A DNA stretch of 36,371 bases from positions 1-36,371 of the forward strand of contig JAMPXO010000043.1 of the NCBI GenBank assembly GCA_023701125.1. The letters are read 5' to 3'. The notes below the pieces were generated by a model that saw nothing but the letters and a program-made list of their open reading frames with translations, made no database searches and was not told the origin of the DNA. Shown here piece by piece: positions 1 through 36,371 of this stretch. This stretch comes from Vicinamibacteria bacterium. Its GTDB lineage: Bacteria; Acidobacteriota; Vicinamibacteria; Fen-336. Position 1 is the first letter of the stretch, and every line of letters begins with the position of its first letter. The translations under genes were made by a program, and so were the position numbers.

Positions 1-1
1 C

Positions 2-616
2 GCGGACCCGCAGGCGGCGCTGGCCGCCTGGTCGGGGCAGCCGGCGCTGCCTCGCGCGTGGCTCGAGAAGCTGGCGGTCGCCACCGGCCTCGCCGAGGCG
101 GGTCGCCTCGCTGACCTCGCGCCGATGGTGGCCGAGTTGCGGCGGGCTTCCCCGAGCGATGCCGCGCTGCTCGAGGCGATCGCGATCGCCCGCCACGCCG
201 ACCCCGCGTTGGCCACGGCGGCCCTGGCCGCCGGCTGGGCGCAGCTCCGGCTCTCGCCGTGGGCGTATCCGGCGCTCGGGCAGCGCGCCCTGCACGCGAC
301 CCTGGCCCTCGCTCGCCGCGCTCCGACGCGCACGGCGGAGCTGCTGCGCGACCTGCGCCAGCCCTTCGCCGTCGACGTCCTGCACGACGACCGGCGGCGC
401 ACCGTGCTGGCGCTGCTCGCCTCGCTGCCGCAACCGGCCCCCGAGTGCGCCGAGGTGCTGGCCGACTTCGAGCCCCACTTCCCCTGGCAACTGCCCCTGC
501 TGCAACTGCGGGCGCGCTGCGAGGCCCGGCTCGGAGGACGCGGCCGAGCGGACGCGGACGTCCGCTCGTTCCTGCAAGCACAGCCGGCGCGGCTGTCCGA
601 CGGACTGGGCGGCTAG
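2..616 (+). CDS. C-terminal part of an unassigned alpha-helical (TPR-like) protein, partial
   Basis: The reading frame is open from the first bases of the window and ends at TAG 614-616, so about 204 C-terminal residues are visible and the start lies upstream. The sequence is rich in Ala, Leu and Arg and looks like successive amphipathic helices of the TPR/solenoid kind, with no catalytic motif, membrane segment or signal visible. It is convergent with gmd, leaving only 10 bp between the two stops. I do not recognise the family. Helical tails of this sort occur on large membrane or synthase proteins, but nothing here proves that. The ATG at 125 is only an internal methionine. Confidence 0.6.
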   Translation, partial: ADPQAALAAWSGQPALPRAWLEKLAVATGLAEAGRLADLAPMVAELRRASPSDAALLEAIAIARHADPALATAALAAGWAQLRLSPWAYPALGQRALHATLALARRAPTRTAELLRDLRQPFAVDVLHDDRRRTVLALLASLPQPAPECAEVLADFEPHFPWQLPLLQLRARCEARLGGRGRADADVRSFLQAQPARLSDGLGG

Positions 617-626
617 TTCAGGCCGT

Positions 627-1586
627 CTAGGCCCGCTCCATGTCGGCGTCCACCATCATCCGGACGAGCTCGCGGAAGCCCACTTTCGGCTCCCAGCCGA
701 GGACCGTCTTGGCCTTCGTCGGATCGCCGAGGAGCAGGTCGACCTCGGCTGGGCGGAAGAAGCGCGGGTCGACGACCACGAAGTCCTTCCAGTCGAGCCC
801 CACGTAGCCGAACGCCTCGTCGAGGAACTCGCGGACGGAGTAGGTGTGGCCGGTCGCCACCACGTAGTCGCCGGGCTGGTCCTGCTGCAGCATCCGCCAC
901 ATCGCGTCGACGTAGTCGCCCGCGAAGCCCCAGTCGCGCTTGGCGTCCAGGTTGCCGAGCCGGAGCTCCTTCTCCTTGCCCTTCTTGATCGCGGCCAGTC
1001 CCATCGTGATCTTGCGGGTGACGAAGTTCTCGCCGCGGCGCGGGGACTCGTGGTTGAACAGGATGCCGTTGGAGACGTGCATCCCGTAGCCCTCGCGGTA
1101 GTTGACGGCCATGTAGTGGCCGAACACCTTGCTCACGGCGTAGGGCGAGCGGGGGTGGAAGGGCGTCGTCTCCTTCTGCGGCGTCTCGTGGACGAGGCCG
1201 AACATCTCCGACGAGCCCGCCTGGTAGACGCGGCTCGGCAGCTCCAGCTCGCGGACTGCGTCGAGCAGGCGCAGCACGCCGGAGCCGACGACGTTGGCCG
1301 TGTACTCGGGCATCTCGAACGAGACCTTGACGTGGCTCTGGGCCGCCAGGTTGTAGATCTCGTCGGGCTTGACGGACTGGATGGTGCGGACCAGGCTGTT
1401 CTGGTCGACCAGGTCCCCGTAGTGGAGCACCAGGTGGTCACGGACGGCGTCGATGCGCCAGGTGTTGAAGGACGAGCTGCGGCGGACCAGGCCGTGCACC
1501 TCGTATCCCTTGGCCAGCAGCAGCTCGGCGAGGTAACTGCCGTCCTGTCCCGTGATCCCCGTGACGAGTGCCTTCTTCTGGGCCAA
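627..1586 (-). CDS. gmd: GDP-mannose 4,6-dehydratase
   Basis: Extended short-chain dehydrogenase of 319 residues that converts GDP-mannose to GDP-4-keto-6-deoxymannose, the precursor of GDP-rhamnose, GDP-fucose and related deoxysugars for polysaccharide or glycan synthesis in the cytosol. Visible signatures are the NADP-binding GITGQDG (residues 10-16), the SSEMFG segment (125-130, active-site Ser/Glu region) and the YxxxK dyad Tyr149/Lys153. The length fits the short bacterial Gmd class. The start is TTG at 1584-1586, chosen because AGGAGG lies 8 nt upstream and the product begins directly at the Rossmann strand. No partner reductase (rmd/fcl) is in the window. A sigma-70-like promoter (1655-1684) and, further upstream, a sigma-54 site (1873-1889) point towards it. 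Confidence 0.95.
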
Positions 1587-1654
1587 CCTGGAGTCCTCCT
1601 CTAGTGTCGTGTCGTTCGCGGCGCACCGATGCAGCGCACAGCGCGCGGCGCGGG

Positions 1655-1684
1655 AAGATACACCGCCGCAGCGCCACGGCTCAA
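1655..1684 (-). promoter_or_regulatory. Sigma-70-type promoter for gmd
   Basis: Minus-strand TTGAGC (1679-1684), 18-bp spacer, TATCTT (1655-1660). The predicted start near 1648 gives a leader of about 60 nt before the TTG start of gmd. The same -10 hexamer TATCTT occurs at the tRNA-Gly and 31.4-kb promoters in this window. Confidence 0.45.
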
Positions 1685-1708
1685 ACGGGCCAGCCGTTCA
1701 GTCGCCAG

Positions 1709-1864
1709 AAAAAGAAAAAGGACCGCGGGTCGCACCCTCGAGATCCCGCGTGCGGCCGATGCCGCTCGCTTCCGGCCCGCCTCCGACGGTGGCTCCCTCC
1801 AAACCACCGCCAGCGCCAGGCTGGTGTGGGACCCGCGTGTGCGACCACGCGATCCGCGAACACC
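1709..1864 (-). ncRNA. Candidate sigma-54-dependent small RNA (or long gmd leader)
   Basis: The sigma-54 element at 1873-1889 predicts a start at about 1863-1864 on the minus strand. From exactly that point the sequence can fold into a long imperfect hairpin (1823-1864): outer GGTGT/ACACC, inner GGA/TCC, then CGCGTG/CACGCG around a 6-nt loop. Downstream, a short GC hairpin (GACC-GCG-GGTC, 1721-1731) is followed by TTTTTCTTTTT (1709-1719), a terminator-like end giving a transcript of about 156 nt. Gmd has its own promoter further downstream, so this RNA could be an independent unit. It contains six GGA trinucleotides, a mild excess for this GC content. No convincing ORF or Shine-Dalgarno is present. 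No known sRNA family is recognised. Confidence 0.3.
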
Positions 1865-1872
1865 ATGCCTAT

Positions 1873-1889
1873 AAGCAGACGCCGTGCCA
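1873..1889 (-). promoter_or_regulatory. Sigma-54 (RpoN) -24/-12 promoter
   Basis: The minus strand reads TGGCACG-GCGT-CTGCT against the consensus TGGCACG-N4-TTGCW: a single mismatch, with the essential GG and GC separated by exactly 10 bp. The predicted start is near 1863. It lies downstream of an IHF-type site and a palindrome, beside the gene of a sigma-54 activator (2004-3380). Confidence 0.6.
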
Positions 1890-1905
1890 GCTTTCGCCTT
1901 GTCCG

Positions 1906-1918
1906 TAACCAATTGATT
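1906..1918 (-). promoter_or_regulatory. IHF-type binding site
   Basis: The minus strand reads AATCAATTGGTTA, a full match to the IHF consensus WATCAANNNNTTR. It sits 16 bp upstream of the -24 element and between it and the palindrome at 1962-1981, the classic position for a bend that brings a sigma-54 activator to the promoter. The surroundings are unusually AT-rich for this genome. Confidence 0.45.
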
Positions 1919-1961
1919 GTAAAGACATTCATCAATCGTGAGCGGCCGGGTAGATCGAATC

Positions 1962-1981
1962 ACGTTGCGCTTTTGCAACGT
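1962..1981. promoter_or_regulatory. Palindromic enhancer-like site (candidate activator UAS)
   Basis: Perfect inverted repeat ACGTTGC-N6-GCAACGT, about 72 bp upstream of the sigma-54 -24 element and 22 bp past the stop codon of the NtrC-like regulator. Size and position fit a dimeric Fis-type HTH activator site, so the neighbouring regulator is the obvious candidate ligand. Alternatively it could be the transcription terminator of that regulator gene, but no T-run follows on the minus strand. Confidence 0.45.
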
Positions 1982-2003
1982 TGATTATCCGAAACGCAAC
2001 CAC

Positions 2004-3380
2004 TCAGTCCTCCGAGGCGATACCAATGCCCAGTTGCTTCATCTTCCGGTACAAGTTGGTGCGCTCGATGCCCAGATCACGAGCAGTCCGCATCAGGCTG
2101 CCTTCATTCGCCGCCAGTCGCTCGACGATGTAGTTCCGCTCGAACCGGGCCCGGGCCTCGCGCAGCGTCGCCGTCTGGGGCACCCCGTCCCCGGCCCCCT
2201 GCGGCGCCGGGTTCATCTGCAGCGCCTCCATCACCTCGCGATGCCCGACCGTCTCCCCCGGCACCATCACGACCAGGCGTTCCATCAGGTTGCGCAGTTC
2301 CCGCACGTTGCCCTTCCAGGGCAGGTGGCCCAGGAAGTCGGCGGCGCGCGGACCGAGGCGCTTCGGCGGCAGGCCGTTTTCCAGGCTGGCCAGCCGCAGG
2401 AAGTGGGCGGCCAGCTCCGGGACGTCCTGGCGGCGGGTGCGCAACGGCGGCACGTTGATGGTCAGCACGTTGAGCCGGTGATACAGGTCCTCGCGGAACG
2501 CGCCGCGCGCGATCTCCTCGGGGATGTTCTTGCTGGTCGCGGCCAGCACCCGGACGTCGACGGCGCGGGTGTCGCTGCTGCCGACCGGCGAGATCACGCC
2601 CTCCTGCAGCACGCGCAGCAGCTTGGCCTGGGCGGACAGGCTCATGTCCCCCAGCTCGTCGAGGAACAGCGTGCCAGTGTGTGCCGTCTCGAAGCGGCCC
2701 TTGCGGTCGGCGGTCGCGCCGGTGAAGGCGCCGCGCAGGTGGCCGAACATCTCGCTCTCGATCAGCTCGCTGGGGATCGCCGCGCAGTTGAGCTCGACGA
2801 AGGGGCGCGCCCGGCGCGGCGAGAGGGCGTGGATGGCGCGCGCGATCAGTTCCTTGCCCGAGCCGCTCTCGCCACAGATCAGGACCCGGCACTTGGTCGG
2901 CGCCGCCATCTCGATCAGCTGGTAGATGCGCCGCATCGGGTCCGACCGCCCCACCATGCCGAAGCGACCGCCATCGGTCTCGCGGTCGGTCTCCGGGCCG
3001 AACAGGGTCGGCCGCAGCGCCCGTTCCAGCACCCGCAGCAGGGAGTCCGCCTCGACCGGTTTCTCGATGAAGTCGGTGGCCCCCACCCGCATCGCCTCGA
3101 CCGCTTCCGAGACCGTGCCGACGCCCGAGACGACGACCACCGGCGTGCCCGGGGCCTCGCGCTGGAGCGCCTGCAGGACGTCGATGCCCGTGCCATCGGG
3201 CAGCCTCAGGTCGAGCAGCACCCCGGCGGGTCGCAGCCGCGAGAACACCCGCAGGCCCTCGGCGACGTTGGCCGCGTCGACCGCCTGGTAGCCGCCCTTC
3301 TTGAGGATCGCAACCGAGGTCGCCCGCACGATGTCGTCGTCGTCGATGACCAGGATCAGGCTCTTGTCGGCGGCTACCAT
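2004..3380 (-). CDS. Sigma-54-dependent NtrC-family response regulator
   Basis: Cytosolic enhancer-binding activator of RpoN promoters, 458 residues. Domains in order: receiver (about 1-125) with acidic pocket Asp13-16, phosphoacceptor Asp57 (LLDLRLPDG), Ser85 and Lys107; AAA+ domain (about 140-375) with Walker A GESGSGKE (170-177), the sigma-54 contact loop GAFTGA (217-222) and Walker B TLFLDE; and a C-terminal Fis-type helix-turn-helix ending RTNLYRKMKQLGI, as in NtrX-like regulators. I chose ATG 3378-3380 because it places the receiver strand at the usual distance from the N-terminus; an in-frame ATG at 3399-3401 behind GGGGCGG is a reasonable alternative. No sensor kinase gene is in the window. 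Its 3' side borders a sigma-54 promoter layout, suggesting local control of that site. Confidence 0.93.
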   Translation of the reverse strand: MVAADKSLILVIDDDDIVRATSVAILKKGGYQAVDAANVAEGLRVFSRLRPAGVLLDLRLPDGTGIDVLQALQREAPGTPVVVVSGVGTVSEAVEAMRVGATDFIEKPVEADSLLRVLERALRPTLFGPETDRETDGGRFGMVGRSDPMRRIYQLIEMAAPTKCRVLICGESGSGKELIARAIHALSPRRARPFVELNCAAIPSELIESEMFGHLRGAFTGATADRKGRFETAHTGTLFLDELGDMSLSAQAKLLRVLQEGVISPVGSSDTRAVDVRVLAATSKNIPEEIARGAFREDLYHRLNVLTINVPPLRTRRQDVPELAAHFLRLASLENGLPPKRLGPRAADFLGHLPWKGNVRELRNLMERLVVMVPGETVGHREVMEALQMNPAPQGAGDGVPQTATLREARARFERNYIVERLAANEGSLMRTARDLGIERTNLYRKMKQLGIGIASED

Positions 3381-3445
3381 GGTGAATCGCCATGCTACCA
3401 TCCGCCCCACTTCGGGCGGCCCGTGGCGCCGCCCCGGGAGGGCGC

Positions 3446-3946
3446 TTGCGGTTCCTGTCGAAGGCGCGCCGGGCGGCGCTGCACGCGGCTGCGGTCGCAC
3501 TAGCAGTGACGGCCGGGGCTTGCTACGACTTCCACCTCACCGGCCCCGAGGACGCCCCGCCTGCGGCCTCTCCCAACGTCGTGACCGTGACGATCGAGTA
3601 CCGTCAGCCCAACGAGTGCGTCAGCGCGTCCCGCTGCGAGGACAACGTGGTGTTCTTCGCGAGCTGGATGCGGCCGGGGGCCGAGTTCCTGCTGAAGGCG
3701 GACCCGGGAAGCCACCTGTGGGTCGGCACGGCCCAGAACGTCCCGGTCAACTTCCCGCCAAGCGGCGAGCCCTATCGGGTGAAGGTCTACGACCCCTACC
3801 TGCGCGACACGTTGACCGAGGGTTTCAGCGCCGAGCGCCTGGTGCTCGGTGGCCAGCGCGTGCTCGCGATCGACGGCTCGGGCGGTCGCAACGAGGCGGG
3901 GCTCGTCTACATCGACCAGCAGGGCCAGGCCCGCAACGCATACTGA
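3446..3946 (+). CDS. Small exported lipoprotein-like protein of unknown function
   Basis: About 166 residues. The proposed start is TTG 3446-3448, preceded by GGGAGG, which gives a clean signal sequence: a basic n-region (RFLSKARR), a hydrophobic Ala/Val core and a Cys in TAGAC, a weak lipobox. An in-frame ATG at 3392 would add an unlikely 18-residue arginine/proline-rich head. The mature part looks beta-rich, with a CVSASRC cysteine pair that could form a disulfide. I do not recognise the family. It is divergent from the sigma-54 regulator (65 bp between starts) and ends in a stem-loop terminator shared with the convergent HEAT gene. Confidence 0.65.
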   Translation: MRFLSKARRAALHAAAVALAVTAGACYDFHLTGPEDAPPAASPNVVTVTIEYRQPNECVSASRCEDNVVFFASWMRPGAEFLLKADPGSHLWVGTAQNVPVNFPPSGEPYRVKVYDPYLRDTLTEGFSAERLVLGGQRVLAIDGSGGRNEAGLVYIDQQGQARNAY

Positions 3947-3952
3947 GGCGGC

Positions 3953-3972
3953 GTGGGCGCCGGAGCGCCCAC
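3953..3972. terminator. Perfect stem-loop between convergent genes
   Basis: GTGGGCGC-CGGA-GCGCCCAC: 8-bp perfect GC stem with a tetraloop, 6 bp after the stop of the lipoprotein gene. No T-run follows; the stem works in either direction. Confidence 0.5.
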
Positions 3973-3975
3973 TGC

Positions 3976-4000
3976 CCCGACCCTCGACTATCGGGTCGGG
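3976..4000. terminator. Second stem-loop between convergent genes
   Basis: CCCGACCC, 9-nt loop, GGGTCGGG: an 8-bp perfect stem 3 bp beyond the first hairpin. It overlaps the last codons of the HEAT gene (stop TAG 3988-3990). The two hairpins together probably separate the convergent transcripts. Confidence 0.4.
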
Positions 4001-5298
4001 CCGCCCTGGGCGACGGACTGGATGCTGCGCAGCCGCTCGACGGCGCGGTTCGCGCGGTCGGCGACCTTCGGCGACGGGTCCGAGATCAGCGGCGTGAGGC
4101 GCGCAATCGCGTCGGGGTCGCCAATCAAGGCCAGCACGTCCGACAACGCCGCCCGCACCTCGGGCTCGGGGTCGTTCAGGTAGGGATAGAGGTCGTTGAG
4201 CAGGTCGCGCCCCAGTTCCAGCAGGTAGGCCCGGCAGCGGTCTCCGGTCGCCCGCGAGGGCAGGGCCAGCACGATCGAGTCCACGAACGCCCGGTCGCCC
4301 AGCCGCACGAGCGCAAACGCCAGCGCCAGTCGCAGCGTCTCGCTCGACTCGCGCTGGAAGTCCTTCTTGAAGGCCGCGATCATCGTGCCGTCCGCCACCC
4401 GGGCCAGGCCCTCGACGGCGAGCTTGCGCCGCTCGAGGTCCGGGTCCTGGGCCAGCGAGCGGAACAGTTCCGCCTGGGCCGGGTCGGCCAGCCGGCTGAG
4501 GCTCTCCAGGACCCGCAACGAGGCCTCGCGCGACAGCTTCTGTTCCAGCATCTGGCGGAGCACCGGCGCCGCGTCGCGGACCTGGAGCACGCCGATCGCC
4601 CGCAAGGTGCGGCTGCGCACGTCGGAGGCCGGATCGGACAACAGCGGGATCAGTGCGCGGCCCTCGTTGGCCGTCCCGACCTTGCCGATCGCGGTCGCCG
4701 CGGCGCCGCGCACCTCGGGAGCCACGTCCTGCAACGCCGTCGCCAGCGCCGGCAGCGTCGAGCGGCCGTCGAGGATACCGAGGGCGTAGGCCGCGCTTTC
4801 GCGCAGCGGGATCTCCGCGTCGCCGAGCATGGCCTGGATGCCCGCGTAGACCGTGGGGTCGACGCGGACCGTGACCGGCAGCGAGTGGCGCTCGTGCTCG
4901 TCCGCGAACGTGCGCAGGAAGCGAGGCACCGTGCCGGCCCGCTCGACCTCGGCGTGGAGATCGACCAGTGCGCCCAGCGCCGCCTCGCGGATGCGCGCGT
5001 CGCCGTCGCCCAGCGAGACCACCAGCGCGGGCACCGCGCCACGGTCGCGCAGGTCGGTCAGCGCTTTCACGACCTCGACCCGGACCCGCCACTCGGGATC
5101 GCGCACGAGCGCCGCCAGCGGCGCCACGGCGTCCGTGCGCCCGCTCTTGCCGAGCTCGGCCGCCGCCTCTTGCCGCGTCTTCGCGTTCGGGCTCTTCAGG
5201 TTCGCGACCAGGTCCTCGAAGGTCGGACGCGCGGCGGACGCTCCCAGCGCGACCGAAGCCGCGAGCCACACGAAGAGCCCTGTCGTGCGCAGACGCAT
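3988..5298 (-). CDS. Exported HEAT-repeat protein
   Basis: 436 residues from ATG 5296-5298, which has a strong Shine-Dalgarno (GAGGAGGGG). A signal peptide (residues 1-22, ending ASA-ARP) is followed almost entirely by HEAT/PBS-lyase-type helical repeats of about 30-37 residues, with recurring patterns such as DPEWRVRVEVVKAL and DPASDVRSRTLRAIG, so it is a scaffold or protein-binding solenoid outside the cytoplasm. No catalytic residues are visible. The gene starts 11 bp after the S41 protease gene and is surely cotranscribed with it. By analogy with exported helical-repeat adaptors of Ctp proteases (for example LbcA in Pseudomonas), it may present substrates to or tether the protease; that is inference. 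Confidence 0.8.
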   Translation of the reverse strand: MRLRTTGLFVWLAASVALGASAARPTFEDLVANLKSPNAKTRQEAAAELGKSGRTDAVAPLAALVRDPEWRVRVEVVKALTDLRDRGAVPALVVSLGDGDARIREAALGALVDLHAEVERAGTVPRFLRTFADEHERHSLPVTVRVDPTVYAGIQAMLGDAEIPLRESAAYALGILDGRSTLPALATALQDVAPEVRGAAATAIGKVGTANEGRALIPLLSDPASDVRSRTLRAIGVLQVRDAAPVLRQMLEQKLSREASLRVLESLSRLADPAQAELFRSLAQDPDLERRKLAVEGLARVADGTMIAAFKKDFQRESSETLRLALAFALVRLGDRAFVDSIVLALPSRATGDRCRAYLLELGRDLLNDLYPYLNDPEPEVRAALSDVLALIGDPDAIARLTPLISDPSPKVADRANRAVERLRSIQSVAQGGPTR

Positions 5299-5309
5299 GC
5301 CCCCTCCTC

Positions 5310-7016
5310 TCAATTCCCGGTGCCCGCGGCCCGCGCCACGCGCTGCTCTGCCTCGCGCGCAGCCACGAACCCCTGCGGGTCCTTCAGCAGCAGCTCGGCG
5401 CGCGGGATCAGCTCCAGCGCCTTCTGCAGTTGCACGTCGAACTGGGTGGTGCGCCGGCGGGCCTCGGCTTCGCCCCACACCTGGCGCAGGATCTCCTCCT
5501 GCAGCACGCGGGTGATGAGGTCGCGGTGCTCGAGGAGCTCCTCGTCGGTGTGGGCGACCTTCTGCTCACCGAGGTGGCGGCGGAAATCCTCCAGCACCCG
5601 GGCGTCGACGGCGAAGTCGCGCCGGATCGGCTTCAGCCGCGACACGCCGGTGTCCGAGCGCGAGCCGGCCCCTTCCACCCTGGCGCGGCCGACGTTCTCC
5701 TCCGGCTCGAACGTGCGGGCGAAGGAGACGAACGCCTGGCGCCCGACCAGCGAGGCCACGAACTTGGGCAACGTCTCGCGCTCGACGCAATAGTCCGGCG
5801 TGATGCCGTCGCCGCCGTACACCTTGCGCCCGGCGTCCGTCAGCCGCGCGTCGGCTCCCGACTCCCCGCACGCTGCGCGGTCGCGCGGCGCGACGTAGTC
5901 CTCGAGCGCCGTCTTGCCGTAGTCACGCTGGATCAGGCGGCCAGAGGGCGTGTAGTAGCGGGCGGTGGTCAGCGCCAGCGCGTAGCCGCGCGAGCTGCGC
6001 AGCGGCAGGATCGTCTGCACCAGGCCCTTGCCGAACGTGGTCTCGCCGACGATCAGGCCGCGGTCGTGGTCCTGGATCGCGCCCGCCACGATCTCCGAGG
6101 CCGACGCGCTGTGGCGCGAGACCAGCACGACCAGCGGCAGGCTGGCAAACGCGCTGTCGCGCTCGGTGATGAACGTGGCCTCGTCGCGCTTGTAGCGGCC
6201 CTTGGTGAAGACCACCAGCTGCCCCTTCTTGAGGAACAGGTTGGAAACCGCGAAGGCCTGGTCGAGCAGGCCACCGGGGTTGTCGCGGATGTCGAGCACC
6301 ACGGAGGTCGCGCCCTGCTTGATCAGCGCCTTCAGCGCTCGCTCCAGCTCGCGCTCGCAATCGGCCGGCTCGCCCGAGCGACAGGCCGTCGTCTCGTTGA
6401 AATCGATCAGCCGCACGTAGCCGGTGCGCGGCGTCGCCATGAACGCGTAGGGCACGGAATGCAGCGGGATCTCGTCGCGGATGACCGTGAACTCGAGCGG
6501 CGCCTCGTAGCCCTGGCGCTCGATCGTGATCTGAACCGGAGAGCCCTTGGCCCCGCGCAGCTTCTTGACGGCGTCGTCGATGCTCAGGCCGCGGGCGTCC
6601 TGGCCCTCGATCTTCGCGATCACGTCGCCCGTGCGCAGGCCCAGCCGGTGCGCCGGCGTGCCCTCGAAGATGGCGACGACGGTGATCCCGCCGTCGATCG
6701 ACTGCACGGTGATGCCGAGCCCGTAGTAGGAGCCGCGCTGCTTCTCCTGCAGCGACGAATACTCCTTGATCTCCAGGAAATTGGAGTGCGGGTCGAGGGT
6801 CCGCAGCATCTCCCGGATCGAGGCGCTGACCAGCCGGTCGCTGGGGATCTCGTCCGCGTAGTTCTCCTCGATCGCGCCGAGGATCGCGGTGTACAGCCGC
6901 AGCCGGTCGGACAGCCGGGTGGTCCCGGCGAGCGCGCGCTCGCCGAACAGCCCGCCCGCGAGGGTCGAGGCCGCCAGGATGCCGAGGCACAACGTCGTCA
7001 GGCGAGAGATCCGCAT
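5310..7016 (-). CDS. S41 family C-terminal processing protease (Ctp/Prc type)
   Basis: Exported serine protease of 568 residues with a Ser/Lys dyad, of the family that trims or degrades periplasmic and outer-membrane proteins. Features: N-terminal signal or anchor (1-30), PDZ domain (about 95-175, including GLGITVQ and the LRTGDVIAKIEG segment), then the S41 fold with LDIRDNPGG (241-249). The dyad is Ser305 in SASASE and Lys330 in TFGKG, 25 residues apart, the same distance as in E. coli Prc. A C-terminal extension of about 130 residues is charged and helical. Two cysteine pairs could form disulfides. The ATG start has AAGGGGAA just upstream and an extended -10 about 37 bp away. The downstream HEAT gene is its likely partner. 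Confidence 0.92.
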   Translation of the reverse strand: MRISRLTTLCLGILAASTLAGGLFGERALAGTTRLSDRLRLYTAILGAIEENYADEIPSDRLVSASIREMLRTLDPHSNFLEIKEYSSLQEKQRGSYYGLGITVQSIDGGITVVAIFEGTPAHRLGLRTGDVIAKIEGQDARGLSIDDAVKKLRGAKGSPVQITIERQGYEAPLEFTVIRDEIPLHSVPYAFMATPRTGYVRLIDFNETTACRSGEPADCERELERALKALIKQGATSVVLDIRDNPGGLLDQAFAVSNLFLKKGQLVVFTKGRYKRDEATFITERDSAFASLPLVVLVSRHSASASEIVAGAIQDHDRGLIVGETTFGKGLVQTILPLRSSRGYALALTTARYYTPSGRLIQRDYGKTALEDYVAPRDRAACGESGADARLTDAGRKVYGGDGITPDYCVERETLPKFVASLVGRQAFVSFARTFEPEENVGRARVEGAGSRSDTGVSRLKPIRRDFAVDARVLEDFRRHLGEQKVAHTDEELLEHRDLITRVLQEEILRQVWGEAEARRRTTQFDVQLQKALELIPRAELLLKDPQGFVAAREAEQRVARAAGTGN

Positions 7017-7052
7017 TTCCCCTTCGTGTGGCGCGAAAAATGGCCCCGGAGA

Positions 7053-7061
7053 ATGATAACA
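7053..7061 (-). promoter_or_regulatory. Extended -10 promoter for the S41/HEAT operon
   Basis: Minus strand TGTTATCAT (extended -10, TGnTATnAT) in the 67-bp gap before the protease gene, predicting a leader of about 30 nt. No good -35 is visible. Confidence 0.35.
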
Positions 7062-7083
7062 GGCGCTTCTGTCGGCGGCCCGC

Positions 7084-7566
7084 TCACTCCGCCGCCGGCA
7101 ACAGGAACTCGTCGGCGTCGGGGTCGACGTCGAACAGCTCGGCGTAGCGGGCCCAGTCGAGCGCGGTCGCCAGCTGTCGCTCGGCCTCTCCGGGCGAGAA
7201 GTGGTCGACCAACTGATCCCGGAAGGTCTCGCGGGAGACGCGGCCGGCAGGCGAGGCCCGCAGCGCGACCAGGATCGTCTGCACGAGCGGCAGCGCGCCC
7301 ACGGCGCGCGCCAGCCGCAGCTTGCGGTCGGCCTCTTCCGCGACCGCCACCGCGCGACCGTCCTCGGTCAGCTCGATGTCGCCCGAGTGGATGCGGACGA
7401 GACCCAGCAGCTTGGCCGCCGAGGTCACCGGCAGCAGGTCGTCGAGCTCGTAGCCCAGCGGACCGCCGAGCTTGTAGAGGTCCTCGCGCCCATGCGGCGC
7501 CTCCTTCAGGTGCTCCAGCAGTCCCAGCACCATCCCGATCGCCGCGTGCGGCAGCGGTTCCCTCAT
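7084..7566 (-). CDS. AAA-associated domain protein (detached C-terminal domain of the ABC ATPase)
   Basis: 160 residues resembling the AAA-associated C-terminal domain (AAA_assoc_C) usually fused behind the ATPase of NitT/TauT-like ABC transporters. The pattern GLLEHLKEA...DLYKLGGPLGYELDDLLPVTSAAKLLGL, with GDIELTEDG in the middle, is typical of this winged-helix-like region. Here it is a separate gene: the ATPase ends at TGA 7577-7579, 10 bp later comes ATG 7564-7566, and GGGGGAGG lies in the gap, so this is a true gene boundary rather than a frameshift. It probably acts as a regulatory subunit on the ATPase, perhaps sensing substrate or nucleotide state; that is inference. Confidence 0.8.
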   Translation of the reverse strand: MREPLPHAAIGMVLGLLEHLKEAPHGREDLYKLGGPLGYELDDLLPVTSAAKLLGLVRIHSGDIELTEDGRAVAVAEEADRKLRLARAVGALPLVQTILVALRASPAGRVSRETFRDQLVDHFSPGEAERQLATALDWARYAELFDVDPDADEFLLPAAE

Positions 7567-7576
7567 CGCCTCCCCC

Positions 7577-8340
<764 letters not shown>

Positions 8341-8344
<4 letters not shown>

Positions 8345-10038
8345 GCGTCGAGCTTGTAGCGCGTGGTGACGCGCTGGTAGAGCGGAGCCCAGAAGGCGCG
8401 GTTGACGGCCACGATCAACGTGACCATCAGCGCCAGGCTGGCCGCCACGACCTGCGGGTCGGCCACCTCGTAGGTCGCCCGGTCGAGGCTGGCGCCGATC
8501 CCGCGCACCGCGTAAGTACGGCCGTCGACGACCAGGTACTCGCACAGGATCATCGCGTTCCAGCCGGCGCCCCAGGCGGTCAGGCAACCCGTGACCAGCC
8601 CCGGCAGCACCGCGGGCACGAACACGTGGCGCAGGCGGCCCAGCCGCGACAGGCCGAGCGAGCGGGCCGCCTCGTTCATCTCTCGCGGGATCGTGGCCGC
8701 GGCCCCCATCACGTTGAAGAGCACGTACCAGAACATCGTCGACAACGACAGCAGCAGGGCGGCTCCCTCCAGCCCCAGGCCACGCGCGACGAGCGCCACG
8801 ATCAGCGGGAAGAAGGCCGCCGCCGGCACGCTGGCCGCGACCTGGATCACCGCCAGCGCGGGCGTACGCAGGCGGGGCCGCGAGGCCACCAGGGCCGCCA
8901 GCGGCACCGCCAGCAGCGCCGAAGCGCCGACTCCGAAGCCGACCCGGAGCAGGCTCAGCAGCAGGTCCCCGGGCAGCGCCAGCAGCGCGGGTGACAACGG
9001 GGCGTCGACGAACGTGTGATATCCGTGGCGCACCGCCAGCGCCGCCAGCACGAGCGGCGGCAGCGCCACCGCCGCCTGCAGGCCGCGGCGGCTGGCGATC
9101 GCGTCGAGGGTGCGTCCGGCGAGCCGGAAGCCGGCCTCTGCGCCCGGCACCACCACCCGCCCCAGCAACCCGCGCACGACCTGGCTGCGCATCAGCACCC
9201 GCGCCACCCGTGGCACCTGCGGACGGTCGCCCGACTCGTCGAAGTGGAAGCGCTCGGCGTAGGTCTCGAGCGGTCCCCACACCAGGAGGTGCATCGCGGC
9301 GGTCACCGCGAGCAGGCACAGCAGCGCGGCGACGGTCTGGTCGTAGCGCCCGACCACGACGGACTGCGCCAGGTACGAGCCGAGGCCCGGCAGCGTGTAG
9401 CGGGCGGGGCCCACCGCGATGATCTCGCTCGCGATCAGGAAGTAGAAGCCGTTGGCCCACGACAGCAGCGAGTTGTAGACGAGGTTCGGGAACACTGCCG
9501 GCAGCACCAGCCGGCTCCACCGCGCAGCGCCACGGAGCCCGAGCTGCCGGGCCGCGAGGCCGACGTCCTCGGGCAGCGTGGCCAGGCTCTCGTAGACCCC
9601 GAACGCGAGGTTCCAGAACATGCAGGTGAAGATCAGGAACACCGCGGCCGCCTCGACGCCGAGCGCGGAGCCCGCGGTGACGCGGATGAAGAACGCGACC
9701 GCCACCGGGAAGAAGCCGAGGATCGGCACCGACTGCAGCACGTCCAGGACCGGCAGCACCACGCGCCGTGCGGCTGGGCTGCGCGCCGCCGCGTGGCCGA
9801 CGGCCAGGGCCGCGAGCAGGGCGAAGATGTAGGCGGCGAGCAGCCTCAGCAGCGAGAGGGCGAGGTAGGCCGGCAGCAGCGCCGGCCGCAGCTCGAGGGC
9901 CGGCGCGTCGTGCGGCCGCAGCGAGGCGGAGGCGAAGACGGCGAGCGCCACGAGGCCCAACAGCGCGGCAACCACCCCGGCGTCGACCGGGAGCGAGGAG
10001 CGCTTGCGGCCAGGGCGCCGCGTGGCATCGTGCGGCAC
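8341..10038 (-). CDS. ABC transporter permease, two fused BPD domains (NitT/TauT type)
   Basis: 565-residue inner-membrane protein made of two tandem binding-protein-dependent permease domains, each about 250 residues and each with its own EAA-like coupling loop (LPEDVGLAARQLGLRG, then IPREMNEAARSLGLSR). A single polypeptide would thus form the whole membrane channel. The N-terminus is short and basic, followed by many Ala/Leu/Val-rich helices. The start is GTG 10036-10038. There is no Shine-Dalgarno and a -10 element lies so close that the mRNA may begin at the start codon itself. It is first in a three-gene operon with the ATPase and the AAA-associated domain protein. Confidence 0.9.
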
Positions 10039-10044
10039 CCGCGG

Positions 10045-10053
10045 ATGCTAACA
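10045..10053 (-). promoter_or_regulatory. Extended -10 promoter of the ABC operon, possibly leaderless
   Basis: Minus strand TGTTAGCAT. Counting 7 nt from its last base places +1 on the G of the GTG start at 10038. No Shine-Dalgarno is present, in agreement with a leaderless transcript. The -35 is poor. Confidence 0.3.
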
Positions 10054-10078
10054 AACCCCGGGCGCGGTCCGACGGACA

Positions 10079-10106
10079 CCGGCGCCGGGGTGAAACCCGG
10101 CGCCGG
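10079..10106 (-). terminator. Strong hairpin terminator after the outer-membrane protein gene
   Basis: CCGGCGCCGGG, 6-nt loop, CCCGGCGCCGG: 11-bp perfect GC stem 8 bp past the stop of the gene at 10115-10789 and upstream of the ABC operon. It has no T-tract. Confidence 0.6.
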
Positions 10107-10114
10107 CGGTCATC

Positions 10115-10789
10115 TCAAAACCGGACGTGCAGACCGATCGTGGCGCTCACGCCCGACAGGTCGATCTCGTTGCCCTCGAAGTCGTTTGGCATGTCGTCCT
10201 TCGCCCACAGGTAACGGCCCTCGACCGCGATCGCGAAGTCGTCGCCGAGCGGGACCCGGAGTCCGGCCACGGCGTGGAGCCCGAACGCCACGTCCTCGGA
10301 CACGAAAGCGTCGTCGTAGATGTCGTAGCGACCCTCGAAGTCGATGAACTCGCCGTACTCCTCGTACTTGTAGAACACGAGGTCGGCGCCGACGCCCAGG
10401 TAGGGCTGGACCGCGCTGAAGCGGTCCCCGGGAGCGAACTTCAAGGTCACGCCGAGCGGGACCGTCTCCAGCCGCAGCGTCTGGTAGATGTCGTTGCCCC
10501 GGCCGTCGACGAAATCGCGATAGCGGGTGTCGATCGAGCGCTCGTAGTAGTCGACGCTGAGGCCGAACTCCACGTTCTTCGCCAGGCGGTGCGAGTACTC
10601 GACGCCGCCGAACACTCCGGTCCAGTCGGACTTCGAGACCGTGTAGAGCACCTCGTCGTCGCGGAAGAGGTTGGAGTCGGCCCGCGGGAAGTAGGCGCCG
10701 ATCCGCAGGTCCAGGCCCTGGGCCGCGGCGGGCGCGGCGGAACCGAGCAGCACGGCACAGCACAAAGCAGTGAGTCCAAGGCGGCGCAT
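10115..10789 (-). CDS. Outer-membrane beta-barrel protein
   Basis: 224 residues from ATG 10787-10789. A typical signal peptide (MRRLGLTALC core, cleavage near PAAA-QG) is followed by alternating hydrophobic/aromatic strands separated by polar, acidic loops, as in small OmpA/OmpW/opacity-like eight-stranded barrels, and the chain ends in HVRF, a C-terminal Phe typical of BAM substrates. Acidic loops such as KYEEYGEFIDFEGRYDIYDD may bind cations. Function is unknown. An upstream in-frame ATG at 10837 would hide the signal peptide and is rejected. The leader contains GGGACGTCCC (10809-10818) and ACGGCC-CCT-GGCCGT (10820-10834), which could act in regulation. A strong hairpin follows the gene. 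Confidence 0.8.
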   Translation of the reverse strand: MRRLGLTALCCAVLLGSAAPAAAQGLDLRIGAYFPRADSNLFRDDEVLYTVSKSDWTGVFGGVEYSHRLAKNVEFGLSVDYYERSIDTRYRDFVDGRGNDIYQTLRLETVPLGVTLKFAPGDRFSAVQPYLGVGADLVFYKYEEYGEFIDFEGRYDIYDDAFVSEDVAFGLHAVAGLRVPLGDDFAIAVEGRYLWAKDDMPNDFEGNEIDLSGVSATIGLHVRF

Positions 10790-10910
10790 GGTCTTCTGTC
10801 TCTCCTCGGGGACGTCCCAACGGCCCCTGGCCGTCACGTGAGCAGGAACCCTGCCAGGTCCACCCGACGAGCAGAAAGGCCGGAAACGGCGGGGTTTTCA
10901 CACGAGGCCC

Positions 10911-10926
10911 CGCGGGAGAACCCGCG
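10911..10926 (-). terminator. Hairpin downstream of tRNA-Cys
   Basis: CGCGGG-AGAA-CCCGCG, a 6-bp perfect stem with a tetraloop 36 bp beyond the tRNA 3' end. A second smaller hairpin (10879-10890) is followed by CTTTCT on the minus strand. Either could end tRNA transcription. Confidence 0.3.
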
Positions 10927-10961
10927 ACGCTGTCCCCTCGGGAGGACGCAGGCGGGGAGAC

Positions 10962-11037
10962 TGGAGGCGGCGACCGGAGTCGAACCGGTGAATAGAGGTT
11001 TTGCAGACCTCCGCCTTGACCACTTGGCTACGCCGCC
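10962..11037 (-). tRNA. tRNA-Cys (GCA)
   Basis: 76 nt including encoded CCA. The acceptor GGCGGCG pairs with CGCCGCC, discriminator T; D-arm AGCCAAGTGGT; anticodon loop CTGCAAA gives anticodon GCA; T-arm ACCGGTTCGACTCCGGT. Single tRNA, divergent from tRNA-Gly. Confidence 0.95.
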
Positions 11038-11076
11038 CCGGGGGCCATCGAAAGACGGCCTGTGCGAGGCAGAGCG

Positions 11077-11105
11077 AATATAGAGGACTCCCGTCAGGGG
11101 TTCAA
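11077..11105 (-). promoter_or_regulatory. Promoter of tRNA-Cys
   Basis: Minus-strand TTGAAC (11100-11105), 17-bp spacer, TATATT (11077-11082), about 40 bp upstream of the tRNA. Confidence 0.65.
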
Positions 11106-11121
11106 CCAGAGGCGTCCCGGC

Positions 11122-11150
11122 TTGACGAGCGCGCGACCTCCGGCTATCTT
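11122..11150 (+). promoter_or_regulatory. Promoter of tRNA-Gly
   Basis: TTGACG (11122-11127), 17-bp spacer, TATCTT (11145-11150), placing the start only about 8 nt before the mature tRNA 5' end. Confidence 0.7.
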
Positions 11151-11165
11151 TCCTTTCGCTGCTGG

Positions 11166-11240
11166 GCGGGAATAACTCAGTGGTAGAGTGCGACCTTGCC
11201 AAGGTCGAAGTCGCGGGTTCGAATCCCGTTTCCCGCTCCA
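11166..11240 (+). tRNA. tRNA-Gly (GCC)
   Basis: 75 nt including encoded CCA. The acceptor GCGGGAA pairs with TTCCCGC; D-arm ACTCAGTGGTAGAGT; anticodon stem GACCT/AGGTC with loop TGCCA giving anticodon GCC; T-arm CGGGTTCGAATCCCG. Convergent with yraN. Confidence 0.95.
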
Positions 11241-11282
11241 TCCCCTGCACTTGGCCGAATCCGACGCGGCCGCGTGGCGGCT

Positions 11283-11645
11283 TCAGGCCGTGAACGCCCC
11301 CCGGTCGTGCCTTACCTGGGGCGGGTCCACGCTGCTGTCGATCGAGATCACGTCGAAGCGGTAGGACCGTTCGCGATCACCGTTGCGAGCGGCCCAGTCC
11401 CGGGCGGCACTCCCGATCCGATGCTGTTTCTGCGGCGTCACCGCCTCGTAACCGAAGCCATGCGCGCCGCCCCGGCGCTGTTTGACCTCGACGAACACGA
11501 TCGTCGCGCCGTCGCGGGCAATCAGGTCGATCTCGCCGCCCCGGGACCGGAAGTTGCGGGCCAGGATCACGAAGCCCGCCGCCGCGAGAAACGTGCAGGC
11601 CAGGTCTTCGCCCGGCTTGCCCGCCGCGGGCCCGCGCAGCCTCAG
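11283..11645 (-). CDS. yraN: UPF0102 (YraN-like) putative endonuclease, apparent CTG start
   Basis: About 120 residues. Family landmarks are GKPGEDLA, the RNFRSRGGEIDLIARDG core with the acidic PD-(D/E)XK-like residues, and VFVEVKQRR. Members are predicted small nucleases linked to DNA processing; cellular role is poorly defined. No ATG, GTG or TTG lies in frame at a suitable position: the best start is CTG 11643-11645, whose CTGA overlaps the cysS stop exactly as ATGA does at the other junctions of this operon, and which gives the usual family length. Translation by coupling to cysS is likely. It is the last gene of the operon and faces tRNA-Gly. Confidence 0.85.
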   Translation of the reverse strand: MRLRGPAAGKPGEDLACTFLAAAGFVILARNFRSRGGEIDLIARDGATIVFVEVKQRRGGAHGFGYEAVTPQKQHRIGSAARDWAARNGDRERSYRFDVISIDSSVDPPQVRHDRGAFTA

Positions 11646-13042
11646 CTCCGGCGCCAGCGGGTCCCGCGCGGCGTGTCCTCGAGCACGATCCCGCGTCGCT
11701 CGAGGTCGGCCCGCACCTCGTCGGCGCGGCGGAAGTCGCGGGCCCGGCGGGCCTCCTGGCGGGCGTCGAACAGCGCCTGCAAGTCGGCCTCGAGGCGGTC
11801 CTCGCCCGCCGGCAGCAGCACGCCGAAGACCCGGTCCATGCGCTCGAACCGCTCGCGCAGGGCCCCGGCCCCGGCCGCGTTCAGCGCGCCGCCGGCCAGC
11901 AACTGGTTGGCGTCGGTGACCAGGCCGTGGACCGCGGCGATCGCCTCGGGTGCGTTGAGGTCGTCGCGCAGGGCCGCGGCGAACGCGGTCTCGGCCCGCT
12001 CCCCCGCCTCCAGCGCCGCGGCGCTGGCCGGGCCGGCGGTCTCCACCTCGCCCAGCCGGCGCACCGCGCCGTGGATGCGCTCGAGCGCGGCCTTGGCCTG
12101 GTCCAGGCCCTCGAAGCTGAAGTTCAACTGCTTGCGGTAGTGGGCCTGTGCGAGCAGGTAGCGCACGGCCTCGGGCGAGTGGCCCGCCTCGACCAGGTCG
12201 GGCAGCGTGAAGAAGTTGCCCTTGCTCTTCGACATCGTCTCTTCGTTCACCAGCAGGTGCTCGACGTGCATCCAGTGGCGGACGAAGGGGTGGCCCGTGC
12301 CGCACTGGCTCTGGGCGATCTCGTTCTCGTGGTGGGGGAAGATCAGGTCGACGCCGCCGGCGTGCAGGTCCAGCGTGTCGCCCAGGTACTTCATGCCCAT
12401 CGCCGAGCACTCGATGTGCCAGCCGGGCCGGCCCTTGCCGAACGGCGCGTCCCACTGCGCCCAGGCCGGCTCGTCGGCCTTGAGCTTCCACAGCACGAAG
12501 TCGCGGGCGTCCTCCTTCTCGTACTTGTCCGTGTCGACTCGCGCGCCCGCCTTCATGCCCGACACGTCGAGCCGGGCCAGCTTGCCGTAGTCGGGGAACG
12601 AGCCGATGCGGAAGTAGACGCTGCCGTCGGCGACGTAGGTGTGGCCGCGCGCGATCAGCTTCCCGATCAGCTCGACCATCTCCGCGATGTGCTCGGTGGC
12701 CTTCGGCACGATCTCGGGGCGCTCCATCCGCAGCGCCTTCATGTCCGCCTCGAAGGCCGCGATGTGGGCGGCCGTGAAGGGGCCGATCTCCTGGCCGGCC
12801 TCCGCCGCGAGCTTGATGATGCGGTCGTCGACGTCGGTCAGGTTCATCACCTCGCGGACGCGGAAGCCGCAGTAGGTGAGCGCCCGGCGCAGCACGTCGG
12901 TGGCGACGAAGGTGCGGAAGTTGCCGATGTGGGCGCGGTTGTAGACGGTCGGGCCGCAGGCGTACATGCGGACCTCGGGCGGCGCCGACGGCCGCACCTC
13001 CTCCACTTCCCCGCTCAGCGTGTTGTAAAGCCGAAAGCTCAT
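11642..13042 (-). CDS. cysS: Cysteine--tRNA ligase
   Basis: 466-residue class I aminoacyl-tRNA synthetase that charges tRNA-Cys with cysteine. Seen are the zinc-site Cys29 in MYACGPTVYN, the HIGH-like HIGN (38-41), the WHIECSAM zinc/substrate segment, HHENE, and the KMSKS-type loop TMSKSKGN. The C-terminal DALR/anticodon region is complete, so length is normal. The start ATG 13040-13042 overlaps the phosphatase stop (ATGA). Its place inside a partner-switching operon is unusual. The tRNA-Cys gene lies about 0.6 kb beyond the stop of cysS. Confidence 0.97.
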   Translation of the reverse strand: MSFRLYNTLSGEVEEVRPSAPPEVRMYACGPTVYNRAHIGNFRTFVATDVLRRALTYCGFRVREVMNLTDVDDRIIKLAAEAGQEIGPFTAAHIAAFEADMKALRMERPEIVPKATEHIAEMVELIGKLIARGHTYVADGSVYFRIGSFPDYGKLARLDVSGMKAGARVDTDKYEKEDARDFVLWKLKADEPAWAQWDAPFGKGRPGWHIECSAMGMKYLGDTLDLHAGGVDLIFPHHENEIAQSQCGTGHPFVRHWMHVEHLLVNEETMSKSKGNFFTLPDLVEAGHSPEAVRYLLAQAHYRKQLNFSFEGLDQAKAALERIHGAVRRLGEVETAGPASAAALEAGERAETAFAAALRDDLNAPEAIAAVHGLVTDANQLLAGGALNAAGAGALRERFERMDRVFGVLLPAGEDRLEADLQALFDARQEARRARDFRRADEVRADLERRGIVLEDTPRGTRWRRS

Positions 13043-14679
13043 CTCTCCCTTGCCTTCAGGACCAGGACGGTGAGGTCGTCGGTGCAGCCCGCCGCCCCCG
13101 CCCAGCTTCTCACTTCGTCGACCACCCCCGCGAGCAGCGCGTCGGCGTCCTGCTCGCGCCGCCTCGCCAGCGCGCGCCCGAGGCGATCGTCGCCCCACTC
13201 CGCGCCGGAGCCGTCCTGGGCCTCGGTCGCGCCGTCGGTCACCGCGGCGATCAGGTCGCCGGGACCGAGCTGCAGCTCGCCCACCTCGCAGGCGATCTCC
13301 TCCAGCAGTCCCAGCACCGGCGATCCGCAGCCGAGCCGGGACAGGCTGCCGTCGGCCCGCATCAGGACCGGGGGCACGTGGCCCGCGGTCGCGTAGCGCA
13401 CGAGCCCCGAGCCGGGGTCCAGCTCCGCGTAGAAGAGCGTCACGTACTTCGACAGCGAGGTGCTCTCGTACAGGAACGTGTTGATCCGCAGCATCAACTG
13501 GTCGATCGGCAGCGTCCCCGCCAGCGCCCGCAGCGAGGCGTGCAGCGACGCCATCAGCAGGCTGGCCGGCGTGCCCTTGCCGGAGATGTCGGCCACGGCC
13601 AGCGCCAGGCGCCCGCCGGGCAGCGGGATGTAGTCGTAGAGGTCGCCGCCGACCTCGTAGCAGGAGTGGCTGGCGGCCGCCACGGTGTATCCGGCCAGCG
13701 ACGGGCACCGGCTCGGGAACAGGCTGCCCTGGATCTCGCGGGCGATCTGCAGCTCGCGGTCCTGGCGCTCCTTGGCCAGCCGCACGCGCTGCAGCCGCAG
13801 CGTGTCGAGCGCCGCCAGCGCCTGCTGGCCCAGGGTGGCCGCGAAGTCGAGGTCCTCCTCGGAGACCGCGGCCCCCGAGGCGCGCGGGCCGATCGCGAAG
13901 AAGCCGCCCGCGCGCGGCCCCAGCCGCAGCGGGATGACCGTGGACACCCGCATCGCGACCAGTGCCTCGCGCAGCGGGCCCGGCGGCAGCGTGCCGACCG
14001 CCGCGGGCCGCTCGAGCAGCGCGAGCAGCGGTGCGCTCTCTTCGGCGGAGAACGCCGGAGCCAGCGCCGAGCGCACGCCCTTGGCGCCGGCCAGCGTCAC
14101 GCCCTCGCCGCCGGCCAGGAACAAGGCGGCCCGCGACACGACGAGGTGCCCCATCAACGTCGACAACGCGACGTTGAGCACGGTCGCCTCGTCGGGGCTC
14201 GCCGCCAGCTCGCGGGTGATCTCGAACAGCGTCTTCAACTGGAAGACCTTGACCGACAGCCGCTGGTTGAGCCGTCGCACCTCTTCGTCGGCCCGCTGCG
14301 GACCCAGCCGCTCGCCGAGCAGCCCACACAGGGCCCCGATCGCCGCGGCCTCGCGGTCTCCTGCCCCGAGGCCCAGTGCCCCGACGACCCGCCCCGAGTG
14401 GCGCACGGGCAGCAGCCGGTCGAGGCCCAGCGGCAGCGGCCCCTCGCCGCGCTCGACGTCGGTCAGCGAGAGCCGCCCGGTCCCCCCAGCATCGGTGGTG
14501 GCCGCCCCGCGCGCGGCGCGCAGACGCAGGCCGCCATCGGCCTCCGCGGCGAACAGCGCCAGCGACGAGCAGCCGGTCAGGCGCTCGGCCAGCTCCAGCA
14601 CCGCCGACTGCGCCGCTTCGTCCGTCGTCGTGTCCGGCAGGACCTCGAGCAGCCGGGCCAGCTCCGCCGCGCCGTTCAC
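13039..14679 (-). CDS. GAF-domain PP2C phosphatase, RsbU/SpoIIE type
   Basis: 546 residues, cytosolic (no membrane segment). Two GAF-like sensor regions (about 1-130 and 150-300) joined by a coiled linker lead to a SpoIIE phosphatase domain (about 315-546) with the metal-binding signatures VGGDLYDY, ADISGKG, TAGH, TDGATEA and DDLTVLVL. Such proteins dephosphorylate a STAS antagonist so that it can bind the RsbW-type kinase and free a target. Both of those partners are encoded immediately upstream, so the complete switch is present: signal into the GAF regions, phosphatase, STAS, kinase. Start and stop both overlap neighbours by 4 nt. Confidence 0.92.
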   Translation of the reverse strand: MNGAAELARLLEVLPDTTTDEAAQSAVLELAERLTGCSSLALFAAEADGGLRLRAARGAATTDAGGTGRLSLTDVERGEGPLPLGLDRLLPVRHSGRVVGALGLGAGDREAAAIGALCGLLGERLGPQRADEEVRRLNQRLSVKVFQLKTLFEITRELAASPDEATVLNVALSTLMGHLVVSRAALFLAGGEGVTLAGAKGVRSALAPAFSAEESAPLLALLERPAAVGTLPPGPLREALVAMRVSTVIPLRLGPRAGGFFAIGPRASGAAVSEEDLDFAATLGQQALAALDTLRLQRVRLAKERQDRELQIAREIQGSLFPSRCPSLAGYTVAAASHSCYEVGGDLYDYIPLPGGRLALAVADISGKGTPASLLMASLHASLRALAGTLPIDQLMLRINTFLYESTSLSKYVTLFYAELDPGSGLVRYATAGHVPPVLMRADGSLSRLGCGSPVLGLLEEIACEVGELQLGPGDLIAAVTDGATEAQDGSGAEWGDDRLGRALARRREQDADALLAGVVDEVRSWAGAAGCTDDLTVLVLKARER

Positions 14680-15095
14680 CCCGTCCCCCCGGGCTCCCGG
14701 CGCCGCTTCTGCAGGCAGCAGACGTTGCTGCGGCCCGACCGACGGTAGGTCACCGAGTCCATCAGGCGCGTCATCAGGTGAACCCCGAAACCGCCCGTGC
14801 GCCGCTCCGTCGCGAAGCGCTCCAGGTCGATCCGCGGCATCGCCCGCGGGTCGATCGTCGCCCCGTGGTCGACCACCTCCACCCGCAGCTCATCCTCGCG
14901 CAAGACGAAGCGCAGGAGGACGGGCCCGCCGGGCCGCTCGGCGTAGGCGTGCTCGATCACGTTGGCCACCGCTTCATCCGTGGCGAGCGCGATGCCTTCG
15001 GCATCCGCGGTGCCGAAGCCCGCGACCTCCGCCAGGCTGCGTGCGGTCTCGCGCACCAGCGACAGGTACTGGGTGCGGGCCGGGAAGCTGAGCAC
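14676..15095 (-). CDS. RsbW/SpoIIAB-type serine kinase, anti-sigma-like
   Basis: 139-residue HATPase_c_2 protein. The N-box region ALATDEAVANVIEHAY, the ATP-binding DHG (VVDHGATIDP) and the glycine-rich TGGFGVHLM segment are present, as expected for a GHKL kinase that phosphorylates a STAS antagonist and sequesters its target. The start is GTG 15093-15095; no better in-frame start lies between it and the STAS stop. The stop overlaps the phosphatase start by 4 nt. No sigma factor gene is near, so the target may be an unlinked sigma factor or a non-sigma protein. Confidence 0.9.
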   Translation of the reverse strand: MLSFPARTQYLSLVRETARSLAEVAGFGTADAEGIALATDEAVANVIEHAYAERPGGPVLLRFVLREDELRVEVVDHGATIDPRAMPRIDLERFATERRTGGFGVHLMTRLMDSVTYRRSGRSNVCCLQKRRREPGGTG

Positions 15096-15151
15096 GACGC
15101 TCGGCTTCCTGCGGCGGGGCCGCGAGCCGGCGGCGCCGGGCCGGTCCGCGC

Positions 15152-15517
15152 TCAGGAGGCCGCCCCGTCGCCCCCCGCGTAGCTGCCCACGGCTTCGACC
15201 GCCGTCGGGAACACGCGGTAGAGGTGGTGCAGGCCGAGGATCTCGAAGATGTTGCGCACGGTGTCGTTCAGTCCCGACACGCGCAGATCGCCGCCGGCGT
15301 CGCGAATTTCTTCGATCGTGCCCATCATCGCGCCGAGACCGGCGCTGGCGATGTAGACGAGCGCCGAGCAGTCGACCACGATCCGCACCCGGCCGTCGCC
15401 CAGCGCCCGCCGCAACGCGCCCTCGAACTCGGGGGCGGTGTGGGCGTTGACGAAGCCGCGCGGCAGGATCACCCGGACGTCGTCCTCGTCGCGTGCCTCG
15501 ACCAGCAGATCGTCCAT
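15152..15517 (-). CDS. STAS-domain anti-anti-sigma factor (RsbV/SpoIIAA type)
   Basis: 121 residues from ATG 15515-15517; longer starts would reach into ribF with an arginine-rich tail and are rejected. The fold is a single STAS domain. The phospho-acceptor region reads YIASAGLGAMMG, keeping the Ser of the DSxGLG consensus but replacing the preceding Asp with Ala. It is the expected substrate of the kinase encoded next and of the RsbU-type phosphatase after it. The gap to the kinase gene is 56 bp, larger than the overlaps elsewhere in this operon. Confidence 0.9.
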   Translation of the reverse strand: MDDLLVEARDEDDVRVILPRGFVNAHTAPEFEGALRRALGDGRVRIVVDCSALVYIASAGLGAMMGTIEEIRDAGGDLRVSGLNDTVRNIFEILGLHHLYRVFPTAVEAVGSYAGGDGAAS

Positions 15518-15527
15518 GCTCGCCCGA

Positions 15528-16469
15528 CTATAACGCGGGTGCCGCAGCCCCACCCAGCACGCGGCGGGCCTCGGCCGCGTCGGCGGCAATCTGCGCCTGC
15601 AGGGCCTCCGGGCCCGCAAACCGCCGCTCCTCGCGCAGCCGGACCACGAACGCGACCCGGGCCTGCTCGCCGTAGAGGTCGGCGTCGAGGTCGAACAGGT
15701 GCGCCTCCAGCCGCACCTCGTTGCCGCCGAACGTCGGCCGTCGGCCGATGTTGGCGACGCCCGGCACGACGCCGACGCCGGGCAACCGGACCCACACGGC
15801 GTACACCCCGTTGCCGGGGAGCAGCTCGTTGAAGGGCTGGATGTTGGCCGTCGGGTAGCCGAGCCCGCGTGCGCGCCCGTCGCCGCGCACGACCTCGCCG
15901 TCGATGAACAGCGGGCGGCCCAGCAGGCGCGCGGCGGCGTCGACCGCGCCCCGCACGACGGCCTCCCGCACCCGCGTCGAGGAGATCGGCATGCCCTCGT
16001 CGGCGACGTGATCGACGGCCCGCACCTCGAAACCGGCCGCGCGCCCCAGCCGCTGCAGGGTGGCGACGTCGCCCAGCCGGCCGCGGCCGAAGCGGAACCC
16101 CGTGCCGACGATGACGGCGCGCGCCCGCAGGCGACCGGCCAGCAGGTCGTTGGCGAACGCCTCGGCCTCGAGCGCGGCCAGCGCAGCGTCGAACGGCAGG
16201 ACGGCGACGCGCGGCAGCCCCAGCCGGGTCAGGGCCTCGACCTTCTGGGCCAGCGTCATCAGTGCCGCCGGGGCGCGGTCGGGGGCGAGCACGCGCGAGG
16301 GGTGCGGCTCGAACGTCAACGCGGCAGGGGCCAGGCCCAGCTCGGCCGCAGCCGCGAGGGCCCGTCGCACCAGCTCCTGGTGGCCGCGGTGGACGCCGTC
16401 GAAGTTGCCGACGGCGAGTGCCGCGGGGCGGTCAGCCGCGGAGGCCGCGCCGGGGCCAAGCCACTGCAC
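15528..16469 (-). CDS. ribF: Bifunctional riboflavin kinase / FAD synthetase
   Basis: 313 residues making FMN and then FAD from riboflavin. The N-terminal nucleotidylyl-transferase half has GNFDGVHRGH, the FEPHPS motif and ISSTRVR; the C-terminal kinase half has GRARGLGYPTANI and VANIGRRPTF followed by the EAHLFD segment with the catalytic Glu region. Length is normal. GTG 16467-16469 is the start because the frame has little room upstream after the DUF4388 stop (9 bp gap). No FMN riboswitch is visible: it is an internal gene of the 20-11 kb operon. Confidence 0.95.
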   Translation of the reverse strand: MQWLGPGAASAADRPAALAVGNFDGVHRGHQELVRRALAAAAELGLAPAALTFEPHPSRVLAPDRAPAALMTLAQKVEALTRLGLPRVAVLPFDAALAALEAEAFANDLLAGRLRARAVIVGTGFRFGRGRLGDVATLQRLGRAAGFEVRAVDHVADEGMPISSTRVREAVVRGAVDAAARLLGRPLFIDGEVVRGDGRARGLGYPTANIQPFNELLPGNGVYAVWVRLPGVGVVPGVANIGRRPTFGGNEVRLEAHLFDLDADLYGEQARVAFVVRLREERRFAGPEALQAQIAADAAEARRVLGGAAAPAL

Positions 16470-16478
16470 GGCCGCCGG

Positions 16479-17705
16479 CTAGCGCGCGGCCAGCGTGCGC
16501 CGCAACGGCTGGGGATCGTTCTCCCCGATCCCCAGCGTGTAGCCGCCCTCCGCAGGCGCGTACACGAACGCCCGCCCGTCGATCGCCCGCAGGTGGCGGC
16601 CGTCGACCAGGCCGGCCGTCACCAGTTCCTCCAGGCTCGTGGGCGCTGCGCCGGTGCCGAGGGCGAACGCGCGGATCGCCTGGTCCACCCGGGCGAGCCG
16701 GGTCCGGGTCGCATCCAGTTCCAGCGCGGCGAGCGGGGGCGTGAGCGCGGACGGCACGCCGATCAAACCGAAGGCCGCACCGCGGTGCATTCCGACTGCT
16801 GCCAGCGTCAGCAGGATCGCCGCAGCCAGCGCGGCGTAGCCGAGCACGGGCGAGGCCGCCGCCGCCTCCGCGGCCGCCTCGGCTCCACGCGTCGCGCCCT
16901 TGCCGGCCGGCGCGATGATGTTGCGGTTCAGCAGGTCGAACAGCGTGCGGCAGACCTCGAACTCCAGGGCCCCGACCGAGTCGACGACCTGCTGGACCGT
17001 GTTGCTGCCGTCCACGTGCTGGTAGACGCGATGCTCGTCGGGCGTCAGCTTGATCTTCGACGCCGCCGGGCCCGCGGCGCCCTTCGCGGCGTCGCCACCC
17101 ATGCCGGCGAACATCTCGTCGAGGCCACCGTCGTCCGACCCGCCGGAGAGCTCCACCAGCCGCGGGTCGACGGCGCTCTTGAACACGAGATCCATCGACG
17201 GGATCTTCTTCTCGATGATGGGCCACTCGTCCACCATCCGGATGCCTTCCATGAGGATGAAGTCCGCACTCATGGGGTTCGTGTTGTCGCGGTCGTAGTC
17301 GACCGAGTCCGTCGAGTCGAAGGCGTACTCGCCTTCTTTCCAGCGGAACAGGCGGAACAGCGTCTGCTGCACCTGGACCGCCAGCGCCGCCTTCAGGTCC
17401 TTGGGCGCCAGCGCGCCGGTCTCGACCAGCACGTGGCCGAGCCGCTGCAGGGTCTGCTTCTGCACGGCGAGCGCCTCTTCGAGCCGCTCGCGGGTCAGCC
17501 GCCCGGTCTTGACGAGGACGTGGCCGAGCTTGTCCTCGATCCGCTTGCCGATGGTGTCCGAGGCGACGACCATGCCGTTCTCGAACACGACGGTGACCTG
17601 CTCGGCGTCGCGCTTGAGCGTCAGCGTGCCCGTCTTCCGCTGCAGGCCGATCAGCTGGAAGATGTCCGGCAGCCCGAAGTCCTTGATCGATCCCGAGAGC
17701 GCCAC
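16479..17705 (-). CDS. DUF4388 domain membrane-anchored protein
   Basis: 408 residues from GTG 17703-17705 (AGGGGGG upstream). The N-terminus (about 1-60) is a DUF4388 domain (SGSIKDFGLPDIFQLIGLQ), followed by two similar segments, KLGHVLVKTGRLT and RLGHVLVETGALA, of the type seen at the N-terminus of type II secretion/pilus ATPases, and an acidic, flexible middle. A single membrane helix (about 287-305) leads to a roughly 100-residue C-terminal part containing FVYAPAEGGYTLG, which recalls the C-terminal motif of pseudopilins (GspG-like). Function is unknown; DUF4388 proteins are often linked to signalling or gliding/pilus control. It sits between the TPR protein gene and ribF. Confidence 0.85.
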   Translation of the reverse strand: MALSGSIKDFGLPDIFQLIGLQRKTGTLTLKRDAEQVTVVFENGMVVASDTIGKRIEDKLGHVLVKTGRLTRERLEEALAVQKQTLQRLGHVLVETGALAPKDLKAALAVQVQQTLFRLFRWKEGEYAFDSTDSVDYDRDNTNPMSADFILMEGIRMVDEWPIIEKKIPSMDLVFKSAVDPRLVELSGGSDDGGLDEMFAGMGGDAAKGAAGPAASKIKLTPDEHRVYQHVDGSNTVQQVVDSVGALEFEVCRTLFDLLNRNIIAPAGKGATRGAEAAAEAAAASPVLGYAALAAAILLTLAAVGMHRGAAFGLIGVPSALTPPLAALELDATRTRLARVDQAIRAFALGTGAAPTSLEELVTAGLVDGRHLRAIDGRAFVYAPAEGGYTLGIGENDPQPLRRTLAAR

Positions 17706-17715
17706 GCTGCCCCCC

Positions 17716-19671
17716 CTAGGCCCGGCGCGGCGCCGGACGCCGCGCGGCCGCAGCCGCCTTGACCTCGAACTGGAAGCTCGGCTTCAGCAACTGGGCCACG
17801 ACCCACGCCGCAACCGCGAGTGGGCCGGCCAGCACCATCGCCCAGACTCCCCACGACGCGGCCGGCACCAGCGTCACCTCGACCAGCCGGCCGGGCAACA
17901 CCAGCGCGACCAGTGCGCCGAACCACACGAACGCGAGCAGCAGCCCGATCACCGTGCTGCGGCCGAACACCTGGCCCGCGCCGGGGACGAACAGCGAAAG
18001 CAGCCGGAAGATCTTCACCCGTCGCCCTTCTTCCGCTTCCACGTCGCGCAGCTTGGCGTTACGGGCCGGACCGGAGACGCCGTCCTTGACCACGAACAGG
18101 TGCAGGCAGGGCGTGCACAGCGGCAGCGGGGCGTCGCTCGACGAGCCACCGCCCTTCTTCTTCGCGCCGAGGTGGCACAGCTTGCAGAACACGGCCCCGC
18201 ACTTCAGGCAGCGCAGCGTGAAGATGCGTTCACCGCGCCAGCGGGTGACCGCGAAAGCGCCGGCGCCGAAGACCAGCAGCGCGAGGCTGAAGCGGTTGAC
18301 CAGGCCGAGCCGGGGCCACGAGCCCTGGCCGGCGTAGCGCGCCTGCAACTCCGCAACGGTCGGCGCCAGGTCCACCACGGCGCTGGTGACGCTGCCGCCC
18401 TGCTCGTAGCGCCAGCGATTCTCCAGTTCGATCGGCAGGCCGGGGGCCGCGGCGTCGGCCTGGCTGCGGACCTCCTTGGCCGGCTCGCCCTCGAGCTTGT
18501 TGTAGTGCGCCAGCGACTTGTTGTACAGCACCGTCGCCCGCGTGCGCCCGGCCGGCGCGTGCTCCGCGGCCCGCGCGTACAGGTCGATCGCGGCCGTGAA
18601 GTTGCCGGCGCCGAAGTAGAGGTTGGCGAGGTTGTTGGTGGCGCGGAAGTCACGCGGGTCCTTCTGCTCCAGCCCGCGGTAGAGCGCCATCGCCTCCTCG
18701 TCGCGCCCGGCCTTGCGCAGGGCCAGCCCGACCAGGTGCTGCAGGTCGACGTCGTCAGGCTGAGCCGCCGCCGCCGCCGACAGAGCGTCGATCGCATGCG
18801 CCTCACCCCCGCCGGCCACTGCCTCGAGCGCCTCCAGGTAGAGCGGTGCGCTGCGTGCCGACAGGGCGGGGCCGAGGCTGTCGGCAACCGGGCCGACGGC
18901 CGCCAGCAGCAGCCACGCCACGATCGTCACGCCCTGCTCCACCGGGGCCATGTAGACGAGCAGCAGTGCCATCCACCACAGCGGGAGGTAGCCCCAGCCG
19001 AGCAACGCGACGCAGGGCAGCAGCAGCACCAGGACGAACAGTCCGAGCGCGACGATCCGCGGTCGGTCCGGACCCAGGTGCTCGTCGATGTCGTGCAGCA
19101 GCAGCCCGCCGTAGCGCAACAACAGGCCGCCGGCCAGCACCCACACGGCGCAGAAGGCCGCCAGCAGGCCGAGCGTCAGCAGCGAGGCCCTGAGGTGGAC
19201 CTTGCCTCCCGGCGCCGAACCACGGGCCAGCACGCCGCTCACGACGTGGCCGATGCCGGCGGGCACGCCGGCGGCGCGGGCCAGGCCGAAGTGGGCGTCG
19301 GCGAGGTGCGGGTCGAGCACCAGCGAGCGCTCGAAGTGAACGCGAGCGGCGTCCGGCTCACCTTTCGCCAACCGCTCGTGACCCAACAGCACGAGGCCCA
19401 GCGCAGGCACGGTCAGATTCTCGATGTTGCGCTCGACGCGCAACCGCCGCATCTCGTCGAAGACGCCTTCGACCTGCGGCGCCGCGCCGGAGCGTTCGGC
19501 CCGCGCGTACTCGGCGAGCAGGCCGTCGAAGCCCGCGACGGGAGTCGCGGATTGGGCGACGTCGATCACGTTCGGGACGGGCGTCGTGGCCGGAGCCGCC
19601 GCCGGTTCCTGCGCCGCCAGCGGCAGCGCGATCACCACGGCAGCGACCCAACGCAGGCTCCAGGGGCTCAT
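17716..19671 (-). CDS. TPR membrane protein with a zinc-ribbon-like segment
   Basis: 651 residues from ATG 19669-19671, which overlaps the DUF1844 stop (ATGA). Order: signal peptide (about 1-20, ALPLAA-Q), helical repeats, several membrane helices (about 165-290), a TPR array (about 310-430) with ATNNLANLYFGAGNFTAAI, a membrane helix (about 475), a cysteine cluster with three CxxC pairs (CLKC, CKLC, CTPC) that could bind zinc, and a C-terminal helical-hairpin membrane region. Function is unknown. The mixture suggests an assembly platform or sensor at the inner membrane; partner candidates are the flanking DUF1844 and DUF4388 proteins. Confidence 0.8.
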   Translation of the reverse strand: MSPWSLRWVAAVVIALPLAAQEPAAAPATTPVPNVIDVAQSATPVAGFDGLLAEYARAERSGAAPQVEGVFDEMRRLRVERNIENLTVPALGLVLLGHERLAKGEPDAARVHFERSLVLDPHLADAHFGLARAAGVPAGIGHVVSGVLARGSAPGGKVHLRASLLTLGLLAAFCAVWVLAGGLLLRYGGLLLHDIDEHLGPDRPRIVALGLFVLVLLLPCVALLGWGYLPLWWMALLLVYMAPVEQGVTIVAWLLLAAVGPVADSLGPALSARSAPLYLEALEAVAGGGEAHAIDALSAAAAAQPDDVDLQHLVGLALRKAGRDEEAMALYRGLEQKDPRDFRATNNLANLYFGAGNFTAAIDLYARAAEHAPAGRTRATVLYNKSLAHYNKLEGEPAKEVRSQADAAAPGLPIELENRWRYEQGGSVTSAVVDLAPTVAELQARYAGQGSWPRLGLVNRFSLALLVFGAGAFAVTRWRGERIFTLRCLKCGAVFCKLCHLGAKKKGGGSSSDAPLPLCTPCLHLFVVKDGVSGPARNAKLRDVEAEEGRRVKIFRLLSLFVPGAGQVFGRSTVIGLLLAFVWFGALVALVLPGRLVEVTLVPAASWGVWAMVLAGPLAVAAWVVAQLLKPSFQFEVKAAAAARRPAPRRA

Positions 19672-20078
19672 GCCGCACCCCCCTGGGCCCGGGCCATCCA
19701 CGCCATCCGCAGTTCGTACAGCAGGCGTTCCAGCACCTGGTCCTCGCGGGGCGTGCGGTTGCCGCTGGTCCGGGTCTGCAGCAGCTCGAGCATCGAGATC
19801 GCGTGGCGCGCGGCGGCCAGGTCGACCTTGGGTGCTCCCTCCCCGCCTTCTTCGTGCATCAGGCCGAGGTGGAACGCGGCGGCGGCCGCGAGGTCCGCGA
19901 ACAGCGCCTCGAGCGTCGCCTCCGGTGCGCCGCCCGCACTCGCCGCCGGCTCCGGGGGCGGTGCGGTGGCCTCGCGTGACGGTGCCGCGGGCTGCGCCTC
20001 GGGAGCGTCTTCGCGCAACTCTCCCTCGGGCGTGAAGCTCCTGCGGTCCTTTACGGTGAAGGGTCTGTCGTCGGTCAT
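19668..20078 (-). CDS. DUF1844 domain protein
   Basis: 136 residues. The N-terminal half is disordered and rich in Ala, Pro and Glu; the C-terminal half is the helical DUF1844 fold with the typical pattern DLAAARHAISMLELLQTRTSGN followed by a conserved LLYELRMAWM segment. Function is unknown. ATG 20076-20078 has GGGGAG upstream. It is the first gene of the long operon that runs down to yraN. Confidence 0.85.
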   Translation of the reverse strand: MTDDRPFTVKDRRSFTPEGELREDAPEAQPAAPSREATAPPPEPAASAGGAPEATLEALFADLAAAAAFHLGLMHEEGGEGAPKVDLAAARHAISMLELLQTRTSGNRTPREDQVLERLLYELRMAWMARAQGGAA

Positions 20079-20132
20079 GGACTCCCCGCCGGATCTCGAG
20101 TCGAACGCCTGGCTAACCCTTGCGTGCGCGGG

Positions 20133-20141
20133 ATCTTAGCA
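20133..20141 (-). promoter_or_regulatory. Extended -10 promoter of the DUF1844-to-yraN operon
   Basis: Minus strand TGCTAAGAT in the 93-bp gap between comEC and the DUF1844 gene, giving a leader of about 48 nt. No clear -35 is seen. Confidence 0.35.
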
Positions 20142-20171
20142 CGCTCGCGCGGAGCACCGGGCGAGGACGAC

Positions 20172-22517
20172 TCAGGGCGGCGCCGTGGCGTGGACACGCA
20201 GCACGGACCCGTCCGTTTCGAACCCGATCGCGCCGTGAACCGGCGTCTGCAGGACCAGCGCGCGCTGCGCACGCAAGCGCGCCAGCACCTCGGGATGGGG
20301 ATGGCCGAAGAGGTCCCGCCGGCCGGCCGAGATCAGCGCCAGCCCGGGGCGCAACTCCGCGAGCAGGAGCGACCCCGTACTCGTGCGGCTGCCGTGATGC
20401 CCCACCTTCAGCACGTCGCATCGTCCCGGCGCGAGTTGCGCCTCCGCCGCCGCCTCGGCGTCGCCGGTGAGCAGCACGCAATGGCGGCCGAACCGCAGGC
20501 GCAACACCAGCGAGTCGTCGTTGCGCACGCGCCACGGGGGCCGCCGGGGCCGCGCCGGTCCGAGCACGTCGACCGTGACGCCCGGCCACGGCAGTCGGGT
20601 CCCGGCCACCACGGTCGAACGCCGCGTCCCCGCGAGGTCCGACGCCAGACGTCGGCTGGCCGGCTCTCGCGGCGGCAGCGGTCCTTCGAACACGGTCTCG
20701 GCTCCGAAAGCCCGGACCAGGAAGCCGGCGCCGCCCGCGTGGTCGGGATGGGCGTGGGTCAGCACCAGGCCGTCGATCCGCGCCACACCACGCGCCCACA
20801 GCGCCGGCCCCAGCACACGTTCGCCGAAGCCGCGATCCTCGCGGCCACCCGCTCCACCGCCGGCGTCCACCATCCAGCGCTCGCCACCCGGCAACTCGAT
20901 CAGGATCGCGTCGCCGTGGCCGACCTCGAGGGCGGTGATCCGCAGCACGCCGAGCGGCCGAGCCGCGTGCGGGAGCAGCAGGCCCACGGCCGCCGATGCC
21001 AGCAACAGCAGGCCGGCGCGCTCGCGGCGGGGCACGAACGCGAGCACACCGAGCGCCCCGAAGTGCAGCAGCACGGCCCACGCGGCGGGAGCAGGCAGGC
21101 GCGGGTCAAGACCTTCCGGGACCCACCGCGACGACGCCAGCAGCAGGTCCGCGCACGCGCTCGTCACCGCGCCGGCGAGCGGAGCGAGCGGCGCCGCCAG
21201 CACGTCGCAGGCCCAGGTCAGGGCGCCGAGGCCCAGCAGCCCGGTGGCCAACGGCACCGCGACGAGGTTGAGCAGCGGCGCGAGAAGCGCCAGCCGGTGG
21301 AAGCGCGCCACGGCCAGCGGCAGCAGCGCCCACTGTGCCGCGATCGAGGCCGTCACCGCGAGGCCCCAGGCCAGGCCGCCCCACGGCATCCGGCGCGCCA
21401 GCGGCCGGGTCAGGACCACCAGGCCAGCCGTGGCCAGGAACGACAACTGGCAGCCGAGATCGCCGGCCTGCGCCGGCGCGCCGACGAGCCAGGCGAGTGC
21501 CGCGACGGCCAGCAGGTGCAGGCCTTCCGCACGCTGGTCGAGCGCGCGGCCGAACAAGACGACCGCCGTGCCGAACGCCGCCCGCATCACCGGTACGTCG
21601 GCGCCGACGAGGAGCGCGTAAAGCAACACGGCCGGCGCCGCCAGCCAGAGCTGCGCGACGGGGCCCAGTCCCAGCCGCGTGGCGACGGCGACGATCAGCG
21701 CCGCGACGAACGCAACCTGGGCGCCCGAGAGCGCCAGCACGTGGTAGGTGCCGGCGCGTCGAAAGCCTTCCTCGAGTTCGTCGTCGAGCGCGGCGCGATC
21801 GCCCAGCACCATCGCCAGCGTGAGCGCAGTCGCGGGGCCCGGCCGCACGTGGCGCTCGATCCGCGTACGCATGTCCGTGCGCACGGTCGCCAGGGCCGCG
21901 GCCAGTCCCACTTCTCCCGGGGCCACCTCGAGCAACCGCGCCGACTTCACGGTGCCGGCCGCGTGCAGGCCGTCACGGCGATAGAGCGCCTCGACGTCGA
22001 AGGCCCCGGCCTGTCGCGCGTTGACCGGCAGCCGCAGCCGGGCCCAGGCCGTCACCCGCTGCCCTGCCGACAAGGCCGTGACGGTGGGGACGGAACCACC
22101 CGTCGGCACCTGCACCCGGAGCACGATCCGCCCCGACGGCCGCCCACCGCCGGCCTCGTCGCGCGCGTCCACGTCGAGCGGGACGCGGATCTCGCCGTCC
22201 ACGCTGCGACCGTCGCCGACGACCGTGCCCGACAACCGCACGGGCGAGTCCCCCGCCCGCAGCGCCAGGCCCCGCAACGGGTTGGAATCGTAGGCCCTGC
22301 GCTCCACCAGCCCCGCGCTGGCCCCGAGGGCGAGGGCCGCGGCCGCCAGCGCCGCGAACGCGAAGCGCGGCCCGGACCGCTCGATCGCCGCCGCTCCCAG
22401 CGCCAGTGCTGCCACAGCCAGGACCCACAGTTGCAGCGGCTCCGGCGCGGGCTCCGCGTCCGCGATCAGGGCGCCGAGCCAGAAGGCGCAAGCGAGCAGG
22501 GGCAGCGGCCGTGACAC
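20172..22517 (-). CDS. comEC: ComEC/Rec2-type DNA uptake channel protein
   Basis: 781-residue inner-membrane protein expected to carry single-stranded DNA into the cytoplasm during natural transformation. Domains: N-terminal membrane/OB region (DUF4131-like, 1-200), Competence domain with many helices (about 215-490) containing the conserved HVLALSGAQVAF segment, and a C-terminal metallo-beta-lactamase domain with the metal-binding HAHPDHAGG, LTGDAE and KVGHHGS motifs, so the nuclease-like domain appears intact. The start is GTG 22515-22517, giving an N-terminal membrane helix. No pilus or comEA gene is in the window, so competence cannot be inferred from this gene alone. Confidence 0.93.
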   Translation of the reverse strand: MSRPLPLLACAFWLGALIADAEPAPEPLQLWVLAVAALALGAAAIERSGPRFAFAALAAAALALGASAGLVERRAYDSNPLRGLALRAGDSPVRLSGTVVGDGRSVDGEIRVPLDVDARDEAGGGRPSGRIVLRVQVPTGGSVPTVTALSAGQRVTAWARLRLPVNARQAGAFDVEALYRRDGLHAAGTVKSARLLEVAPGEVGLAAALATVRTDMRTRIERHVRPGPATALTLAMVLGDRAALDDELEEGFRRAGTYHVLALSGAQVAFVAALIVAVATRLGLGPVAQLWLAAPAVLLYALLVGADVPVMRAAFGTAVVLFGRALDQRAEGLHLLAVAALAWLVGAPAQAGDLGCQLSFLATAGLVVLTRPLARRMPWGGLAWGLAVTASIAAQWALLPLAVARFHRLALLAPLLNLVAVPLATGLLGLGALTWACDVLAAPLAPLAGAVTSACADLLLASSRWVPEGLDPRLPAPAAWAVLLHFGALGVLAFVPRRERAGLLLLASAAVGLLLPHAARPLGVLRITALEVGHGDAILIELPGGERWMVDAGGGAGGREDRGFGERVLGPALWARGVARIDGLVLTHAHPDHAGGAGFLVRAFGAETVFEGPLPPREPASRRLASDLAGTRRSTVVAGTRLPWPGVTVDVLGPARPRRPPWRVRNDDSLVLRLRFGRHCVLLTGDAEAAAEAQLAPGRCDVLKVGHHGSRTSTGSLLLAELRPGLALISAGRRDLFGHPHPEVLARLRAQRALVLQTPVHGAIGFETDGSVLRVHATAPP

Positions 22518-22583
22518 GCGCGCAGCATCGACGCGAGGACGGCCGCAGGGGGCCCGGGCTGTGACGCTTTCGGCGGCGTGCGG

Positions 22584-23864
22584 TCAGCGCTCGAGCGCGG
22601 CGACGGTCTCCATGTGGAACGTGTCCGGAAACAGGTCGAGCAGGTGCAGCGAGCGCAGGGCGAAGCCGTGCTCGCGCAGCCGCGCGAGGTCCCGCGCCAG
22701 CGTGGTGGGATCGCAGGAGACGTAGGCGACGCGAGCGACCCGGGTTCGGGCCAGCGCGTCGACCACCTCCGGCCCGGCTCCGGCGCGCGGCGGATCGAGC
22801 AGGGCGGCGTCGAAGCGGCCCCTGGCCCACTCCGGCGCATCGTGCTCGACCGCCGCTTCGATCGCCTGAACGTGGCCGAAGGCCGCGAGGTTGTGGCGGG
22901 CGTCCGCCGCAGCCCACGGCGCACCTTCGACCGCGCGCACGTGTTCGGCGCGGGTCGCGAGCGGGAGCGTGAACAGCCCGGCTCCCGAGTACAGCTCGAG
23001 CACCCGGCGCGCTCCGGCCAGCGGAGCGAGGGCGGTCGCCTCGAGCACGTCGAGCAGCGCGCCGTTGCCCTGGAAGAACGACAGCACGTGGCTGCGCAAC
23101 ACGCCGTGTGGCCGTGGTGTGAACAGGTACGGCTCGCCCGCGATGCGCACGAACGGCGCGCCCGGACCGGCCCCCTGCCAGCCGAGCCCGCTCGCCGACG
23201 GGACCCGGGCTGCGAGCCGCGACGCGGTCTGCGGGTCGAGCGCGCGGTGCACGTTGAGCACGGCGGCGCGCGACGCCCCGTCGCCGCCCTCGCCGAGGCG
23301 CAGTTCTTCGACCCCGCGCAGGCCTGCGGCCTCCGCGGCTAGGGCGCTGCGCACTTCGTCCGCGAGTCGGGCCAGCCCCGGCGTGAGCTGCGGGCAGCGC
23401 TCGACGTCGACCAGGGCATGGCTGCCCTCCTCGCGGAAGCCGAGCACCGGTCGCCCGGCTTCCCACTCGACATGCAGCCGCGCGCGCCAGCGCCAGCCCT
23501 CTTCCGGCGAGCCCGTGACCGCCAGATCCACGCCGTCGAGCGGCACCCGCGCCCGCGACAGCGACTCCACCAGCACGTCGCGCTTGAGCGCGAGTTGCGC
23601 CTCGTATTCGAGCGGCTGGTACGTGCACCCCCCGCACCGCGCCGCGTGTGCGCACGGCGGCTCGCGGCGGGCGGAGCCCGGCTCTTCCACGGCCTCCAGT
23701 GCCGCCTCGGCGAAGTCGCGCTTGACCTTGTCGACGCGGGCCCGCACCCGGTCGCCCGGCAGCGCACCCGTCACGAACACCACCCGCCCGCCGCTGCGCG
23801 CCAGGCCGCGGCCGCGGTAGACGCCCTTCTCGATCTGCAGCGACACCCGGTCGCCGGGTTTCAA
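22584..23864 (-). CDS. RlmD/RumA-type 23S rRNA (uracil-5-)-methyltransferase
   Basis: 426 residues. TRAM/OB domain at the N-terminus (about 1-60), iron-sulfur cluster cysteines Cys71-x5-Cys77-x2-Cys80 with the fourth in ERCPQL, and a SAM-dependent methyltransferase core with LELYSGAGLFTLPLA, LLDPPRAG and the catalytic Cys in YVSCDPTT. It should methylate a uridine in 23S rRNA (RlmD-like) or tRNA. The start is TTG 23862-23864, whose TTGA overlaps the stop of the preceding gene, giving a product that begins right at the TRAM fold. The long ORF upstream in the same frame is an artefact of high GC. Confidence 0.9.
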   Translation of the reverse strand: MKPGDRVSLQIEKGVYRGRGLARSGGRVVFVTGALPGDRVRARVDKVKRDFAEAALEAVEEPGSARREPPCAHAARCGGCTYQPLEYEAQLALKRDVLVESLSRARVPLDGVDLAVTGSPEEGWRWRARLHVEWEAGRPVLGFREEGSHALVDVERCPQLTPGLARLADEVRSALAAEAAGLRGVEELRLGEGGDGASRAAVLNVHRALDPQTASRLAARVPSASGLGWQGAGPGAPFVRIAGEPYLFTPRPHGVLRSHVLSFFQGNGALLDVLEATALAPLAGARRVLELYSGAGLFTLPLATRAEHVRAVEGAPWAAADARHNLAAFGHVQAIEAAVEHDAPEWARGRFDAALLDPPRAGAGPEVVDALARTRVARVAYVSCDPTTLARDLARLREHGFALRSLHLLDLFPDTFHMETVAALER

Positions 23865-24529
23865 TGGAACACCGAGAGCCGCGGCAGCCCGATCAGCGCC
23901 AGCAACCGGGCCACGCGGGCGTCGTGACGGACCTGGGCCAGCACCTTCGCGGGCAGTCGCGTCGCGTACGGCGCCAGCTCCTGGTCCACGCCGCTGTCCG
24001 CCGCGGCCGCGTCTGCGGGCCGGGCCTGCTCGATGGTGGCGACCAGCGCGCTCTCGGCCTCGGCCAGGCCGCGCTCCACGTCTTCGAGCGGGCTGCCGGC
24101 CGCGGCGAGCGCCGCGTCGACGGCGCGTCGCGCCGCGGCCAGCGCCGCCTGCACCGCGGGCTCCGGCGCCGTGGCCGCAGCCAGCGCCGCGACCAGCACG
24201 GGCAGCCGGCCGCGCGCCTCGTCCGCGTCGGGCTCTCCGGCATCGAGCGCCCGCTTCCAGCGCTCGGCGGCGGACTCGACCGACAGCTTGCAGTACGCCA
24301 GGCTGCCCACCTTGCGGGCCCGCGCCCAGGAGTGGGCGTGGCCCTCGAACGCGTCCGCGATCCCGCGCAGCACGACGCGCAGCGGCCAGCCGGCGCGCCG
24401 CCACTCGTGGACCATCAGCCAGTCGGGATTGGAGAGAAACAGCGGGTCGCCGCGGCGCGAGACGAAGTAGTCCTCGACCGTGCGGTAGTACTCGATCTCG
24501 GCCTGGCCGCCGTCCGGCGCCGCGTCCAC
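23861..24529 (-). CDS. Conserved-looking protein of unknown function in the coaX operon
   Basis: 222 residues from GTG 24527-24529, 4 bp after the coaX stop. The N-terminal 80 residues look globular and conserved in character (EYYRTVEDYF, GDPLFLSNPDWLMVHEW, LRVVLRGIADAFEGHAHSW), the middle is an Ala-rich low-complexity helix region, and the C-terminal part is helical and basic. There is no signal peptide, membrane helix or recognisable catalytic motif. I do not know the family. Tight placement between coaX and the rRNA methyltransferase, with a 4-nt overlap to the latter, supports a real coding gene and a cytosolic role. Confidence 0.7.
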   Translation of the reverse strand: MDAAPDGGQAEIEYYRTVEDYFVSRRGDPLFLSNPDWLMVHEWRRAGWPLRVVLRGIADAFEGHAHSWARARKVGSLAYCKLSVESAAERWKRALDAGEPDADEARGRLPVLVAALAAATAPEPAVQAALAAARRAVDAALAAAGSPLEDVERGLAEAESALVATIEQARPADAAAADSGVDQELAPYATRLPAKVLAQVRHDARVARLLALIGLPRLSVFH

Positions 24530-24533
24530 CGGC

Positions 24534-25322
24534 CTAGCGCCGGTTGCGTTCGTAGATCAGGCGCAGGCCGGTCAGCGTCAGCCACGGGTCGACCACCTCG
24601 ATCGACGGGATGTCGCGGGCCAGCGTCTCGGCCAGCCCGCCCGTGGCGACGACCCGCACCCGCTCGCCCAGCTCGGCGCGAATCCGTCCCAAGAGCGCCT
24701 CCACCATCCCGCAGTAACCGAAGTAGAGGCCCGACTGCATCGAGCCCACGGTCGAGCGGCCGACCACGCGCCCGGGATTGCGGACCTCGACGCGCGGCAG
24801 CCGCGCCGCGCGCTGGAACAGCGCGTCCGCGCTGATGCCGACGCCAGGGCAGATCACGCCGCCGAGGTACTCCCCCTCGCGCGTGACCACGTCGAAGGTC
24901 GTGGCGGTGCCGAAGTCGACGACGATCACGGGACCGCCGAACAGCGCCAGCGCGGCCACGCCGTTGACGATGCGGTCGGCGCCGACGTCGCCCGGCGGCT
25001 CGTACAGCACCGGCATCCCGGTCTCGACCGCGGGGTCGACGACCAGCGGGTCGTGGCCCAGGTACTGGCGCGCGAGCGCGACCAGCACCGACGTCAGCGG
25101 CGGTACGACGCTGGCGAGGGCCACGCCCGCGATCTCGCGCGGGTCGATGCCCGAGTTCGCGAACAGGTTCCGCACCAGCACGCCGTACTCGTCGGCGGTC
25201 TGCTCGCGGCGGGTGGTGAGCCGCCAGTGGGCGCGCAGCTCCTCCCCCGCGTGGACGCCGAACACCGTGTTGGTGTTGCCGACGTCGATCGTCAGCAACA
25301 GCGGCTGCCGCCCCTCGGTCAT
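24534..25322 (-). CDS. coaX: Type III pantothenate kinase
   Basis: 262 residues catalysing the first step of coenzyme A synthesis, ATP-dependent phosphorylation of pantothenate. ASKHA-fold signatures: DVGNTNTVFG (13-22), GADRIVN, DFGTATTFDVV and the GVGISADALF segment. The start ATG 25320-25322 is preferred over an upstream extension overlapping birA. It is 5 bp downstream of birA, in the widespread nadC-birA-coaX order. Length is typical for CoaX. Confidence 0.95.
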   Translation of the reverse strand: MTEGRQPLLLTIDVGNTNTVFGVHAGEELRAHWRLTTRREQTADEYGVLVRNLFANSGIDPREIAGVALASVVPPLTSVLVALARQYLGHDPLVVDPAVETGMPVLYEPPGDVGADRIVNGVAALALFGGPVIVVDFGTATTFDVVTREGEYLGGVICPGVGISADALFQRAARLPRVEVRNPGRVVGRSTVGSMQSGLYFGYCGMVEALLGRIRAELGERVRVVATGGLAETLARDIPSIEVVDPWLTLTGLRLIYERNRR

Positions 25323-25327
25323 CTCGC

Positions 25328-26104
25328 TCACTCCCCGGGCCGCAGCGCCCGCGCATCGCCCGCGAGCACGGCCTCGACTCCGTCGGCGGTCTCGACCAGC
25401 AGCGCGCCGGTCGAGTCGAGGCCGCGGGCCACGCCGCGCAGCTCCCGGTCGCCCTGGCGCACCCGCACCGGCCGGCCCCACCAGTCCAGTGCGCGCGCCC
25501 GGAAGGCGCGCGTCACGTCGTCGGCCGGACCGGCGGCGGCGCGATCATACCAACCGCGGATCCGGGCCAGCAGCGCGGCCGCAGCGGTCGCAGCCGTCAC
25601 CGCGCGCGGCGCCGCCTCGGCCAGGCACGCGCCCGGCGGATCCGTGTCCGCCGGCGCGCTGACGACGTTGAGGCCGATGCCCAGCACCAGCGACTCGAGG
25701 CCGCGCGCCGAGGTGGAGGCTTCCAGCAGCAGCCCCGCCAGCTTGCGCTGGCGCCACCACACGTCGTTGGGCCACTTCAGGCGGGCGTCCACGCCCTGTT
25801 CCTCGAGCGCCTCCGCGAGGGCGACGCCGGCCGCGAGCGAGAGCAACGGCGCGCGCAACAGCGGCAGGGTCGTCGGCATCGCGATCGAGAGGTACAGGTT
25901 GCCGGGCGGGGACTGCCAGACGTTGCCGTGGCGACCGCGTCCGCCCCGCTGGAGCCCCGCCCGCAGGGCGGTCCACGGCGCGACGCCGGCGGCCTTCAGC
26001 GCGTCGTTCGTGGAGCCGATCTCCGCGGCGAACTGCAGCGGCGCGGGCCACGTCACGTCGCGCGCGGCGAGAGCCTCGGCGAGCTCGACATCGGGCGTGA
26101 TCAC
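25328..26104 (-). CDS. birA: Biotin--[acetyl-CoA-carboxylase] ligase
   Basis: 258-residue ligase that makes biotinyl-AMP and attaches biotin to the carboxyl-carrier protein. The GRGRHG loop (55-60), KWPNDV (110-115) and KLAGLLLE (121-128) motifs are intact, and STN near residue 31 is present. There is no N-terminal DNA-binding domain, so it is a monofunctional ligase without the BirA repressor role. The start is GTG 26102-26104, 10 bp after the nadC-like stop. Confidence 0.95.
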   Translation of the reverse strand: MITPDVELAEALAARDVTWPAPLQFAAEIGSTNDALKAAGVAPWTALRAGLQRGGRGRHGNVWQSPPGNLYLSIAMPTTLPLLRAPLLSLAAGVALAEALEEQGVDARLKWPNDVWWRQRKLAGLLLEASTSARGLESLVLGIGLNVVSAPADTDPPGACLAEAAPRAVTAATAAAALLARIRGWYDRAAAGPADDVTRAFRARALDWWGRPVRVRQGDRELRGVARGLDSTGALLVETADGVEAVLAGDARALRPGE

Positions 26105-26114
26105 GGGGGCGGGC

Positions 26115-26969
26115 TCAGGCGCCGGCGTCGAGCTCGAATGCCACCGCCGCGTGCGGAGCCGCGGCCGTCAGCGCGGCCACGCGCACCACGTCCACGCCGG
26201 CCTCGGCGAGCGCGCGGGCCTCCTCGGGATCGGCCGCGGCGGCCTCCACCGTGGCCCGCCCGGCGACCAGCGCCAGCGCGTCGCGGACCTGGACGACCGT
26301 CAAGGCCGGCAGCAGCAGCACCGCGGCGCCGGCCTCCAGCGCCTCCGGGATCTCCTCGAAGCGGCGCGGCGCCGCCATCACGTCGCGACCGCCCGCGCTG
26401 GCGACGGCGGCCTTGACGGCGACCGCCATGCCGCCCGCCGCCAGCACGTGGCCGCGCCCGACGCACAGGCCGGCGTCGAGCCCGTGGCGTGGCGCGACGC
26501 CACCACCCAGCTCGATCGCATGGCTCTCCAGGAAGCGCAGGCCCGGGGTGCTGACGCGGGTCCCGCGCACGCGGGCGCGGGTACCCGTCAAGGCCTCGAC
26601 GTAACGGCGGGTCAGGGTCGCGACGCCGGACAGGCGGCCGAGGAAGTTCAGCACGACGCGCTCGGCGGAGATCAGCGCCCGCGCCCGGCCCTCGACGCGG
26701 GCCAGCACGGTACCGGCCTCCGCGTCGAGGCCGTCCGCCAGCACGCCTTCCCAGCGGAACTCCGGGTCGAGGTGGCGGAACGCGAGAGCGGCCGCGTCGA
26801 GGCCGGCCACCACCAGCGGCTGGCGCGCGACCAGCGCCCCGGTCGCCATCACGTGCTCGGGCACGACCCGCGACGTGGTCAGGTCCCCGGCTCCGAGGTC
26901 CTCCTCGAGGGCGGCGACCACCGCGGCACGGATCCGCCGCGGGTCGAGCATCGGGGCGGTGTGGGTCAT
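26115..26969 (-). CDS. nadC: NadC-like protein with degenerate active site (quinolinate phosphoribosyltransferase family)
   Basis: 284 residues with the normal NadC length and fold markers: EEDLGAGDLT (22-31), ERVVLNFLGRLSGVAT (103-118) and TPGLRFLESHAIELGGG. The family makes nicotinate mononucleotide from quinolinate and PRPP. Many catalytic residues differ from the family pattern: DTRK is GTRV (136-139; Lys to Val139), NHR is APR (159-161; His to Pro160), LIKDNH is CVGRGH (169-174; Lys to Gly171), LDN is LPA (220-222; Asp to Pro221), EASGG is EAAAA, and GALTHS is AALTAA. The changes are spread in frame, so they are not a frameshift. It sits in the expected valS-nadC-birA-coaX order with a good Shine-Dalgarno. 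It may be inactive, regulatory, or have a changed substrate. Confidence 0.85.
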   Translation of the reverse strand: MTHTAPMLDPRRIRAAVVAALEEDLGAGDLTTSRVVPEHVMATGALVARQPLVVAGLDAAALAFRHLDPEFRWEGVLADGLDAEAGTVLARVEGRARALISAERVVLNFLGRLSGVATLTRRYVEALTGTRARVRGTRVSTPGLRFLESHAIELGGGVAPRHGLDAGLCVGRGHVLAAGGMAVAVKAAVASAGGRDVMAAPRRFEEIPEALEAGAAVLLLPALTVVQVRDALALVAGRATVEAAAADPEEARALAEAGVDVVRVAALTAAAPHAAVAFELDAGA

Positions 26970-26988
26970 GGCGTCCCCCTTCGGAGCC

Positions 26989-29655
26989 CTAGTTTGCTCC
27001 CGCTTCGCCTCCGGCTGGCGGTGGCAGCGGGGCCAGCTCGAGGGCGGTCACGGCCAGCTCGGCCCCGGCCTCGGTGACGAGCTCCACGCGCGGGGCGCGG
27101 GTTGCGGAAGCGAGGTCGGCGAGCCCGTGGTCGAGGGCGCGCGAGAGCTCGGGGTCCGCCCGCAGCACGAGCCGGGTCAGGTGGCGGCCGACGGAGGCCT
27201 GGGCCCCGGTTTTGGCACGATGCACGGCTTCCAGCGCGGCCGCCACGGCGTCGAACGCCGCAGCGTCGTCCAGCGTGGCGCCGATCGCCGCCCACTCGCC
27301 CGCCACGGGCCAGCTCGCGCGATGGACGCTGGGCGACGCGCCGGGGTCGGCCGCGAAGCGCCACGACCAGACCTCCTCCGCCACGTACGGCACGTACGGT
27401 GCGAGCAGGCGCACCAGCGCGTGCAGCCCGAGCCGCATCGACGCCACCGCGCTGGCGCGCCCGGCCGGGTCGCTTTCGTCGCGGGCGCGGTTCTTCACGA
27501 TCTCGATGTACGCGTCGGTGAAGCGGCTCCAGAAGAAGCGCTCGATGGCGTCGAGCGCCGTCGCGTAGTCCATCTCCTCGAGCGCGGCGGAAGCCCGCTC
27601 GACGGTCTCGCGCAGGCGGAACTGGAAGCCCTTGTCGACCGGGTGGGTGATCGCGCTGGCGTCGCCCGCCTCGCCGAGGCCGAGCACCAGCTTGCCGGCG
27701 TTGAACAGCTTGGTCACCAGCCGGCGGCCGACCTTCAGCACCTTTTCGTCGAAGGCCGTGTCGACCCCGAGCTTGGCGGACAGCGACCAGTAACGGACCG
27801 CGTCCGATCCGTAGCTGTCGAGCAGGTGCATCGGCGTCAGCACGTTGCCCTTGCTCTTCGACATCTTCTTGCGGTCGGGGTCGAGCACCCAGCCGGAGAT
27901 CGCGACGTTGCGCCACGGGATCTCGCGGTCGTGCAGCCAGGCCTTGGCGATCGTGTAGAACGCCCAGGTGCGGATGATCTCGTGGCTCTGCGGGCGCACG
28001 TCCATCGGGAACAGCTTCTTGTGACGCTCGGGCGCGTCGATCCACTGCGTGGCGAGCTGCGGCGTCATCGACGACGTGAACCAGGTATCGAACACGTCGT
28101 TCTCGGCCGTGAAGCCGCCGGGCTGGTCGCGCTGGCTCTCGCTGTAGCCCAGGGGCAGGTCCGTCGTCGGATCGACGGGCATCGCCTCCGGCGCCGCGAC
28201 GATCGCGCGCTCGTACTCGGGCCGGCCCGCCGCGTCGAGCGGGTACCAGACCGGGAACGGCACGCCGAAGTAGCGCTGGCGGCTGATGCACCAGTCGAGG
28301 TTCAGGTTCTCGGTCCAGTTCCTGAACCGCAGCCGCATGAAGTCGGGGTGCCAGGTGATGCGGTCGCCGGCCTCGATCAGCTCCTGCTTGTGGTCGAGCA
28401 CGCGCACGAACCACTGGCGGGTGGTGATGAACTCGAGTGGGCGGTCGCCCTTCTCGAAGAACTTCACGGGGTGCTCGATCACCTTCGGCTCGGCCTGCAG
28501 CGGCGCCTCGTGGACCGCGGTCGCCGAGCCGGCGGGGTCGCGCAGCGACTCGACGATCCGCTTCTGCGCCTCCTTCACCGACTGCCCCACCAGTCGCTCG
28601 TAGTAGGCGTTGGCCTCGTCGGCCTTCTCCGAGGGCCAGCCCTCGCTGCCGAAGACGACCTTCTCGAGCCGGCCGCCGCGGTCGACGATCTGGCGCAGCG
28701 GCAGCTTCTCGTCGCGCCACCAGATCACGTCGGTGGCATCGCCGAACGTGCAGACCATCAGGATGCCGGTGCCCTTCTCGGGGTCGACCAGCGGGCTCGG
28801 GAAGATGCGCACCGGGACCCGGAACAGCGGCGTGACCGCCTCGCGTCCGAACAGCGACTTGTAGCGCTCGTCCTCCGGGTGGGCGGCGACGCCGACGCAG
28901 GCCGGCAGCAGCTCCGGCCGCGTGGTCGAGATGACGAAGCTCTCCTCCGAGCCCTTCACGCCGAAGCGCAGGTCGTGGTACGCGCCGCGCATCGGCCGGT
29001 CCTCGACCTCGGCCTGGGCCACCGCGGTGCGGAAGTCGACGTCCCACATCGTGGGCGCCTCGTGGCTGTAGGCCTCGCCCTTCTTCACCAGGTCGAGGAA
29101 CGAGAGCTGGGCGATGCGCCGCGAGTGCTTCGAGATCGTCGAGTACTCGAGCGCCCAGTCGACCGACAGCGCGAGCCGCTGCCACAGCGCCTTGAACGCC
29201 TTCTCGTCCTCGTGGGTCAGTTGCAGGCACAGCTCGATGAAGTCGGCGCGCGAGACCTTCGTCGGCGGCTGCTTGCGGGTCGCGTCGTCCGCCATCTCGA
29301 ACCTGCGACCGGGCTGCGACGGCACGCCCGCCTCGCAGCGGACGTGGAAGTAGTTCTGGACCCGGCGCTCGGTCGGCAGGCCGTTGTCATCCCAGCCCAT
29401 CGGGTAGAACACGTTGCGGCCCTGCATCCGGCGGTGGCGGGCCAGCACGTCGGTCTGCGTGTAGCTGAACACGTGGCCGACGTGCAGCGAGCCCGAGACC
29501 GTGGGCGGCGGCGTGTCGACGACGTAGCGCGGCCCGGTCCCCTGTTCGTCGTAGCGGTAGGTCCCGTCCTGCGCCCACTGCTGGTCCCACTTCTGCTCGG
29601 CGGCGGCCGAGTCGAAGTGCGGTGGGAGCGTGGCGACGTCGACCGGAGTGGGCAT
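26989..29655 (-). CDS. valS: Valine--tRNA ligase
   Basis: 888-residue class I synthetase charging tRNA-Val. It has the HIGH-like HVGH in PPPTVSGSLHVGHVFSY, an editing (CP1) domain, the WFTSSMTP segment, and KMSKS in KKMSKSKGN. PPPTVSGSLHVGH and the continuation GWDDNGLPTERRVQN match the actinobacterial/rickettsial/archaeal-like ValRS class rather than the E. coli type (PPPNVTGSLHMGH), and a C-terminal coiled-coil arm is not evident. The start ATG 29653-29655 has GAGAGG upstream; the in-frame ATG at 29697 is less likely. First gene of the valS-nadC-birA-coaX block. Confidence 0.95.
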   Translation of the reverse strand: MPTPVDVATLPPHFDSAAAEQKWDQQWAQDGTYRYDEQGTGPRYVVDTPPPTVSGSLHVGHVFSYTQTDVLARHRRMQGRNVFYPMGWDDNGLPTERRVQNYFHVRCEAGVPSQPGRRFEMADDATRKQPPTKVSRADFIELCLQLTHEDEKAFKALWQRLALSVDWALEYSTISKHSRRIAQLSFLDLVKKGEAYSHEAPTMWDVDFRTAVAQAEVEDRPMRGAYHDLRFGVKGSEESFVISTTRPELLPACVGVAAHPEDERYKSLFGREAVTPLFRVPVRIFPSPLVDPEKGTGILMVCTFGDATDVIWWRDEKLPLRQIVDRGGRLEKVVFGSEGWPSEKADEANAYYERLVGQSVKEAQKRIVESLRDPAGSATAVHEAPLQAEPKVIEHPVKFFEKGDRPLEFITTRQWFVRVLDHKQELIEAGDRITWHPDFMRLRFRNWTENLNLDWCISRQRYFGVPFPVWYPLDAAGRPEYERAIVAAPEAMPVDPTTDLPLGYSESQRDQPGGFTAENDVFDTWFTSSMTPQLATQWIDAPERHKKLFPMDVRPQSHEIIRTWAFYTIAKAWLHDREIPWRNVAISGWVLDPDRKKMSKSKGNVLTPMHLLDSYGSDAVRYWSLSAKLGVDTAFDEKVLKVGRRLVTKLFNAGKLVLGLGEAGDASAITHPVDKGFQFRLRETVERASAALEEMDYATALDAIERFFWSRFTDAYIEIVKNRARDESDPAGRASAVASMRLGLHALVRLLAPYVPYVAEEVWSWRFAADPGASPSVHRASWPVAGEWAAIGATLDDAAAFDAVAAALEAVHRAKTGAQASVGRHLTRLVLRADPELSRALDHGLADLASATRAPRVELVTEAGAELAVTALELAPLPPPAGGEAGAN

Positions 29656-29761
29656 GAATCCTCTCGGGGCCGCGGCATCCCCGACAGGCTCGCGCACGTC
29701 TCGTCGTCGGCGCGCCCCGGAGATGCGGGCGTCTGGTTCGGAGCGGGTTTGACGGGAAAGG

Positions 29762-31405
29762 CTAGAGCGCGGCCAACTCGGACTTGAGCCGCTCGATCTC
29801 CTTGCGGATCAGGCTCTCGGCGAGGTCGGGGATCACCTCCCACGCGATCTCGCGGATCACCTTCTCGGACACCTGCGCGACCACGCGCTGGGCGATCTTC
29901 TCGACCATGTCCGCCGGCACGCCGATCTCGGCAGCGGCCGAGGGCGCCGGAGCCGCCACGGCGGCGGCGACGGCCGCGGGCGCGACGTCGGCGAAGCTGG
30001 CCGCGGCGACCGCGGGCGCGGCGGGAGCCGCGAACGAAGGCTCGGGCTCGGATGCGAGCGCTGGCGGCGCGGCCTCGAAGGCCGCCGCCGCGGGCGCGGA
30101 CTCCTCGGCCGGGCTCTCGAAGGTCGGCATCTCGGGCGCCGCCTCGAACGTGGGGACGGGCATCTCCCCGGCCTCGAACGCGGTTGCCGCCGGCTCCTCG
30201 GCCGGCGCCGCCTCGAACGCGGGCGCCTCGGCCTCGAAGGCCGGGGCCTCGGGGGCTGCCGCGAACTCCTCGACGGGTGCGGGCGCCGCCTCCGGCTCCT
30301 CGAGTTCCGCGAAGGAGGCGGCCTCGGGCGCAGGCGCTTCGTAAGCGGCCGCGGGCGCGGTGGCGTACTCGCCCGCCGCCTCCTCCTCGAGAGCCTCCGG
30401 CTCGTAGGCCGGCGCGGCGGCTTCGACCGGCGCCTCGGGCGCGGGCTCGAAGTCCATCTCCGGCGCGGCAGCTTCGGACTCTTCGATCGCGGAGCCGGCT
30501 TCGGCGCGCGCGGCCTCGCTCGCGGCGTGGGCGCGCTCCTCCACCGACACTTCGACGGTGGGCTGCGCCCAAGGCAGCGTCTGCGAGGGAGCGGCATCGT
30601 ATTCTTCGGCGACCGCCGCCGCCGCGTACTCCTCGGCGACCGGGGCCGGCTCGTAGACGGGAGCTTCGCCGAGGCCCAGCGAGGCGCGTTCGTCGTCGCC
30701 GACGGCGGGCTCCGCCTCTGCGGCCGGAGCGTACAGGTCCTGGTCGAGAGCCGCCGCGGGTTCCTCCGGCGGCGCGACCTCGTAGCCGGCCTCCTCCAGG
30801 AACTCATCGGCAGGCGCGGCCTCGGCCGCTGCGGTCTCTTCGGCCTGCAGCGCGTCGGCGAAGGCGGGCGCCGCTTCGGGCGCTTCTTCGTAGACGAACT
30901 CGTTCGCGCCGGCGGCCTCGACGGGCGCCTCCTCGGCGACGAACTCGTCGAGCGGCTCCGGAGCGACCGGCGCGGGTGGCGGGGCCACCGGCACGGTCGC
31001 CGCGGCCACGGGCGCCGGGCGCGCCGCGCGGGCCTGGGCCTGGTTGAGCAGGTCCTTGACCTTGGCGATCAGCGCCTGCGGCTCGAACGGCTTGGCCAGG
31101 TAGCCGTCGGCACCGACCTTGTTCGCCTTGTCCTGGTCGAACGGCTCGAACGCGCCGGTCAGCAGCAGCACGGGAACGCCGGCGAGGGCAGGCGACTTCT
31201 TGATGTGGTCGCAGACCTCGTAGCCGTCCTTCTCCGGCATGATGATGTCGCACAGGACGATGTCCGGGCGCATCTCGGCGAGCCGCTCGAGCGCCAGCCG
31301 GCCGTTGCCGACGGTCGTGACCTCGAAGTCCTCGTCGGAGAAGGTCAGCTCGATGACCTTCTGGATGGTGATGCTGTCGTCGGCCAGGAGGATCTTCTTG
31401 CCCAT
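29762..31405 (-). CDS. Response regulator with a very long Ala/Pro/Glu-rich linker
   Basis: 547 residues. A canonical receiver domain (1-122) has Asp9/Asp10, phosphoacceptor Asp53, Thr83 and Lys105. Residues about 125-490 are a low-complexity, strongly acidic Ala/Pro/Glu linker. The last 50 residues are a well-ordered amphipathic segment, MVEKIAQRVVAQVSEKVI then REIAWEVIPDLAESLIRKEI, which looks like an interaction helix. No DNA-binding or enzymatic output is present. The design resembles FrzS/RomR-type polarity regulators in Myxococcus, so a role in localisation or motility is possible but not shown. It has its own strong promoter (31448-31476) and a GAGGAG Shine-Dalgarno. Confidence 0.85.
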   Translation of the reverse strand: MGKKILLADDSITIQKVIELTFSDEDFEVTTVGNGRLALERLAEMRPDIVLCDIIMPEKDGYEVCDHIKKSPALAGVPVLLLTGAFEPFDQDKANKVGADGYLAKPFEPQALIAKVKDLLNQAQARAARPAPVAAATVPVAPPPAPVAPEPLDEFVAEEAPVEAAGANEFVYEEAPEAAPAFADALQAEETAAAEAAPADEFLEEAGYEVAPPEEPAAALDQDLYAPAAEAEPAVGDDERASLGLGEAPVYEPAPVAEEYAAAAVAEEYDAAPSQTLPWAQPTVEVSVEERAHAASEAARAEAGSAIEESEAAAPEMDFEPAPEAPVEAAAPAYEPEALEEEAAGEYATAPAAAYEAPAPEAASFAELEEPEAAPAPVEEFAAAPEAPAFEAEAPAFEAAPAEEPAATAFEAGEMPVPTFEAAPEMPTFESPAEESAPAAAAFEAAPPALASEPEPSFAAPAAPAVAAASFADVAPAAVAAAVAAPAPSAAAEIGVPADMVEKIAQRVVAQVSEKVIREIAWEVIPDLAESLIRKEIERLKSELAAL

Positions 31406-31447
31406 CGGCTTCTCCTCGAGAACGCCTGAAACGGATTGGTGGGCCTG

Positions 31448-31476
31448 AAGATAGACGCCCGCGGTTAAAGTGTCAA
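31448..31476 (-). promoter_or_regulatory. Strong sigma-70-type promoter for the long-linker response regulator
   Basis: Minus strand TTGACA (31471-31476, full consensus), 17-bp spacer, TATCTT (31448-31453). The start would be about 35 bp upstream of the ATG at 31405. Confidence 0.75.
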
Positions 31477-31498
31477 CGGAGCCCCGCGGAGGCCTGAC

Positions 31499-31903
31499 TC
31501 AGGCGGCGACGGCGCGGACCTGGTCGACGATGTCCTGGAGCGAGGCTCCGGGCAGGAACACCCCGGCCACGCCCAGCTTCTGCAGTTCGGGAATGTCCTG
31601 CGCGGGGATGATGCCGCCGACCACGAGCTTCACGTCGCCCATCTGCTTTTCCTTGAGCAGGGCCACGATCCGCTCGCAGATCGGCAAGTGCGCGCCGGAC
31701 AGGATCGACAGCCCGATCACGTCGGCGTCCTCCTGCGCGGCCGCGGCCACGATCTGCTCCGGGCTCTGGCGCAGCCCCGTGTAGATCACCTCCATGCCGG
31801 CGTCGCGCAGCGCCCGCGCGACCACCTTCGCCCCGCGGTCGTGCCCGTCGAGGCCCGGCTTCGCCACCACTACCCGGATCTTGCGGCCCGTGTCGTTGTC
31901 CAT
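31499..31903 (-). CDS. icmB: B12-binding small subunit of an acyl-CoA mutase
   Basis: 134-residue cobalamin-binding subunit of a split mutase. The DxHxxG motif (Asp19, His21, Gly24 in [10 protein letters not shown], His as the lower axial cobalt ligand), GLSILSGAH and the [11 protein letters not shown] segment define the B12 domain. It acts with the large subunit encoded 20 bp upstream. The length of about 135 residues matches the small subunits of IcmA/IcmB and other split mutases. ATG 31901-31903 has GAGGAGAAG upstream. The sequence of this subunit alone does not decide substrate; the large subunit points to isobutyryl-CoA. Confidence 0.85.
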
Positions 31904-31923
31904 TGCTGCTTCTCCTCGGGACC

Positions 31924-33546
31924 CTAGAAAGTCGGGGCTTCCTCGTATTCGCCCCAGACCTCGCGCAGCGCGTCGCACATCTCGCCGATCGTCGCATAGG
32001 CGCGCGAGGCTTCGAGGATCGGGTACATCAGGTTGTCGCTGCCGCGTGCGGTGTCCTTGAGCTTCGCCAGCGCCTTCTCCACGCGCTCGTTGTCGCGGGT
32101 CGCGCGCAGCGCTTCGACCCGAGCGGTCTGCTCGCGGGCCGTCGTCTCGTCGATGTAGAGGATCGGCATCGGCTTCTCGTCCATCACGTAGTCGTTGACG
32201 CCGACGACGATCTTCTCCTTGCGCTCGACCGCCTTCTGGAACTGGAACGAGGCCTCGCCGATCTCGCGCTGCGGGAAGCCGCGCTCGACCGCCGCCACCA
32301 TGCCGCCCATCGCATCGATCTTGCGGAAGTACTCGAGCGCGTCGGCCTCGATCTCGTTGGTCAGCTTCTCGACGAACCACGAGCCGCCCAGCGGGTCGGC
32401 GGCGTTGATCACGCCCGTCTCGTCGGCCACGATTTGCTGCGTGCGCAGCGCGATCGTCACCGCCTCCTCGGTCGGCAGCGCCAGCGCCTCGTCGAGCGAG
32501 TTCGTGTGCAGCGACTGCGTGCCGCCCATCACCGCGGCCAGCGCCTGCAGCGCGGTGCGCGCGACGTTGTTGTAGGGCTGCTGCGCGGTCAGGCTGACGC
32601 CGGCCGTCTGGGTGTGGAAGCGAAGCATCAGCGAACGCGGGTTCTTCGCCCCGAAGCGCTCCTTCATCGTGCGCGCCCAGATCCGGCGTGCCGCGCGGAA
32701 CTTGGCGATCTCCTCGAAGAAGTCCGAGTGCGAGTTGAAGAAGAAGGACAGCCGCGGCGCGAAGCTGTCGACGTCCATGCCGGCGTCGACGCACCACTGC
32801 ACGTACTCGATGCCGTCGCGCAGCGTGAAGGCCAGCTCCTGCGCCGCCGTCGAGCCCGCCTCGCGAATGTGGTAGCCCGAGATCGAGATCGAGTTCCACT
32901 TCGGCATGTGGTCGGTGCAGTACTGGATCATGTCGACGATCAGCCGCATCGACGGCCGGGGCGGGAAGATGTACTCCTTCTGGGCGATGAACTCCTTGAG
33001 GATGTCCGCCTGCACGGTGCCCGAGAGCTGCGCCTGCGGCACGCCCTGCTTCTCGCCGACCAGGATGTAGAACGCGACCAGCATCGCCGCGGGCGAGTTG
33101 ATCGTCATCGAGGTCGAGACCTCGCCGAGCGGGATGCCGTCGAACAGCGTCTCCATGTCGGCGAGCGACGTCACCGCGACGCCGCACTTCCCCACCTCGC
33201 CCAGCGACAGCGGGTGGTCGGGGTCGCGGCCCATCAGCGTCGGCAGGTCGAACGCCACCGACAGGCCGGCGCCGCCGTTGGCGAGCAGGTACTTGAAGCG
33301 CTCGTTGGTCTGCGCCGCCGAGCCGAAGCCCGCGAACTGGCGCATCGTCCACACCTTGCCGCGGTACATGGTCGGGTGCACGCCGCGGGTGTACGGGAAC
33401 TGCCCGGGGTCGCCGAGGTCGCGCGCGTAGTCGAGGTCCTTCACGTCCTCGGGCCGGTACAGCGGCCGGATCTCGCGGCCGGAGATCGTCGTGAACGGTC
33501 GCGTGCGCGCGGCGGGCGCCGCCTTCTCGTCGAGGACCTTGCTCAT
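31924..33546 (-). CDS. icmA: Acyl-CoA mutase large subunit, predicted isobutyryl-CoA mutase (methylmalonyl-CoA mutase family)
   Basis: 540-residue TIM-barrel subunit of a B12-dependent mutase, missing the B12 domain, which is separate (icmB). The family core is complete: [10 protein letters not shown], the [13 protein letters not shown] segment, [16 protein letters not shown] and [17 protein letters not shown]. Two specificity positions decide substrate: methylmalonyl-CoA mutase has Tyr89 and Arg207, isobutyryl-CoA mutase has Phe80 and Gln198, 118 residues apart in both. Here they are Phe71 and Gln189, again 118 apart, so isobutyryl-CoA to n-butyryl-CoA interconversion is predicted. It would be annotated as methylmalonyl-CoA mutase by similarity alone. 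AGGAG precedes the ATG. No MeaB-like chaperone or epimerase is near. Confidence 0.8.
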
Positions 33547-33569
33547 TCTTTCGCTCCTGCGAAGCGCCT

Positions 33570-33575
33570 ATTGTA
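33570..33575 (-). promoter_or_regulatory. Possible -10 element for the acyl-CoA mutase operon
   Basis: TACAAT in the 45-bp gap before the mutase gene, with a start about 17 nt upstream of the ATG. No convincing -35; that region lies in the end of the glycosyltransferase gene. Confidence 0.25.
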
Positions 33576-33591
33576 CGAGCCTTGCGGCGCT

Positions 33592-34638
33592 TCAGGCGCG
33601 CAGCAGTTCCTGCACGGCCTGCTCCCAGGTGTGGCTGCGGGAGGTGGCCAGCGCGCCCTGGCCGAGGCGCTCCGCCTCGTGCACGTCGGCCATCGCGTCG
33701 AGCGCCTCCGCCATCGCCTGCGGGTCCGCGCTCGCCACCCGGCCGTTCGCGCCCGAGACGACCAGTTCCGCGGGACCGCCGCTGTCGGGGGCCGTGATCA
33801 CCGCCTTGGCCGAGCGGAACGCCTCCTGGGTGACGAACCCGAAGTCCTCGTTCCAGGGCGCGAAGAAGACCGCCCGGCAACGCGCGTAGTGGTCGACCAG
33901 GGCCGCGTCGTCGATCGCGCCCAGCAGTTCCACCCGCCCCTCGAGCCCGAGCTCGCGGATGCGGGCACGCAGCTTCGGCTCGTCTTCGCCGCTGCCCGCG
34001 ATCTTCACGCCGAGCGAGCCGTTCTTCATCAGGCCGGCCGCTTCGACCAGCAGGTCCAGGCGCTTCAGCGGGTGCAGCCGCGAGACCGCGAACACGTAGT
34101 CGCCGTAGCCGTCGCAGCGGTACGGCCGCTCCGGCGCCGGTGGATAGAGCAGGTCCGAGCCGATGCCGCCGAAGCGCTGCAGCCGAGCCTGGATCGTCTT
34201 CGACTGGGCGACCAGCCGGGTCACGTTGCTGCGCAGCAGGTAGCCGTCGAGGGCGTGGAAGAGCTGCCGGCGCACGCCCTCCTTCAGCTTGCCCTTGCGC
34301 CCGAGCCCCCGCGTGAAGCGCTCCCACAGGTCGTAGTACTCGCGCATCCGGTGGTTGAGCCAGCAGACGTGACGCGGGTGGCGCACGGCGTAGGACGGGA
34401 AGCGGAAGCTGACGACGTGGTCGACGGGGTGGCCGTCCGCGGTCAGCCCGACGTCGGTCAGCCACGTCGCCGTGTAGGCCGAGAGCTGGCGGCCGAAGCG
34501 GTTCTGCGGCGTCACCAGCACCTCGGCGAGGTAGCCCGCGCGCCGGAACGCCGCGGCGGTCTCCTCGGCGATCACCATGTGGCCGCCGCGCACGAACAGC
34601 GCGCCGGAGGTGACGACGAGGACGCGGCGGACGCTCAC
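33592..34638 (-). CDS. Family 4 glycosyltransferase
   Basis: 348-residue GT-B glycosyltransferase (GT4), cytosolic or membrane-associated, transferring a sugar from a nucleotide-sugar to a growing glycan. The N-terminal half opens [17 protein letters not shown]; the C-terminal nucleotide-sugar half has [19 protein letters not shown] and the EDFGFVTQE acidic motif (EX7E). The start GTG 34636-34638 overlaps the acyltransferase stop (GTGA), so the two genes are coupled. Together they suggest a polysaccharide or lipid-linked glycan pathway; sugar specificity cannot be read from the sequence. Confidence 0.9.
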
Positions 34639-35426
34639 TCGCTCGCGGGCGCGGCCGGCTCGCCGCCGCGGGTGCGGATCACGCGGGCGGGCACGCCGGC
34701 GGCCACGGCGCCCGCCGGCAGGTCCTTCGCGACCACCGCGTTGGCGCCGACCACGACGTCGTCGCCGAGCGTCACGCCGTCGAGCACCTTGGCGCCCGTG
34801 CCCAACCACACCCGCTTGCCGAGCGCGATGCCCTTCGAGCTGCGCTCCTGCTTCGTGATCGGCACCCCGGACTCGTCGAAGGCATGGCCGCCGCCGACCA
34901 GGTAGGTGTAGGCCGCGAACAGCCCGTACTCGCCCACCTCGACCCGCGAGCCGCTGAAGATCTCGCTCTGGAAGCCGATGTTGACGTGGTCGCCGAGGAC
35001 GATGTCGCCGTCCTTGCACGAGAGGATGGTGCCGCGGCCGAGAAACACGCCGCGGCCGACGTCGATGCCGCGGTTGGAGGCGCCCTTGGCGTCGAGCACG
35101 CACAGGTCGTCGACGACGACGCCGTCGCCGATCCGGACCTTGCCGGGATGGCGCAGCACGACCCCGGCACCGAACGTCACGCCCTTGCCGCAACTCCCCA
35201 GCAGCAGCGGGTAGGCGAGCTTGCGGAGCACCAGCCCGAGCGCGCCGGGGACCCACGAGGTGAGCGTGACCACGAGTTCGTGGAGAATCAGGGCGCCGAG
35301 CGAGCGGGAGCCCACGACCAGGTCCTGGTATTTCGCGAGCGCGGACCCGCCGGTGCCGAGGGCGTCCTGAATGCCCAACGGCCGTCCGCCGGGCAGGCCT
35401 CCGGGAGTGTGCGCGCTTTGACCCAT
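34635..35426 (-). CDS. Hexapeptide-repeat acyltransferase (left-handed beta-helix)
   Basis: About 263 residues. After an N-terminal helical region of about 75 residues ([16 protein letters not shown] and following) come many hexapeptide turns of an LbH acyltransferase, such as [27 protein letters not shown] and [13 protein letters not shown], with the usual [11 protein letters not shown] loop, where His is the likely catalytic base. It probably O-acetylates a polysaccharide or lipid-linked sugar. The start is uncertain: ATG 35424-35426 is used here, but ATG 35445-35447 adds seven residues and overlaps the divergent lipoprotein start. Neither has a good Shine-Dalgarno. Confidence 0.85.
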
Positions 35427-35445
35427 CGTCGGAACGAACAGTAGC

Positions 35446-36371
35446 ATGAGGCATTTGCAGCGACCGCCGTCGCTTACAGCCCGCCTCCTGGCCGCCGCTC
35501 TCGCCACTCTCGCCGCCCTCGCGGCCTGTGGCGGGGGGTCCACGACCCCCACCCCGACACCGACGACGACGCTGAGCCCGCAACTCCCGGCGCGACCGAC
35601 CGCGGTGGCGCCCACGTCCGGAGCGACCGCCACGACGGACGACGTCACGTTCACCGTCCGCAACGCGAACGGCTTCGACCAGGGCCAGGCCGAGTACACG
35701 TTCCGGCTGACGACGGCCTCGGGCACCCACACGATCTCCACAGCGCGGGTTGCCGCCGGCTCCGGCACCACGTCGACGACGCTGCGCGTCCCGCGCGGCA
35801 TGTCGCTGCTGTGGTCGGTGCGCGCCGTCGCGAACAACGGCCAGGCCGTGGAGTCGGACGTCTTCCGCGTCAGCGGCGCCGCCGTCGCCTGCGGCAGCAC
35901 CGGCAACGCCTACGCGAAGCAGGTGCTGGACTGGTTCATCCCCGCCTGCTCGCTCGCCCGCAACCGCTACAACGACGTGGAGACCGTGGTCGGTCCGCCC
36001 GACTCCCAGGGCTCGGTGGCGAACGGCCTCACGGGCGTCGTCAGCCTCGGCAACCAGGGCTGGGTCGACGTCGACATGGAGCGTTGCGCGGTCGACGGCC
36101 CGGGCCCCGACGTGCGGGTCTTCCAGCGCGCCTCGTTCGAGGAAGTGACCCTGTTCGCGGCGGGCACGCCCGACGGGCCGTGGCTCAAGCTCGGCGACCG
36201 CGTGCCGTGCGGCTTCCTCTTGCTGCCCGGCCTGCGCAGCGGCTACTGCGAGTTCGACCTCGCGGCCTTCGAGATCACGGAAGCGCGATACTTCAGGATC
36301 GAGGATGGCGAGCACTACCCGTGCGAGCTGGCCGAGACCGACAGCGAAGGCGCGGAGATCGACGCCATCGA
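35446..36371 (+). CDS. Surface lipoprotein with Fn3-like and discoidin-like domains, partial
   Basis: The frame is open to the end of the window: about 308 residues are visible. A lipoprotein signal (LAALAAC lipobox after an Ala/Leu core) is followed by a Thr/Pro linker (GSTTPTPTPTTT), an Fn3-like beta region with SGATATTDDVTFTVRN, then a beta-sandwich-like domain from about residue 165 with VSLGNQGWVDVDM, PGPDVRVF and RYFRIED, ending in EIDAI. This pattern resembles the beta-sandwich seen in many surface proteins (discoidin or calcium-binding type). It should be anchored in the outer membrane and face the periplasm or surface. Its start codon is 19 bp from the acyltransferase start on the other strand. 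Confidence 0.8.
   Translation, partial: MRHLQRPPSLTARLLAAALATLAALAACGGGSTTPTPTPTTTLSPQLPARPTAVAPTSGATATTDDVTFTVRNANGFDQGQAEYTFRLTTASGTHTISTARVAAGSGTTSTTLRVPRGMSLLWSVRAVANNGQAVESDVFRVSGAAVACGSTGNAYAKQVLDWFIPACSLARNRYNDVETVVGPPDSQGSVANGLTGVVSLGNQGWVDVDMERCAVDGPGPDVRVFQRASFEEVTLFAAGTPDGPWLKLGDRVPCGFLLLPGLRSGYCEFDLAAFEITEARYFRIEDGEHYPCELAETDSEGAEIDAI

Follow-up and report, generated by a model that had tools for sequence, protein, structure and literature searches.

A conserved DUF1844, TPR/zinc-ribbon and DUF4388 gene trio of Acidobacteriota with a putative c-di-GMP site and a pilin-fold tail

Three adjacent genes on the minus strand of the window (i.e., the whole 36,371-nucleotide stretch that was analysed) encode a DUF1844 protein (19668..20078; 136 aa; PF08899, E=1.8e-17, residues 54-128), a membrane TPR/zinc-ribbon protein (17716..19671; 651 aa; several TPR families, best E=2.4e-10), and a DUF4388 protein (16479..17705; 408 aa; PF14332, E=5.1e-33). 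An earlier note on this DNA had described the trio, and its coordinates and content proved correct. Of the "4-10 nt spacing" given there, the 10-nt gap between the TPR and DUF4388 genes stands, whereas the 4 nt between the DUF1844 and TPR genes are an overlap and not a spacer. The DUF1844 protein, which PF08899 scored at 63.7 bits (gathering score 27), carries a DRRxF-like motif at its N-terminus with the DUF1844 region after it, and a KD scan found no hydrophobic segment in it. DUF1844 proteins were aligned from 23 chosen sequences (alignment A6), and a comparison to the PDB gave a best E-value of 0.34, which was taken as no match.

The TPR protein begins with a signal-peptide-like N-terminus, followed by a first TPR region (TPR1, residues 48-152), three or four membrane helices within residues 156-262, a second TPR region (TPR2, residues ~276-428), a membrane helix (460-479), a zinc ribbon with six cysteines (488-522), and two C-terminal membrane helices. 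The three CxxC pairs previously noted in this protein were located at residues 488, 496, and 519; Cys488, 491, 519, and 522 are invariant in 56 TPR/Zn sequences, and Cys496 and 499 are also invariant in the 17 sequences of alignment A2. The AF2 model of the protein had a pLDDT of 88.9 and a pTM of 0.85. Averaged hydropathy showed three peaks within residues 156-262, whereas the AF2 model has four helices there, and with three helices the two faces of the protein would be exchanged. Since the family-averaged charge (+9.8 for the zinc-ribbon stretch, -1.1 for TPR1, and -4.2 for TPR2) favours the four-helix topology, we place the TPR regions in the periplasm and the zinc ribbon in the cytosol, although this prediction is not certain. 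A search for a solved relative of the whole protein returned generic TPR matches, and the zinc ribbon found nothing convincing in the PDB (the best match, a ribosomal protein, had E=0.016). The TPR solenoid resembles those of PilF/PilW and Tgl (2fi7, Z 15.5, among TPR matches that are generic); however, the trio protein is polytopic in the membrane and has a zinc ribbon. Identity as a PilF/PilW/Tgl pilotin was rejected, with scores far under the cut-offs of the curated profiles (25.1 vs. 154 for TIGR02521 and 23.9 vs. 225 for NF033762).

The DUF4388 domain of the third protein (PF14332, 114.1 bits against a gathering score of 25 in the window; matched by 54/54 orthologues) contains a 53-residue insertion of the MshEN c-di-GMP-binding type, giving concrete form, as a complete MshEN site, to the signalling-type part that had been suspected in the trio. 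The putative site (17373..17531, minus strand; residues 59-111) has a 24+5+24 arrangement, KLGHVLVKTGRLTRERLEEALAVQ-KQTLQ-RLGHVLVETGALAPKDLKAALAVQ, and NF053729 (NCBIfam) matched the window protein with an E-value of 1.1e-13 and 50.7 bits (cut-off 38). The motif tested, as given in the available parts of two papers (PMC5013675, PMC11731258), consists of two 24-residue (R/K/L)LGxx..G..LxxxLxxQ units joined by a 5-residue spacer; the second of these papers widens the consensus start to (R/K/L)LG, and in it motif I of PilF GSPII-B, with a Kd of 6 nM, carries Lys instead of the first Arg (PMC11731258). All 12 contact positions are kept in the window protein and in 48 of the 54 orthologues (with I/V/M allowed for L), leaving six with an imperfect site. 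The 53-residue spacing is kept in all 54, each of which also matched the MshEN profile (E<=0.01), and motif II has its central G in the window protein and in 26/54 orthologues. This genome has 19 DUF4388 loci, which were scanned in profile-guided frames (two of the 19 without a match) and in all frames; one carries the complete contact set and 18 do not, and none of 54,000 shuffles produced it.

Comparisons to known structures gave a similar picture. A PDB profile search matched PilF (E=1.7e-14) and MshE (3.5e-8), aligned within residues 54-117, and the AF2 model superposed on chain B of 5htl, MshE with bound c-di-GMP, with an rmsd of 0.6 A across 53 columns and 42% identity. VIA-align recovered the four-helix bundle of this region with a Z of 6.9 (rmsd 2.7 over 60). 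Since Foldseek returned no match at E<=0.001 for the DUF4388 model, its match to 5htl_B having a probability of 1.00 and an E-value of 0.35, the assignment leans on that high probability, the low rmsd, and the sequence profile. Taken from sequence and model, these results suggest that the DUF4388 protein is very probably a c-di-GMP receptor. With a pLDDT of 88.3 and a pTM of 0.62, the model leaves the arrangement of its domains uncertain. The insertion shares its 53-residue tandem (24+5+24), four-helix fold, and contacts with the MshEN/GSPII domain of MshE, PilB, and PilF, which we take to be of the PF05157 type. However, in those traffic ATPases MshEN is N-terminal, whereas here it is inserted inside the DUF4388 domain of a membrane protein in which Pfam found no T2SSE or other ATPase family (E<=1 for T2SSE).

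A winged-helix-like region (16899..17219, minus strand; model residues 163-269) was matched by VIA-align to winged-helix parts of known structures (maximum Z 9.9; rmsd 2.1 over 74). Such matches, along with weak HTH family matches in orthologues (TrmB in 6/54), would suit a one-component membrane transcription regulator whose winged helix binds DNA and whose GspG-like domain senses the periplasm, gated by c-di-GMP. However, winged helices also act as protein-protein modules, the top structural matches of the region were GATOR1/SEA subunits, and a regulator of this kind leaves the DUF1844 and TPR partners unexplained. We regard this reading as improbable. The MshEN insertion, the winged helix, and the multiple membrane helices of the TPR protein were absent from the earlier note.

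The DUF4388 protein had also been credited with one membrane helix, and one strongly hydrophobic helix was indeed found near residues 281-307 (16788..16850, minus strand, for residues 286-306; KD maximum 2.19; H286-306 in the AF2 model), with KD>1.6 in 53/54 orthologues. The tail beyond it contains the GspG-like motif claimed for the C-terminus, FVYAPAEGGYTLG, in a pseudopilin-like domain (16500..16739, minus strand; residues 323-402). Structure prediction, which had been proposed as a check, modelled the last ~80 residues as a pilin/pseudopilin fold; VIA-align matched the tail to 3gn9, the major pseudopilin of V. vulnificus (Z 8.1, rmsd 2.2 over 79), 4lw9 (EpsG; Z 7.8), and 6xxd (PilA4; Z 7.2). 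Since a Z of 8.1 is at a level that the VIA-align note calls common, the fold assignment also rests on T2SSG profile matches in 16/54 orthologues. When ten orthologues were scanned singly, five had a T2SSG match (four above the cut-off) and five had none, and Pfam gave no T2SSG match in the window protein itself. A tail profile matched 33 of 39 loci, the others being L124, L125, L148, truncated L146, and L137 and L149, whose tails extend only 42 and 29 residues beyond the helix. The likeness to GspG/EpsG and PilA thus lies in the fold, a helix with beta strands; the domain differs in its placement within a 408-aa protein, C-terminal to an internal membrane helix, and in the absence of a prepilin signal. 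Neither of two patterns detected a class III prepilin signal ahead of the hydrophobic helix in any of the 54 orthologues, and given this absence by pattern, identity as a true pseudopilin is not supported: the pilin fold stands, the pseudopilin proper does not. The pilin-like tail is probably located outside the inner membrane.

Gene-neighbourhood analysis across the phylum, another check that had been proposed, found the trio to be conserved. The TPR/Zn protein, defined by a match to alignment A3, occurs in 139/396 genomes at E<=1e-3 and in 131 at E<=1e-6; from these 131 we picked, non-randomly, 40 loci from 33 families (1-3 per family), and the full trio was checked in fetched loci only. The trio was present in order and on a single strand in 34 of the 40 loci, which come from 33 Acidobacteriota families other than that of the window. 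TPR and DUF4388 genes adjoined in 38 of 39 testable loci, overlapping or lying <=11 nt apart in 33, and DUF1844-TPR gaps are approximate since the TPR start sites in these loci are approximate. Among closer relatives, the trio was present in 14/20 loci; of the six misses, L076, L081, and L082 end at a contig edge. In the fetched loci, DUF1844 was not found beside the TPR-DUF4388 pair in the other three, L077, L078 (with just ~800 bases available 5' of its TPR gene), and L079, nor in L120, L125, L142, and L148. Rows L064, L067, L071, L082, L123, and L146 were left out of alignment A4 and rows L064, L075, L081, and L146 out of A5, and L067 and L082 were included in A1. Recurrence of the trio is more than chance would give. 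A scan of named genomes, which does not set the range beyond Acidobacteriota, found matches in two close relatives.

Conserved order could also arise if three functionally unrelated genes were held in a housekeeping block and formed no complex. The trio does lie within a long conserved block (RlmD, ComEC, RibF, and others) in two families, that of the window and f10, and since DUF1844 occurs in 344/396 genomes compared to 139/396 for the TPR/Zn protein, DUF1844 is not dedicated to the trio. However, the 33 other families keep the trio despite differing flanks (dnaK, ABC transporter, RibF, MazG), and the tight TPR/DUF4388 spacing also argues against mere co-residence, which we regard as improbable. 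That the three proteins form one complex is, on gene order and overlap, a fairly probable prediction.

The commonest downstream neighbour was dnaK (HSP70), directly 3' of the trio in 23/40 sampled loci, on the same strand and 4-162 nt away. Among these 23, hsp20 lay on the same strand in 19, at a distance of about 2 kb in 17, and sigma70 lay at 2.1-4.1 kb in 18; flank distances run to frame starts because the searches used open frames rather than called genes. None of the nine annotated flank clusters was a pilus gene. Since a pilus role does not predict dnaK, its presence counts against a pilus-only function, and it raises the alternative that the trio, co-expressed with DnaK, Hsp20, and sigma-70, is a membrane-linked proteostasis or stress module for folding, delivering, or monitoring envelope proteins, tuned by c-di-GMP. 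TPR proteins are common chaperone partners, which fits such a role. However, charge predicts that the TPR regions are periplasmic, away from cytosolic DnaK; the window and most of its close relatives have RibF and ComEC beside the trio instead; and the pilin-fold domain would be left unexplained. We consider a proteostasis module unlikely, if less so than the other alternatives.

The best reading, held with about even confidence, is that the trio is a trans-envelope c-di-GMP effector complex, which may relay the signal across the envelope since it combines a cytosolic binding-type site with a pilus-subunit-like domain probably outside. In the cytosol, the DUF4388 protein would bind c-di-GMP in its MshEN four-helix insertion; a resulting change in the DUF4388/winged-helix part would pass through the single membrane helix to the GspG-like periplasmic domain. 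By charge and hydropathy, the outer face would comprise this domain together with both TPR regions of the partner, and the inner face the partner's zinc ribbon and DUF1844. As the most likely output, and the weakest step, the complex would control a machine of the pilus or secretion type with pilin-fold subunits; that this is a type IV pilus or T2SS-type machine is possible but somewhat doubtful. Across the inner membrane, a single conserved protein would connect the putative receptor for a second messenger with a pilin-fold domain, offering a direct and testable route of c-di-GMP control in Acidobacteriota and a candidate function for two uncharacterized families, DUF4388 and DUF1844. The trio itself is confirmed, and the earlier interpretation, a shared machine perhaps for secretion, pilus, or motility control, is partly supported; of the two outcomes named beforehand as refuting it, a trio that is not conserved and a tail unlike a pilin fold, neither was observed.

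A bolder and rather unlikely version is a phylum-level envelope machine in which a membrane receptor reads cytosolic c-di-GMP and its periplasmic end is a non-assembling, pilin-fold "mock pseudopilin." If true, this end could act at the inner membrane on a type IV pilus- or T2SS-type pseudopilus, by capping, seeding, or blocking it, and c-di-GMP control would be exerted from the periplasmic side and not via the ATPase. The openly accessible portions of the literature yielded no earlier description of a DUF1844-TPR-DUF4388 trio.

Among the nearest known counterparts are the PATAN response regulators of type IV pilus motility (PixE, PixG, LsiR), PATAN presumably being the DUF4388 domain under another name; the domain of PatA reportedly has an alpha-helical insertion (Makarova, 2006, by its title). 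In contrast to these regulators, the window protein is acidobacterial, combines a membrane helix with a pilin-fold domain, and showed no receiver domain (Pfam gave no REC family at E<=1). There is a precedent in PATAN-REC proteins, which two reports describe as interacting with PilB1, the motor of the pilus (PMC7690835, PMC9090330). At the genome level, GGDEF was present in all 131 TPR/Zn genomes (E<=1e-6), and it hardly discriminates since 382/396 genomes have it. Strong PilM matches (E<1e-20) were missing from eight of the 131, several of these incomplete. Since whole families lack both, phylogeny, which the Fisher tests ignore, confounds the PilM difference, strong matches occurring in 188/265 other genomes vs. 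123/131 with the TPR/Zn protein.

In the window, the DUF1844 gene (19668-20078), the gene for the TPR/zinc-ribbon membrane protein (17716-19671), and the DUF4388 gene (16479-17705; DUF4388 is presumably the PATAN domain) all lie on the minus strand, the first two overlapping by 4 nt and the last two separated by 10 nt, which agrees with the gene content and arrangement stated in an earlier note. The source genome is a draft assembly totaling 5.4 Mb across 254 contigs, and its nearest named relatives among the matches listed were the MAGs ACD1 (Vicinamibacteria) and ACD2 (Acidobacteria). Twenty loci from close relatives were compared, and in most of them the trio sat inside a long block in which NadC and RlmD were followed by ComEC and then by RibF, STAS, HATPase, and SpoIIE. 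Since this surrounding block is conserved as well, retention of the trio in close relatives is of little informative value.

The gene-neighborhood check proposed in the earlier note was performed on a wider sample of 40 loci from 33 further families of the phylum, and conservation was borne out. The complete trio was consecutive and on one strand in 34 of the 40 loci, the TPR gene adjoined the DUF4388 gene in 38 of 39 testable loci, and the two overlapped or lay ≤11 nt apart in 33 of 39; in locus L133, a long open frame (816 aa; L133:6801-9248) separated them. No DUF1844 gene was detected next to the TPR/DUF4388 pair in L120, L125, L142, or L148, nor in three close-relative loci of family f10 (L077, L078, and L079, of which L078 is cut ~800 bases upstream), and the contig edge was too close to judge L143 at its beginning and L123 at its end. 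Flanking genes included a divergent MazG gene upstream (19/40 loci), an ABC transporter upstream (3/40), and RibF downstream (4/40). The trio is thus a real, conserved feature, and since it is kept across families while its flanks vary, it moves as one unit. A profile of the zinc-ribbon region (E ≤ 1e-3) detected the TPR/zinc-ribbon protein in 139 of 396 genomes. DUF1844 occurred in 344 of the 396, and therefore its role is wider than the trio. In most of 23 aligned DUF1844 proteins, an N-terminal DRRxFTxDG-like motif precedes a linker of low complexity (window 20013-20066); the motif is possibly a docking peptide.

Beyond the earlier note, the trio's DUF4388 protein contains a complete predicted c-di-GMP site in what looks like a new architecture. 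Residues 59-111 matched the NCBIfam MshE-type c-di-GMP motif model above cut-off, and the same model matched 54 of 54 aligned orthologues, in all of which the two 24-residue halves and 5-residue spacer were ungapped. The MshEN contact positions were defined by Wang et al. (PMC5013675), and a 2024 study of the PilF GSPII-B domain (PMC11731258) widened the first motif position to R/K/L and gave a Kd of 6 nM for that domain, which has lysine at the first position of motif I, as does the window protein. Scored with the R/K/L consensus at the first position, and with I, V, or M accepted for L, all contact positions were present in 48/54 orthologues and in 0 of 54,000 shuffled sequences. This genome has 19 DUF4388 loci, a large paralogous signaling family in which only the trio's member has all contact positions. 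Seven others have insertions bearing one or more MshEN-like half-motifs, with both halves complete in none; the remaining paralogues showed no such half-motif.

An AF2 model of the DUF4388 protein built with 54 sequences (pLDDT 88.3, pTM 0.62) placed a four-helix insertion within the DUF4388 fold; superposition of this insertion on c-di-GMP-bound MshE gave 0.6 Å across 53 columns, with a probability of 1.00 but an E-value of 0.35. The model also comprises a winged helix (residues 163-269), a membrane helix (286-306), and a pilin-like domain (323-402). The earlier structural guess of a GspG-like C-terminal tail proved right, as this domain matched the V. vulnificus major pseudopilin (Z 8.1, rmsd 2.2 over 79) and also pilins. 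By sequence, T2SSG was matched in 16/54 orthologues and, among ten scanned singly, in five, always past the membrane helix and in four above cut-off; a T2SSG match was sought in the window protein and none obtained, and no prepilin signal was found by pattern in the 54 orthologues. The tail after the membrane helix is very short in two lineages.

The TPR protein was modeled confidently (pLDDT 88.9, pTM 0.85). Net charge averaged over 56 sequences was +9.8 for the zinc-ribbon stretch, -1.1 for TPR1, and -4.2 for TPR2; this pattern and a signal-peptide-like N-terminus would therefore put the two TPR regions on the periplasmic side of the membrane, with the zinc ribbon and the C-terminal end facing the cytosol. 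This topology requires four membrane helices within residues 156-262, and since the model gives four helices there and averaged hydropathy three peaks, it is probable rather than certain. The CxxC pairs at 488 and 519 were invariant in the 56 sequences, as was the pair at 496 in an alignment of 17.

These parts suggest a receptor complex, which would read c-di-GMP on its cytosolic side and display the pilin-fold domain, with its TPR partners, on the periplasmic side. A further step might connect it with machinery of the type IV pilus or T2SS type, considering the pilin fold, the reported cyanobacterial precedent for a link between PATAN proteins and pilus machinery (PMC7690835, PMC9090330), and co-occurrence with PilM and GGDEF. 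Strong PilM matches (E < 1e-20) were found in 123/131 genomes with the TPR/zinc-ribbon protein (E ≤ 1e-6) vs. 188/265 others, and GGDEF in 131/131 vs. 251/265, both comparisons being confounded by phylogeny. However, 23 of the 40 loci had a co-oriented dnaK downstream of the trio, a linkage extending to hsp20 and sigma-70 genes that counts against the pilus/T2SS step and supports a rival explanation, i.e., that the trio is a proteostasis or stress module. Further on from dnaK, 19 of the 23 loci had hsp20 and 18 a sigma-70 gene; this is a recurrent stress-gene arrangement in Acidobacteriota. The parts that make up the apparently new architecture are already known, and their combination was not found described in the open-access literature searched.

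Elsewhere in the window, a 754-aa open frame (26966-29230), without an NCBIfam match at E ≤ 0.1 or a Pfam match at E ≤ 0.001, showed 75-77% identity across ~635 residues in two relatives (L061 and L062). After RibF, a partner-switching-like set (STAS, HATPase, and SpoIIE phosphatase) occupies 13039-15619; it had no match adjoining the trio in L074 and was kept in most close relatives, and in L075 YraN immediately followed RibF.

Follow-up and report, generated by a model that had tools for sequence, protein, structure and literature searches.

The window, meaning the whole 36,371-nucleotide stretch analysed here, is a contig (C189) of a 5.4-Mb, 95%-complete Vicinamibacteria (Acidobacteriota) MAG (G000). 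One of its operons encodes a NadC homologue that, taking the evidence as a whole, is best explained as a retained pseudoenzyme, a reading we regard as probable. NadC is a textbook NAD enzyme. A search of the open-access literature found no earlier report of a NadC pseudoenzyme and no description of a copy that is dead yet under selection. Catalysis appears to have been lost in at least three lineages while selection kept the gene, which makes a second, previously undescribed function of the protein probable.

Identity and active site of the operonic copy

The gene lies on the minus strand with closely spaced neighbours, valS being close on its 5' side. The features of this region are:

26989..29697, minus strand: valS, in the same operon and upstream of the nadC-like gene, in an order conserved in the class
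26976..26981, minus strand: AGGGGG, a Shine-Dalgarno-like sequence 5' of the nadC-like ATG, read by eye
26115..26969, minus strand: nadC-like gene (284 aa), with a QRPTase fold, the PRPP-, ribose- and phosphate-site residues lost and the quinolinate-clamp Arg/His residues kept
25328..26104, minus strand: birA (biotin-protein ligase), the downstream gene, 10 nt past the nadC stop
24534..25322, minus strand: coaX (type III pantothenate kinase), after birA, with its start at the ATG of MTEGRQP

The reading frame runs from an ATG at 26969 to 26115, including a TGA, with no frameshift or internal stop. Operon order in relatives and the tree show that the gene fills the nadC place of the valS-nadC-birA-coaX operon and is orthologous to the NadC encoded there, and the original prediction that operon position, length and Shine-Dalgarno sequence are normal agrees with these features. 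The fold core, also predicted to be normal, is recognised by both Pfam domains, QRPTase_N and QRPTase_C (63.7 and 79.5 bits, well over cut-off). An AlphaFold2 model has a pLDDT of 95.7 and a pTM of 0.92, which indicates that the sequence fits the fold and not that the pocket is intact, since the input alignment was mostly canonical NadC. The closest solved structure is Thermus thermophilus NadC (1x1o; Z 34.3 on the DALI scale, rmsd 1.4 Å over 275 residues), and together with the Pfam domains this match places the protein in the type II PRT fold. The near matches in the structure searches are NadC proteins, nicotinate and nicotinamide phosphoribosyltransferases rank below them, and no pointer to another function emerged.

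The protein resembles NadC (TIGR00078, EC 2.4.2.19; for example 1x1o and M. tuberculosis 1qpr) in fold, length, operon position and orthology, and shares R105, R139, R162 and H175 with it. It differs in being without the PRPP, ribose and phosphate residues as well as K172 and H161, and it falls below the NCBIfam equivalog cut-off (180.3 bits versus 198.4), as does the dead copy of its genus-mate G001 (160.8 bits). ModD, the NadC paralogue of molybdenum transport operons, belongs to the same superfamily, but the window protein is set apart from it by score (60.4 bits against a TIGR01334 cut-off of 178.85), by its neighbours valS, birA and coaX, and by a tree position among NadC proteins from its own family of bacteria.

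In NadC, quinolinate is bound by R105', R139, R162, K172 and H175, of which R105' comes from the other subunit, so that the dimer shares its active sites; in the M. tuberculosis enzyme, changing any one of the five to alanine abolishes activity (PMC4065032). K172 binds the C2 carboxylate, which distinguishes quinolinate from nicotinate, while R139 and R162 bind the C3 carboxylate common to both (PMC4065032). Ribose is held by E201 and D222, and phosphate by the backbone of 249/250/270 and the side chains of K139/N223/Q274 in pig numbering (PMC3633916). Alignment of the window protein with 55 canonical NadC proteins gave the replacements K139V, H160P, K171G, D172R, N173G, E200A, D221P, N222A, S244A, G245A, G265A and H269A. 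In M. tuberculosis numbering, assigned in the C-terminal part by motif alignment, the lost residues are K140, H161, K172, (D173, N174), E201, D222, N223, S248, G249, G270 and H274. All the ribose- and phosphate-binding positions (PMC3633916) are replaced, the set K140, E201, D222, N223, G249 and G270 reading V, A, P, A, A and A. Of the five quinolinate-site residues only K172 has changed, to G; R104, R138, R161 and H174 correspond to R105, R139, R162 and H175, and the motifs of the N-terminal (dimer) domain are likewise kept. The six motif replacements originally described (GTRV, APR, CVGRGH, LPA, EAAAA and AALTAA) are all present. The wider statement that most catalytic residues are gone is right for K140, H161, K172, E201, D222, N223, S248, G249, G270 and H274 and overstated for the quinolinate site, where four residues remain. 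As the ribose- and phosphate-binding positions are replaced and four clamp residues stay, this residue map leaves the site without its phosphoribosyl half and with most of its carboxylate clamp. From the residues we infer that the protein lacks quinolinate phosphoribosyltransferase activity, and its predicted non-catalytic status is well supported.

The same sites are kept at 95–100% in 131 canonical homologues of the class, so that the losses exceed chance. They recur in the copies of G001 and G002, different MAGs representing two other species of the window's genus (g1), which are about 75% identical and have partly different replacements (GTRF, RVHGWH, LPE, EATAG and PALT). Sequencing or assembly error, which would have undermined the original prediction, is ruled out because three MAGs of three species carry the same losses.

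Maintenance of the gene and supply of NAD

Pairwise Nei-Gojobori estimates of dN/dS for the nadC-like gene are 0.24 between G000 and its genus-mates, at a dS of about 0.7, and 0.116 between G001 and G002; birA and coaX in the same genomes give 0.38 and 0.11. Substitutions fall at third codon positions 2.6 to 2.9 times as often as at the first two, and this together with the dN/dS values indicates purifying selection within the genus. Other pairs of degenerate copies have dN/dS from 0.16 (G039/G053 and G172/G175) up to 0.45 (G108/G110). In the tree, the three genus copies form the sister clade of the NadC that relatives in their family carry in this operon (support 100/95), and their common stem is long, at 1.02 changes per site, with ordinary divergence after it, so that the history reads as a burst of change followed by constraint. 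The claim that the gene is maintained and not decaying has therefore held up: given the intact reading frame, the dN/dS of about 0.24 and the confidently predicted NadC-like fold, selective maintenance in place of pseudogene decay is well supported at the sequence level. The protein combines the marks of a pseudoenzyme, namely loss of catalytic residues with an intact predicted fold and purifying selection after the loss.

The losses had raised the question of where the organism obtains its NAD, and the answer is partial. The 95%-complete G000 contains no NadA match, no second nadC and no true nadB. The only other nadC match, on contig C254 (E 0.03, one internal stop), overlaps ORFs that are not NadC-like, and the nadB match is a succinate dehydrogenase flavoprotein. 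The 85%-complete G001 likewise has no NadA match, no NadC beyond the dead copy and no true NadB; for both genomes, the absence of nadABC is that seen in an incomplete MAG. 3-Hydroxyanthranilate dioxygenase, of the kynurenine route, gave no match, and none in the control genomes either. Among the salvage genes sought, nicotinate phosphoribosyltransferase (NAPRT, PncB; 542 bits) and NadD are both present in G000, so that its NAD probably comes from nicotinate (niacin) salvage, as far as a genome at this completeness indicates. NAPRT matches were also found in G001 and G002. Directly after the NAPRT gene of G000 (C206, L125) lies a gene for a 341-aa protein with, by eye, some likeness to nicotinamidase-like hydrolases and with no Pfam or NCBIfam match.

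G002 carries, on contig C25, an nrtR-nadA-nadB-nadC operon with a canonical NadC. NadC proteins of nadABC operons next to nrtR (G002 C25 and G013) come from the same bacterial family and have a canonical active site; unlike the window copy they form a separate clade, lie in another operon and keep the catalytic residues. The nadABC-type NadC is a candidate replacement for the dead copy. The operon is part of a block (G002:C25:4192-12524) comprising mgtE, a PBP-like gene, an aldo-keto reductase gene and nrtR-nadA-nadB-nadC. The block is absent from the same site in G001 and G000, where the chromosome continues without it, and the gene order of C25 departs from theirs exactly where the block begins, in an intergenic region. 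About 950 bp at that junction (L140:2963-3917, G000:C165) occur only in G000. A foreign chimera was considered and rejected, the tetranucleotide make-up of the block resembling the window's genus and not G013; the order break at the block start leaves some small likelihood that strains related to each other were joined in a chimera.

These findings also bear on the idea that the window protein has stayed a working quinolinate phosphoribosyltransferase despite its unusual residues. In fold and place in the operon it matches NadC, and it is the product of the only nadC-like gene found in G000, but it no longer has K172 or the residues for ribose and phosphate, no NadA to supply quinolinate was found in G000, and G002 carries a canonical NadC besides the dead copy. 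Continued activity is accordingly very improbable.

Recurrence across the class

A class-wide search gave NadC matches in 157 of 193 genomes, and 146 homologues (147 less one partial) were examined in detail. Fifteen are degenerate, the three of the window's genus and 12 beyond it, the latter defined by three or more active-site substitutions, and all 15 stand in the order valS-nadC-birA. A canonical NadC in a nadABC operon occurs in G002, G172, G173, G174, G026, G039, G053, G108, G109 and G110. It is a second copy, with nadA and usually nadB, in G110, G172, G173, G174, G026, G108, G109 and G039; nadB was unmatched beside it in G173, and in G053 the canonical nadC sits between nadB and nadA. 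Two f7 genomes with a degenerate operonic copy, G024 (100% complete) and G105 (90%), have no NadA match. Among the degenerate copies, that of G024 is the least altered, and its inactivity is the least secure.

When 27 active-site columns are left out of the alignment, the tree sorts the degenerate copies into four clades (genus g1, f8, f12 and f7), corresponding to four changes. In AU tests, whose p-values are weakened because the groups were set up with the first tree already in view, a single origin of all degenerate copies was rejected (p 1.6e-9), as was one clade of f7, f8 and f12 (p 0.004); a shared origin of f8 and f12 was not (p 0.25). On these trees, loss of NadC chemistry would have arisen at least three times in the class.

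The 15 copies agree in what they retain: R139, R162 and H175 in all 15 and R105 in 13, compared with N223 and the Asp of KDNH in none, H274 in one, D222 in three and K172 in five. Judged from these counts, the pattern of loss is not that of random decay. T137, P142, R145, N108 and further residues are kept as well as the clamp, so that clamp retention alone is no proof of ligand binding. Two copies (L274 and L275, of G172 and G175) still have DTRKT and HR but carry Gly in place of R105, a pattern of loss unlike the window's.

The universal retention of R139, R162 and H175, and a burst of change followed by constraint that resembles a change of function, would also suit an enzyme whose pocket uses a different carboxylate and no PRPP. 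The lost residues have not, however, been succeeded by another set of conserved polar ones, and what stands at the old active-site positions varies between G000 and G001/G002 and from lineage to lineage; with the PRPP pocket lost as well, such a substrate change seems unlikely.

Genus g7, which belongs to the same family and has a nadABC operon, has deleted the operonic nadC, so that birA comes straight after valS, and several f15 genomes have only the nadABC-type copy. The retained role is hence dispensable in some lineages and not universal. The g7 deletion, the apparent absence of nadA and nadB from G000 and an operon position in which stops would be penalised would all fit a jobless relic, decaying slowly with its frame held open only by the downstream birA and coaX. 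Polar effects on downstream genes would not by themselves conserve the amino acids, whereas dN/dS here is low at considerable dS, the fold is predicted with high confidence and the copy has been retained through several genera of f8 and f12, all of which makes a relic improbable. The f2 order-mates G014-G016 and the f3 genomes listed have no NadC match, and the five of them tested gave no NadA either, so that the class may often have lost the de novo route to NAD.

Possible roles of the retained protein

By its sequence, the protein is the operonic NadC of the family, passed down vertically. On the branch to the genus, the PRPP, ribose and phosphate residues together with K172 and H161 were lost while the fold, the N-terminal motifs and the clamp were kept, and the protein has evolved under purifying selection since. 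Other Vicinamibacteria went through the same change on their own, mostly in genomes whose nadABC operon supplies a canonical NadC or in which de novo synthesis seems to have disappeared. NadC duty may first have become redundant, through nadABC or through niacin salvage by PncB; catalysis would then have been lost, with a second, non-catalytic role keeping the protein. The most likely such role would be binding of a pyridine carboxylate (nicotinate, quinolinate or a look-alike) by the R139/R162 pair without turnover, the protein acting as sensor or buffer, or binding a partner, in connection with birA and coaX, the cofactor genes with which it is presumably transcribed. Taken alone, a ligand-binding or regulatory role is plausible, though we would put it at somewhat below an even chance; the kept arginines could be structural, which counts against a binder. 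The broader proposal is more tentative still: a recurrent class of NadC pseudoenzymes, in which a redundant operonic copy loses catalysis and stays as a binder of nicotinate, quinolinate or another such carboxylate, through which the operon's biotin and CoA genes would be tied to NAD precursor status, is possible and rather doubtful. The original suggestion of a pseudoenzyme or an altered or regulatory paralogue is the reading that survives.

HisZ activates HisG, the catalytic subunit of ATP phosphoribosyltransferase. Bacterial pseudoenzyme subunits of this type are, like the window protein, catalytically dead paralogues kept by selection; the window protein differs in that some genomes with such a copy seem to be without any active paralogue. 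A comparable arrangement would be a mixed dimer in which the dead protein, as an inactive regulatory subunit, lends R105 to the active site of a canonical nadABC NadC. Each NadC active site takes in R105' of the partner subunit (PMC4065032), R105 is seldom lost from the dead copies, the N-terminal domain is well kept, and a canonical partner is present in G002 and in most f8 and f12 genomes. Against this, no such partner was found in G000 (95% complete), G001 (85%), G024 (100%) or G105 (90%), and R105 is lost in G172 and G175 even though G172 has a partner. A mixed dimer is thus an unlikely explanation, and a retained NadC pseudoenzyme is preferred.

Repeated independent loss of the chemistry with the protein kept suggests a second NadC role, perhaps hidden in active NadC too. 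The finding also touches annotation. Four of the five dead copies tested from f7, f8 and f12 exceed the NadC equivalog cut-off, so that genome-based models would assign them an activity that they probably lack.
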